Shown here: in pieces, positions 1-64,000 of the stretch
How the letters are laid out: each line of letters starts with the position of its first letter
Numbering within the stretch: the first letter of the stretch is position 1
Assembly: GCA_037892935.1 (NCBI GenBank)
Contig: JAYXKI010000001.1
Span: 4,278,001-4,342,000, forward strand
DNA from: Phlebopus portentosus
Taxonomy: Eukaryota; Basidiomycota; Agaricomycetes; Boletales; Boletinellaceae
DNA length: 64,000 bases
Reading direction: 5' to 3'
Program-made: the position numbers and the translations under genes
Notes under the pieces: generated by a model
The model's database searches: none
What the model saw: the letters and a program-made list of their open reading frames with translations, nothing else
What the model was told of the DNA's origin: nothing

Positions 1-389
1 AATTTATTGGCGACATCATCCAAGATTGTGCCGAGCGAATGTGGGGGTGGGGTGACCCAGGGTGACCTGTAAAATGCATAGATTTACCGGGATCCGAATC
101 GGTTATACTGGTTACCTCAGACCGTGCCTTTCCAAGAACGGCTTTTCTGGTCTCTGATTCTAAATAAATAAAATCCGGGCCACTCGCTTCGTCCTTGCCT
201 CTCGTCCGTCTTGCCCTTTAACCATCACCTGCCTCTTTATCAACACCGGTGCCACCCGCCCTCCTCTCCCGCGCCATCGTCGACCATCTCCGAGCCAACC
301 TCGCGCAATCTCATACACATCTGCGTCTCGACTTAAGCTTCAATCTACGCGCTCTCCGATAACGTTTGCCACTCAAAAACACTCTCAAA
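1..389. other. 5' flank of the acetate transporter gene
   Basis: No gene seen. The stretch from about 180 to 389 is pyrimidine-rich with many CTC/TCC runs, as is usual for the promoter and leader of a strongly expressed fungal gene. An AT-rich run of AAATAAATAAA lies near 163-173. It most likely serves the gene starting at 390. Confidence 0.4.
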
Positions 390-1494
390 ATGGCCGACAT
401 TGAGAAACACGGAAACGGCGGTTCAGTTGGTCACCCAGGTGCGCCCAACCAGGATACATTCCCCATGGGCGCTGGCGGAACGGGAGGCCCACCCACTCTC
501 GGTGCCTCGGGCGTCCAGCAGCACTTCTACCAAGGAGGTCTGCCCCTTCGTACATTCGCCAACCCGGCACCTCTGTAAGTCTCCGCCAAGCTCTTCGTTC
601 CCCAGGCGTTTTCTGATGCTACTCTATTTCTATCTGTTTCATTCCGCCCGACGATGTGCCACCCGACGTGATGTTGATAACGTCCCTTGCTTTTGACGTG
701 ATCATTCTAGGGGTCTGTTCTCTTTCGCATCGACGACGTTCATCCTATCGTTGGTCAATGTCAATGCCCGAGGAGTTTCGACACCGAACGTGGTCGTCGG
801 TATGGCGCTCGCCTGCGGTGGACTCGCTCAGCTTCTCGCAGGCATGTGGGAATTTGCTGCGGGCAACACCTTCGGTGCAACCGGTGAGTAATGGACGCAT
901 ATATGATCACCACATGCATCTGGGAGGAGAATCTTTTTACGACTTCCCTGCGGTGCATTTGATGGGTGCATTTGATGTTTCATTTGCAAAATCCGCATCG
1001 CGCCGGATCGACGTGATTGACTGATGTGCTGACTAATCTCTAAATTTGTCAGCCTTCTCTTCTTATGGCGCTTTCTGGATCTCTTGGGCCGTGATAGAAA
1101 TTCCAGACTCTGGTGTCATTGCAGCCTATGACAATGAGGACGACTTGGCCAATGCCCTTGGTTTCTACCTTGCCGCTTGGTTCATGTTTACGTTCATGAT
1201 GCTGTACGTTTCTTTGCTCTTTTTTTTTCATATAACTCCTGATCCGTTCCATAGGATCGCATCTTTGCGCTCGAACGCCGGCCTCATCTCGCTGTTCTTC
1301 TTTTTGACCCTGACCTTCATGTTCCTCATGATTGCTGAGTTCACCGGTAATAACAGCGTTCATGAGACAGGCGGAGGATTGGAATCGTCACTGCAGCCAT
1401 TGCATACTATTGTGCATGTGCGAACTTGTTCTCGCGCGACTCCTCGTTCGTTTCGCTCCCTCTCTTGCCGATCCCCAAACCCCGTACGGCATGA
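390..1494 (+). CDS. ATO/GPR1/FUN34/YaaH-family acetate transporter (apparent 1-base frameshift)
   Basis: Plasma-membrane acetate/ammonium transporter of the Ady2/Ato type. Exons 390-574, 711-883, 1053-1203 and 1255-1494 join in frame. They give a soluble Gly-rich N-terminus followed by hydrophobic segments typical of the family, including GLFSFASTTFILSLVN, GMALACGGLAQLLAGMWEF, FGATAFSSYGAFWISWA and FFFLTLTFMFLMIAEF. The last helix, GIVTAAIAYYCACANLF, is encoded one frame away from the start of exon 4. One base is missing near 1376-1385, where TTGGAATC would need to read TTGGGAATC. In the shifted frame the protein ends at 1494 with a short Pro-rich tail; without the shift it runs into an unrelated tail ending at 1501. 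Start 390 is the first ATG (MADIEKHG) after a purine context. Identity is secure; whether the break is real is open. Confidence 0.85.
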
Positions 1495-1501
1495 TATGTG
1501 A

Positions 1502-2874
1502 TTGTCTACAATCTTCGCTACTAGCACTGTCCTTTCTTCCTTTTCATGACGATATGAAAATTCCCTTTGGTTCACGCCATCTTGGGTCCCACTTTCTTCC
1601 TATTACATTGTTTCCTTCGGTTATAATAGTCCTTTCGGATGGATGTCTGCACTTTGTCTTGCCCTGGAGTCGACAATCTCCAACACAATTTGAGTCGCAT
1701 TCTATTCTTGGCCTGTTAGTGTTGATTGTCCAACCTCTACTTTCGTTTCCTCCTGTGAAAGTGGCGAGTATTTCTTGTTCTGTGCATCCTTTACATCATT
1801 TCTCCGATCGTCATGTTCCTCTAGTAATTCTGTGTGTATGGTTTCTGCGAGTTATATCGCTGCCGATTGTACTCCTGTAGTTCTCACAAAAAGGTTACGA
1901 CATCTTGACTGCTAGATTTACTTACCTCGATGTGACAGAGCGGTGATGAATATCCCTTTCTAGGGAGCGAGCTCAGTATATTTAACGGAATCGTTCTTTC
2001 GTTAGAGCAGTCTACAAGGATGTTCCCTTCCTTTACTCGAATTTATATATTCCTTGAGTGTATTGATGATTATGAGATGGGGATTTTATCAAATCTGAAA
2101 AGTGAGAATCATATTATAAAACATTTTCCCTCTACGAGAGCATACGATCATGCCTAGCCAGAATATTCTGGTGACGGAGCACGAAGCGAGAGGGCGAGAA
2201 ACGTTGCCCTTCAGAAGAGAAGGATCGGAGTTATCCGAATAAATGCATACAGTACAATCCTCTTCAGCTTTTCTATCTCGATGGTAGGCTTCATTATGAA
2301 GAGGGAGGAATTATGAACCAATGAGCCTCGGAATGTTTACAAGAGCATGCAGTGCAAATACGTGCAGAAATAGCATCTGAATAGCTTTGGCGGGGAGATT
2401 ATCTCGCTGTGCATAGATTGCGTTTAAAGAGTTGTTAGATGAGATCATATATGATATCGATATTACGCCGGTGAAGAGTGTAAGGTTCAAGGATAGTGCA
2501 TTCGGCCGTTTATGAGAGAAGCTTCTCTTCGAGATCAGATATGAAACGAAACTTAAGGGTGATGGTTCTAGTGGGATGGAATCAGTGTGCGTAGCCGTGG
2601 AAAGAGTCATGATAAAATGGCTGATGACTCACGATGAGCACAGGATCTATGGCATGCCTGGAAGTAGGGAGGTCCGGGATGTGCTGTATTCTGGTCAATT
2701 CCAGTTCAAGGGAGAGCTTGTGGTGGTAATAACCAGATTTAAACTCCGACTGAAATGAGGTGATCATGATCGTCACAACAGGACTCACGACACATAACGC
2801 AGTCCGTCGCTTGTAGACGACGACGGCGGCGAGCGACCGCTAAACACCGCTTATTCCATCGACGAAGCACGAAA
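1502..2874. other. intergenic, no gene seen
   Basis: About 1.4 kb between two genes on the plus strand. Reading frames are short and unlike proteins. The first part is presumably the 3' UTR and terminator of the transporter gene; the last 200 bases hold the promoter of ATG4. Confidence 0.4.
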
Positions 2875-5800
2875 ATGAACAACAACAAGCCGCCACGCGC
2901 ACCCCCGACGCCGGCACCAACGCCTGGGCCGGGACAACACGAGCAGCAACAACAGCGGTCGAAGCTGCCCAAGTTCCTCCAGAAGTCGACGACGCGGGAT
3001 CGGAGCAAGTCCGTGATCGACCCTATAATGCAGCACAGCGGTGGTAGTGGTAGCGTGGATAGTGGCGTCGCGAGCTCCTCGTCGTCTGGGTCTATGTCAA
3101 TGTCTGCGGGGAGTCCGACCGGCGAGACGTCCTCATCCTCTGGTGCCGCACGACATCGCGGAGATCGCAAAACGAGCAAGCAGAAGGGTACACTGAAGGA
3201 GCTCAAGGACGAGCGGATAGGCCAGATTGCTCATGGCCAGCACTCTGGGCGCGAGTGCGAGCTGGTCGACGATGGAGAGGGCGATATGCCTGTTATCATC
3301 GAGCCGGATAGTGCTACCAATTCGCCTACCAGCTCCCGCTCGCGCACACGGTCCGAGCGACCGCTCAGCGCGTCTTCTTCGGACTCGCACCCTGCTGTCA
3401 ACTACTACCCTGGCCATTCGGCGCAGCGCATACCAGAGCCGAGCATGGGCTCCCGTCTCTCTGGCTGGTTCTCACATACCTTCAGCACCTCATCGACAGA
3501 CCTGTCTCTGCCGAATATACTTGCAAACACTACGCCCGTGATGGGCGCGTCGAAATCAAAATCAGGCGGTGGTGGTGGTGGCGGCCTCGGTATTCTCACT
3601 GCTGCGAGGCATGGAAAGGGACACCTCGACAAGGCTATGCGATACTTGCTCGACAGCGACGCTACTCCTGACAAGTCCGCGGACCCTATCTGGCTCCTGG
3701 GTGTGCAACATCCCGGTTACGAGCCTCCACCTCCACCCCCGCCTTCCGCTTCTCCGCCTCCGTCGTCCGGACGACGGAGTTCGCTTGATATTCGTCGGAC
3801 GACTTCTATTCGTAACTCTGTTTCATCACTGCGGGGCGCGACGTCCTCACCAGAACCAACCATGATGCATCAACAGAAAATGGCTGGTGCCCAGTGGCCA
3901 CCAGGCTTCTACTCTGATTTCACATCGCGAATTTGGCTTACGTATCGGACTCATTATACTCCCATTCGAGATCAGACGCTGGCACAACTCGAGGCCGAAG
4001 CCAGTGGACAACTACCTCCGCAGCCTATTTCCGCTTCACCTCGTAGATGGAATATTTTAGGAGGTGGAGAGAAGGGCTGGACGAGCGATTCTGGGTGGGG
4101 ATGTATGCTCCGAACGGGCCAATCATTACTTGCGAATGCACTCATTCATCTTCATCTCGGACGTGGTGCGTATTTCCCTGGGTTCTCAAACCCCTTGATC
4201 AATGCTCTATTGACATAATTGCCCCAGACTGGCGCCGACCTCCGCACCCTGTTTATACGGCGGACTACGCCACCTACGTCAAGATACTCACATGGTTTTT
4301 TGACTCTACAGATGTCCATTGCCCCTTCAGTGTCCATAGAATGGCTCTAGCAGGCAAAGAATTAGGAAAAGACGTTGGCCAGTGGTTTGGCCCCAGCACA
4401 GCTTCAGGTGCTATCAAGTACGTCTTATTGTTACAATTTTACCGAGGTCGAGACCTATTGTTTATCCGGCCTCCTAAACGCCGCTGTTTCTCTGTCAACG
4501 CGCGTGCATATGTCATGAGAACATAACATTTTACTTATTACGTCTTCCTTAGGACACTTGTTAATGCCTATGCTGAGGCTGGGCTCGGCGTATCCGTGGC
4601 TACGGATGGTGTTGTATATGAAACAGATGTGCTGGCAGCGTCGAACGCTGGTCCCTACATGTACAGACCTTCGCGAATTGGGACATCCTCACCAACTGCA
4701 AGACGCCGCCGGAGTGCGCAGCAGCAGCTACAGCAACAACAGCGACAACAACAGAGCCTGATGTCTATTTGGGGACAACGGCCCGTGTTGGTCCTCGTTG
4801 GAATCAGACTCGGGATTGATTGTGTCAATCCGATTTACTATGATGCTGTCAAGGTATGTTATGTTCTTTGATGAATCTAGAAATGGAAATGACTGAACTG
4901 TTCGATCAAAGGCCTTGTTTGCCTTCCCTCAGTCCGTTGGTATCGCTGGTGGCCGTCCATCCTCGTCATACTATTTCGTTGGTGTACAAGCGGACAACCT
5001 ATTCTACCTTGATCCGCATCATACACGTCCCAGTGTGCCTTTCCGACCCCCACCCTCAAACTTCGAAGCGCAGACACTTCCTCGGAATTTCAATCACACT
5101 CCGTCGTCTCCAGCCGACTCGCCTCCGTCTTCATACCGAGAACCTTTCACGATACCCGGATCAAGCTCATCTCGACACGTCAAAGCTTCGTCATCCGCTT
5201 CTTCGTACGTTTCGCAGTCACGCATCTCGCCGTCGACTTCGCAAGGTTCTGTGTCTGTTTCGGGGCAGAGCAGTTACGGAGGACTGGATCCTATTCAGGA
5301 GCATTACATAACGGCGTATTCACCGATGGAGCTGCGCACATTCCATTGTGACCGCGTGCGCAAGATGCCCTTATCAAGCCTTGATCCGAGTATGTTAATT
5401 GGATTTCTGTGCCGCGACGAGCGAGATTGGAGGGATTTGAGGGAAAGGGTTACTGAGGTACGAGAGCTTTCTCTTGTTCCTAATATACATAGCCTGATAG
5501 TTTAATATAGATGTCAAGAAAATACAAAACGATATTCGCGATACAAGACGAGCCACCATCATGGCCGTCAGATTCAGACGAGATGGGAATGGAGTCTGTG
5601 TCGGACGTAGATATCGATATGGATGAGCCCGCCGACTCTTTCTCTTTGTCTCGGGAGCCAGAAGGCGAAGATCTTGGAGAGGGAGAGGGTTCTGATAATG
5701 CTGATGCCGGCAGACGGTCAGCTGGGCGCGAAGAGAGCAAAAGTCGACAAAGTGAAGAAGTAACAACGGAGGAAGATCTTGTTGGACCAATCACGCCAGG

Positions 5801-6682
5801 TCCTTCATCTGCCACTCAGCGGTTCGAGGACCAGCAAGACCAGCAAATGTCGAAGCTGGAAGAGTCGGTGAAGGGGGTGGACCTCGAGGAAGACTTGTTA
5901 GGTGACGACGAAGAATGGGTAGACACCGAGCCTGATCCGAATTGCCTGCTCCAACACCACGACCGCGCGAGGCGCCGAACTTCCCTGTATTGCCTATTAC
6001 AATGGCCAACTCGACTGCTACGACAGCCTCATACGTTTCTGCGTCGACCTCTGTCAGCAGCCTTCAGATTCCGCAGGAGTTCGAGTCGGGAAGCAGGAAA
6101 GGGAGTCCTAGCGGAACGAGCGAACCAAAGAAGGATGAGGATAAGGAGAATAAACGGAAGGGTACCAAGATGCGGTCATCAAGGTCAACAGGCAAGCGCG
6201 AGGCATCGATGTCGAAATCAGCTTCTCAAGGACAAGAGAAGGAGAAGGAATTTGTTCCGTTCCCTGTCGTGGATGACCGTGAGCCGGATGACGAGGACTT
6301 CCACGTTCTGTCTTCCCACCCTGAGTTATCCACAGCTAGTGGGGCCTCGCAATCCGGTTTCAACCAGCAACGGAGACGAAGAACAGGCAGTGGAGAGAGC
6401 CAAAACAGGACACCCCTCGCGAGTGTTGTGGCTCAAGCTGATTCAAGTCTCAGCTTGAACCGTGGCACCAATGGCAACGATAACGGATCCGACAACCCGG
6501 GCAGCAACGGGAATGGGAACGGTTATGGGTACGTGCACGGTTATACCAGCGAGAACGGCACCGCGGTAAGTGGGACGGGTTATCGAATACGAAACGTGTT
6601 TGCGCGCGATGGAGGCCGGACGCAGAGCGGTGGCGTACGCGGAATCGTTGCGTCTGACCTGGACGATGCGAGCGATTCTTAG
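2875..6682 (+). CDS. ATG4: ATG4 cysteine protease (autophagy, peptidase C54), long form with apparent 1-base frameshift
   Basis: Cytosolic protease that trims and later delipidates ATG8. Exons: 2875-4165, 4228-4417, 4553-4853, 4912-5457 and 5511-6682. A Ser/Pro-rich N-terminal region of about 330 residues precedes the peptidase core. The core starts at [20 protein letters not shown] and has the catalytic Cys in [12 protein letters not shown]. It continues with FGPSTASG and a Gln-rich loop, and has the Asp/His pair in [11 protein letters not shown]; an acidic C-terminal part follows. The acidic segment ([12 protein letters not shown]) and the remaining Ser-rich tail ([16 protein letters not shown] and on, to 6682) lie in different frames. 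One base appears missing near 5938-5945. The protease core is unaffected. Both extensions are much longer than in yeast ATG4; long disordered tails are plausible for basidiomycete ATG4 but I cannot compare lengths here. Confidence 0.93.
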
Positions 6683-9113
6683 CTGATACGTTTACGAACC
6701 CGCATCAAACTCGTCTTCCTGCCTCATGGTGTTTGTTTCGCTTCTGTCCGTCTCGCCTCCTATCGTGGATAATTTCTCATAATACCTTCTGAAGAACCGA
6801 TTCTCTATTCCACCTCGCATTGCATACCTGTATCTATACGCGCAGTGTCCCCATTTCCGCTCCTCTACTTTGTCTGTTTCCTTCTCTTGTTACCTCAAGT
6901 TTCGTCCGGCTGGCCTGACGCAGTAGTAATAAATGATTCCATGCCTTGTACGATTCTCTTTCAGTATTTATATAGGGGATAAGCACACAGCCTCGATACC
7001 ACCTCCCCAGCCCTGTACACTCTTGTCCATGTATGTACGCGCATTTGGCTTTACGAGCCCGTCAGGTAGCTCTGACCGGTGGTCTTTTCTTATCGTATTT
7101 TGCCTGTCTGTTTTCTTCACGGTGCCTTCCGTTTGCCCTTGTTTCAATGTGCACTATTACCAAGAACCTTTGTCGCAATTTCGATTTATCCACGCTGTCA
7201 TGGTGAAGGCTAGATTTGACAGAATCAAGCTATCGATTTCTATCCAGATAATTTTCTCCCGCTGTTGCGGATCTCGTACTCCCGTTTCTCGTCCCTTTGT
7301 GTTGCAGGACTATGGGACCCTGCAGTGCCAAATCTGCAATCCTCACCCAGCCGTTCTGATTGAGAACAGTGCTCCTGCATTTCTCCGCTGTCGTGAATTG
7401 GCATTGTGCAGCTTCATTACATAACCGGACTCAAGACGGATTTGATACCTCCCACGAATGAGTGAGAGTATCATATCTTCTTCTGTCCTCTACGACTCCT
7501 ATTATCCGTTTTATCTCTTCAAAAAAAAAAAAAAAAAAAACTCTTTGTGTGCATGTTCTTCTCTCTTGAGGCTATCCTAACTCTGCACAGGAGGCATCCG
7601 AAGCGAGAGTTTGGTTTGTCGAATAACTTTGCTTCCGGTTTATGGCATGGCCATTTTCATTTTCAAATCTGCACTTGTATGACCACATAATGCCGACGGT
7701 CGAAGATTGTTTAGGTCTGTTTGTGACGCATCACTACAGGCATATGCAACATCCTAGGGAGACATATCGGCCCGCAAATCAATACGAAGGGGATAGACGT
7801 CAAGCCCAAGGGCGTAACCAGTCCTCTTCTGTGAATCTGTGCAAAATAGGGATGGCCGGGCTCTGTAAATCAGACTCGTGATGCTTCTTTTTGTAGATAT
7901 GTTGCTGCTTCCGCTGCGCCTCAATCTCGTGCACGGTATTGCATTTTTTCCCACATTACGATCTTCCCTTTTCTCTTTCAACATTTCCTACAATGAGTAT
8001 GGTACTGAACAGGAACCAGGACGAACGTCTGCATAGGAGAAAGCTTCCTCCAAACCTGAATGATGTGCTCATGTAGTTCTTCTCTTTAGAAATTCGTGCG
8101 CACTGTGAAACACGCCGCTTCCAGCACAACCCCTAAGGGCTTGGGTGATCAAGCCAGAGAAGAGAGATGCTATTGAAGCGGAGGCTCAGCCTAGAGGAAC
8201 GTGAGTGTCCAATTTTTACCATAAGAATGTTGCATGTACTCGATTGATTCTGATCCGATTGCTGTAGCCCGGAAGTTCGTTGACTTGGTTACTGACGTCT
8301 TCTAGGTTGAGTACTATAGCTCGTTTGTTTATCACAAAATATTTTGCATGCTTTGCTTTTGAGATAGGTTCAAAACCTTGTGATCTGCACCTCAGACATT
8401 TGGTCGATTACGTGAACGGCACTAAATCCGCTATCGTCTAGACTCGTGTTGACTTGCTGTTTTGACCAGGATGACCCTCAAAGAACTGGTTGAACTTGCA
8501 GAAAGTGGGCTTGCACTTTATCTCTCTGCGATATCTCACTGCGATATTGATGCTCCTAGATCTTCAATGGGTGGCCAATCGCAGAGTAGAGAAATTTTTT
8601 TGAAAAAAAAAAGTTGTTCGCAAATATTACAGTAAATATATCAAAAAGCAAGCGTGGAGGGAGGAGCCTTGTACGTGGAGATTGCTTTATATCAGTTCCC
8701 GTATGTGAATATCTTATCTATCTGAGACAGGGATATTTGAGCTTTTGGGTCGTATGCGCAAGGTAAACCCACACAGAGCTCCTACGGCTGCAAAAGCTCG
8801 CTGACATCCGGTAAGATCTATTTGTACTTGAGTCTCTTGGAATCACGATTCTTACGGAAACCAATTTGCAGTTCCTAGTCAAGTATATCGGAGACTATCA
8901 TGTTGATTTTTGGAGTGCTTAGTTTCTCGAGACTCGCATAACTTGATGAATTAAATGGGTGAACGTTACTATAAGTGCAAATCAGATCATGGCAAGAAAT
9001 AGTCTTAACGTTTCCAACTGTTTTAGTTCTGGAGCTCTCTCGAATAAGAGATTCTGCTCAGCGGCAATACACTGATAGTTTATTTTATGCAGTCTTTGCT
9101 TATTCATACTTAA
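6683..9113. other. intergenic, no gene seen
   Basis: About 2.4 kb between convergent genes. It holds a run of about 20 A at 7520-7540, AT-rich stretches near 8600-8650 and no reading frame that resembles a protein on either strand. Confidence 0.4.
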
Positions 9114-10841
9114 TCATACACAATGCGCGATCAGTCTTTCTGGATGTTCAACGTACCCGCGCCAGCATTCTACGAATGCAGCGAGTTCTGCACCTTCTAC
9201 GACACGATGGTCGGCACTCCAGCTCGCGCCGACCTTGAGCCGTCTTTCACCATCTCTCTCTTCGTCTCGTACCCATTTTGCGCGACCGATCGCTATGATT
9301 GCGACGCCGCCACCAGGTACGAGTACGGGACTTGCGAACTCGCCGTTCCCGATTGCGCCGACGTTGGAGACGGTTATAGTCCCGCCTGTACGTGGCATCT
9401 CTTGGGGTCCAAGTCCGCAGGGTGTACGCCTCCCTAGCGCGGAAAGATGAGAGAGCCGAGACGCAATGCTGTAGACTGAGTGGGAAGAGACACGTTGAAT
9501 AGTCGGAGTGTAGAGCCCACTCGGAGTGGACAGTGCAATGCTAACGTCTGTATGAGGACGGACAGTCAGGGTCGGTTTTGCTGAACCGGAATCCGCTTCC
9601 GCAGAACTAGATCCGGGCGTGATAGACGAGCGGAAGAGTGGCCATTCGTGCATAGCGAGTGAAAGTGTCTTCAGAAGGAATGGAAGGTATGTTAGGCGTG
9701 AGTATTTTCCGGTCGGTGGTACGTCCGGGGGTGCAGGTGGCGGATGGATTGCTGAGGGGCTGACCGCCATAGGTCTTTCTGGAGTCGGGTCTAGGAGGTA
9801 ATGCGGGGGTATATATGAATTGAGGACAGGTATTAAAGAGTGCAGTGCCGTCAGGTCTAAGTAGGTGGAGTAACTATTTGTCATATATTAGCGAGCGCAG
9901 AAGGACCAACAAATATTTGCCTACCCGAAGTGAGGAATTTCAAGACTCTGGGAAATGTAGTGAATACAAGAGAAATATGTAACAAATGAATAGTACTCAC
10001 CTTTACCATGGCTTTCCACATTGTATGTCTGGTTCGGCCTAATTCTACAATGACTTCGCCATCAGTAGGAGATTGGGTAGCTGAAGCGCCGTGAGAAGAA
10101 ACGCGGGATAGAAACTGTTCTACGTCTCTCTTTTCGATTCGACCACCCTTCCCAGAGCCTGGAGCAAGTAAAGACAAGTCCACACCTCGTTCCTTTGCAA
10201 AGTGTCGGACCGAAGGGAGAGCGAGCACGGAGGCCGGATCGGACTTGCGCTGACTGGTTAGATTCTGAGAACGAGGATCAAGCGGGTGTAATGAGCGCTC
10301 AGCCTGAGCGGAAGAGCTGACATGTTCTTTGACATAGCTAGTGTCTTGAAAGGGAGAATCGCTATAGTGCTCTTCTTGGAGATCTATCTAGTTTTGTCAT
10401 TGTTGGTATCCTCAGTTTCTTCCGGCCTCTCGTCAACAACCTCGATCAGGCATAGGTTCTCTCCGACCTTTGCAACCTCGCCCTCCTTGACGAGAAGCTC
10501 TCTCACAATGCCTTGGAACGGACTCGTTATTTCGACGCTGGCTTTGTCACTTTGTACCTCGCATAATGGGTCAAACATTTGGACTTCGCTAGAGGCCTTC
10601 ACATTCCTAGCTCGCAATAACGGAGCTTCAGATCAGACATGCCGACTGATAGGTTATGTGGATTCTGGACGAACCATCGGATGACCTCGCACTCCGTGAT
10701 TCCCTCCCCAATGTCTGCTAGTTTGAAAGGCTGCACGACCTTACGTGCCGCCCAAACGGAGGACCGATGGAAATGTCGGGCGAGGGAAGGACGTCGTGTG
10801 ATTATTCGTTGAAGATAGTGGCTAGGGAGCTTCAAAACCAT
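9114..10841 (-). CDS. dihydrolipoamide branched-chain acyltransferase (E2 of BCKDH), mitochondrial
   Basis: E2 core of the branched-chain 2-oxoacid dehydrogenase complex; carries acyl groups on lipoate in the mitochondrial matrix. Five exons (10675-10841, 10441-10606, 10001-10387, 9925-9947, 9114-9873) sum to 500 residues with consistent phases. An Arg-rich mitochondrial presequence (ITRRPSLARHFHRSS) is followed by the lipoyl domain (KLADIGEGITECEVIRW; lipoyl-Lys in CEVQSDKASVEITSP). Next comes a peripheral-subunit-binding domain (LALPSVRHFAKERGVDLSLL), then the catalytic domain. The fourth exon is only 23 bases and supplies SLEIPHFG, a conserved piece. The catalytic motif reads DHRVVEGAEL, so the usual HxxxDG has Glu for Asp. 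LipB, about 7 kb away on the other strand, belongs to the pathway that lipoylates such proteins. Confidence 0.93.
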
Positions 10842-12680
10842 CGCTAGACTTCGCGCCTGCGCGCCTGTGCCGTTCTTCGCTAAGTCTGAAGTCCACAGAG
10901 GCGCTCGTCGCTGTTGGAAAGAAAAAGCACTCCATGGTCCGTACCGAAGACCATCCAGGTCAAATGAGTGATCGCATGTCAGGTGGTCGTGTGGTGCGTC
11001 GATCTGAAGTTACATAATATTATCCCATTCAGGGATCGACGCTTTTACACTTGAAGTTGCTCCTCTTCAGATTAGATTACGCCAACAGAACTTAACAGTC
11101 AGAGCTGAATGCTCGCGGAGCTCAACGCTGTCACCTGGAATTTATGAATAAGGCAAGTTGCAAGTGAAAAGCGACTGTCTCATGCCGAGACTACGAATTG
11201 ATCCCTGGAGTCGGCAGCGCATAACTTGCTCTGCTTTGTTTACGAGACAAGAAAGCCACACGAGACGGTATTTGAATTTGAAAGCTTTAGACGCTAGGTC
11301 ATTGATATGATGTGATGACTACGTCTGACATACTTCAGGCTGAATGCGTAGCAACCAATATTCTTCAGCGGATTAGTATTCTGCCAGTGCTGCTCTGCAC
11401 TGTCACAGCTTATATGCATCCATTATATCTCAAGGGCCACCGCGTTATGCAGCTAGGTATAAGTCTACCCGCTTTAGCACTACCGCATGGCGCAGGTCAT
11501 GCGAATAGTTCAATGAACCGTGAATGTCAGTGAGTCTCGGTTAGACTCACACGACCAGAGCCATGGAGTAGATGCCATGCAGATGCAGCAGATCCTGACA
11601 GGTTTCCCAAGCATATGGACTGCAGAAAAATGGTCCTCTAGATTCTTCTGAATGGCTGGTAGACTGGACAAGACCGACGTCCGGTGCGCATCCCTATGCA
11701 TCTTGACTAGCTAGTAAACGGAGGCCAAGGAAGTGACTTGACTCGAGACGACATTTCTAATTGAGTATTATATTTGTGGATGTGTGCAAACTACTGTGGA
11801 ATTGGAGATTTTCTAGAACATCCTTTTCATGAGGTCGGGCGTCCATCCGAACCCCAGAAGCCGGGCCGGCCAGACCTGTCTGTCTTCGAAAATTCAACAT
11901 CAGCTGTACTGTACCACGGCGTCGTCGTTCCTCCTCGTACCTCCACCATCTTTTCTGCGCGGAATACCTAGGTGAAAATGATTTCATTCAGGTCCACTGC
12001 TCGAGCTATTCTCCGCGTCCAAGGAGTATGCAGGTATGAATAACCGGCATCATCAATGCTCCGACGCGGATCTAAGGACTGCACCACCGTGGGGACAACG
12101 GAACTCAGTATAGCTGTATAATTCAGGTCGACTGAAGGCAAGTTGCTCAGAGACAATCACATGTATTGCTGAGGCATCAATCAGTAAATGGACCGTGCGT
12201 CACTACGCTGCTTTCGGTGCCGGCGTACGTACATCCGAAACGGCGAGCGATGCAACGGAATTCTTTGTGCCTGGCACCTGTTCGACCTACTGGCCACCGC
12301 TTTATATAAAAAATACATCTTTTCTCATGCCTGCGACTTCATCGCCTGACTTCTAGCTTAAGTTTGGTCATCTGCAGCCTTATCAGAAATATGGTGTGCT
12401 GCAGAAGAGGCACCGCCAAGACCTACTTGGCGGACTTCCAAAATTCTCATCAAGCTGAATTTGGCTCCGTGTCAGATTGATTGCCTCCGTCGCACAGCTT
12501 CAAAAGACACTATGAATATGCTCCGTGGGCGCCACCAAAATCTACGCGGGCCGGGTCTTGGACGTGATATAAATCCAGCCCTGCTGTACTCATTGAACTC
12601 CCCATATCCGCAAAAATCGACCTCTTCCTCTCGCAAACCTCTTGCCGCCCTACGCTTCGCTTCGTGACTCTCGTCAAACC
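10842..12680. other. intergenic, no gene seen
   Basis: About 1.8 kb between divergent genes. The translations are short and non-repetitive and no domain is recognised. The last 150 bases before 12681 are pyrimidine-rich and follow a possible TATA at about 12300 (TATATAAAAAAT). Confidence 0.4.
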
Positions 12681-13132
12681 ATGCTGAATCTACCCATCCC
12701 GCACACTCGTTCTTCGAACTCTCGCGTAAGAAGCATTGTGGTACGTTGATTTCTGTCGTTCAGATTTCCCCCTTTGCTCGAGCTCACATCGACTTTTCAG
12801 TCCTCGTCCACAGCGTCATCGTCATCATGGAGACTATCACGGCTCCCAGGAATTCGTCCTTCTCTTGATTCCGATATGGTACGTTTCACTCATTCGATCC
12901 AATCGCACCGATCGGATCATTGACGTCTCATGCTATATATGTCTAGAAACGCAACAGTTCCGACTCGTCTCAATTCACACTATCTTCAACTTCGAGCAAT
13001 TATGTTAGTGTTAACCTATCTATACCTTGTCGACCCAGTCATTTATTGTATTCGTATTATACATAGGCAGAAGACTTGGACGACGACAATATGTCATGGG
13101 GACCTGTATCCCGGAAGAAGAAGCAATTATAG
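12681..13132 (+). CDS. small intron-rich protein, DDDNMSWG family, copy 1
   Basis: Not recognised. Four exons (12681-12740, 12801-12878, 12947-13003, 13067-13132) separated by phase-0 introns with good GTACGT or GTTAGT donors and CAG/TAG acceptors give 86 residues. The protein begins MLNLPIPHTRSS, then has a Ser-rich exon (SSSTASSSSWRLSRL, ending SDM). An exon starting KRNSSDSS follows, and the last exon reads AEDLDDDNMSWGPVSRKKKQL apart from one extra residue limit, that is acidic, NMSWG, basic. There is no signal peptide, membrane segment, Cys or CaaX end. The acidic-then-basic tail could act in the nucleus, but that is inference. What makes it a gene is the match in exon lengths and sequence to the copy at 22811-23216 and the weaker match at 18781-19392. 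Confidence 0.75.
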
Positions 13133-13476
13133 TCCACTTACGCTCGGATGACGTTCTTCTCATTTATTTTATTTATACATACGTATGCGGCTTGAATTTC
13201 AGAATCCATGTGTTGTATCTTAGTCGTTGTACGAATAGCATTACTGAGAGATTTCTTTCCTCCCCGAATTCACTGATGGTCGTCCGAATTTGAAGAGAAG
13301 CCACTCATGTATGTCCCGAGAGACAGCAAAAACATGCAATATTTCTTCTGCCTGCTATGATCGCGATCAAGAATTACTATACTCTACCACTATCCTACTG
13401 ACGAGGCATCACAGAGTAGGGATGATCATGATCAAGAAAACCATAGGTGCTCTTCACCCGGCGCGCCATCATCAGA
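13133..13476. other. short convergent intergenic
   Basis: 344 bases between the end of the small gene and the 3' end of the MFS transporter gene on the other strand. Nothing seen beyond likely 3' UTRs. Confidence 0.4.
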
Positions 13477-15859
13477 CTACAAAGAAGTCTTCCCCCGCGG
13501 CTCGAACGGCAAGAGCAGCGCGATCAGTCCAGCGACGAGGAACAGGACGCCCGAGATCCAGATGGGGACGGACGTGGTGAGGTCGGCGTATAGCGCGATG
13601 ATAGGAGCCTTCGAGCAATGAATGTATAAGCTCTCAAGAGAGAGTAATGAGAATGAAGAGATCGTGATTTGCGTACCATCACGCCGAAGATCCGGTTCGC
13701 GGTTGCGACGAGTCCGTTGCCCGTTCCTCGATCTTTCGTTGGGAACAGCTCGGGCGTCAGCGCGTACAGGACTCCATACATGATCTAAAAGCACACACAC
13801 AGGACGAAAGGGTGAAATTGGTATTTCAATTTCTCGATTATGGGAATAAGAGTAAATACCACTGACGTTACTCGTGAAGCTGTATCCACAGTTCCATCCC
13901 AGGAGAGCGTCGGACGTCCGTGCGGTGGTACTCGCGAAGAGGAACACCCCTGTCAAGACTATCAATGCCAATATGTCATTACATGAGCGCGCGAACTTCC
14001 GAACTTCGATGCAATACTGAGGATTAGATACCGACTGGTTGAGATAGAGAGAGAGCCTTTCCTGCCCATATGCGGAAGCTCGACTGACCACCCGGCGAGC
14101 AGGGCCCCAGGAACGCCGATTACGCTGAGAATCACTTGCTGCAAGATGATCAGATAGTCATTTTATAGGCACGACTGGGAGACGTTCGGGCTTACGTTTC
14201 GATAGGTGATGTATAGAGAACCATCGCCGAAATCCGCACCGCGAATAGCAAGGCTAGAGAGTATAGAACAAATAGCATCAAGTCATGAAATTTAGAAGTC
14301 CCTCACTAATAAGTCACAAAGCTGTTGTACCTGGAGTAAAGCAAGTCAGGACAATCTCTTTTACAAAAGAGGCTTGAGCTTACAGAGGAAACGCCAATCC
14401 AATAAGCGCTGATAGTCGGGTTTCAATGTTCTCTCTTCAAAGCTGGCAAGCAATGGCAGGAAACAACGGCGTACCCCACAAAGTGATGAGCAAACTCGTG
14501 TTCCACGCAAGCCTCCGCGTTGCAAACAGCGCCTTGATATGCCCAGCATCGAACTTCGCCAACTTCCTCCTCGCAGCCGCTACAGCTGACGTATCCAGAG
14601 TCCTGTTCCCCTTCCCAGAAGCGTTATTATCATCACGCTCCACAGCTCGAAGGTGCTCAATCGTAAGCCTGCTCGGCACGCCATTAATCTCAGCAACTTT
14701 ATGCACGACTTTGACGGCATCGTGATCTCGCCCTCTCCCCATGAGGAACTTGGGGCTTTCGTAGAGATTGAAGACGAAGAAACGGATGACCCAGAGGACG
14801 AACATCGCGCCTCCCATCGTGAAGAGGAAGTAGCGCCATCCTTGGTTTTCCGAGCGCGGCATACCTCGGCGCCGGTAGGGCAGGAGAAGTTGGCTATTAG
14901 TGGCCATGCGACCTTAAAAAAAGTCAGATACGATCCCTTGGGCCAGCGTGCGTGTTTACCAGGCTGCCAATTAGTTGGCCGAAAGCCCACCATATCGATA
15001 GAATAGTTAGGAGGTACTGATGCGTCCCAGGAATAAACTCTAGTACAATCATATATCAGTTAGACGCACGTAAAGCTAAAAATCTACCTCGGTCCTCTCG
15101 TGCTTACCTAAGAATACAGCAGAATCGACGGGGAGATTACCGCCAACTCCGATACTCCAAAGCGTAGCAAACCATATCAAGGCAACTTTATTCGGTGAGC
15201 CGCCTGCTGCTATTGCAAAGACCGCGATGATGAGCAAAGTGATGTTGAATGACCACCTGCAAGATTCAATTTCAGCACCACTATTTTTCTTGGGAAAGGA
15301 AGAAATGTATACGAACCGCCTTCCCCAGACGTCGCTTCCAAGGCCCCAGAAGGACGCGCCTACGAGTAGTCCGATGTTCTGACCGAGCTTGAGGAACGGG
15401 CCTTCGAAATTGAACTCAGTGGTTACGGGATCCAGGATAAGTCCCGTCACGATCTGCAGGTCGTCAGTTAAGGTTATGATTGTCAGGATCAGTGCGGACA
15501 TACAGGCCAGAGGTTATCTCTGAAACAAAAATCAAGTCTGAATCTCGAAATAATGCACAGATTGATATGATACTGACGCGAACCATCCGAATCCCGCAAC
15601 GAAGAACAATTGCCACTGGATGACCAGAATAATAAGCAGACCGTCCGAATTTCCTGAACGTCGGGATTACCTGGTACTTCCCCATTCCAATTTCTTGAAC
15701 AGCATGGTTCAGTATGCGCGCCTTTGCTTGATAGACAGGATCAATACTGTCATCAAAGAGATTGAGCGTCTCATTTTCTTTTACGCTCGTTATGCTCGAT
15801 GCAGCGTCCGATCCGTCAGGTTTGGAGTCCTTCCCGTCGTCATCTCGAGGGTCGGACAT
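13477..15859 (-). CDS. MFS transporter, SV2/SVOP-like
   Basis: Twelve-helix membrane transporter of the major facilitator superfamily; substrate unknown. The start at 15859 (MSDPRDDDGK) is the first ATG of a hydrophilic, acidic N-terminus. Conserved pieces in order are LTDDLQIVTGLILDP, then GLLVGASFWGLGSDVWGRR (MFS motif A), WSIGVGGNLPVDSAVFLG and a central loop with YESPKFLMGRGRD. The C-terminal half has ITYRN, VIGVPGALLAGWSVE, YALTPELFPTKDRGTGNG and a last helix ending EPRGKTSL. The GVGGNLPVD signature and the ESPKFLMGRGRD loop are typical of fungal SV2-related carriers rather than of hexose transporters. There are about ten short exons; some junctions (around 14340-14400 and 14900-15010) I did not resolve exactly. 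Confidence 0.85.
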
Positions 15860-16062
15860 GGTATGGCACTGGTAAGAGTCCAAGTCACATCCAAGCGAAT
15901 ATCGCGGCGAAGCCACATATCCATAAGTATTTTCATATCAAAATTTGTCTACCTGTACCTGTTCTGATTGCGCCATATCATGTGATCCATATAGTTCCGA
16001 GGTATCCCATAATGAGGTCAGAAGGAGAGTCCATTTGGGCAGCTTCATGTGCAGACATTTTC

Positions 16063-16422
16063 AGGACCCCTGGCAATTCCAGTAGATGCCTGTGCTGAAA
16101 ATCAAGCATTTTATCCGGATCCCCTGGTTTATCCGGGTTGCAGACATATCGGGCATGTGGGCCGGTTATGACCGGACCCCTGATGCGTGACATCAAATTC
16201 GCGGCGAGTCACGTCCTATCACTGAACCTTTTTTGTCACGTTACTGATAGGTCGGCTATCCGGATGGGAACAGGCATACTATACTGTACCCCGGATAATT
16301 GACCCGAGCCCTCCACCAAATTTGGGCGAAAATATCCGGATCGGAACAGGCCTAAGGCTCAAATTTTGGCATTTTTAATCCAGATTCGGCACAGGGATCC
16401 ATTGGAATTGCCAGGGGGTCCT
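16063..16422. mobile_element. hAT-like MITE, about 360 bp
   Basis: Terminal inverted repeats of about 40 bases: the left end starts AGGACCCCTGGCAATTCCAG and the reverse complement of the right end starts AGGACCCCCTGGCAATTCCA. They stay alike for a further 20 bases (GTGCTGAA against GTGCCGAA). Directly outside are 8-base flanks ACATTTTC (16055-16062) and ACATTGTC (16423-16430), a target-site duplication with one mismatch. An 8-base duplication is the mark of hAT elements. There is no transposase, so it is a non-autonomous MITE. Inside, two direct repeats of TATCCGGATNGGAACAGGC lie at 16257 and 16333. Confidence 0.82.
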
Positions 16423-16430
16423 ACATTGTC

Positions 16431-17030
16431 CCGTTTATCGTACTGAGTTGCGGGGCATGAGGGTCGGTGGCGCAATTTTTCGACGTAAAGAGGTTATAGC
16501 GAGCCAAGCACGGAAAGAAACTTGGCGAGTAGGCACACTTTGGGGGGGACCTGCATCGTGGTGGCAGATAACGGAAGCATTCATGAGAACCAGGGAAGGA
16601 GAGGAGCATCTTCAAATGGGTCCAATACGCAGAAGTGAATCTTCTCCACTGTACTCGTCTGGCCTGGAGAGCTTCCAAGACAGAAGCGACCGGCGCCGTG
16701 GTATTTGTGAGTAAACTGACTTGGATTTGGTGCGGCCGAAAGAAAGAATCCTGCCATAGTCAAAATAGCTTTGTCGAAATCTCCGAGAGGGTACAGAGGC
16801 CGAAGGATGAGTTGGTGGTTTTTGGATAATAATTTTCTGAAAAAGAGGGATCTGAATGACGAGTCGTCAGATTGGTTTCCATTTGCAAGAAAGGTGCTTG
16901 GTCACGTATACGAACCAGGAATGCAGCATTTAGATGAAAGCGCTGGGGATGGTACGTGGTAAACTTGTTGGGACCCAGGGACGTGCGACAGACGCGCGGC
17001 GACGAAACGCGTTCTTCGTCAATCACCACC
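16431..17030. other. intergenic upstream of LipB
   Basis: Six hundred bases with no protein-like frame. It lies between the MITE and the LipB start and presumably holds the LipB promoter. Confidence 0.35.
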
Positions 17031-17875
17031 ATGAGCGTGCCTCCGATTTTCTACCATTTCTTTTCATCACCTCTGCCATACGGACCAACTTTGGCACTGC
17101 AGGAATTCATACATGGTGTGCAGCTAGCAAGACGACGCGTGTCGGGAAACCATCGTGATTACCTGTTACTCTTAGAACACCGACCAGTATTCACGGCGGG
17201 AGACGTCAAAGAGAGGAAGAGCTTCGAGATGAGAGGGCGCGGTTACAAGGGATCGGCGCAGACTTTGAGAGCACACAGCGGGGCGGCCAGCTAACCTATC
17301 ACGGACCAGGCCAGCTTGTCGGGTATCCTTTGCTGGACTTGGGGCGCACCGCACCAGCGATGCCGATTCGAGACTACATCTGCAAGCTCCAGCGCACCAT
17401 CCAAGAACACCTTCGCGAAGAGCACGGGATCACACACGCACCGTCTGAGCATACCGGCGTGTTCATCGACGACGGAGACGGCCGGGGCGCAAAGACGAAA
17501 ATAGCGAGCATCGGCGTGCAGGTCCGCCACCGGCTCACGACGCACGGGTTTGCTCTCAACGTGACGACGGAGCCGCTTGCATGGCTCGATACGATCGTGG
17601 CATGTGGTCTAGCAGACGTGAAGGCTGGCTCGATCGCCGGGAGGAGCAAGAAGGCTGCTGAGCCCGATGTTACCGTGGCCGCGCAGATCCCAGGTATCGT
17701 CCAGACGTTCGGGAAGCTTATGGGGAGAGACACGGTGAAATTGGACCTATCTGATGATGCAGAGGTATCCGAGGCCATCGCGAACTTGGAAGAAAAGTCA
17801 CGGACGCTTCAACTGGATAATCCTGCCCTCGGAGGCCTACGCCTTCTTAACAATTCACCCTGCGAGGCATCATGA
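17031..17875 (+). CDS. LIPB: lipoyl(octanoyl)transferase LipB (apparent 1-base frameshift)
   Basis: Transfers octanoate from acyl-carrier protein to lipoyl domains in mitochondria, the first step of protein lipoylation. Intronless. Start at ATG 17031 in a good context (CACCACCATGAG). Conserved pieces: YLLLLEHRPVFTAG, then RGGQLTYHGPGQLVGYPLLD, EHTGVFIDD, KIASIGVQVRH with the active-site Lys, THGFALNV and IVACG with the active-site Cys. The first 57 residues and the rest lie in different frames. TAG is followed by RRQREEELRDERARLQGIG only if one base is added near 17198-17204. Total length 845 is one short of a multiple of three, which agrees. Probably a sequencing deletion; a recent pseudogene is possible. 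A cleavable presequence is not evident. Confidence 0.88.
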
Positions 17876-18780
17876 CACGAAATCGCGTACATCAGGAAGA
17901 CTCGCAGCCATACAATGTTTCGTGTGAGTCAACCTTCTGCTTGTGTCTTACTGAACGTGAGCTAGAAATGAATTCGGTAGAGTAACAAAAATTACATCTC
18001 GCTCGTCCTGATGTTCTTTCTGGGCGCAATCAACACGGACAGAAGGTCGTCTGATAGCTCAAAACCGCTTTCTGTCCGCTATACACATGCGCCATAGCCG
18101 TGTCAACGCTATTACCATGGTGTCCCTTACAAACGTGTGCGAGTCTTGATCGTCCAATTCATATACCACCTGGCATATGGCCCGGCATAGTTCAACGTAA
18201 CAAGGAAACGAGATTCGCGAATCACGGGAAATCATACTACCCGATCGTCGAAGTTCATATCCATCCAGCGTCCACTATTTACACTCTTCTTCGATCTGCA
18301 GTATATATTTCTGTGGGGAGTCTGGCCCCTGATTATGTCCAGAATCATCCCTTTTGCTACCACCTCTGAGCTGCTTCGACGGCACGGAACTGGCACGGCC
18401 CACCGCTTCCGCGCAACTTCTGACTTCCATGCATGCTTACCCATTGAAGGACCCCCACTGGCTTCTGTCTTGCGTGCCGAGTCCGGCTATCTGTCCTGCG
18501 GGTGCGGGCAAATATAGCTGGTCTTTCAAATTATTTGTAAGATGATACCGTACTTCTTCTGCGTAATATTGCTCTTTTTGCTTGAAGGCGAAGGCACATC
18601 TCCGCGGTGCGGATCCTTACAATATCAGTTTGAAAAGTACATTTTTGAAAAGTAAATCGATTCTTCTTTCTGGACTTTAATCTTACAATCCAGGCCAAGG
18701 AAGTGGTATCTGAAGTACCTGCATACAACATTCTGGTGATAGGAGTCTGGAGGTTGGAAAGAGAGGGAGCGGAATGCATA
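17876..18780. other. intergenic, no gene seen
   Basis: About 0.9 kb between convergent genes; no protein-like translation on either strand. Confidence 0.35.
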
Positions 18781-19392
18781 TCACCAGAGTCGGCATGACG
18801 CCTGGGTGGAGTCCGCGCTACTCGGGATCGAACTCGCTTCTTCATTCCTGTTTGATTTCGTATGCGTATTTCGGTGCTTAGGGCGCTTCGACGGCCGACC
18901 CCACGCCATATTATCTTCGTCGATGGACTCTGCTTCGAGCTGTCAAAGAGCCAAGTTCAGTGTTCCAACCCTCGACTGTGGAGGATAAGAACTCGAAAGC
19001 GTACCACCGAATCATCATCGCTCTGCGCGTACGCGTATGCGAGGCTGTCGACACTGCCGTCAACGTGCTTCGTCGGGGACTGCCGCTGGGAGTTTCTCCA
19101 CATCAGTTTCTGCGCCGAGGTTTCGCGCGGGCGGCGAGATTTCTTTGGGAGGGAAGGGGACGTACGGAAGCGAACGCCCCGCACAGGCTTTTCCGGATCT
19201 TCTTCAGGATGCCTTGTGGTGATTGGCCGGGCTTCCCATCATACTGGCCAACAGGGTATTTGTGGTAGCTCTGTCCAAATATGGATTAGCACGTCAGTTC
19301 GCAGCCCAGATTATGAAAAGAGTACGAGTACTTACGGGAGCAGACTCCCAGGACGTTCGGTGTGTATGGCTACGATAGACAGTGGAGGACAT
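18781..19392 (-). CDS. small intron-rich protein, DNMAWG family, divergent copy 2
   Basis: Not recognised. Four exons on the minus strand (19336-19392, 19166-19270, 19005-19109, 18781-18939), all joined by phase-0 introns of 56-65 bases with GTAAGT, GTACGT and GTACGC donors, give 141 residues. The last exon holds ESIDEDNMAWGRPSKRPKHR, matching the acidic/N-M-S-W-G/basic end of the copies at 12681 and 22811, then adds about 30 further residues. Exon 3 starts with Lys as in the other copies (KLMWRNSQRQSP). It also holds a YAYA run and SDDDS just before the last intron. Exons 2 and 3 are longer than in the other two. PSKRPKHR resembles a nuclear localisation signal; that is inference. Confidence 0.65.
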
Positions 19393-22300
19393 GATGAAGC
19401 TGGTCAGACGGGGTAGATGGGTAGATCGTGAAGGCAGGGACGTGACGGAACGTATAGTTCGTAGCACGATATCGTCAAGCTTTAAGTACTATAAGCCAGC
19501 GGTCCGCACTCGGGGATAGAAGGCACACAGAAGGGAGCACCGATATCCTCAGAAGACTAGACTAATACAATAACTGCGGGCAGAGGGGGGACGGAGAGAC
19601 GATGATGATGAATGGACCGGCGTGTGGGGAAGAAGGGAAGACGGGAAGAAACCAGGTCCACTCAGAATGAAGAAGTGCAAAAGGAAAAGGATGGGTGGGC
19701 CGACCAGGCTGTATGCTAGCTAGTGTGACCTGCTGACACGGACCCCTCCCTCCCTTTTGTTATTATACAATACATCATACATATACTTACGTGGATCGGC
19801 TTTAGCGAGATCTAAAGCGTCTAGGTAAGTAGGTACTTCGTGCTATCCAATCATCGTCGCGCGTAGAAGCAAAAGTATGTATGTAAAGTATATGTATGTA
19901 CATTCCGCTCTCCTCGCTTGACTCCGACCTCCATTGGTCCAGTGCATCACATAACGCCGGCCCTATCCACAAATTTCGCAAATGCAAAATTACTACGTTC
20001 GGCCTATCTTCATTCGATCAGGCCGGGTGCTGCATTTCGGCTCGTAACTGCGATTTTTAAAAAAAAATCACGTTTTCGAAGTTATGGGGGGGGACTGGGA
20101 GCCAATCATCTAACTCTAACATGATCACGGAGGGATCGAAGAGGATGACTTGGAAGTGGAGGGGAGATGTTATTCTAGCTTGCTCGTCAAGTGAAGAAGT
20201 GAATTGAACAAACTCACTGCACGGCGCATCACTGAATGAACTATCACGAGACAGACGCACTCAGACGTTGACTCCAGGCTCCGGCATAAATTTATTTTCG
20301 CACAGTGCACAGTCAGAGAGGCCCGTGTCGGGAAGCATTGCTTTATAGTACGACCCCGTCGTGATGTATGCCATGCCATCATACCGAATACATCATACGA
20401 ACATATTTTAGGCGAACAGACAAGCGCTGAACAATTTTCGAGAGTCGCGGAATGCCTCACCGTGAAGCCGAGAAAGTCCGTGTTGACTAAATCCTTATGA
20501 AGCCGACTTTAGGTTCCGCGCGTTACGATCGTACGTACAAGAATGTTGGTCCCCTAGAGAGTTCTAATTGGCTATTCAGCCCAGTTCAGCGCTAGTTCCA
20601 GATGAGGGGTTTTATAATTCCGTCAGCTTCGATCGATATTCAACTGAATACAAATGTCAGGGGAACTACATCATATACTTGATTCAGAACACATGAGCGA
20701 ATCAAATGTACCCTCACATGATGATGCAATCACATCGGAACCAAAAAGGCGCAGGGGATGAAAGTCCTGAAAAATGAAATGGACGGTACACGATAGGCCG
20801 AATCGCCCGTTTCATGCTATGCCAACTCCGGCGTTGCATCCGCCACCGCTTTCATCCATCATTTTTCTTTTTCATCGCTCCGCAAATTAGATATAGTAAT
20901 AGCACTGGAGCTTTTAATTCGGTGGCGTCCAATCCAAATCGAACGGTTGCCAGGACGTAACGTAAAGACACCCCGCAAGTTCGTCAACTCCAAGAAGGAG
21001 GACTCTGAAGCGGGAAACGAGAAGGAAGCTAGACGGATGAAATGAAGGAAGGTTTTGGGGGTTGGGTTAAGCTATTCAGCCCGACTTGCCGTGCCCGGGC
21101 GGCGAGCCACTCGAATCGTGCGTGGTAAGCCAGTCCAGTTCCTCGGATTGGATTACACATATCCGCCACTGTGGTTCATCTCCGAAAGGCACAGAACTGT
21201 TTTCTCGAACGGAATCGCGATTTTGTCGAGAGAACAAAAGCCCATAAACGGAGAGAGAGAGGAGCTTAGATGAAAGTTCCGAGCGGAAGGAACTCCGTTG
21301 TCATCCCTTCCTCTTGATGAAATTGTCAACGTGAATTAATGAACGGACCTGAGTGGAGGGTCATGAGTTCAGGTAAGAGTCGCTGGTAAGGTTCGACAAG
21401 TTGTGTTATGCCAGTGATATTGAAGGTACCAGACCAGGGGGTAGCTGACAAACGTTTCCACGGCTTATGAACGACGGTTTTGGCCTGTGGATTTACAACA
21501 CAACACCTTCTGGATCCGTCTATTCTTGCTGGTACAAGAATATATTCTGGTGGCCTCCGAACCTTATTCAATTCACCGATCGCAGACTCCGGTGGCTCAC
21601 GTTATCAGTCAGAATCCGGCACCCGACTGCGGCTGAAATGTTTCACCGCTGTTCACTTTTTTTTTGTTTCTCCCCTTTCTTTCTCGACTCTTCGTCTTTC
21701 TTCTGGGAGTCGGATTTAATCGCTGAGTACCCGCAGTCAACAAAAGAAACTTGCATCCTTGTTCTTCAACAAGTGAAATGTCTCTCTGCTTTGTGTCTTG
21801 ACTGTTGGAACCATAACCTGAAACTGTATCCCGTCGGATTTCTTCACTCGAAACCCTTGCCTTGGCTTCATAATCATCGCCATAGTTTCATATCTCCTAT
21901 GACTAGCCTAATATCGAAGGCCTACTTGTCTAGAGCTTTCAAAAGAGGACTTGTAGATAGCAGAAACTGACCGATATCCGAACGCGTCGGTGCCGTCAGT
22001 GATCAAATAGGAAAAATAATCCGAGTCTGAAGATGATCTGTGAGCGTCCTTCATGAATCCCGCTCTGAGTTCATTTACCGAAGAAAGGGAAGCACTTCGC
22101 GTTCGGCTCTCGATCCTTTGTCGCTTTTCTGATATCAGAAATCACAGCATTTCGGCACTACTCCTCCAAGAAAAGAATGCTCTCATGCAATTTCTGAGGA
22201 ACGTGCTTCTGCTCGACTAAAAGCGGCTGATCAGCGGTGGCTCGCCCGCATTTGAAGGGAAGAACGTAGAATATGCACGTCATCGGACCTCCTGAACGAT

Positions 22301-22810
22301 TACTCCGGCACCGATAGAGTACACAGTCAAATTCCAAAGGAGGGACTCCTTTCCCTTGGGATGGGGCCCCTTGTCGTAGACGAACGCCGTGAAGCGCATG
22401 CCGCACCTTTCGAATACCTCGAGAAGTCTCCGCTTATTACGTCGAAGGAGGAGGTCCTGAGAACGCAGAGCTTGCAAACCGGTTTTTCTTGAACCTGAAG
22501 GAGCGAGAGCTCCTCGGAAGTCTACTTCTTCAGCTTGAAGAGGGAATGCTCTAGACTTGCTTTGAGGTACTGTAAGTATGTGAAGTCGATCCTAATTGAT
22601 TCCGAGTTATTATTGTTCTGATAAGCACTACGGCTCGCTCGCGATGCGAGCTCAAAAGAGCTCGGTTTGCATAAGAATAGATATCAAAAGCAAATTCCAG
22701 GTGATTCGAAGTAATTATTTTACATATGGTATTCTTCGACCTTTTAAATTTGGAGTCCTACGTGTCCGGTCGCGAACATAGATAACAGAAAGAACGGCTG
22801 AACTTGCTCG
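19393..22810. other. gene-poor stretch, nothing recognised
   Basis: About 3.4 kb with only short frames. It includes simple runs (A8 near 20060, G7 near 20087) and no terminal repeats or transposase motifs that I could see. It may hold old decayed elements. Confidence 0.35.
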
Positions 22811-23216
22811 TTAAGAACGGTGCTTCTTGCGAGACGCAGGCCCCCAAGCGATGTTTTCGTCATCCATGTCCTCCGCCTGGATAGGAATCGGTAAATCATT
22901 CTATAAAGAGAACAATATCACTCACAAAATCTTGGGAGGGGCCTTTTGTCATGTTTCGGTAAGAGTCCTGGCTCGGACGTTTCTATAAATATGGTTAGGA
23001 CGGTGAGTGAGATCCGAACATGAAAGGAGCGTACCAAATCGGACTCATAAGAGCGACGAAGACTAGACATCACAGAGAATCTGGACGATGAAGAGGATGC
23101 AACAGAGGATGACTGAATAGTACTACGTTAGACGAAAGCAAGTAAGCACGTTAATGTCCGTTTACCTTGATGCTCGAAGCAAGCGAGCTTGATGATGTCG
23201 GGAAGCCGTTCAACAT
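22811..23216 (-). CDS. small intron-rich protein, DENIAWG family, copy 3
   Basis: Not recognised. Four exons (23166-23216, 23035-23112, 22926-22982, 22811-22876) with phase-0 introns of 53, 52 and 49 bases give 83 residues. Exons 2, 3 and 4 are 78, 57 and 66 bases, exactly as in the copy at 12681-13132. The proteins align along their whole length: MLN start, Ser-rich exon 2 (SSSVASSSSSRFSVMSSL, ending SDL), exon 3 starting KRPSQDS and exon 4 with AEDMDDENIAWGPASRKKHR. Keeping reading frame, splice sites and exon lengths while the bases differ widely is strong evidence that this is a real gene. Function unknown; no signal peptide or membrane segment. Confidence 0.76.
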
Positions 23217-25492
23217 TGTTGAGTAGATGAAGCAGAGGTAGCTTTCTACGAGAGCAAGCAGTCGACGAGGTTAGCTGATATGAGTCGTTGAGGAAGGCTA
23301 AGTCGTTGAGCTTCTGAGTATGATGAGCCGAACGGAGGCCAGCTTTATACTAATTTCAAGGCGCGGACCGTGCAAAATTAGCTCACGGATGCAACTTGGT
23401 ATCAGCGGCTTTGGAGCGGCACCCCGGAGGTATTCGAGAGCAAAACTAGTACAGATCGAAGGGAAGCCAAGTTTAGAGTTCAGAAACACTGAGCATTTGT
23501 GGATCGCCAAGCTGCGGAGCCATCTCTCAAAAAAGCATCCCAATATACACTTGATGTGGTCTAGGCTATATCGGTTCTTGGCTAAAGCTGATACATGAAC
23601 CATGTTACATTGCACCTAACAGAAGTCGGATACCAAGATCTACGGTGTCTCACAGCATGCGGTTGCGGTGAGTGAGCAGATGCCAGGCACATGCTCTTGA
23701 GCCATTCCGGATGTTTGCAGTGCTGTTGCCGAAACTCCAGACCGCGACGCTCTTAGAATGAACCATCGCAGAGCAGTTTGTTGATGCTCGTTCCTCAAAT
23801 CTGACCATGTGACACACTCTATTTGCAGTTTTGGTCAGCACACCGCAATCAGTTTGGTGGTGTACACGGTGCTAGCAGCGTTAGGTCCGCTCCCGGAGCA
23901 TGCTGACGAGCATCGGAAGTCTACTGAGGTGGTGATTTGTCCCTTTTGCATACGTCGCATGGAAGGAGAAACCTGAAAGGGCCGGTGATGGTGATGGTTC
24001 GATGAGAAGAAAGAGCCCAAAGAGGAGAAACGACGGATGTTTCTGGATCTAAAAGTTTCAAACTCAGATTAGCTCAAGTGAACAACTGCCGATCACAGTT
24101 TCGTATGTTAATAAATGTCATCGCGCTTCGTTCGTCCTTGCAGTATGATATCTTGATGTTTCGTTATCTCGAAATTGAGTATTGGCCCGCTTTCATCTTG
24201 ATTGAAATCTTCGAGGTCAATTTTCAGCGATATTCTTTGCTGTTCGTCCTGCACGTTCGGGAGTAGTACTCATACTTTCGTTTGAAAGATGTTCTCATCG
24301 CATCCGGGAAATTTTCTTGTATATGTATGACGCTTGACAAGAACAGGCTATTTTAGTAGAGCGACGCGAGCGCGGCAGGAGTACGTTTCGCGAGAGTTCG
24401 ATCAAGTGAGAAATCTCTGTTCTCATTACCAGCGAGTTCACTGGAAGAAGAAATCGCAATCGCTTCTTTCAGGAGATTCCCACCGCGAGAATAACAGGCT
24501 GTTCAGCCTCAGATTGCGCTTTGACATGCGCCAAGTACAGAGCATGCCCACACCTAATCCACTGTACTGGGCTCTTACCGAGATTTGCACTATGCTATTT
24601 TCCTTGGTCTCGGTTCATGGAAGACCGTACATCAGTATCAGTTCTCATGCTTAGAGCGCTAAATCACCAGTTGCCTTCCCAAATTTTCGCTCGAAGACTG
24701 TCTGGACGGAGAAGGATTCGCCTGCGCATAAATTTGCACTTTCCTAGCTGAGTCGTGTATGAAAACTTCAGTAGCAAAGATGCCATCAGTTTTAACAGTG
24801 TTAGGTAGAAATGGGAAAGCCACACCTAATCTAAGTTGAAAATCCTTGTCAAATAAGGTCTCTGCTGGCACAAGTCTTGTCCTGTCCGACGGTATTCAGT
24901 TTTGATACGTTTTACTCCACCACGAAGCACTTGGGCAGTAGATACTTTTGCAATCCGACGAGTCTTGGGCGTACTTCGACTCGGAGCACTTTCTGCGGCG
25001 GATTGACTACGACATTACTCCCACACGTCTGTCTTGACGTACATGTGAACGGGAACCCAGTAGCATACAATGGATAATGTCGGGTCCACGGATGGAAAGA
25101 GAGACGTTATTGTCTTAGAAATATTCTTGGCATACGAAACGCATCTATTTTAGTAGGTGTCGTGAGAATGTAGCGATATCGCAGGTTTGTCACCGTTTGG
25201 GAGGGCTGATGGGAAGTAACGATTCGTGCTGAGATCCCGAGGGCCAGGGAATTTTTCTGAGTAGGTTATTTTGTCTGGAATCATCGTGAGCTTGACCGTA
25301 GATAAGCTTGTGCGCAAACAACTCAGCAGGGGACACTGTCGTGCTTAGGACTTGGTGGTGAAAGAGAGAAAGGGCACGTGATGCGTATTGTAACTTTGGT
25401 ATGTGAATTGAGTCGGAGATCAAATTTTGGATATGCTGTGTCCGAGTACCTTAGAGATCGACCATCACGACCAACGGGTGCAACGGATTATC
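23217..25492. other. intergenic, nothing recognised
   Basis: About 2.3 kb. It must hold the promoter of the small minus-strand gene ending at 23216 and that of the kinase gene starting at 25493. Open frames here (for example 23298-23615 minus) look like chance. Confidence 0.35.
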
Positions 25493-26339
25493 ATGGATGA
25501 ACTCGCTCAAGACCTGGCAAATTACTTGATCGACAGATTGAAAGAGTGAGGTTTCGCATTCATTAACTCACCTGTAAAGCCAATTAGCCTGTCGTCCAGA
25601 ATCGACAACTTTTCCCGTTTACTCGTTGGCATCTCGGGGATCCCAGCGAGCGGGAAATCCACGCTTGCGGAGCTCGTCGTGAACAAGGTCAATGAAGTCG
25701 CACATAACTCCGATCCTTCGTTTCCAGGACCTGGGATCCTCATCGGTCTGGATGGTTGGCACCTGACGCGAGCTCAACTCAACGCAATGCCCGACCCGAA
25801 GCTTGCTCATGATCGCCGTGGCGCACATTGGACATTCGACGGGAACGGATATGTTGCATTCGTAAAGTCCTTACGTGGACGTCTGTCAACAGACTTGGCG
25901 AACCAAAGAGTGATCAGAGCTCCGATTTTCGACCACGCCACAAAAGATCCCGAGCCGGATACAGTAGTGGTTCTGCCTGCTCACCGGCTAGTAGTCATCG
26001 AGGGTCTATATACTTTCCTTTCTATTGATCCGTGGGAACGCGCCGGAGAGCTGCTGGATGAGCGATGGTTTATTGATATTGACATCGAGGAGGCAACGAG
26101 GAGGCTTGTAAAACGGCACGTTCTCACAGGAGTCGCAAAAGACATGAAGGAGGCACTCTGGAGGGCAGAGACAAGTGATATGCCAAGTGAGCAAATTGAT
26201 TCCGTTAAATGCACGATGTTCTTCCTCAATTTGCATAGATGGTCTGTTTGTTATGGAGAAAATGCTGGAGCCTACACGAAGAATAAAAAGTCCTAATGAC
26301 CCATTGTTCAGAAATGCGGTGGAACACGAGCCGGAGTGA
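25493..26339 (+). CDS. P-loop kinase of the uridine kinase/YFH7-like group
   Basis: Three exons (25493-25545, 25588-26186, 26239-26339) sum to 250 residues. Walker A is GIPASGKST; LIGLDGWHLTRAQL corresponds to the substrate-binding region of phosphoribulokinase/uridine-kinase type enzymes. Also present are FDHATKDPEPD, VVIEGLYTFL (Walker B-like) and WFIDIDIEEATRRLVKRH with the Arg-rich lid. Length and order of motifs fit the family that includes yeast YFH7 and bacterial FrcK/PanK-like kinases. The substrate cannot be told from sequence. Start is the first ATG, giving MDELAQDLANYLIDRL. The first intron is short (42 bases). It lies 333 bases upstream of, and on the same strand as, a hexose transporter, which may be chance. 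Confidence 0.82.
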
Positions 26340-26672
26340 TCGACGTGCCTATGTCGTTGGATCAATTTGCGATACATCTATTCTCGCGAGCTTGCGCTAT
26401 TGCCTTTGGCTTGAAGCCAGCTGTAACCAGCTATATATCTAATGCCTATTCGGGAAATGCAGACTCTTCTTTTTCAGTTACGACGTACTGTCGCATGATC
26501 TCTATCGCTGCGCTGTCGCCTCATCAATATTCCTTTTCCAATCGCCGTACAGAAGAGAAGCTCGATACGGTTGTAGACGGAAGTAACGATATGCTGATAG
26601 TAGCCGCAATCCTACATAAACGTTATGTGTCTCGCTTCAACTTCCTCGTTCTGAACCCAACCAGCAGACAAC
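26340..26672. other. spacer between kinase and hexose transporter
   Basis: 333 bases with no gene; must contain the kinase terminator and the promoter of the transporter gene. Confidence 0.35.
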
Positions 26673-28704
26673 ATGACCTCGGGCTCTGAAAACAGCTATT
26701 TCCCGGCGCGAGGGGCCGTCTTCAACATGCAGGGTGCGACAATGAATATATTCTCTATCGTTCTTGCGCTCCTAGCTTCTATGGGCGGATTTATTTTCGG
26801 CTATGATACGGGACAAATATCAGGTGACATTCATCTCGCTGAAATTCATTTTCCAATGAAAAATCCTTCCTAAAACTGCGTAGATATCCTGCTTATGGAT
26901 GATTTCAAGCAACGCTTTGCTGAATGCGACAGGGGGTCATGCACTTTTAGCGATGCCCGGAGCGGTATTATTGTCGCATTGCTCAGTATCGGGACGCTTA
27001 TCGGCTCTTTAATCGGTGCACCGTGAGGCATATTTATGTTACATGCGAACGATGGTCTACATATATACCGACTGATTTCAGAACTTCCGATTTCTGTGGA
27101 CGACGTGACGCAATGTCAATAAACTGCGGAATCTTCACCGTCGGCGTCCTGTTCAAATCACGTCCTTTCGCTTCTGGTTACAATTTGCAATCGGGAGGTT
27201 TATTTCTGGTTTAGGCATCGGAGGGCTCTCCGCCGTCGTTACCACATATATAGCAGAGTGCACGCCTCCGCAAATCCGGGGCTCACTGACAGGAACTTAC
27301 CAGCTCTTCATTACCTTTGGGATCCTCATTGCATATTGCATCTGCATCGGAACCCGAGGGCTCAGTGGGTCAGGCTCGTGGCGCATCGTTGTAGGACTGG
27401 GATAGCCTTTGCGCTTTCCTTGGCATTAGTATTCAGTTCATGCCTGAATCGCCCCGCTGGAGTATCCTCCATGGTGATGCGAATGCCGCTCGGAAGGTGA
27501 TATCCAGAGTGAGATCTCTGCCCGAGGACCATCCGATCGTCAACAGCGAGCTGCAGGAGGCCCTGAGAAGCGTAGAAACTAAAGCTCACAAAAGTACCGA
27601 CTCTAATGAATCTTCGTCCGACGACAATGAAAAGAAAGAGAAAGTTCAAAGCTTCTCAAACGACTGGCTTTCTTGTTTTAGAGGATTTCGTGCGGGTTCA
27701 TCTCGCCTTGGCTACCGAACTGTCCTTGGTATGGCCCTGCAGGGTTTGCAGCAGCTCACAGGCGCGAATTATTTGTTCGTCGCCGTATCTTTACAATCGT
27801 AAAAGTTCATCACCTCATACATTTATGCAGCATCTATTACGGCGCGACAATCTTTCAAGCGGTCGGGGTCTCGGATCCATACGTCACGCAAATCCTCATC
27901 GGAGTGGTCAACTTCGCTTGCACTTTCCTCGGGCTGTATGTATTCGAGCGTTTTGGAAGGCGCATACCTTTGATTTTCGGAGGGGTGCGGCAAAGTCTTT
28001 GGCTGTTCGTTTTCGCAGCAGCTGGGACAGCGAAAGAGCCGTCCGAAGATAAAGCTATAGGGAAATTGATGATCGTTTCTGCATGTCTGTTCTTCCTTGG
28101 GATGGCATCTACATGGGCGCGTGAGTTGTCTCCTTAGATCTCCTGGTTATTTTATGACCAATTGACGCTTTGCCTGATATTATAGCTGGAACATGGATCG
28201 TAATTTCCGAATACTGTCCCACTCATTCTCGCGCGAAACAAGTCGCTCTATCGACTGCCTCAAACTGGCTTTTCGTACGTCTGCTTGCTTTTACATCCTT
28301 TGCTTCCCCTACTAATTCAGCTGGTCCTTCTAAACTTATTATAAAATATATAGAATTTCCTCCTAGCTTTCTTTACGCCAATGATCGTCTCTGCACTCAA
28401 CTTCCGATATGGGTGTATTTTCGCAGCGTGTAATCTTACCGGCGCAATCGTTGCATATTTCTTCGTCTACGAGTCGGCTGGAATGTCGCTCGAGAATGTT
28501 GACCTTGTGCGTCCAGATTTAGTTTCTTATTATCTTGTACCAGAACTCATTTCGTTATCGTATTCTTGCCATCGTTTTTATCAGATGTACCGCGATGCTC
28601 GAACGACACCATGGACATCTCGAAGGTGGGTACCACCCACAACAGAACAAAAGGGATGCAAATTTTTGGGTATCGACTCCAAAATGAGTGAGGAAGGACA
28701 CTAG
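26673..28704 (+). CDS. MFS hexose transporter (sugar porter family), three apparent 1-base frameshifts
   Basis: Plasma-membrane sugar carrier. Seven exons: 26673-26823, 26884-27022, 27082-27774, 27831-28120, 28186-28274, 28354-28506, 28585-28704. Signatures: GGFIFGYDTGQIS, CGRRDAMS, AIGRFISGLGIGGLSAVV, YIAECTPPQIRGSLTGTYQ, MPESPRW, GLQQLTGANY, FERFGRRIPLIFGG, HSRAKQVALSTASNW and YESAGMSLENVD. Exon 3 carries three breaks, each cured by one extra base. They lie near 27150 (VLVQITSFRFWLQFA), 27400 (GLGIAFALSL) and 27422 (GISIQFMPESPRW); two are in G runs. Without them the sum of exon lengths is 1635; with them it becomes 546 codons. Three breaks in 300 bases could mean a pseudogene, but every splice site and all other exons are intact. 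Confidence 0.85.
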
Positions 28705-28846
28705 TTGAAGATACACATCGCCAGTTTTGGTATGCCCACACGTTTGAATGTAAAACAAATATGATGTTTTGATCCATGAGATATTACAAATATGCTGATA
28801 TAATTTGTGTATATCCGTCCGCATAGTCATAAGTCCAAAAACTCAA

Positions 28847-29869
28847 CTAGACAGACGTGCGAGCTACCCGTATGCACAAGAGCGTCGTGAACACACCCAT
28901 TGCGAAGGCCGCTACCAGCCTTGTACCCGCGTTCGCATTTACCATGGCACTCTTCTCCGCGTCAATGGCATCTCCATCCTGGGCAGCATGCCCGTTTCCG
29001 ACAGCATAGCTCTGCTTGCGATGTAACTTGACCCTCTCCTCGCTCTTCTTTCGCTCTTCTTCCTTACTCCAGGCGTTGGTCGGAGTCTCCTTCGAATCTG
29101 GTGCACACTGTACACTCGGCAGGCCGTCAATGCTCTGAGTGTTCTTCGTAGCCCAGTACTCTCGCATTCCTTTGTCAGAGCGGGGGTTTTCCGAGTTCGG
29201 ATCAGTTTTGGCCTCGACTCTCTGGAAGTATTCAAGCAACTGCGTCCGATCGCCTTTGAAATCATAGTATGGAACAGAATAGCCACAAGACTATAGAATG
29301 GTTCCAGTTTCAAGCAAATAAGTCGGTCATGATTTAATAACTCACCGATCCAACTTTGTGGATATCTATCATAATAACGGACCTCGATCCAGGTTTGCGG
29401 ATTTCCTTTGGAATCAATTCCTCATATTCCGGAGTGCCGAATTCATATACCGTGCCTGAACAGAGATGTGTGTGTCACTTGACGAAACAGTTGAGTATAG
29501 AAGGAAAAAGGTCAACCTGTACCAAAGAGCCTGACTATTCGAGGTGGACCCTCAAATGCAGTGAACATTATCGTAATGCGCTTATTTTCACGTAAGTGAG
29601 CAATCGTTTCGCTTCCTACCGGCACGATCGTAAACCATACGTTCTCAACTTAAGTAAGTGTCGAAACGGTAGGAACACGTACCGCTGCCCGTCAGATCTT
29701 CATACCAGACCTTGTTGGGTCCGACAACGTGAAAGCAGTCATAAGCGCCCTTGGGCGAGACATTTACATGGCCACTGGGAGATAGAGGTGCTGTAGCCAC
29801 GAAGAAAAGGTGCTGCCTTTGAATCCAATCAAGGAGATTCTGAGGGCAAGAGTCGTAAAATTGACCCAT
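28847..29869 (-). CDS. pyridoxamine 5'-phosphate oxidase-like flavin-binding protein with C-terminal membrane anchor
   Basis: Four exons (29683-29869, 29517-29615, 29346-29455, 28847-29290) give 279 residues with all phases agreeing. The N-terminal half is a PNPOx-like split barrel common in fungi: MGQFYDSCPQNLLDWIQRQH, VATAPLSPSGHVNVSPKG, then ETIAHLRENKRITIMFTAF and GPPRIVRLFGTGTVYEF. DIHKVGSSCGYSVPYYDF follows. The charged middle (about residues 180-245) ends in one hydrophobic segment, LVAAFAMGVFTTLLCI, close to the C-terminus, suggesting a tail anchor. The family binds FMN or F420; the substrate here is unknown and pyridoxamine phosphate oxidation should not be assumed. Start at 29869 fits the family start; an upstream GTG is ignored. 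Confidence 0.86.
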
Positions 29870-30492
29870 GTCAGCTATATCGCGCAACTAACGGTGGATG
29901 TATTGAGAAGATGATGGTCGGAACCAAGGAACGAATGACTAGGAAAGCGTTTTAATCCCGATAGGTCGGGCTGGGGCGGTGAATTGTGGGAACAAACCAT
30001 ACTATGCTGCCGAGAAGCCAATCGGGCTTATTCATCTAATCTTATCAGAAAGGGTCTATATATATTTCGCATGACAGTCTTCTCGGGTCGTCCAACCATA
30101 TTTTTGATGTACGTGTCGTGCTGTGTAGCTTCATCAGCATGCGCGTATAAGATCTGTCAGGCTTAATGTTCCCAATTCCCAGACAAAGATAGGCAAGCAT
30201 CCCTTCTCAACTGGTTCATCTTTATTATGTCCCCTCAATGAGTCCGCATCACATCTTTTGATCAGTATAAGCTTGCTCAAAAGAAGTGATCAGCAAATAC
30301 GAGTACGACCAGAAGGGAGCTTTGTAGACAAGCCATGATTTCTCCCCTTGAAGAATTGTCGAAACTGTGAGAGGTTGGGAGCTTGGAGTCTATCTGATGG
30401 AAGCCGCTTATCCGGTTCTATAAAACCAACATTTATATTTTTACCAATACTGTGCATTCCAGTGATAGCTAGCACTGAAGCTTGAGTTTTGC
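29870..30492. other. intergenic
   Basis: About 620 bases; the first part is the promoter side of the minus-strand flavoprotein gene, with a TATATATA at about 30057. No gene seen. Confidence 0.35.
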
Positions 30493-31068
30493 TCAAGCAT
30501 TGCCGCGAATCGCCAAATACTTCCTCCGAATGTCCCTGTCAAACTTTCTCACCAGGTTCTCGATGTAGCCATCGTCATTGGCTATCTTGCCATGTATCTG
30601 CAGTAGCAAACGCGTATACGGAGTCTCGGGTTTGGTGTTTCCAACGCCAGGGCAAAGATAGACACGAGTCGTTTCGTCAAGTCTGCAACTATCAGATTCC
30701 CTGATGAGCCCGAGCCAAAGCCCGTGGCCTGCATAAATGGGGACCTTCGACGGCGTTACCGTTCAGCACGATAACAATAAAAAAGAGGAGAAACCTCACT
30801 GTGGTAGGGTCGACTGTCGGGCACAGTACGAGCGCGAGGTACCACTTGCCTTTGTACATGTGCCAAACGATGTTGTAAGGCTAACCACGAGGTGAAGTCC
30901 GTCAGGATCTGTCACCTCCGCATGATTGAGAATGGGGGAGCTTACTGCCGGCTCAAAATAATATGGCTCATTTGGCACACGGGGAAAATGGAACCCATCC
31001 ACGTCAGGACAAATACGTTTGAGGGCTTCGACGGCGCGCTCTGTCTCGGAGTATTCGCTGTTATCCAT
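30493..31068 (-). CDS. uncharacterised tandem-array protein A (WYxALVL/YLCP family)
   Basis: Not recognised. Three exons (30946-31068, 30800-30880, 30493-30744), phase 0 throughout, give 151 residues. Exon 1 has ALKRICPDVDGFHFPR and ends PYYFEPA. Exon 2 begins PYNIVWHMYKGKWYLALVL. Exon 3 has LWLGLIRE, RVYLCPGVGNTKPETPYTR and LLLQIHGKIANDDGYIENL. Gene B (31681-32309) has the same three-exon plan with exons of almost the same size and the same motifs in the same order. The mix of KWY-x-ALVL with WLGLI and YLCP suggests a compact beta domain followed by a helix, but no known fold is claimed. The acceptor of exon 3 (30744) was chosen because it keeps the frame. An ATG 60 bases upstream is also in frame. 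Confidence 0.66.
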
Positions 31069-31680
31069 ACGTCTTGAAATATAAAATGAAGTGGTCGAGA
31101 TAATGTGTTGAAGGGTCATTCCGCTCATCTTCTCGATAATTTATATGATATTCGAGCTGTGGCATACGTACTCTTTGCTTCAAAGCTCATCGTGCTTTGA
31201 CCGAGTGGCGGAGCTGCTTGGATTAATGGGACCAAGATAGCGGACAAAGCTTGCCTAATCGAAAGAAATATGACTACGATGCCCTCCATTCTTTTCTCCG
31301 ATCTTGCAACTTTGTATCGACTCGATTTTCCCTTCAAAGAAGAAAAAAGCGAGATTAGTCGCTGCTTGATCGATATCTCGCGCAAGGTCGTTGAATTATA
31401 ATGCTGGCCCATATTTGTTGCGGTGTAAGGACTCGGATGAACGGATGAGCCGGTAGAGGCCCTTGGCATTTAGACTTGCCCGAGCTCCTTCCCGGCTTCG
31501 ACATCGTCTTTCTGATTATTTTTTCATATGAAATCTTTCGCAGAGGACTAGTGGAGACCACTGGTTGATGGAATTTAGGCCAAGAAACCTCGTTGAAGAT
31601 ATGATTACCTAATATTATCTACATTCGTCCATTCTGCGTTTAGCCGCGTTTATGAAACACAACCACCATCAACGAGCACT
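31069..31680. other. spacer between array genes A and B
   Basis: About 0.6 kb; promoter of gene A and end of gene B. A minus-strand frame with MEGIVVIFLSIRQALSAILV is seen but has no counterpart at genes B and C, so it is not called. Confidence 0.35.
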
Positions 31681-32309
31681 CTACATATTCAGAAAAATTG
31701 CGTTCTGGAAGTCCTCCACCATTTTTTGAATCCGACTATCGTCATCGGATATCTTCTTGTATAGTTTCAGAAGTAAGCGAGTGTATGCATCGTCGGGCTT
31801 TGCATTTCCGCGAGACGGACAAAGGTAGACGTGCATCTTTTCGTTTCGGTCTCTTGGGTTCCAACCCTTGATCAGTCCAAGCCAAATTTTATGCTCAGGG
31901 TATTCGTTGTCCTGGTTTGTTTCCGGAGGAAGGTTTTCCTTCCCCTGTTTCCTTTTCTTCGTCTGTTTTGGAAGAGAAAGCACGGGGAGGGAAGAGTAAG
32001 TGTGAGAAAAGACGGGAAAGAGAGCTGATGCAGCAGACTGACAAGTTGGTCCGGCGTGTCTTTGGCTTGTCCCAATACCAGTGCGGGGTACCACTTTCCA
32101 TCATGACTCCAGTACCATACGACACTGTAAGTCTAGCCACAACGCATACTCATCAGACTCAGGTTGCCGCAGCTACCAGCTGAACTCACCTGAAATTCAT
32201 AAGGATAGGGTGCCGCTGGAGCCCGAGGAACGCCTTCGCCAACCCATGCTTGCTCTAGCTCCGTCGTAATGGCGTTGTTGTCGAACTGGTTATGGCAGAG
32301 TGCGGGCAT
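31681..32309 (-). CDS. uncharacterised tandem-array protein B (WYxALVL/YLCP family)
   Basis: Not recognised. Three exons (32190-32309, 32043-32132, 31681-31962) joined at phase 0 give 163 residues. Exon 1 starts MPALCHNQFDNN and ends APYPYEFQ. Exon 2 begins TYSVVWYWSHDGKWYPALVL. Exon 3 opens with a basic insert (TKKRKQGKENLPP) and continues EHKIWLGLIKGWNPRDRNEK, VYLCPSRGNAKPDDAYTR and LLLKLYKKISDDDSRIQKM. Identity with gene A is clear across exons 2 and 3. Donors GTGAGT and GTCAGT and acceptors CTAG and ACAG look sound, so the gene is probably intact. The Lys-rich insert is absent from gene A. Confidence 0.68.
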
Positions 32310-32744
32310 CCTTCTGCGCGTCGCGTCGATCAAAGGCTTAGACGTGGTGGGTAAGTGGATAGGTTCGGCTTATACCTGCAAGTAGTTGTCGTTTCTTACT
32401 TGTGTGGCCGTTGTGGCGCATTCTGGAAGGGAAAAAATGATCGTGTGCTTTGTTGTTGTATTTACAGATTGTGGCTCTAGTTTCCATCCTATCTTGCCCA
32501 CATTCTTCGCCGATGTGGTTCAAGCCACGACTTTTGCTGCTGAATAACGTTGTTACCTTGGAATACTCACCGAATTATAGGCCCATATATGACCCGACCA
32601 ATGGAACAGCAAAGCTAGTCGAGCTCGTTCAAAATAACTTTATTCATGCCAATTGACTTCGACAGTGCATTTGAGTAATGCACACTTCAGAGGTCTTTGG
32701 ATGAAGTGAGTATGCTTTCATGTTCACCTCCTGCTCTCTACATA
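32310..32744. other. spacer between array genes B and C
   Basis: About 430 bases, no gene seen; must hold the promoter of gene B. Confidence 0.35.
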
Positions 32745-33200
32745 TCATGCATGATGGTAAATTTGAAATGATCTGGCCTGACTGCGTGCATCGTCGTTCG
32801 GTAGTTTGCTGAAGATCTTCAGTAGCGTACGCGTGTATCCATCGTCAGGCTTTGTGTCTATGGGGCAGAGATAGAAATGGATATTTTTCTTCGGACTCTG
32901 CGGATTCAGACCCTTTGTAATCGCTAGCCATTCTTTGTTTGCAATAACTCCGCTCTGCTAGAACATGCAAAATATAGGGTAGATGAGAGCGAAGAAGACA
33001 CTGACAGAATACTCCTCTGATCTAGCCGGATCCAGCACGAGTACAGACTAATATCACTTGTTCTCATACAAATATCGTGCGACGCTATACGTCCGCGTAT
33101 TTGAATACATGTAGAGATGACGCTGCCTTTAGATCATAAGGATAGCCTTCTTCCGAACATCGAGGCCCGTTCTGACCTGGACAGATGCGTTCAAGTCCTT
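32745..33200 (-). pseudogene. pseudogene C of the WYxALVL/YLCP array
   Basis: The exon 3 equivalent is still open: NKEWLAITKGLNPQSPKKN, HFYLCPIDTKPDDGYTR, LLKIFSKLPNDDARSQ, ending at a TGA (32745-32747). The exon 2 equivalent (YSVARYLYENK, then SVLVLDPARSEEYSV) has two stops where genes A and B read KWYxA: TGG has become TGA and a TAG follows. The exon 1 remnant (GLERICPGQNGP, GYPYDLK) lacks a GT donor and, by alignment with gene A, its ATG has become ATC. It is therefore a decayed third copy. The left edge of homology on the promoter side (near 33200) is approximate. Confidence 0.72.
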
Positions 33201-33821
33201 CTTTGCCGCGGAATAAAGAACGCTGTTTCGATACAGGTGGGACATAGTGTCAGACAGAGAACTGTGCTCGGAAAGGGATGCTACAACGAGAAGCTGCAAG
33301 TCTACGAGATCCATCATTCCTATCACTTTCTAAATTTCATATCGTTTCAGAGTCGTGACCGGCGCGCTACGCAGTATTCTACGAGAAGGCCTGAAAGGGC
33401 CTGAGTTATTGTCATTGTTGTCAAAGCTACAATGAGCAAAGCCCAGAATTATCGTAGAATTATGGTCAGCGATATCGATCCTGCAATTTTCTTTGGCGAA
33501 CTCGGGCTTGCTCACCTTCGTCGGAACCACGGTTGTCTACAAGCTGAGGTGACAATGAGAAAACCATTAGTGCGAACTCACTTTCCCGGAATTCTGGCCA
33601 TTGATTGTGAAATAGCCACGACGTTATAAAGGTCCCAATAGTCACGAAGCGAAGGTAAACGTAAAAGGACGGTGATTGGTTACTGTGGCTTCAGAGGTAG
33701 CTTAGTAATCTTCCAAAAATAGCAAGAAATCGCGTGACCCGCGCGTCAGAGAGAAACCAGTTGCCTGTCTTGTCCACAACCGCATACGACTCTACACACA
33801 TTCACCGGCATCGCGTCGACG
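33201..33821. other. intergenic upstream of MDV1
   Basis: No gene seen. The last 150 bases lead into the MDV1 start. Confidence 0.35.
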
Positions 33822-36231
33822 ATGAGCGATGGCCGCCAGCGACGGCGAGCTGACAACAGAGAACCTTTGGAAGATATCCAAACAACAGCATCGTCACAAA
33901 GTAGTAGTACTGGAGCTCATTTTCAAGCTGTCTCTAGGGCCATTCTTGCCCCCTTTCGCAGAAAAGCTGACTCTAATAACCTATTGACTCAACGTACGTC
34001 GTCAAAATACTTGGCAATAAAAGCTCTGGTTTGCGCCTGGCTAACCGTTAATTAAGTGGCACCTGTTCTTATGACTCCGAAAATGATTAGTAGTGCAGCG
34101 TCCAGCTCCTCGAAATCACGGGGGTCACTCGGTGCGACGGATGCACGCATGGATATAGCTGTTCTTGGTCGAGCCCCATTGCGCTTCGGTCTGGGGACGC
34201 GCCGCATCACGTCGACGGACCTCCAGGTAGCAGAAGCGAATGCTGAGCTTCTTAACGAGGACGTGCCCGAACCAGCTGGTGTCGCATCCGACGTCAGTTT
34301 GCTTCGTGGCTTCAAGGCCACAATTCCGAGTGCAGAACGGGGGAAAAGTCGCCGTCATCAGATGCGCAACGTCAATACGGTCCATATTGGTCTTAAGAAG
34401 CTCGGTACAAATGCGAGAGGATTGTTAGCAGAAGATGCCTATCATGATCACGAGAGCGGTAGTGACGACGATCTCGTAATGGTAAATGCGCATCCAAAGA
34501 AACGACGCGGGCGTAGTACACGTGAGAGCTTGGGAGCAAGCGTTGCCTTAGGGAAAGAGGAGCTGCGTCGCCAGGAACAAGAGATTCTTTTTGACAAAGA
34601 AAATATTCACGTCCGACGCACACTCATGCTAGCGGAAATTTCGGAAATCACAGCCAAAGTAGATTCCCTAGAAGCCATTCGCTCCCAGCTCGAATCTGAC
34701 CTTCTGAAATTGAAGGAGGACGAATTAGAGCTCGACGACGAACGTATGTTCCCCTGTGGTTTCCGCGAATTTATTCTGACTTCTGGCTATAGTTGAAGGT
34801 GTACGGGACCGCAAGGCAATCGAAGAGCCGAACGGCCAAGCAAAACATGTTGACCAGAGCTCAAGGCGACGAAAAGGACCCGTGTTTCTTCCGTCGGAAC
34901 ACGACGACCTTCCGCCTGGTGTCGCCTTTCTCACGCTTCCCACCTCCCAAAACGCTCCTATCGCCGCACTTGACTTTTCGGAACCATATGGAACTTTAGT
35001 CTCTGCAGCCTCAGAAAGTGATGATGACCCTTCGCCTCGCGTATGGGATATGCTTGAGATCGAGGAAATTGGGCGATTGCGAGGGCATAGGGGGCCTGTT
35101 CGTGCGCTGCAAGTCGAGGATCACGTTTGTCTAACAGGTGGTGAAGATGGTGCATTACGCGTATGGGATTTGAGACGCGTAGGCGATCAGGATTGCGAGC
35201 TCATCAATCTTGCGGATATTCGCGAGGAGCAAGACGATGATAGCACAACTTCATGCATCCGCAACGGAACCGGAAATGGGTCGATTGTATCCGGGACAGA
35301 CGGGCCTTGCGCACGTGTACTGGAAGGTCATAGCAAGGCCATTTCAGCGCTCTACTTCGAGGAGAATTGTCTCGTGAGCGGTGCATCCGACAAGACTTTG
35401 CGACAGTGGGACCTCACCACGGGTCAATGCGTCATGACGATGGACATACTTTGGGCTATTGCCCATCCATCTGGTTCGAGCATGAGCGCGTCAGCGTCTG
35501 GCTTGCTTTCTGGTGCTGCGTCTGCCATTGGGAACTTTGCTGTATCGATGCCTCCTCGTTCGGACGGGAGCTGGGACATGTACCAGGATTTCATCGGTGC
35601 TGTGCAGTTTTGGGGATATGGACTTGTGAGCGGTAGCGGAGATGGCGTGGTACGGATGTGGGACAGTGCGTTCTTTCTTCTTGCCGCTTTCTGTAACATT
35701 AGATTTAATTGCTGATTGTTATTTTGTGACTCCAGTGCGCACTGGCCAAGCACATCGAACACTCTTAGGTCACACAGCACCTGTGACCTGTCTGCAGTTT
35801 GACCAACTGCATATCGTCACCGGCAGTCTAGACAAGTCCATCCGAGTAAGTACCTCAGCCTTCTTTCGGTGATCAAACTTAAGTTCAAGTTGAATTTATG
35901 CTGTATAGATATGGGACATCCGAACTGGCGGTATCACTGACACGATCAAATTCGATCACGGTGTGACTGCGCTACAGTTCGATACGCGGAAAGTCGTTGC
36001 TGCTGCAGGCGAGAATGCCGTGAAGGTGCGTTTGCATCTCTTCGTTCCCTGGTCCAGATTTCGATTTTTGCGTCCACTAAATCGGCTGAACAGATCTATA
36101 ACCGCACAACGAGGCAAGCTTCCTCCCTCGTCACGAACGGGCACACAAGACCCGTGGAGCGGCTGCGATACATGGATAGGTACCTCGCGACAGGAGGACT
36201 GGACTCGACGGTTAAGATCTGGGCGTTATAG
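33822..36231 (+). CDS. MDV1: mitochondrial division protein MDV1/CAF4-like, coiled coil plus WD40 repeats
   Basis: Adaptor that links Fis1 on the mitochondrial outer membrane to the dynamin Dnm1 during fission. Six exons (33822-33993, 34057-34743, 34793-35665, 35736-35845, 35909-36025, 36094-36231) give 698 residues. An N-terminal region for Fis1 binding is followed by a coiled coil of about 70 residues ([20 protein letters not shown] and [20 protein letters not shown]). The C-terminal half is a WD40 propeller; clear repeats are [95 protein letters not shown] and [22 protein letters not shown]. The order coiled coil then propeller is that of Mdv1 and Caf4. All phases agree. Confidence 0.9.
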
Positions 36232-36777
36232 TAATTGTTTTTTTACATTACTCAGCCTGAATGGCTTGACTACATCTGTCATACCGACGTTTCCTCGTCG
36301 ATGGCCACGCTGCAAGTAGTAATAGGTAATATTTTATCAAAGGTCATGCCTTCACAGAAACGCTTTCTACTACCCGCTTTCCTTTATTTCTTTATTTTCT
36401 ATTCAACTTCCAATAAAGACCGAGACTCTTGCACTCATAATGTCCATTCCCTTAACAACTGAAGACCTCGCACGTGTATATTATTACATACACTTTCAAT
36501 ATCCAATACAACCAATAGAATTATGCTGCATAGTTATCTCTTGGTCGTTGACGGGTTGGTCGGCTTCAAGAAGAATATGTCTTGACCTGATGCGGTCCTG
36601 CGCCGGTCCAGTAGCTCTTCTCTCAGGTCCGCACCATGGCAACTTCAGCAAATAAGTTAGTGTCGTTAATTCTTATTACTTGAGAGATGGTGTACGCATG
36701 CCAATATGAATAAAATTACATCGATTCTTGATCTTTACTTTTACACAAGGGCATCAGGAAGTCAGAAAAAGAAGAAG
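36232..36777. other. convergent intergenic
   Basis: About 550 bases between the 3' ends of MDV1 and a minus-strand gene; only AT-rich 3' UTR-like sequence is seen. Confidence 0.35.
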
Positions 36778-37942
36778 TCATGAGTTCGTCTGCGTATGCG
36801 CATTTCGATCCCAATGAAAGTCGAGCGTGATGTCGATGCCGTACGGTCGAAGATCGTAATACGGTCGCAACAGCTTCAAGCGCTGCGTCGGCGTTGGTGA
36901 GGTTGAGAAGTCGGTTATGGGAGACGCTTCAGGGTCAGTATGCTGCGACTCTGGAATGTTTGGTTCCCCGAAGGGGGTTACAGTTGGTTCGGACGGACTG
37001 ACCACTGAGGGACAAGGTGGAGATGAGGGTTTGAGTCGGTATTTCGGCGTGCTTGCTAGTGAGGCAGTTGGGAATAACAGCTCGCGCAGGCCACGGAGGG
37101 AGAATGATGAGCCTTCATAAGTACCATCCACATTATCGTCCGTACCAGTCGCCCTTTCATTGGATCCAACCTCCTCCGTCGAATCCTCCCTGTCCGAGAG
37201 ACTCTCCCTATTCTCCTCTACAGCATTCTTTGCGCGCATCTCGATGGCCTTCCTCGCAACTAACACACTCTCCATCTCCCATCGGCTCACATCCGTCGGC
37301 TCGAACAGCCCACTCCGCGAGAAAATGTTGCACCAGCACCTATCCAGGAGCTGAATCGCCGGTGGGAGGAGTCCGTCCAATTTCGTACTCCCATTCGATG
37401 GTTTTAGCTCCAGATGTGCTGAAAGGGACGAAGATGGATCCTGATTAGAGTTTGAGGTATCAGGTAAAGACAAATTCGCCAATATCGCCTCCCTAAAGGT
37501 CGTTGCATTCCCCACTGGCCGACTCAGCGGCGAGTCGATCGGAACGGCTTGCCAGTAACATGACGAAGTGAAAAGCGCGGTCAAGAGCATCATGCAGTAA
37601 AAGCTGTTCATTCGAGGACGATAAACTCAATAAGCCTCGATGAGAAAGATGAAGGACGGACCATGGTCTTGCATGAAGGAACATCGAGATTAGAAAGACC
37701 GCCAAGAAATACGGAGGCGCCGTTGGTAGAGGTAAGATTACAAGTGGTAAGAACCATCGTGTACACCTAACACGTATGAATTGAATAACACAGTAAGTTC
37801 AAAGAAATCATGAACACGCATACCACATCGTCGCGATAACTGATGGGGAGAGACAGGAGGGACGTGGCTGTGACACATCCCGTGTCCTGAAACGCGTCCT
37901 TGTTTGCTCTTGTTTACTGCCTTGGTTTTCTTCATCCTGCAT
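36778..37942 (-). CDS. uncharacterised membrane protein
   Basis: Not recognised. Three exons (37824-37942, 37662-37766, 36778-37603) give 349 residues with agreeing phases. After a polar N-terminus, exon 2 encodes a strongly hydrophobic stretch (WFLPLVILPLPTAPPYFLAV, then FLISMFLHARP). It continues over the splice into FYCMMLLTALFTSSCYWQAV, so there are probably two membrane segments. The rest is soluble: SPLSRPVGNATTFREAILAN, LPPAIQLLDRCWCNIFSRSG, LFEPTDVSRWEMESVLVARK. An acidic Ser/Glu-rich part follows, and the end is LLRPYYDLRPYGIDITLDFH. The conserved-looking WCNIFSRSGLFEPTDVSRWE suggests a family, but I cannot name it. The start is uncertain: the frame stays open upstream to 38149, overlapping the Argonaute gene's 3' end. 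Confidence 0.62.
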
Positions 37943-38141
37943 CCTTCGTCTAAAATGTCTGAAATCAAGACAACTAGTCGATACTGACTCTTTGGATACA
38001 GTTCGGATTATACGTAATATAGATGCTCTACGGTATGTCGTGCTGGACGGCTGAGGATAGATACAAACCGACAAGGTGGCCGTGCCCCGAAGACAACTCC
38101 CTAGCCACACCCACGACAGACAAGAGACGTACACAACCAAT

Positions 38142-41100
38142 TCATGCATAGTACATCAGCCGGCTCTGTAACTTGTTTACATCATAAAACTTCCATTCCT
38201 GCTCATTATACTCCGCGTCGCTGCTGCCCATCGAGCTCGGCATTGACTGGTTGTCCTTATACTCGATATGGATGCCTGCGCGTCTGCATGCTAACTGGTA
38301 TCTACCGGTCATCTTAAATAGTAAAGTGGCTTTTGAGAGAAGACATACGTGAGCATCTAGAGACGTGCATGTAAGTATAAGTACAGTCTCGTATGGCGAC
38401 CCGAAGGCTGATGCACTTACAGTAGACAGGAGCGGGTACGGAAACTGCGCGGGTCGCGCGTGCAAATGTATGGCAGAGACCAAACGTTATGGACTGCAAT
38501 CTATAATCTACCTTATAAAAATCCGGAATGAACGAAAAAAATTTAAAAACACACGCGTCCGTGGAAAGGTTGTTTTCATCCATAAGGACCATATAGTGCG
38601 CAGGTCTCGATGCTGAACAATATAGTAAACAGTTACCGTCAGCAATCTAGTCCCCTTCTCGGAAACCAATATAACCGGCACTCACTTCCAATCAACCCAG
38701 CATGCGACTGGAGGAAGAAATCATACATGTGCGGACTCGTGATTCGTGGGTCGTCCGTTACGAAGCCAGATGGACAATTTTCCGAACGATCACCTTGTCC
38801 ACGTTCAGGGAAGAACCGAATATGATGCCTCTTTCCGACTACGATGTACGTGATTTTCGGAAACGAGCTTGTCACTCGCAAGTCCTTCCAAACTTTCTGG
38901 ATGCCAGCTTCTCATGAGTGCGTTAGATCGACCGCTTTTGTTATGTGCTACTATACGTACCCTTAATCGCTTCAATCTCCAGCTTACCTACATTCACGAG
39001 CTCCCCGTCCGAAAGCCCATCACGGTACACAAGAATGCGCTGAGGAAGGAAAAAATTATTGAACGTCGCCCGAACGTGGACTCCAAATCTATTCATCGCC
39101 GCCTGTCATTTGGCGCTGGTAAGCACCACGATTAAATTCGAGCATGGAATGAGGAACTGACGTAGATCATCTTCGACAGATCTTGTACGATCTCCAACCT
39201 AGGTGGCTGACTTGAACATAGTGGAAAATATCGACTTGCGTTCGGGTCGACAGAATAGACCATTGAAGCCATCGACGGCCGGAAAATACCAGGACCCGGA
39301 TGTGAGACGTCCAATCCTACAATGGGCGGATGCAAAGTATCTGTATGAGAAAGAGGAACTTCGCTACTGCTACTTCAACAGTAAAGGACTCACCGACTAC
39401 CATCGTGGCTTCGCCGTTCCTCGGACTATAGATCCATTCCAGTCCTTCTTTGATCGGAACGAAGTTGATGCCACCCATCTTAGCGTTAATCCTAAGTCAG
39501 AGACAGTAAATCAGCGAGCACCAGAGGTTAAAACGCAAAAGGAGTACTTCAGAGTGATGTTCGTAACATATTGGTCAACAAGTCCCGAATTCCGCTTGTC
39601 CATGACTTCTAACGCATCCCATGACTACGTTTTCCCACATTGCTACAGTTGCGCACGACCAGAAGCAAAACAAGAGAACCTACCAGACATTGTGTGATAA
39701 CTCCTGGGCTAGCAGTAGTATCTCCCACTCTCTTGATCTCCTCGTGCAAGACGCTCTTTCCGCCTCCAGGAAGAAAAACAAGAATCAAGAAACTTTGGAG
39801 GTCTTCTAGACTGAGTTTCCGTTTCTCGATAGCCTGGACTTCCGTGAGTAACTCTTGCAAGTGCTTCATATGTGAGTAATTTAGGTCGTCAGTAGAAAAA
39901 TAGGCGCCATGACGCGTAAAAACCGTACCCCCAATTTGTCGGCCTGAGGATTCCTCTGGTGAATCACAGGTCTTCTCCGTTCTATCCGACTCGTGTCCAC
40001 TCCTAGAAAGGTAGTCAACGACGCCATCCTATGCATCAATGCATGCATATGCCTCACCAAAGAACTTCAGACAATTCTGGATTTGTCTAAGAATTTTCGC
40101 CGCAAAATTTACGTCGCAATCCCTTTCATATACCAACGCTGCCCAGCATTTTATGGTACATGGCTGCCAAAACGGAGTACAATCTCTCTTCTGAAACTTC
40201 CAAGCACCGTCTTTTGGTTTCTGCCACGAAATTGGCTAAGTAATATGTTCCATATTGGCGATAGGATATGAAAATTACCTTGACTAGTGCTTTAAGGCGG
40301 ACGTCTGGGGGAGGTAGTAGTCTTCCGCGGACAGAGACAAGATCACGATCAACGTGCAAACCAGCAGAGTTCAAGGCGGCTGGATTAAATGCCTGTATCG
40401 TAACTATAAGCATCTCGAATTCAGGGCTAGTTTTAATGACAGGATTTACCTGAAGGTGGCTCTTTATCTTAGCCATGCGCTTATCGGGCGGGAGCGTGCT
40501 CATCTCATGGATCTGTTGGTGGATCCTCTGATTCATTCTGCGCCGGTAGAATTGTCCCTCGATGACTTCAAGCACCTCGAAAGGTATTATTTCAGTCCTG
40601 TCGGTGTTCTCTCTGTACCTGTCCTTCTTTATAATGCGTATACCTGGGAACGTGGGAAATCGTAGGCGGTAATTATGTGCGCGAAAGAAGAACTCCTTGA
40701 TCATAAACTTCATCACGAAGAGAACGGAAGAAAATATGTCGTCAACCTACTGCGACTGTCGTTTCTGTCCCGTCTTCGAGGTTGAATTTTTCTTCTCCTG
40801 CCCTGGGAACAATATCTTTGATCGTCCTTATACGTCCGATTTTCCCTCCTTTCTTCTGTCTTACTCGAACTTTCTTTAGGGCCGAAAGAAGTTTTGCGAC
40901 ATTGTCTGTGCGTGAAAGGTCACGACAATTTGAAAGCTCCAGAAGCCTTGCAGCGACAGTTATCAGATTACCGCTCTCATACCTATTTTCCCAGTCAGGT
41001 TCGAAAACCTCACAATGACAGAGATGAGACACTCACATTATCGCTGAGCAGACATCCACGTTAAGAAGCAGGTGCTCCCGAGCAAGCCGAACGCTCCTAT

Positions 41101-42022
41101 TTCGATGTCAGAAAACTTCGGTCAAGGTAAAAACGGAAGGTCAACTCACGCGAAGCATCCGCGGACGAACAGTAAACCCATTGTTACAGATCGCTTGTCG
41201 GTCATCGAATACATCGTGTTCCTCGTCGCAACTTTCCTGAATTCCCTGCATGTTATAAGGTCTTTCAGTATGCGAGTTTCAGTTGTCTGCGCGATTACCT
41301 ACGGTGGAGTTGAGTTATGCAGAAGCAAGTTCATGATCTGCTGAGCTGTCAACGCGGAATCCGAGTGGTATTGATGAGTAACGAGAGACTCGAAGTCTCT
41401 GCAGCTCATTGCGTTAGGACTACACATGCGGGTTTAAAAATAGATCATTTACTCTGGAAGTATGAATCCGGCTTCCTTCAGCTCGATGTGGATGATCCCT
41501 CCGGTGGCGCCCTGATAAGTTTCCCGTACCTCGAAGCGCAACTTCCAAACAAAATGAGTCGATATACGCGAAATCGATGTTATTACACCTACGTGACCTG
41601 CTGAACCGAGATCTTTAGACGTGTAGAGTCCTGCCTTTCCATCATAGACCACTTGACCAGGCTGGAAATACTTTGGATAATCACGGACATAGAGGTTCGT
41701 GATGATTTCTCTGCGTCGCAGAATACCTTTGATCTCATTGTTGCTTGGAATCGATCTTATACCTGAATTTACCGTTTATGAGGCCCAGTCGACTCACAGG
41801 GCAAGCAACTTACTGTGGACTATAGACGAGGGTGAGCATGCCAGCAGAGAGAAGAACTCGTGAACAGAGTAGCTATAGGTCAAGTATGAGAAGCCTACCA
41901 TGATAGTGATGAAACGCAAGCTTCCTTATGATAGAGACTCGAAAACAGTTAGTAGCGGCAAGGAATACAGTGCCCTTGGAACCAGCAGTCTCTGGGCGGG
42001 AAGCGAGGGTGAAGACGGTCAT
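38142..42022 (-). CDS. AGO: Argonaute (RNA-silencing effector)
   Basis: Core of the RNA-induced silencing complex. About twelve exons in Argonaute order. N domain: [13 protein letters not shown] and [20 protein letters not shown]. Linker: [53 protein letters not shown] and [35 protein letters not shown] and [46 protein letters not shown] (first catalytic Asp), [13 protein letters not shown] (second Asp), [25 protein letters not shown] (catalytic His) and [19 protein letters not shown]. It ends QSRLMYYA, like the hydrophobic ends of other Argonautes. The slicer residues look complete. At about 41004-41008 one base (T run) seems missing between two conserved exons. The start at 42022 ([10 protein letters not shown]) is provisional; a longer N-terminus is possible. 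The 3' end lies only about 200 bases from the next minus-strand gene. Confidence 0.9.
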
Positions 42023-42583
42023 GGAAAGAGAGAGAGACTGAAGCGAACGAAGATGGAAAAGACAGTCGTGAGCGCAGCAGAGCCTTTGTGATTCGAGTGA
42101 GTAGTAGAAATACGCAGCAACGGCGCAGTAGTCACGTCAGGACTCAGGAAAGAGAAGGCGTGAAGGGGCACAAACTTCAATGACAAGCACTAGAATTTTC
42201 CACTGTCAGTAAATTAGCGGATGAAAAATGTCCTCGCCGTGAGAGTGACAGAAAGGAAAGCTTTGGCACACCACACATTTGTGTGGTAGAGTCAAAGCAC
42301 AGACCGGACCCGAGACGCGTCAAAGTGAGTAAATATGCACCGTACGCGTGACGTAATCCCGAAGCCTCGCTTTGAAAGGAAGGATTTAAAAAAAAGTAAG
42401 AATTCAAACAACGTTTATTCGTGCATAATTCGAACGTCAGGTTGCTAGGTAAAAATCTCGCTAACTCAAGTTCATCTACATTGGTCATTTCGTAACAAGA
42501 AAAACTAAAGCGATACCGGAACCGGGTCCATCCATGCATCACTAACCCGCACTACTCCGGAAGCGCAATTTTGGACGATTCCT

Positions 42584-43518
42584 CTACGAAGTTCCGGAAG
42601 GGCCAGCCTGGTTTTCAGGAGCTTCGGCATCCTCGAGCGGTGGCGGGCCATCATCATCGGAGTCCGAGTCCGAGTCAGCGGGATCGACGCCCTGGGGACC
42701 TGCGCCGCCCTTGTTCGCGTTGATGTCCGCCATCATCTAGAAAAGAGCAAAATCAACATCCAAAAAACGCTCTGAGATCGAAAAGATCGGAAGAGATACC
42801 TTTTCGAAGTCCATCCCGCCAGCACCCATACCACCCATTCCAGGCATTCCGCCCATTCCAGGCATTCCACCCGCACCACCAAAGTCCATGCCATCCATAC
42901 CGCCGAGGTCATCATCAGGCGCAGCACCAGATTCACCCTGCTCGTCCTCATCGACCCATTTGCTAAAGTCAGTCTTGACGAACGGGACCCTCTTATCCTC
43001 TATCAGACGTGGCCAATATTCATGTTTAAGTTCTTTCTTGAACAACTTCAGAATGAGCGAACGAGTCGTGAGATGTTGAGTCGATTTCGATTTCTATTGA
43101 CCATCGTCGATCGTCAGTATGACATTCCACTCTTTAAGTACATATGCACGTACTTCGGCATCGATCTCGCCAAAGAGCTTGAGATTGAACTTATACTCCT
43201 TTTCCTCAGGTCTGATAGAACGTATCAGCATATATGCCAAAGAAATCAAGAACTTTGAAACAAACCTCCCAGCTTTCGTCTCGAACGAGATTTCCTTGGG
43301 TTGAATATCTAGCTTGAGCGTCGATGGATTGATTTCTGGAAGGTTGATCGTCAAGTAAATGACATTCTAAACAAGAGGCGCCCAGCCCGAACACAAGACA
43401 GTAGCGAGAAAGTCAGCCATAATTCAGCATATTATTTCTCTCAGAAACAGATACGAACAATTTCAGCGTCCGAATCGGAGCTACGCTGAGCCCATAAGAC
43501 TTCAGGATGTAAAGACAT
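42584..43518 (-). CDS. p23/Sba1-type Hsp90 co-chaperone (CS domain)
   Basis: Binds the ATP-bound form of Hsp90 in cytosol and nucleus. Five exons (43459-43518, 43266-43366, 43154-43211, 42800-43093, 42584-42736) give 221 residues. The start MSLHPEVLWAQRSSD is the usual p23 opening (protein backbone then W-AQR). The CS domain follows: VIYLTINLPEINPSTLKLDI, EISFETKAG, EEKEYKFNLKLFGEIDAE and KHEYWPRLIEDKR. VPFVKTDFSKWVDEDEQ is the conserved p23 end of that domain. The tail is acidic and holds a Gly/Met-rich repeat (GGMPGM units), as in fungal Sba1/Wos2, then a second acidic run. All intron phases agree. The gene is complete. Confidence 0.93.
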
Positions 43519-43910
43519 TTTTTGAAGTCTAGAAGATGACGGTGAAAGAGGAAGAACGTCGCAGAATCTCAGAGACAGATCTGCTCGAAGGCCCCGCATT
43601 TGTGCACGCGCACAGCACTTGAGGGCCGGTCTGGGCGTCAACCCTTCCGTCACGTGCAAAACATTCTGGATAATTCTTGAGATTTCTATTATTTACCTGT
43701 TCCAGCCAACTTCACGAGTTTGGATTGGATAGATAAAACGACAACATGCTGAAAGGAGCAAGCGGAATCAGGACAAGGCGATCTAATGTGGTGACGATGC
43801 GATGCATGTAGCCGTTTCTCATTTTCTTCAGCTGATCCTGACTGAGCGGTCTGATTTCAAGCCCAACTTTCGCAGGACGAACGTCTAACGGCGTAAGACA
43901 CCGAGTAAAC
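43519..43910. other. shared upstream region of p23 and the hydrolase
   Basis: The two genes are divergent, so this stretch should hold both promoters. A minus-strand frame of 91 codons (43712-43987) covers most of it and has fair composition (RGIFNILFVVVGKFTR) but no recognised family and no partner exon. Confidence 0.35.
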
Positions 43911-45261
43911 TTGCCGACAACGACAAAAAGAATATTGAATATACCACGGCTCCACAAGACCTCAAATTTACTCGTTTCGAGCGGCATACTTTCCCTCGCA
44001 CCATCACCAGAGGCTCCTTCCCTCTCACTTCTCTTCTCTCTTCTACTTGGTCTCCCGATTGCATTATGGTCTTACAAGGTTTGGTCTTCCCCACTGAATG
44101 GCATATACTCCAATTCCGATGTGTATCTGTAGTGCTTGATGATGGTGCTCTTCCAGAGGAAGATCATTTACATGGGTTCGTCTTATGAATCATGGGAGTT
44201 CCGTTGAACCAATGAACACTGACTCAGTGCTGTAGGATACATACCACCCGGAAGTCGTCGGGAGAAGCTTTCAGATATCCCGAATCTATCAACCCTGCAG
44301 CGGACATACTGCCTGGAAGAGATCCGAATCCAGTCTACTAATAAAGTCAAGCTGTCCGCACTAGTCATGAGCAAGAAAAACGCCGCAGAACCGAATTGTG
44401 TCGTTCTGTATTTACAAGGTGACTTCAGTAACTCCTCAAACTCACCTTCAGTTGACCGCCCATTGGACTTCTGCAGGGAACGCAGGGAACCCCTTGCACC
44501 GCATACCAGTTTTCACTTCCCTCCTCTCATCTACCACTCAAATCAATCCAGTCATACTCGCTCCAGCTCCACGCTCCTACTGGTCTTCCACGAAGCGCAC
44601 TCCGACGCAAGGAAGGCTCCTTGCGGACTATGCTTCCGCACTGCGCTACGCGGTGAAACGCTGGCATGGAGTACCAATCGTGTTATATGGGCATTCATTA
44701 GGGGGCGCCGTTCCCGTATGCCTTCTTGCCTCGTTGGATTCCGACCTTCGTGAGGAGCAGGATTATCGGGAACTAAGGGGCGCTCTACGAGGGATGATTC
44801 TTGAGAACCCATTCGCCTCGATACCCGACATGGTCCGCGCGCTCTATCCTCAAAGCTGGCTACCCTACCATTATCTCGCCCCTCTAGCATGGGATAAATG
44901 GGATGCTCTGAGTGCGATGCGTGACTCTGCTCGTGTATCTGCTTCCTCGTCTGAGGCTAGCTCCTCTCTTCCTGCGGGGGAAGATGATTCAAGGCATCAT
45001 AGTATTCTCCCTAAGCTTGCGAGGAACATGCTGGTTCTAGTGAGCTCGCATGACGAAGTCGTCCCTCCTTCCATGGGTCGCGCGATTTTTGATGCTCGGC
45101 CTGCAGGTGCGAGAAACGCCAGGGATGGTGGGCATGGGGAGGATCGCTCGAGATTGGTTGAGATTGACGGTGCATTACATGAGGATGCTTGGTGTCAGTT
45201 GCAATGGAGGAAAGAAACAGGTCGCTATTTGGAAGGTGTTGTACGCATGGGAAGACGATAG
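43911..45261 (+). CDS. alpha/beta hydrolase, Bem46/ABHD-like, membrane-anchored
   Basis: Serine hydrolase with an N-terminal membrane segment. The exon ending at 44078 encodes LSLLFSLLLGLPIALWSYK; exons 44133-44175, 44236-44418 and 44477-45261 follow in phase. Signatures: IYMGYIPPGSRREKL, CVVLYLQGNAGNPLHRIPVF (oxyanion region), VPIVLYGHSLGGAVPV (nucleophile Ser), ENPFASIPDM, LVLVSSHDEVVPP (Asp) and EIDGALHEDAW (His), so the Ser-Asp-His triad is complete. This matches the Bem46/ABHD13-type fold; substrate unknown. Odd point: the first coding exon is open back to about 43840 but contains no ATG, so either a further 5' exon exists or translation begins elsewhere. The 5' end given is only the first TTG in that frame. 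Confidence 0.82.
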
Positions 45262-45494
45262 TAGTAACACCGTATAAACATACTTATCCATTCTTGCCGT
45301 TCCACAGGTGCTTTTGTTCTTCAGTCTAGCGCCTGACGTATCTATTTACAGTCGCTCCCGAGTCCGTTTCGTAGTATTAATTAAAAGTGGAATCACGTCA
45401 ACCAAATCTGACACAGACCATAATCCTTTGAGAAACCAATAATAAGTGTACATAAATGATGCTAGGGCTGTCGGTCGTGGATGTAATTAGCGTT

Positions 45495-48390
45495 TCAGAC
45501 TACGGCTGCTTCTCCGCATGCCTTCGACCACAACTCTGCTAATAGCTGACTGACTGGTGGAGGCGCCTTGTCTACGGAAGGTTGATCGGAACGGGATCGC
45601 TTAGCGTCATCGCCTCGTCCATCCTCCTGTTCTTCCTTGAGCTGACATTTGCGCTTCATCGCAAGGAAATGCAAGTATTCCAAACTATGCCGCGGAGCAA
45701 CGGGTCGTGGAATATCAACAGGAGGGCCTGAGAACCAAAGAACCTCGTTTGTTTCAGGGTCCCGATCAAAGTGCCGAGCTAACGTTAAATCAGCATTCTG
45801 GTCAAACACCGAGGAAGTCTAGTTTGACATACCTGTTTCTGCCGGAAGTTTTGCAGTAAATGCATTCGTAAGAATGGATGGACCACCAGCCGCCGCAATG
45901 ACTCCGCGATCTCTCGGAGCCGCCTGTGGTGCTGCTGTGGTACTCGTAGGCTGCTGCACATTGTGCGTAGTAGTATAGTTAGATGCCTCTGAATGAGTGG
46001 CCGGCTGATGAGCGGCCGGCTGGGCGTTGAACGTTGAAGTCGAGTGAGCGAGCCGGCTAGGTCCTGGCCCTGGTGCATTCGCCGTCACGCCCGGCCTGCT
46101 AACAACTAAACCTGACCTGCTAAGAACCACACCCGACTTGCGAGGACGCTTACGCCCAGTCCCACCACCTTCGATTTTCTCTCCGTCCGTACGCTCAACT
46201 GCGTCACCAACTCCTCCTGGTAGGCGCCCACCTCGTCTGCCCTTTACGTTTGACTGAGGGAGGAACGGACTGGTGAGACGTCGAGGTGCAACTGGTCGCT
46301 CAAATTCGTAGATATTCATCCATTCAGGTTTTTTCCGAACCTCTTCTGGTACACAGCTTGCCCAATTCTTTATTCTCACGAAGACGCGCTCTCGGTCATT
46401 ATACCGGCTATCACAAACGTAGAGGGGCCAACCGGGCCACCAAAATGGAGCTCGTGGTCTCCCGCGAAGATGTCGAGCAGTGAACTGTACAGCAATTCTC
46501 TCAATGACGTCCTCAAGTGGGTGGTCTGCAAAATGACTTGTCTTGAAGACTTCGCCCTCCCAGAACTCGCGGTTGATAGGATGATATGTTTGTTCGGGTC
46601 TGTAATACCAGCACGCAGTGATGCCAGGACGTCCAGCCTTTGCTGGCTCATCACTGACCCAGCACCTAAACACTTGAGCAACAATAGGCCGATTTGGATC
46701 ATCAGGGTTCGCAAGGTGAACCCAGTCGGCCAAACGTATTGACCAGCCCTTGTAATTGACTTCCTCGACAAAGTGCCGATCTTTTGAAGAGATGCGGAAC
46801 GTTGTTACACCAGGAACCTGGTCACCATCCGCAGCGCCTTGTCCATGTGCGGGTCGGGCCGTTCCTGGTCCAGCACGAATTGAAGAGAAGTTTGTTTGAG
46901 ATGTATAAGGAGGTCCGGGAGGCGGATTAGGACTTGTAAGAGATTGGTATAAGCGCTACGACCAGTCAATATAACTATGCATGACAAGAAATGACTCGTA
47001 CCTGAAGCAGAAGAACGTCCCCATATTGATCACTCCCAGTATCGTACCACCGTCTTCCCTTTTCAAAGAGACGCGTCACATCGAGATCAAATTCTTTGCA
47101 CGACGCATATTCCTTAGCGCGCGCTTTTGACTAAATAAGGGAGAAGATAAGTCTGTGTGAGCAGATAGCACAAAATAAACGAACTTCAATAAGTTTGAGA
47201 GAAAGTGGAGTCTAGACATTGGTCAGCGTGAATCCGAGGACCTAAGGGAAGCACGGCGACGCACGCTAAACGACAGGTTCTTTATAGCAATATCTTCTGG
47301 AATAGCATCCAAGGAAGCAGCAACACGAGTGTTGCTCACGATATCTTTATGGCTTCGAATGGCATGTATGAGCTCGGCACATCGGTCCTATGTTCGGTTT
47401 TTAGTGGGATTTCTACGATTTCTACCTCCAGAGCCACGAATACACGTACAAGATCGACACCCTCCAGCCATCCTTTATCTCCATAGCCTTCCCATCGAGG
47501 CAAAGCACGCTCGAGTTGCCATACGATGTCATCGCTCTCCGCATCTCGCGTCACAGTGGACATAGGCCCTGAATATCCGTAGTTCTCTGCCTCCCCTTCG
47601 TTATCTGAAGGACCTCCACCTACGTCTACATCCATGTCCATGTCATGGGATTGGGAATGAACAAGAGAAGGAGTAGCAATGGGCGCGGACGACGCTGCAG
47701 CGGCAGACGATACGGCAGTTACGGCCGGTGGGACAGGGGTGGTGGAACTCTTAGTTGGTTTCGCTGTGTGACTAGTCTTCGTCGCCGAGGTATTCGGTTG
47801 GGCCCTTGACGATGATGTAGTAGACTGTGCTGCCTTCGACGATAATTTCTGCGGAGATGACTCAGGCGGTGCTTCAGGCGGTGTTGGCAAGACGGAGCGC
47901 TTTTTCCATTCACTTTTCATCAGATCCTGATATTACAGAGAGTCAGCCCGAGTACAAGTGTGCAAATTTGGCGAGGTCTCACTTTCAGGACGGTCGCATC
48001 CTTTGATATCTGGCTCCCTTCTTCGTTATAATACAGGGCATTCAGAAACACGAGACTGAGGTCCTCGTAGACGTCAAGCGCGTTGTTATAACCCCTCTTG
48101 TCGCTTCTTCCCAGCTTGAACTTGATACCATCGATACAGCGAGGTTCCGTTATAATCTAAATCGGCGATGTCAGTGAAGCCTAAGGACTGGCGCACTTGC
48201 TTACCTCGTAGTATTCCGACCAAGCATCACGGTCTGGTAGTTCAAGGAACATGTCTGCCAACCGTCGCCTCGCCTTGTTTCCGGCGGTTGCAGATGTCAA
48301 AACGGCGATGACCTCTTCAATCGATTTCTTTTGAGCCTCATTTATCGCCATTATCGTATAGGTTCGAGGTGAGTCGGCCAGAAGGTTCAT
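45495..48390 (-). CDS. RSC1/RSC2-type chromatin-remodelling subunit: bromodomains plus BAH domain
   Basis: Nuclear subunit of the RSC (SWI/SNF-type) remodeller. The first bromodomain region reads AINEAQKKSIEEVIAVLTSA, SEYYE, then VITEPRCIDGIKFKLGR and YNNALDVYEDLSLVFLNALY. A Ser/Thr/Pro linker with an MDMDVDV run follows. A second bromodomain-like part is seen (SLDAIPED; ARAKEYASCKEFDLDVTRLF, RRWYDTGSDQYG). The BAH domain has DWVHLANPDDPNRPIVAQVF, RPGITACWYYRPEQTYHP, EFWEGEVFKTSHFADHPLED and GRPRAPFWWPGWPLYVCDSR. The C-terminus is Pro/Thr-rich and ends in a short conserved piece (LWFSGPPVDIPRPVAPRHS). Bromodomains followed by BAH are characteristic of Rsc1/Rsc2. There are at least seven exons; the exact exon edges in 46900-47400 were not fixed. 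Start 48390 or the second Met at 48351. Confidence 0.86.
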
Positions 48391-48559
48391 TTTCCAGTCG
48401 CGTCGTTAAGTTCCTCCACGTGATTTAGTGTATGCCGATCAATATTAGTAATTAGGAGATAAATTACGTAAGAACTGGAGGCGTGATGTAACGCGTCATT
48501 GTCACGCCTCCATTTGAGACGTGTTGATCCCAAACCACTACGGTGGGCGCACTCACTTC
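48391..48559. promoter_or_regulatory. compact divergent promoter of RSC1/2 and APC11
   Basis: Only 169 bases separate the start codons of two divergent genes, so both promoters must lie here or within the leaders. CACGTGATTTAG at about 48418-48429 contains an E-box (CACGTG). No TATA is evident. Confidence 0.4.
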
Positions 48560-49042
48560 ATGAAACTTCATATCAAGCGTTGGCACGCGATCGCTCAGTG
48601 GAGATGGGATACAGGTGTGAGAGACTTGGATGCAGATGAAGACGGCGATGGTGATGTATGCGGCATATGTCGAGTGCCGTACGAAGGGTGTTGCCCAGCA
48701 TGCAAAATGCCTGGTGATGATTGTCCATTAAGTAGGTCCTAAGCTTCTCTGCGAAAGGCTTCTCATTACGTACCGGTGATGCTACAGTATGGGGAGAATG
48801 CACTCATGTATTCCATATGCATTGTCTTCTGAAGTGGATTGGAACGGCAGTGTCGAAGCAGCAATGTCCAATGGATAGGCGACCATGGGGTAAGAAACTG
48901 TTATTTAGCTTTTCTGAGGCTTTTATTAACTGTACGACCAATCCGCGCAGTGACAGCAGAGCGCAAGGTTGCCGAGTCCACCGAAGGTTCGACTCAAGAA
49001 ACTCCGGGAGCACGTCTAACCCCTCGGCAGCCACATGCTTGA
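48560..49042 (+). CDS. APC11: anaphase-promoting complex RING subunit APC11
   Basis: Catalytic RING-H2 subunit of the APC/C ubiquitin ligase that drives exit from mitosis. Three exons (48560-48731, 48788-48889, 48951-49042) give 121 residues. Start MKLHIKRWHAIAQWRWDTG is the family start. Zinc ligands: CGICRVPYEGCCPACKMPGD, CPL, then WGECTHVFHMHCLLKWI and QQCPMDRRPW. The last RING position is Asp rather than Cys (CPMD), a substitution I recall from fission yeast Apc11, so it is not taken as damage. The tail beyond the RING is longer than in animals and polar. Convergent with the reductase pseudogene downstream. Confidence 0.93.
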
Positions 49043-49145
49043 CAATAACCTTGGTCACCGCAAACTTCCAGTTGATGTTCTTACTATCTTCTTGCTGTGT
49101 ACATCATTCACATTGAATATCAATGCGATATGTCAGATGAATTAA

Positions 49146-50750
49146 TAATCTACCGCCTGGCTTGCGCTCGTTACAAAAGCGACCTTACTCCAACTCCTCC
49201 GATAACTTGATGGTCCAAGAAACCGACCGTCTTCCAGCTCTCCAATCACCCGTCCACATCCTCTTCTCCAATCTGTGGATCTCTCAGTGTGCGTGATACC
49301 GCAACGACCTTCCTGCACCTCACGAGAGGCGTACAAGCTGTCGTCGTATCCGGACGGAGAGGTTTACCCCGACAACTTTCTTGGACCCTCCAAAAGGATC
49401 CAAGCATTCTTGCGGCGGGATTGTTCTCAAACACCTGCTTCAAGAACACCCGTGAGGGTTTTCCATCAATTTTGGGAGCTACGGCAATGACGTCATCATA
49501 CGACCGCTGCAAGGCTTTCATCCAGTCATCGATGTGCACAACGGGGAGGCATTATTTCCGAGCAAATATCGCGATAAGAGCTATGCCTGGAACTGGCCTT
49601 GGATTCACGAGATGCACGTAACGCTCTGTTGTTTCTAACATATCTAGCAATGCCCTTGCATTGATGTGCGTCCTGTTCCATCAAAATACCTGTAGGTGAA
49701 TCGTCAATCTCTCACCCTCGTCGCTGTTGCAGATCAGCCTACCCCTCGTACAGCCGGAAGCATCTTAAGAAATATGCTCGATTTAATCAGGATGGGGAAC
49801 CAGTCTTTCTCGTTCCAAAATCCTCCGGGTCCGCCTACAATCTGCCCTAAGCGAACAATTGTGGGACGCAGAGCAGTTTTGCGAGCCGCTTCATCAGGAT
49901 ATTCCCTGACACCCATTTGGCTTCTGCATAACCCATTCCGAGCGTGCAGTCTGGCTGATCAAGATACTCCTCTGGCAGTGGTCTGTCTGGATCCAATGAA
50001 TCGGCATCTACAGTCGTCATCGGTATCTTTTCCGACACCCTATCGCATAATGGTGGGATCTCTCACTTTGAAACATTCCGATGGAACCAACAAATATGAT
50101 TTTTGCAGGCCGATCATCTCGTGCACGTGTCTGGAGACAAAAATCCACCAGGTTCCTACCGCTCCGAATGTTTGGTTCGAATTCGGAGAGAGAGGTGCAT
50201 TGAAGTTGACTTTCCAGCCTTTCAAGGATGTTTCAAAATTAGCGCCTATCTACTGCCGGGAGAACGACTGACCATTAAGAATTACGTGCATAATAGATCG
50301 GTCCAGCTGGAAGTAGCTTCAGTCCTGCTGGAATAAGAGGAGCTAAGAAGAGTGACGCACTTCCTCATAGAGGTCCTTTCCTACTCCAAAACCTTCAATG
50401 CTCAAATCCGCTTCAATCAAACGTACTCTGGGACTATCGAGGATGGCCTTTGCGCTGTATCCCTCTCTTCACTGAGCTTGGGCATGCCTTTCAAACGCGT
50501 CGCCTTGCCCTGGTCGTGTAACTGCGTACGCCCGCCGGATCGTCGGTGAAGCGACAAGTTCTGCCAGGATGTTGGCTCCGAAAGCACCTGTACTACCTGA
50601 GAGCAATACTGTTGCCGCCACGGCTGGATTTTCTCTCTCATGCGAGACTGTTCGCGCGAGAATGCTGGGAACGAGTGACTGTACTTGTCGACCAGTGACC
50701 GGAGCCGACGACGGTGCTCGATGATCTCGAACGGCGTCATGCTTCTGCAA
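49146..50750 (-). pseudogene. NRPS-like thioester reductase domain, decayed copy
   Basis: Terminal NAD(P)-dependent reductase domain of an adenylate-forming NRPS-like enzyme. Recognisable in order: RRLRSLVDKYSHSFPAFSRE, then in another frame VLLSGSTGAFGANILAELV (Rossmann start) and RRAYAVTRPG. Further on are RVRLIEADLSIEGFGVGKDL, WKVNFNAPLS, CTLGMGYAEAKWVS, RPTIVRLGQIVGGPGGFWNE and NPAARMLGSFWRVQESCRGK. Breaks: a frame change before the Rossmann motif, an in-frame TGA after ERHAQAQ (the sister copy reads on) and another TGA near the end (DVDG then stop, then LESWKTVGFLD). Upstream at about 51000-51180 a stretch EWENALDESFD-like hints at a relic of the carrier domain. It is a tandem relative of 52235-53765. 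Confidence 0.75.
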
Positions 50751-52234
50751 GGGGTCGATGGGATGCAGAGGTTGGACTGGTCAGATTGGTGATATGTGGG
50801 GTTTCTACAGAACTGTCAATAAATAGTCGTAGATCCCCATCTTCAGGGTAGCCTCTGGAGTCAGGAAATGTGGAACATATGCACTGGTTTTTGGACCGAT
50901 CATCGTTCAGGGTTTCTTATTCAGTAGTCAGTGCGCTTTACCAGTCTTGGCGCGACGTTCTCCAGTCTTCCGTCGCCTTGCATCGGTACTTATTTGGTTG
51001 TTTCACGCCACGCTGCAGGGGATCTGACGATGTTCGCGATAATGATCAAGTGACGCGGTGCCCTTCCCAAATGTGCGCCTATTGCAGGCCTCCGGCCGGC
51101 AGTGTCAAACGACTCGTCAAGAGCATTTTCCAAATTTCCCGGACGAGAACAGCGATCTTATTCCCCAGAGTCCGAGAAGGGTTTTAGCATTGCTAAAGTT
51201 AAGTATAGCCAGTAAAGATCCAATCTGAGATCAAGAAATTAAATAAAGCGAGCTAACGAAATCTAATGGCACTTTTCAGCCCTTTCTATCAGTTACTGTA
51301 AATCATGCTTCGTGGATACGATGATAAAGGGCCCCAAAGCGAATGGAAGGGTCTCGCATATTGTCCATCCCCTCAAATTTTGGCGACTCGCCTCCTGACT
51401 GCCCTCTGTCATGGAAATACTACATGGTAAAGTCGAGTCAAGTGCAGAGTTCGGAAGACTTGTTTCTCGTATAAGAGTCGCAACACGCAGCGAATAGTCT
51501 TCCATGGCCACGATAGAATCCGCCTTTTCGAGCTTGAGCATGAGCCTTCCCCTTTACCGAGCAAGATTTCTGAGATATTTGTTACTCGTAGGATTCTTCA
51601 CTCGCTCGGCCTATATTCAAGTCGGATCGATATCCGAGCGAGGTTATTCTATTTATGAATTTTGCGCGAAATGCTGAAAGGAAAAGAAGTTCCGAAAGTC
51701 TGATGAGAGCTTCTCGTTATGTTTGAATCGTCTATATCCTTTCATTCAATCGAAAGTTACCTTACCAGAGGGGGTTGGTAACCTCAAAGTTGTCTATGGA
51801 GTGGATAAACTGCGCCCGATTCACTTACTGCCAAATTCAAAGCGACGAAGCGAGTCGAGGACGTAAAATCAACCGATTGACTTATAATTAGCGACCTTAG
51901 CGAGTTCCGACAGATCTGCCAAATGCGCTCCTGGGATTGGTTCCGTGCTCCCTCGATCGTCCCTTACTTGAGTCAACTTGCTGGACACGAAGACTTGTTG
52001 CGCGATTCGCTTTTTGGACAACGACCGGTGATGAGCACACAAAGTAAATGACGTTTCTGTACGTTACGATACTCTCATGTACTCTGATAGAAGCCTCCGC
52101 ATGGATATTCATATGGTGTCGGAATCCCTGGTAACTTGAGCGCTCTGGAGTCGGCGCTCAGTCTAAACCGATATGCTCAAAATTCTACGCTTGCACAAAC
52201 GGAAGTTACTTCGAAACCAATATATATATATTAA
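50751..52234. other. spacer between the two reductase copies
   Basis: About 1.5 kb. In the minus strand near 51050-51160 the translation NALDESFDTAGRRPA weakly recalls a phosphopantetheine carrier domain, so part of this may be decayed 5' coding sequence of the pseudogene. Nothing else is recognised. Confidence 0.35.
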
Positions 52235-53765
52235 TTACAGCAGTGATTTGTACGGGTAATCAGGACTCTGTCCAGAAGTCAAGAAGCCGACCCTTTTCCA
52301 ATTCTGCATCCATTGTTCAACATCATGCTCGCCTATCTGGGGCAGCTGAGAACCCTGCAGAGTACGTGATGCTGCCACAGCTCTTTCGCAACGGACCAGC
52401 GGAGTCCAAACGGTCTGTTTGTCCGGCGACAATGGCTTTCCCTTGCAGCTTTCATGCTGCTGGATGAAGAATTTGATCATGCGAGCGGCTGGGTTCTGTC
52501 GAAACACCTCGCGCATGCTCTCCCGTGCAGCCGAGTCAATTTTAAACGCTGAGGCGGCCTCCTCCGCTTCACATACGGTGCGGTGTAGGGCCTTCATCCA
52601 GAAATCGATGTGAACGATAGGTAAGTGGAGACGCCTACTGAAAATCGACATGAGATCTGTCCAAACGATGGGCCGCGGGTGGACGAGATGAAGATAGCGT
52701 TCCTCAGTATCGAGCATGTCAACAAGAGCTTTAGCAGCAACATGTGATCTGTTCCACGACAATACCTAATATAGCAGATAAAACAATGTAAGCCATAGGA
52801 ATCTAGGAGGCAAGAGAATACCAACGCCAGGCACGTTCGGTAGCACTCCAAATAGCAGGCTCGATTTAATGATAGCTGCAAACCATTCACGCTCATTCCA
52901 ATATCCACTTGGTCCTCCCACCAGCTGACCGAGTCGTACCACAGTGGGACGTAGCGCTGTGCATCGTGCTGCTTTGTCCAGGACGTTCTCAGACACCCAC
53001 TTCGCTTCTGTATAACCCAAGCCCAGAGCCGAGTCTGGGACCGGCAAGCGTTCCTCAGGCCATATTTTATCCGGATCAAGTGGGTCAGTATCTAATCTCG
53101 ACATCAAAATGGGTCTACCGTCACGGTTTGTTTCCAAGCATACTTCGGAAAACACCCAGAGAACTGATAAAGATCAGCTTGACCGGTTGGCCGGAAGATA
53201 TTTTCGTAGTGAGTGCGAAATCGACGAGATTTCGAACACTCTGGATGTTCGGCTCAAACTTCGAAACAGGGAGATTGAAGTTTACTTGCCAGCCTGCGAA
53301 CATAATCAGATCAATGCTGCCGACTGATTTGGAATCGCTCACCATTGTGTATGATATGAGTGATCGAGGACTTGAGCTAATTAGAAGTTGGTGCAGCCCA
53401 CACATTTTGAATTATTTACGACCCCGTACCTTTTGGAACAGCTCGCTCTTCATTCCAAATCCTATTATGCTCAAGTCGCCTTCAATCAGTCTAACCTTTT
53501 TGTCCTCAAGAAGTGCAGTATCTATCCCTTCTCTTCTGAACGCAATTGCATGCCTTTCACGGACATCGAGACCACTATTTGAAGGCCTAGATACTGCGAA
53601 AACAAGACGAACGTTCGGACGGGCAACAAGAGCGGCAAGTATATTTGATCCGAAGGTGCCTGTGCTCCCTGACAGGAGTACAACAGCTAACGTCTCTGGA
53701 GAGGTTTCGGTAGGCCGCACAAATGTTGGAAAGGCTCGAGTGTAATTCCGGAGAAGAGCTTCCAA
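52235..53765 (-). CDS. NRPS-like thioester reductase domain, better preserved copy (5' truncated)
   Basis: Same domain as the pseudogene next to it. Pieces in order: ALEALLRNYTRAFPTFVRP, VVLLSGSTGTFGSNILAALV, RLVFAVSRPSN, KVRLIEGDLSIIGFG, SIDLIMFAGWQVNFNLPVS, VKLIFISSLGVF, LGLGYTEAKWVSE (YxxxK) and RPTVVRLGQLVGGPSGYWNE. The end is SWNRSHVAAKALVDML, NPAARMIKFFIQQHESCKGK, DVEQWMQNWKRVGFLT. The normal adenylation and carrier domains are absent: the DUF2855 gene begins 300 bases upstream and the frame opens without an ATG. One junction near 53130-53160 changes frame without a convincing intron. Either a reductase-only remnant or a pseudogene that still looks fresh. Confidence 0.66.
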
Positions 53766-54060
53766 AGCACGTCGGGTTTCAGTAGGACTCGGATGCCATC
53801 AAGAGTGCTTTTGCAAGCATTGGTCACTAAGTAGTAACGACGGATTCTGCCTTATAGATTGTCAGATGATTCTCATCGCTCAATTCACTCGCTTATACAT
53901 ACGCCCGAATCTTACAGAAGGCGGGAAGCCCTGTATCACGAAAGTAAAACTACCGACAAGACCACAGGGATGGCGCAGATGTACGGTGCAATTCGATCGT
54001 CAGACTGATTCCATATCAAGTAACCCCAACAAGAAGACATGTAGACAGATAGCCCACCTT
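53766..54060. other. spacer between reductase and DUF2855 genes
   Basis: About 300 bases without a gene; too short for the missing adenylation and carrier domains of the reductase. Confidence 0.35.
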
Positions 54061-55473
54061 TCACAACTTCGCATTCGCAGCCGTGTCCTCATCCCACATA
54101 CTCCATATATAACCCTTCTCAGGTCCCAGTCCGTTCCGAGTGGCCCATTCGTATGCAGCCTTGACTCGCTCGCCTCCGTAGATGCGTTCAATTTGAACCC
54201 AAGAACGGCCATCACGCAGCAGCGTTGCCCATGCATCGGCTTGCATCTCAGTAATCTGGTTGACAGACAGTTGTGACCGGCGCACGGCGAGCCATTCGGG
54301 CATGAAGAAGGATTCGGGGCTCGGAAGTTCTTGCGATGCGCTCTGCGATACCACAGCTTGACCATATACATACACTGCGTCAAGAAGTTTTGTGTTTTCC
54401 GACCATGGCGCCAACTTGCTAGCGGGTGCCGCTGGGTTGAGATTTGTGAGGCCTAAGCTGATATGCGCAACGAGGTCCTCCGTGGTGGATGAGAGAAAGG
54501 AAGATCGTAACGACCTGTTCACCTCGTCATTTCCCGCCACATCTACGTATATCCACTTTGAAACTTCGCCAAGGGAGTGATTCACAGGAAACGATGCTGA
54601 GACCGTGCCATATTCAACGACCATATCGTACAGCCCTAGTGACTGAGTAAAATTCATATTCTTCTTGCTCGTCAATCCAACGATCTTCAACTCTGACATT
54701 TTATCCTGTTTCCTGAACCTCTTCCGGATGAGGTACGCAAGGCAGAAAGCTGTTTTCGATGATGCAGAGGATATGATAAATTTTTTTGCTCCGCCACGGA
54801 ATCCCGATGCTGCGAGCCAGTCATCGCACCAGAACGAAGTCCAGAACAGAGGTCGATAGAGCATAGTTAGATCTTCGATCTCTGGTGACGGGTTGTAGTG
54901 CGGGTCAGTCCTGCAACGAGTTATTTGATTATATGGCCTCCTATCTACGTATTTCCGCTGAGATTTATTTTCTACTCAGAACAACGGAGCTCACCTCGTG
55001 GGAAATGCGGCCTTGAGACGAAAAATGCATATTTGTTGACGTCCACAGGGGATATTGGTAGGAGAAGATACCGCGTCGGAGCAAAATATCCATAGACACG
55101 TTCTCCAGCTTCAATGCGCTTATGAGAAGTCCATATGACCGTTCCAAATCCCCAGACAGTGATAAGCCCGTGAGAATCTCGAGAAGTCTGCTTTGATTCT
55201 GGGACATTATGAAAGTCGAAGTATCTGAAGGTTACTTGAGGCACTGCTTCTGCAGAGCGATACAGTTTCCACACACCTGAAATGCGAAGCCTCTCCCAAG
55301 GCTTGATACGTAACATTATTTGCAGAGAAACCAAAGCGCTCAACCCGAATAAGGACATAGCAGTCCTCTGATGTCTTCGGAATCTCTGATTTGACAAGTA
55401 ATGCCGAACCACTTAGTGGGTAGGAGGGGCGAGGAACACATGGTGTGAGATTATCCACTTCCACGTACGACAT
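54061..55473 (-). CDS. DUF2855-type protein (quinone-oxidoreductase-like)
   Basis: Fungal family distantly related to medium-chain alcohol/quinone reductases; function unknown. The start MSYVEVDNLTPCVPRPSYPL is at 55473. Exon 1 runs to EASHF; the next gives RYFDFHNVPESK, ITVWGFGTVIWTSHKRIEAG, ERVYGYFAPTRYLLLPISPV and VDVNKYAFFVSRPHFPRG. The last long exon has DPHYNPSPEIEDLTMLYRPL, FWTSFWCDDWLAASGFRGGA, KKFIISSASSKTAFCLAYLI and WIYVDVAGNDEVN, ending DEDTAANAKL. These are the standard blocks of the family. At the start of the last exon (about 54903-54910) one base seems missing between PRG and DPHYNP. Position beside the reductases might reflect an old metabolite cluster, but that is weak. Confidence 0.82.
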
Positions 55474-58400
55474 GCAGAATTTTTTTCAAGAAAAATTCAG
55501 TGGCCAAAGGAGCAAACTTATTGGTGGTAGGGCCTTGGAGTTGAAGTTTGTTTGAGGAGAAGCGAATCACACGAGCGTGAGACTTTCACGTGATCACAAT
55601 ACCGAGATCTGTTAACTCTCGACGTCAACGGCGAGAACTTACCGACTTCAGACATTCGAGACTGCGATACGCATCTCTTTCGACAAGTGGATTAGGCCAG
55701 AACTTCATCCTTTGTGCCTGCGTTTTGACTCGGAAGATGTGCTACGATGGCTTCAGAACGCACAAGTTGCGTCAGGACGTTAAGTATTTTGACATCCCCT
55801 CCACTCACCAGATTGGACACTGGTAGATCCCGACTCCTCACTTCGTTATTCGCACCTACCACAATCTTCGCGGACCCGTACAAACCCAACGGAGAAAATT
55901 GTTCTCCCGCGTAGCGTGCACTAGAACCAATAGCCCAAGCATCAGATATTCCGGCTTCTCTTTACGTTTTGCGAAGAGAATGTTCCTGACGAACATGACG
56001 TCTCTGTCGAACTCAAAAAGCAAACTCACCAGAACCTGCAACTATGCGAGACTCTATCGCTTTAACTTGGTGTAAATCAAGGACCTTGCGGCCTGGTGAC
56101 CTTGTGCACTAATGGCCCCCGCGGTTCTCATTATTGAAACGCCTCTTCGGAAAATCTCTTCGGATCTTTTGATGCTCAGGTAGATCTTGCTACTTTGGAG
56201 CTTGCAGGCTGTGAAGAGTCGCGCACGTAGCGCTCCTTCCTGCCCTTTTGTGCTACGATCAGTTGCCTGAAGAACCCAGAGATCAACTAACAAGCCAAGA
56301 TGTTGACATTAGCCGACAGGATCCCTTCTCCATAATGCAAGGTAATGCACACAGTCCTTGTATGTTACCACAGCACGGTGACCTCGTTTACTTGACTTAA
56401 TAGTGTTACTGGGAAGAAGAGAACTGGAATTCCCATTCACGGTTCAACTGGCCATGCTTATACAGTCTGGAAGCAGTTTACTGAGGGTGCCAAGACTCAA
56501 TGTAAAGACGGATCTTCATGCATACGCTAAACTCGTTTAGCTCTTCACTGGCTTGCAAGGTTGCGCAACTTCCATTCCTGAGAAGGGATGAACGCATAAA
56601 TGAATTCGTGCGCCAACTTTTTTTGTTCCAGAATCATCTGAACAAGCGTACTGACAGTCAAGAGATTTTTTCAAAATACTCGCCTACGGTCGACTGAGTA
56701 TGTGTTCACAGACTCACTAGTTGCCTTCGTCACTTGGAATACTCAGAAAGCTATGCCTTGGTCCCATCTGTCGTGATTTTAGGATTCATCGACACTTTCG
56801 TTTCGTGACAATCATTTATCTTCATCTATGGATGGAACATCTCGTGGTCTTGATGATATAAGACTCCTTTGTGTACTGCCAGATAGACTTGACTAACTAC
56901 CGAGTGTTTCGGGTTCAATTGTCCATCCTGTTGGAAAAGGATCGATTTTGGGTATAGTCTGCCGTGGTTCATGTGGCAGCTGGCAATCGCGACTTTAACT
57001 TGAAGAAAGACACTTTGCAGAACCTTGGCTTCGAGGAATCGCCGCGATCTGCACTCTTGGTCCGACCGAGGAAATCACAAGCCAATATAGTTTCGGAATT
57101 GCAGATCTCTTTATGCTCAAATTCAGCAAATAGAAAGTCAAAATAATGACAGAGCATTAGAGGTATCAACGACTCGGGTGTAGTTGCTGACAAATCTACG
57201 GGGCCAATGAACGTGACTTCTCGCGGAGTCTGAAGATGATGACTGATACGTATTTCTTGATAAGGTTCCCAATCCAGCACCTCCCATCTTTACCTCTTCC
57301 CGCATGTGTGACGACGAATGCAGAGGCACGCCTGCTTGTCGTTCCCCAGACTGTGGCGATCAAGCGCTGGCGTGGCATTATTGTATGATAGGACCGGCTT
57401 GTGAGCCTGAAGCGGAATCCGGTCTTCATCTCTTCGTCGTGAAACTCAAGGAGGACTTCTTTTATTTCTGTCGCCTTCGTATCTTTCGGCTTCTGTGTTC
57501 TCATCTAGGGTCCATCTGCCGCGTTTCCTGGCTTCCAATCTTTGCCCTTTGTTCCTTCTGAGGCCGTCGCACACCTTCGCACTCTCACCAGTTCTCACCA
57601 CAGACTTCAATCTAACCTTCTTCGGCCAACGGTGAAGTCGACGAGTATTCGTGTCAATTTGTGGCACTGCTGGTCAATAGCATATGCCTTGCGTCCTTTC
57701 CATTTCGCAGGCAAGTGTTCTTGTTACACTCGGACGGTCTCGGGTTCGCTAGGCGGAAATGAAGAGATTCGTAGCAAGCATGTGGACCCGAGTGGTGATG
57801 TTTGTGGACTCCCTTTGACTTCTGAACTCAGCGCTCGGATCGCTGTTCAATCTCCATGATCATCTATTTCTCTCGCCCACAATGAGCTGTAGCTTCTTTC
57901 TTTGGCTCTTTCTCGGCGCCCGCCTGGTGGTTACAAGACTTCGCGTAGGACACGCTCTACTTCTGCTAATAACACAGAATATGAATTTTCACCATTTTCG
58001 TTCACAGATCGCTTCTTGCCATTTCAACAAACTGAATTGCAATGCAAACCATCAAGGTTCAATGAGGAGCGCAAGACTGACTCACTATCGTTTGCCTCGT
58101 CCAAACTTTCCCGATCCGCATATTCTGGTCCGACGCACCCTCTGCGTTTCGGTCTTGCGTGGGTATTGCTGCCTGTGCGTGCAAGCTTCCTCATCTTCGC
58201 CATTCTGAATACTTGTATTTGGTTTGGGCACCGGTTCTGTTTTATTTTCTGCCATAACTCCGCCTGAGTCCGATTTGTCGCTGTTCATAGATGACAACAT
58301 AACGACATGACGAGCGGAGTTCTTCTCTCCCCATGAAATTATGCATGCCGGGACCCGCGGAGTGAGCTATTTTTCTCGCCTACTATTACCTTTTTGACTA

Positions 58401-60257
58401 CGCTAACGGCATTTTGCTGATTCAGTATGGTCCTTCGTTTGTTCTCAAATTGTGTTCATCCCGCGCTTCCGCTAGTGGCGCTTAAGCTATCTCGGGCAAA
58501 CAGAAAGATAATCTTTTATCCATCGCAATCCGCCCGATAATCTCTACACAGGGCTTCGGTTAAGACGGGATTTTGGAGAAACTATATGTGTATGAATTCA
58601 GTCTTACGGCGCAGAAGGCACGCCTTTCAACTTGGAAGACATGACTGCTGTCAGCAATATCTGTTTGCATGGGATGCCGTGTCCCTATGATGTATGATTG
58701 CACAAGATGGTACTTCAACAAGTCTACAATTCATCGAAAACTTCGTTCCCTACACGTGTTTCGTCTCCGTACCCCTTGCATCATACTTTTGATGCTTAGG
58801 ACCCTGGGTACAATTTGCCGCATATTTGGACCTGGGTGAAGAATTCCTAGACATCAACAAGTAGACCGCGAAAGCCGATGTCAAATTGTGAAGAAGCTCT
58901 TCGATCTGAATTTACTCGGTTGGCATTCAGGGGCTTTGTTTTGAACTGACAGTGATTACTAGAAGGCCTTATTTTCAAATGACTGGGAAAAGTTTAATGC
59001 CGGCGGTAGGTTAGCCAATTACGCAAGTACAGGGCTGTCTATGCAATATGAAATTTGGGACTCAGATTTAGCAAACCATCGCGATCTTCTTCCAGGCCAG
59101 AATAACCACTTTTCGGGTGCAAGTATGCATGAATGCATTGGAAGCCGCCAGCAACTACAATAAAACGTGGCGGTGGCGCCTCTTTGCGTCGAAGCGGTAG
59201 GAAAGAACAAGGGGAAAGGAAAAGAAAGCGCCCTCGACATTTGAATCCGAAGACGAAGGGGTGAGCAGACGCTGAAAATCGTACTGCAGCGATGCCAGCT
59301 TTTCGGACGCTGAGCCTGTTCAGTCCGTGGAAACGAACTCCGGGTGAAATTGAAGGTCTTCCGTTGTGCCGTGCCATGCTTCTCTCCACGGACGGGCGTC
59401 GATCTGATCCCGTAGCATCTTATTGCCAAACGACGGAATTCGTTCGACTGTCGGCTTCATAAAATTGCAGTTCAGAGTGGCAATTCAGTTGACTCTGTTG
59501 TGCTTTTGCAATTTGTCACGGCCAAGGGCTTGCCGTCTAGAAATTCGTATAGACGTTCTGATTTCTGTGTCTCTCTTCTATACTCCTGTTTTGCGCGCTG
59601 AAACAGACACAAACGGGACGATGAATGACGAGCGCCGCGATAGATATGAAGAAATGAGCAAAGTGTTGATAAATACTTCTGTTTTCTCCTTCTTGGGAAT
59701 TCGAGAAGAATCGGGAGAAGAGGGAGGGCGGGAAGGAAGGATTAGGTTTTGTGGCACCTGATAAAGTCCGCAGGGACATTCTTCTCTTCTAGATCGAGAT
59801 GATATCGAAAAGATAGGATGGAACTGGAGATGTGTCGTAAGGCCTCTTAAGGGGTTGTGTGGGCAGCTACGAGTCGACCCGCTGTCCACGCGCCAGAGGG
59901 GTCTTGACTGAAACTTCTTCTCATCAATTTATTTGAATCAAAATCTCCGAAACCATATCAGAATCCGAATGCTTATTATTCATTAAGAATCGAGCAATAA
60001 TACACACTCTTATGCGCACGCAAGGGGGCCGGACATATATAGCTTGCACGCGATCTATGGGCTGGACCGCCTTTGGCGACTTGCCATCGACCGCGCTGCG
60101 GGAGCGAGCCCAAACCTGGTGTTTGTACTCGTTGCGTTTTTGTTGTACTGCAGCTTTGAACTAACTCGACTGCGAACTGACAGGACAGCGGGACAGGACA
60201 GGACTGGACAGGAGCAGGACAATCAATACTATCAGCACTTGCGACCACGTATAGGTA
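55474..60257. other. gene-poor stretch with one protein-like fragment
   Basis: About 4.8 kb. At roughly 55840-55960 (minus) one frame reads DAWAIGSSARYAGEQFSPLG, then LYGSAKIVVGANNEVRSRDL and PVSNL followed by a good GTGAGT donor; it looks like a real exon but a stop lies just upstream and no family is recognised. At 57902-58267 (+) a Ser/Arg-rich frame ends in a hydrophobic stretch (LAWVLLPVRASFLIFAIL) without a proper start. The remainder shows nothing. Confidence 0.3.
60178..60221. repeat. imperfect GGACA short tandem repeat
   Basis: GACAGGACAG-type units repeat about seven times with small changes just upstream of the zinc-finger gene. Likely a microsatellite in the leader. Confidence 0.5.
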
Positions 60258-60281
60258 TTGTACGGGGCGAAGTGCATGCCC

Positions 60282-60793
60282 CGTCCGTCCGCCTCTGATT
60301 CTTCCGAGTCGTCCAAGTCGATTTCCTCTTCCGAACAGCACAAGACCCGCTCGTCGACATCGCGTAGCACGAGATCCTCAGGCTCACGCTCACCGCCTGT
60401 CAGCAGCACATCGCGATCGGCAAACCCAGCAACTGGCGCTCTAGCGGCACCAAGCAGGGCGGACGTACCTTTACCTGTACGGACACACCCGAGCCCGCGG
60501 ACTCGGATACAGACTTTACCTCGGACTGCGGCAGCAACTGCAGCAACTGCGTCTACTGAAACGACTGAAACACCGTCGGTGATGTCGACTACGCAGACCG
60601 TGACGAGCACGGCCACAACGGCGGGAACGGAGAGCGGCTTTAGAGCTGCCTCTTCAGACGGATATTATCGCTATGCGGGCACGTTGCATTTCCCGGCACG
60701 GAGAAGTGCGCTGATTGTGACTGCCACTGGCAGCAACAGCACTGCCGCTAGCACTAGCGCTGACAATGCAACTTCTTCAGGCTCAGGTCCAGG

Positions 60794-60826
<33 letters not shown>

Positions 60827-63279
60827 CTCGGCTCGATGCACGATCGACACGGGTATTCATATTCGCAAACGTACTCGCAGATAGTAGATACGACATACAC
60901 CGATGAAGTTCCTCCCTCGCAGACGCGCGCGAGCGCAAGCCCTCATCGGACGCATTCGCAGACTGGTTGGAGTATGACGACGATCGCCGAGATTCCCGCC
61001 ACGACCCCTACAGACGCTGACGCTGACGCCAATGCTAACCCGAGTCTGAGCCTGAGCCTGAATGCGGAAGCAAATTCACGATCGCCCGTATCCCAATATG
61101 GTCCACCCTCGGCCTCCGCCGATTTCCCTGCTGCTTCGGCCGGCTACCTCCCAAATAGAATCACCCGATCGGAACGCGATCACGTGAGCTACTATACCGG
61201 CCCGTACGGTTCTTCCGAATCTTCGTCCTCCTCATCCGGTCGCGGCGCGGATCGTGTCGATCCCGAGCCGACCATACCTGCAAGTCTTGCTTCTTATGCG
61301 CTCACTCCATCGGCAGCGGAGGCAAGCCTCTGGCGCGGGACGGCAAACGCGTATCCCCCGACGCCGACGTCGCCACCGCCCCCGCCCAATCAGCCAGCGT
61401 CGTCATCAGCATGGACGCCGGCGCCGCCGTTTCGTGCTCTTGATGCGAACAGGACACGGCGGACTCACTGGGAATCGTCCTCGTCATCAGGCGCCGCCAC
61501 CGTATACTATCCGGCGGCGCAACCTTCTACCGCTCTCCCAGGCGCTTCGCCGACATATACAAACTCGCCGGTGAGTTCTGCAGACGCCCCGTCGACATCC
61601 TGGATACCTAGCACGCAGCCCACTACGGTAGGTTCGAGCGAAAGCACCCCATCTCGATCGTCACGACCATATGCGATAAAAGTGCCACAACGACCTAGTC
61701 TAACGCGATCTGCGCTGTTCCCCTCTTCGTCCTCCTCTTCGTCTTCGCGGCAGGTGTCCTCTTTCGCTGCTTCTGGTGCGAGCAGCACGTCTGTCGTTGC
61801 TCCCACGTCTGCCAGCGCGTCGACGGCGGCACCTTCTCGTGTTCCTGGACCTGCAACTCCTTCCTCACTTCCCCAGTATGGTCCACAGTCTCCTGTGTCT
61901 CCACTGAGACTATCCGGCGCTGCAGATGAGCATTATGCGAGGTATGTTGAGAGGGCTCCCCAGCAGGCGTCGTTGACGGCGGCTGTATCCCCGTCTTCCA
62001 CACTGGGGGGACAGCAGGAAGCGCAAGCATCTCCGTATGGATCGGAATCCTACTCGCCAGATTCCGTTCGTTTAATACAAACTAGCTCATCTCCCGGATA
62101 CGAGCGGACACGGCATCGTGATACGGCGGCGGCATTTCAAGTCCCTATCGAATACGGAGACGGTCCGGCTGGACGTACACCAGTGGGATCCGGAGTTCAA
62201 ACTAGGCCTAGTCCTAGCTGTAGCTCAGGCGCAGCAACATCTGACCCATTGGGTTCCCGAGGAGTCAGTAATGCCTTCGTAGGTACAAATATAAGAGGGT
62301 ATTCTGGTCCGTTTGGTGGTATCTCTGAATCCGGTCAGAGCCCTGCTTCCTTCGCGGCAAAGTCGAACTTAAGTGGTATATCTCAATTTACCGTCCCTGG
62401 TGCAATTAGAGCGGCGCATCCTTACGGCTTTTCCTACATTTCTTCTTCGTCCGTTCCTGCTTCTGTATCTGTACAGGCTTCCGCGACTGGATCCAGATCT
62501 TCTGCGGGAAGCAATGGCAGCGGCGGTCAAAGTACGCGGAAGAGAAATCATCCCTGTTGGATGTGCCATAAGAGCTTTGATAGGCCCAGTACACTCCGCA
62601 AGGTGAGCCGATTTCTAATCTAATTGTACCCGACCCCGTCTTCTGGACGGCACGGATTTCACGGGTTCGAGGAACGGGATCTCTTGTCGCTTATGATGCG
62701 CTTTAAACCGATTCGCGAATCAGTGCAAGTTTTTCCGTGTTAAGCAGAGTTCTTTCTGAGCGAAGCGGGATGTTGCTGTCGTAATTTCCCTTCTTTCCAT
62801 ACAAAGAGTCTCTCGTCCCACAAAGTTATCGCGACCCTGCACATGCCTTTCGCTTCTGTCGTCCTCACTATCGGCATCAGCCGAACCATTTGAATCGGTG
62901 TCATGCAGGAGGTAGTCAAATACCTACGCTCCAACACTCATCGAGTTCTTGGAGCGATCTGCGTGTAGCAATCAATAATCTTCTTCCACGTACTAGCCGT
63001 GATATACACCCCTATTGTTATTTTCTCGCCTTTTCTGGCATTTGCATTACGGATTATGGCTAGATTTACTGACAGACTTGTTATCTTTTGCTACTCGCCT
63101 CTCGTTTGCGGATGTGCCTCCCCACACGGCACTGTTCTCCCCTTTTCGCACCGGATTCTTAAATAATGCAAATCGACTTGGCGTTTTGTGCGAAACGCAT
63201 AAATCACATCGGACTTTTTCTCCACGACGCCACCGCCACTGCACTCACTCCAGCACCTCCTCGTCCACACTGGTGAAAA
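60282..63279 (+). CDS. Ser/Thr/Pro-rich C2H2 zinc-finger protein (frame change at a hexamer repeat)
   Basis: Probable transcription regulator. A first part (about 60282-60830, MPRPSASDSSESSKS on) and a second (to 62602) are in different frames; both are Ser/Thr/Pro-rich with patches such as YYRYAGTLHFPARRSALI and DHVSYYTGPYGSSESS. The change falls in or beside a GGCTCA repeat at 60780-60829, so repeat-length error or slippage is likely. The finger starts at NHPCWMCHKSFDRPSTLRK, is cut by a long intron (62603 to about 63246) and resumes HLLVHTGEK, with donor GTCAGT at 63280. Together these give C-x2-C-x12-H-x3-H. The usual second finger would follow, but I do not find it before 64000. If the 60836 ATG is the true start, the first part is a separate exon or not coding. 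Confidence 0.62.
60780..60829. repeat. GGCTCA hexamer repeat in coding sequence
   Basis: About six copies of GGCTCA, with two variant units first, encoding a Gln-Ala repeat (GQAQAQAQAQA) in one frame. The zinc-finger protein changes frame here. Confidence 0.7.
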
Positions 63280-64000
63280 AGGTCAGTACAAACTCCTTGT
63301 GTTGTTTTTCCGCGTTTCCCGTTTCCCCGACATCATTCCCATCAAATCCGATCCTCATCGATCCTGTGCTGTTGCTGTACGATGGTGTTATCTGAGCAGA
63401 CAGCCTCCGGGGGGGTGGTGCTTGTCGTGTTGCCGCACTGCGGCGTCTCCTGCCTGTGGATCGCCCACAGAAGCCCCCTGATGATGATTTTTTTTCTTCA
63501 TTATCCGGAATGCTTATGACTCATGGGAGGAATTCTCTTCTTTGATCTTCTTTTTTTCATTTCCGGCATGCTTATTTCTTTATTTCTATTTCTTGACATA
63601 TCGCATCCCGCATTCGGCCCACGTTCGTGTTCTTTTCTGTTCCGACCGTTGTCCGATCCTTCGCCCTGGCGACTCCTCGTCCCGAAATGAATGATCGCGT
63701 CAATCATGGATGCACCTTTCGGCATTTTACGTGCCCCTCACTAAATCATGCTCATATTGCGTCGCGTGTTGTGTATGCAACTCGCACTGGCCGTCTGCAT
63801 ACTCGTTCACCGATATCCATGCAATCCGATCGCTTGGCGCTGCGCGCTGGCTGAACGTACGGTTCAATATCAATCGGGTATAAATTCGTATGTCTTCGGC
63901 GTCCCTTTTCCCCTCACAACTCGCTGCTGGATCGCAATCTTAACTACTCACTTGCTAATAAATCTTCTCCCATATCTGCGCATTCAACGCCTTCTTCTGA
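63280..64000. other. downstream of the zinc-finger gene and promoter of a gene beyond the window
   Basis: No finished gene. TATAAAT at 63879-63885 followed by a pyrimidine-rich leader (CCCTTTTCCCC) suggests the core promoter of a plus-strand gene that starts past 64000. Some of 63400-63480 could be the rest of the zinc-finger protein. Confidence 0.35.
63879..63885 (+). promoter_or_regulatory. possible TATA box
   Basis: TATAAAT, about 30-40 bases ahead of a pyrimidine-rich stretch; fits a fungal core promoter for a gene beginning beyond the window. Confidence 0.35.

Follow-up and report, generated by a model that had tools for sequence, protein, structure and literature searches.

Argonaute hooks, as found in Tas3, GW182, a subunit of Pol V, viral P1 and the fungal proteins GWO1 and GWC1, usually carry several WG or GW repeats. 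The WG/GW contexts of Tas3, RNA Pol V and P1 are rich in A, S, E, N and D (PMC2904775), and GWO1 and GWC1 are WG/GW proteins of RNAi in Cryptococcus, itself a basidiomycete (PMC4778953). The three small genes described here resemble the hooks in having an invariant WG; D, E, N, A and S are frequent ahead of it, less so once both sides are counted. They differ from the hooks in that each protein harbors a single WG, that basic residues follow it, and that the proteins are only 83-141 amino acids long.

Two further kinds of small fungal gene invite comparison. The mating pheromone precursors of basidiomycetes are encoded by small genes, a property that is found again at this locus, although two of the three proteins lack the cysteine of a CaaX end. 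Short conserved proteins encoded by small open reading frames (sORFs) have also been surveyed in fungi, and in that survey the new predictions come from single frames of no more than 80 codons, found with getorf and sORFfinder (PMC7394265). The proteins under study are likewise short, and of the kind that the length limits of annotation skip. They are, however, encoded by spliced genes with exons of 51-159 nt and reach 83-141 amino acids, which places them outside the range of the survey.

Gene models

The window, by which we mean the whole stretch of 64,000 bases that was analysed, covers 4.278-4.342 Mb on contig C1 of a genome of 38.4 Mb in 23 contigs. It contains three genes within 10 kb, each with four exons that can be read directly from the DNA (Table 1). 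The exons measure 60/78/57/66 nt in copy 1, 57/105/105/159 nt in copy 2 and 51/78/57/66 nt in copy 3, and all nine introns are in phase 0 with GT..AG ends. These readings agree throughout with the coordinates, exon counts and intron phases given in an earlier note on this DNA, as do the peptides that it quoted for the three last exons. All three proteins end in a common module of about 20 residues, which can be written AE-x-hydrophobic-acidic3-N-(M/I)-(A/S)-W-G-x-basic.

Table 1. Exons of the three genes and sequence elements upstream of them (positions in the window)
Feature	Position	Strand	Basis or remark
Copy 1 exon 1 (MLNLPIPHTRSSNSRVRSIV)	12681..12740	+	boundary matches copy 3; exon alone not above shuffles
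Copy 1 exon 2, Ser-rich, end SDM	12801..12878	+	read from DNA; profile; shuffles
Copy 1 exon 3, start KRNS	12947..13003	+	likeness to copy 3 weak on its own (81/2000 shuffles)
Copy 1 exon 4, AEDLDDDNMSWGPVSRKKKQL + stop	13067..13132	+	read from DNA; genome pattern; profile
Copy 2 exon 1	19336..19392	-	read from DNA; exons 1-3 unlike copies 1 and 3
Copy 2 exon 2	19166..19270	-	read from DNA; exons 1-3 unlike copies 1 and 3
Copy 2 exon 3	19005..19109	-	start uncertain: 19109 or in-frame 19085
Copy 2 exon 4, LEAESIDEDNMAWGRPSKRPKHR + 29-residue tail + stop	18781..18939	-	BLASTP; genome pattern; profile
Copy 3 exon 1 (MLNGFPTSSSSLASSIK)	23166..23216	-	read from DNA
Copy 3 exon 2, Ser-rich, end SDL	23035..23112	-	read from DNA; profile; shuffles
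Copy 3 exon 3, start KRPS	22926..22982	-	read from DNA; profile
Copy 3 exon 4, AEDMDDENIAWGPASRKKHRS + stop	22811..22876	-	read from DNA; genome pattern; profile
TATAAA, 113 bases upstream of copy 1 ATG	12568..12573	+	
TATAAA, 133 bases upstream of copy 3 ATG	23344..23349	-	
10-mer ATTTGTGGAT, upstream of copy 1	11772..11781	+	weak
10-mer ATTTGTGGAT, upstream of copy 2	19965..19974	-	weak
10-mer ATTTGTGGAT, upstream of copy 3	23495..23504	+	opposite orientation to gene; weak

The start of exon 3 in copy 2 is uncertain, because intron 2 of this gene contains no branch-point match and an alternative in-frame acceptor occurs 24 nt downstream, after CTGAT, which by eye is at least equal. Codon usage, judged with a model trained on ten frames that we chose from the window, is a weak witness and is less favorable to copy 1 than to the other two. 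Random pseudo-genes scored as high as the real gene in 54/1000, 7/1000 and 0/1000 cases for copies 1, 2 and 3, respectively, and when synonymous choice alone was considered these values were 449/1000, 40/1000 and 90/1000. It had been claimed that no search based on open reading frames would find such genes, which is too strong, since a translated search with copy 3 reaches the stretch that contains a copy 1 exon.

Copies 1 and 3 as a paralogous pair

Exons 2-4 of copies 1 and 3 are identical in length (78/57/66 nt) and align without gaps over 66 codons and the stop. In a single BLASTP comparison, the two proteins match over 46 residues with 50% identity (E 6e-15), and their alignment score was attained by 0/2000 shuffles. 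The differences between the genes are concentrated where they leave the protein unaltered. Across exons 2-4, dN is 0.43 against a dS of 2.09, the latter being near saturation; changes affect 33/47 synonymous but 49/151 non-synonymous sites (rounded counts; Fisher P 7e-6), and 43/67 third positions compared with 40/134 first and second positions (P 4e-6). The Ka/Ks comparison between copies that the earlier note proposed thus comes out, for this pair, in favor of constraint. The introns are hardly alike, with 49, 42 and 139 of 500 shuffles scoring equally high. Copies 1 and 3 are very probably genes, and at the level of sequence these comparisons establish them as paralogues that have diverged under constraint on the encoded protein.

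The likeness is unevenly distributed along the proteins. Exon 4 is the best conserved, with a pN of 0.20, followed by exon 2 (0.29) and exon 3 (0.51); in exon 3, which holds the motif KRxS, 44% of the bases are conserved. When the exons were shuffled separately, the score was attained by 0/2000 shuffles for exon 2 and for exon 4, but by 265/2000 for exon 1 and 81/2000 for exon 3, so that neither of the latter is significant alone. Of the features that had been listed as common to copies 1 and 3, the Ser-rich exon 2 therefore stands, while the MLN start and the KR at the beginning of exon 3 carry little weight by themselves.

Search for further members and known families

A degenerate DNA pattern for exon 4 gave at least 3 exact matches in the genome, which are the three copies, and a control gave 0. 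With a second degenerate pattern, the whole genome again yielded at least 3 exact matches, the same three copies, together with at least 15 that had one mismatch. The pattern was drawn to fit all three endings, and the counts in the genome searches are lower bounds. The one-mismatch matches are near the control level, in that the reversed pattern gives at least 11 matches with no more than one mismatch, and none of the seven loci that were inspected among the 15 ends in the manner of the family; in one, DDVAWE comes immediately behind a stop codon. Profiles of exons 2, 3, 4 and 2-4 found no fourth copy in the window, the next best of the matches listed having an E of at least 0.3. Searches of the genome with single sequences (exon 4 of copy 1, and the proteins of copies 2 and 3) returned these genes alone, again as lower bounds.

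The earlier view that the proteins belong to no known family holds in the collections that were searched. For all three, Pfam and NCBIfam contain no family at E<=10, although NCBIfam, as a bacterial and archaeal library, has little weight here; neither a profile of the motif nor the full alignment matched the sequences of the PDB. Rfam gave no match within the window. A literature search on spellings of the motif returned nothing related by title, and one on small fungal families of this type gave no match at the level of titles and the starts of abstracts, which falls short of proving absence. By itself, then, this is one small group of paralogues known from one genome. It also exemplifies small genes, split into four exons that are each 51-159 nt long, which fungal surveys based on single frames would miss.

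Composition of the proteins and a possible role for the common ending

The three proteins range from 83 to 141 amino acids and contain 28, 17 and 29% serine in copies 1, 2 and 3, respectively. All fall on the disordered side of a charge-hydropathy comparison, all have a basic end, and none contains a hydrophobic segment, the best Kyte-Doolittle mean over 15 residues being 0.52. Copies 2 and 3 carry an import signal of the form K-(K/R)-x-(K/R); copy 1 has only RKKK. The KRxS motif, a site of the type used by basophilic kinases, occurs at matching places in copies 1 and 3 and is absent from copy 2.

We infer from this composition that the proteins may be disordered, imported into the nucleus, phosphorylated and bound to a partner. 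The basic end would take them into the nucleus, and the acidic-N(M/I)(A/S)WG segment could act as a short docking peptide whose tryptophan fits into a pocket on a single partner. Phosphorylation of the Ser-rich first half of copies 1 and 3, which includes KRxS, would tune this binding. Our favored reading, held tentatively and with a little under even confidence, is thus of a local family of small, disordered regulatory proteins in which exon 4 supplies a docking peptide together with a basic end for nuclear import. It has to accommodate the facts that the part common to copy 2 is only about 20 residues long, that copy 1 is without K-(K/R)-x-(K/R), and that copy 2 is without KRxS. The suggestion that the proteins are small and nuclear or chromatin-linked fares similarly: disorder, the basic end and the lack of a hydrophobic segment are compatible with it, and the location itself is something that we infer. 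If the module does act as a docking peptide, it would represent a defined probe of 20 residues with which its partner could be sought.

The same composition would also suit an acidic peptide of the activation type, in which the M/I and W contact a binding site on a coactivator or a histone chaperone. A stretch rich in D and E that holds these residues beside a basic cluster, within proteins of disordered composition, presumably has some likeness to activation peptides. The stretch is short, however, and basic residues come directly after it, and the lack of a Pfam match means that the proteins carry no known DNA-binding domain. We consider an activation function unlikely.

Copy 2 and the shared last exon

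The position of copy 2 is less straightforward than that of the pair. By BLASTP, its likeness to the other copies is limited to 21 residues in exon 4 (E 3e-6), and once this exon is removed no likeness is left, with 443/2000 shuffles matching the score against copy 1 and 1674/2000 that against copy 3. Its last intron, moreover, is placed two codons farther 5' of AE than the corresponding intron of either other gene, and the single-sequence searches of the whole genome (exon 4 of copy 1, copy 2 and copy 3) leave it unlinked to the others. All of this would be expected if only copies 1 and 3 form a real pair, and if copy 2 is unrelated to them and acquired its ending by chance or convergence. 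Against such a coincidence stand the close grouping of three loci within 10 kb and the finding that nowhere else in the 38.4 Mb is the pattern of the ending matched exactly. A profile built from copies 1 and 3 recovers exon 4 of copy 2 among the six-frame stretches of the window (E 2.4e-4), and 0/2000 shuffles attained the full score that copy 2 has against either of the other copies. An unrelated copy 2 is accordingly quite unlikely in our judgement.

Since exon 4 is shared but exons 1-3 are not alike, we read copy 2 as a gene that bears the same end on a different first half. The proposal of a family of three, as originally put forward, can be kept for copies 1 and 3 as paralogues on the grounds of the shuffles and of dN/dS, and extends to copy 2 in exon 4 but not in exons 1-3. 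Under the favored reading of exon 4 as a docking end, the attachment of this end to another first half means that several inputs could compete for one partner.

A single WG and a possible Argonaute hook

The invariant WG raises the question of whether the three genes end in an Argonaute hook of minimal size. The WG would then occupy a tryptophan pocket of an Argonaute, and these small proteins would act in RNA silencing as regulators or competitors. The seven residues before the W comprise 71% A, S, E, N or D in all three copies. The six-frame translation of the window, restricted to stretches of at least 30 amino acids, contains 36 WG dipeptides, and only 2 of them reach a lead of 71%. This set is without copies 1 and 3 because of their shorter frames, and one of the two should be copy 2. 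Piwi matches are found at about 36 places in the genome, one of which lies in the window some 15 kb away; by our own estimate, made without a formal test, an Argonaute gene would be this near by chance with a probability of roughly 0.04. When both sides of the WG are counted, the A/S/E/N/D content of the three ends falls to 43-50%, against a median of 29% for the window dipeptides, 2/36 of which have at least 50%. As each protein has one WG only, with basic residues after it, a hook has a low probability, and that a cluster of single-WG mini-proteins docks on Argonautes and tunes RNA silencing is slightly more doubtful again.

Precursors of peptide pheromones or of secreted peptides, which the small, clustered and intron-bearing genes might otherwise bring to mind, are very improbable: copies 1 and 3 contain no cysteine and hence no CaaX end, copy 2 ends in CRLW, and none of the proteins has a hydrophobic segment resembling a signal peptide, as judged by hydropathy rather than by a dedicated predictor.

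Upstream regions

The TATAAA elements of copies 1 and 3 (Table 1) have no counterpart within 900 bases upstream of copy 2. In their upstream kilobases, the three genes have about as many words in common as expected at random. The 10-mer ATTTGTGGAT is common to all three regions; it has 94 copies in the genome, and 18/3000 random triples share some 10-mer. It is a lead only, because five word lengths (8-12) were inspected and the random control covered lengths 8-10.

A dispersed repeat that bears Argonaute sequences

The approximately 36 Piwi places were obtained by our clustering of 77 matches, and at least nine of them lie inside a dispersed, transposon-like repeat. Nine of ten chosen stretches have in common a piece of at least 4.5 kb with pairwise identities of 92.9-98.1%, and the two copies that were read to both ends are 7,810 bases each. 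In four copies the left end, and in four the right end, is sharply set off from flanks that differ between copies. The termini carry short, imperfect inverted repeats, and in some of the remaining copies the left part is different. One copy contains pieces of the Argonaute linker, of PAZ (under its cut-off) and of Piwi, with a piece of Hsp70 on the opposite strand; among its ten frames of at least 100 amino acids, the six that were tested gave no recognisable transposase. From its sequence, the repeat looks like a mobile element that bears an Argonaute, of which a literature search found no account among the matches listed. This 7.8-kb repeat may matter more than the group of three genes. Separately, we take the fungus for an Agaricomycete of the white-rot type, because one exon of one of the 13 peroxidase matches in its genome best matches versatile peroxidases.

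Sequence around the three small genes

The 10-mer ATTTGTGGAT is found three times in the window, at 11772, 19965 and 23495, such that each of the three small genes has one occurrence in its upstream kilobase. The same 10-mer is counted 94 times genome-wide. It is possibly a common regulatory site of the three genes, a suggestion that is weak after multiple looks. Copies 2 and 3 of these genes are separated by around 3.4 kb (19400-22800); only one frame of at least 120 aa lies wholly inside this interval, at 21449-21970, and a Pfam search with it gave no match. The interval may hold small spliced genes. An inverted repeat located upstream of a lipoate-ligase-like frame (see table) may represent a MITE or a comparable small element.

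Argonaute-like sequences

What looks like an Argonaute gene, rich in introns, lies on the reverse strand at about 38200-41800, limits that were set by eye. It has no match of more than 200 nt to a dispersed Argonaute-bearing repeat of 7.81 kb, the copies of which are 92.9-98.1% identical to each other. The repeat has sharp ends with imperfect terminal inverted repeats and contains ArgoL1, weak PAZ, ArgoL2 and Piwi pieces, together with an Hsp70 piece on the opposite strand. It is present, whole or mostly, in 9 of 10 Piwi stretches examined, which were our selection from around 36 Piwi places in the genome.

Coordinates of features in the window and, under L labels, in other genome stretches (label:position within stretch)
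Feature	Location	Strand	Remarks
Inverted repeat	16054-16430		arms 46 nt, 78% complementary, spacing 285 nt
Piwi pieces	38422-39341	-	within apparent Argonaute gene
ArgoL2 and weak PAZ	40129-40746	-	each scoring under its own cut-off
Full repeat copy	L046:720 to L056:529
Full repeat copy	L053:243 to L057:52
More repeat copies	L047-L052, L054
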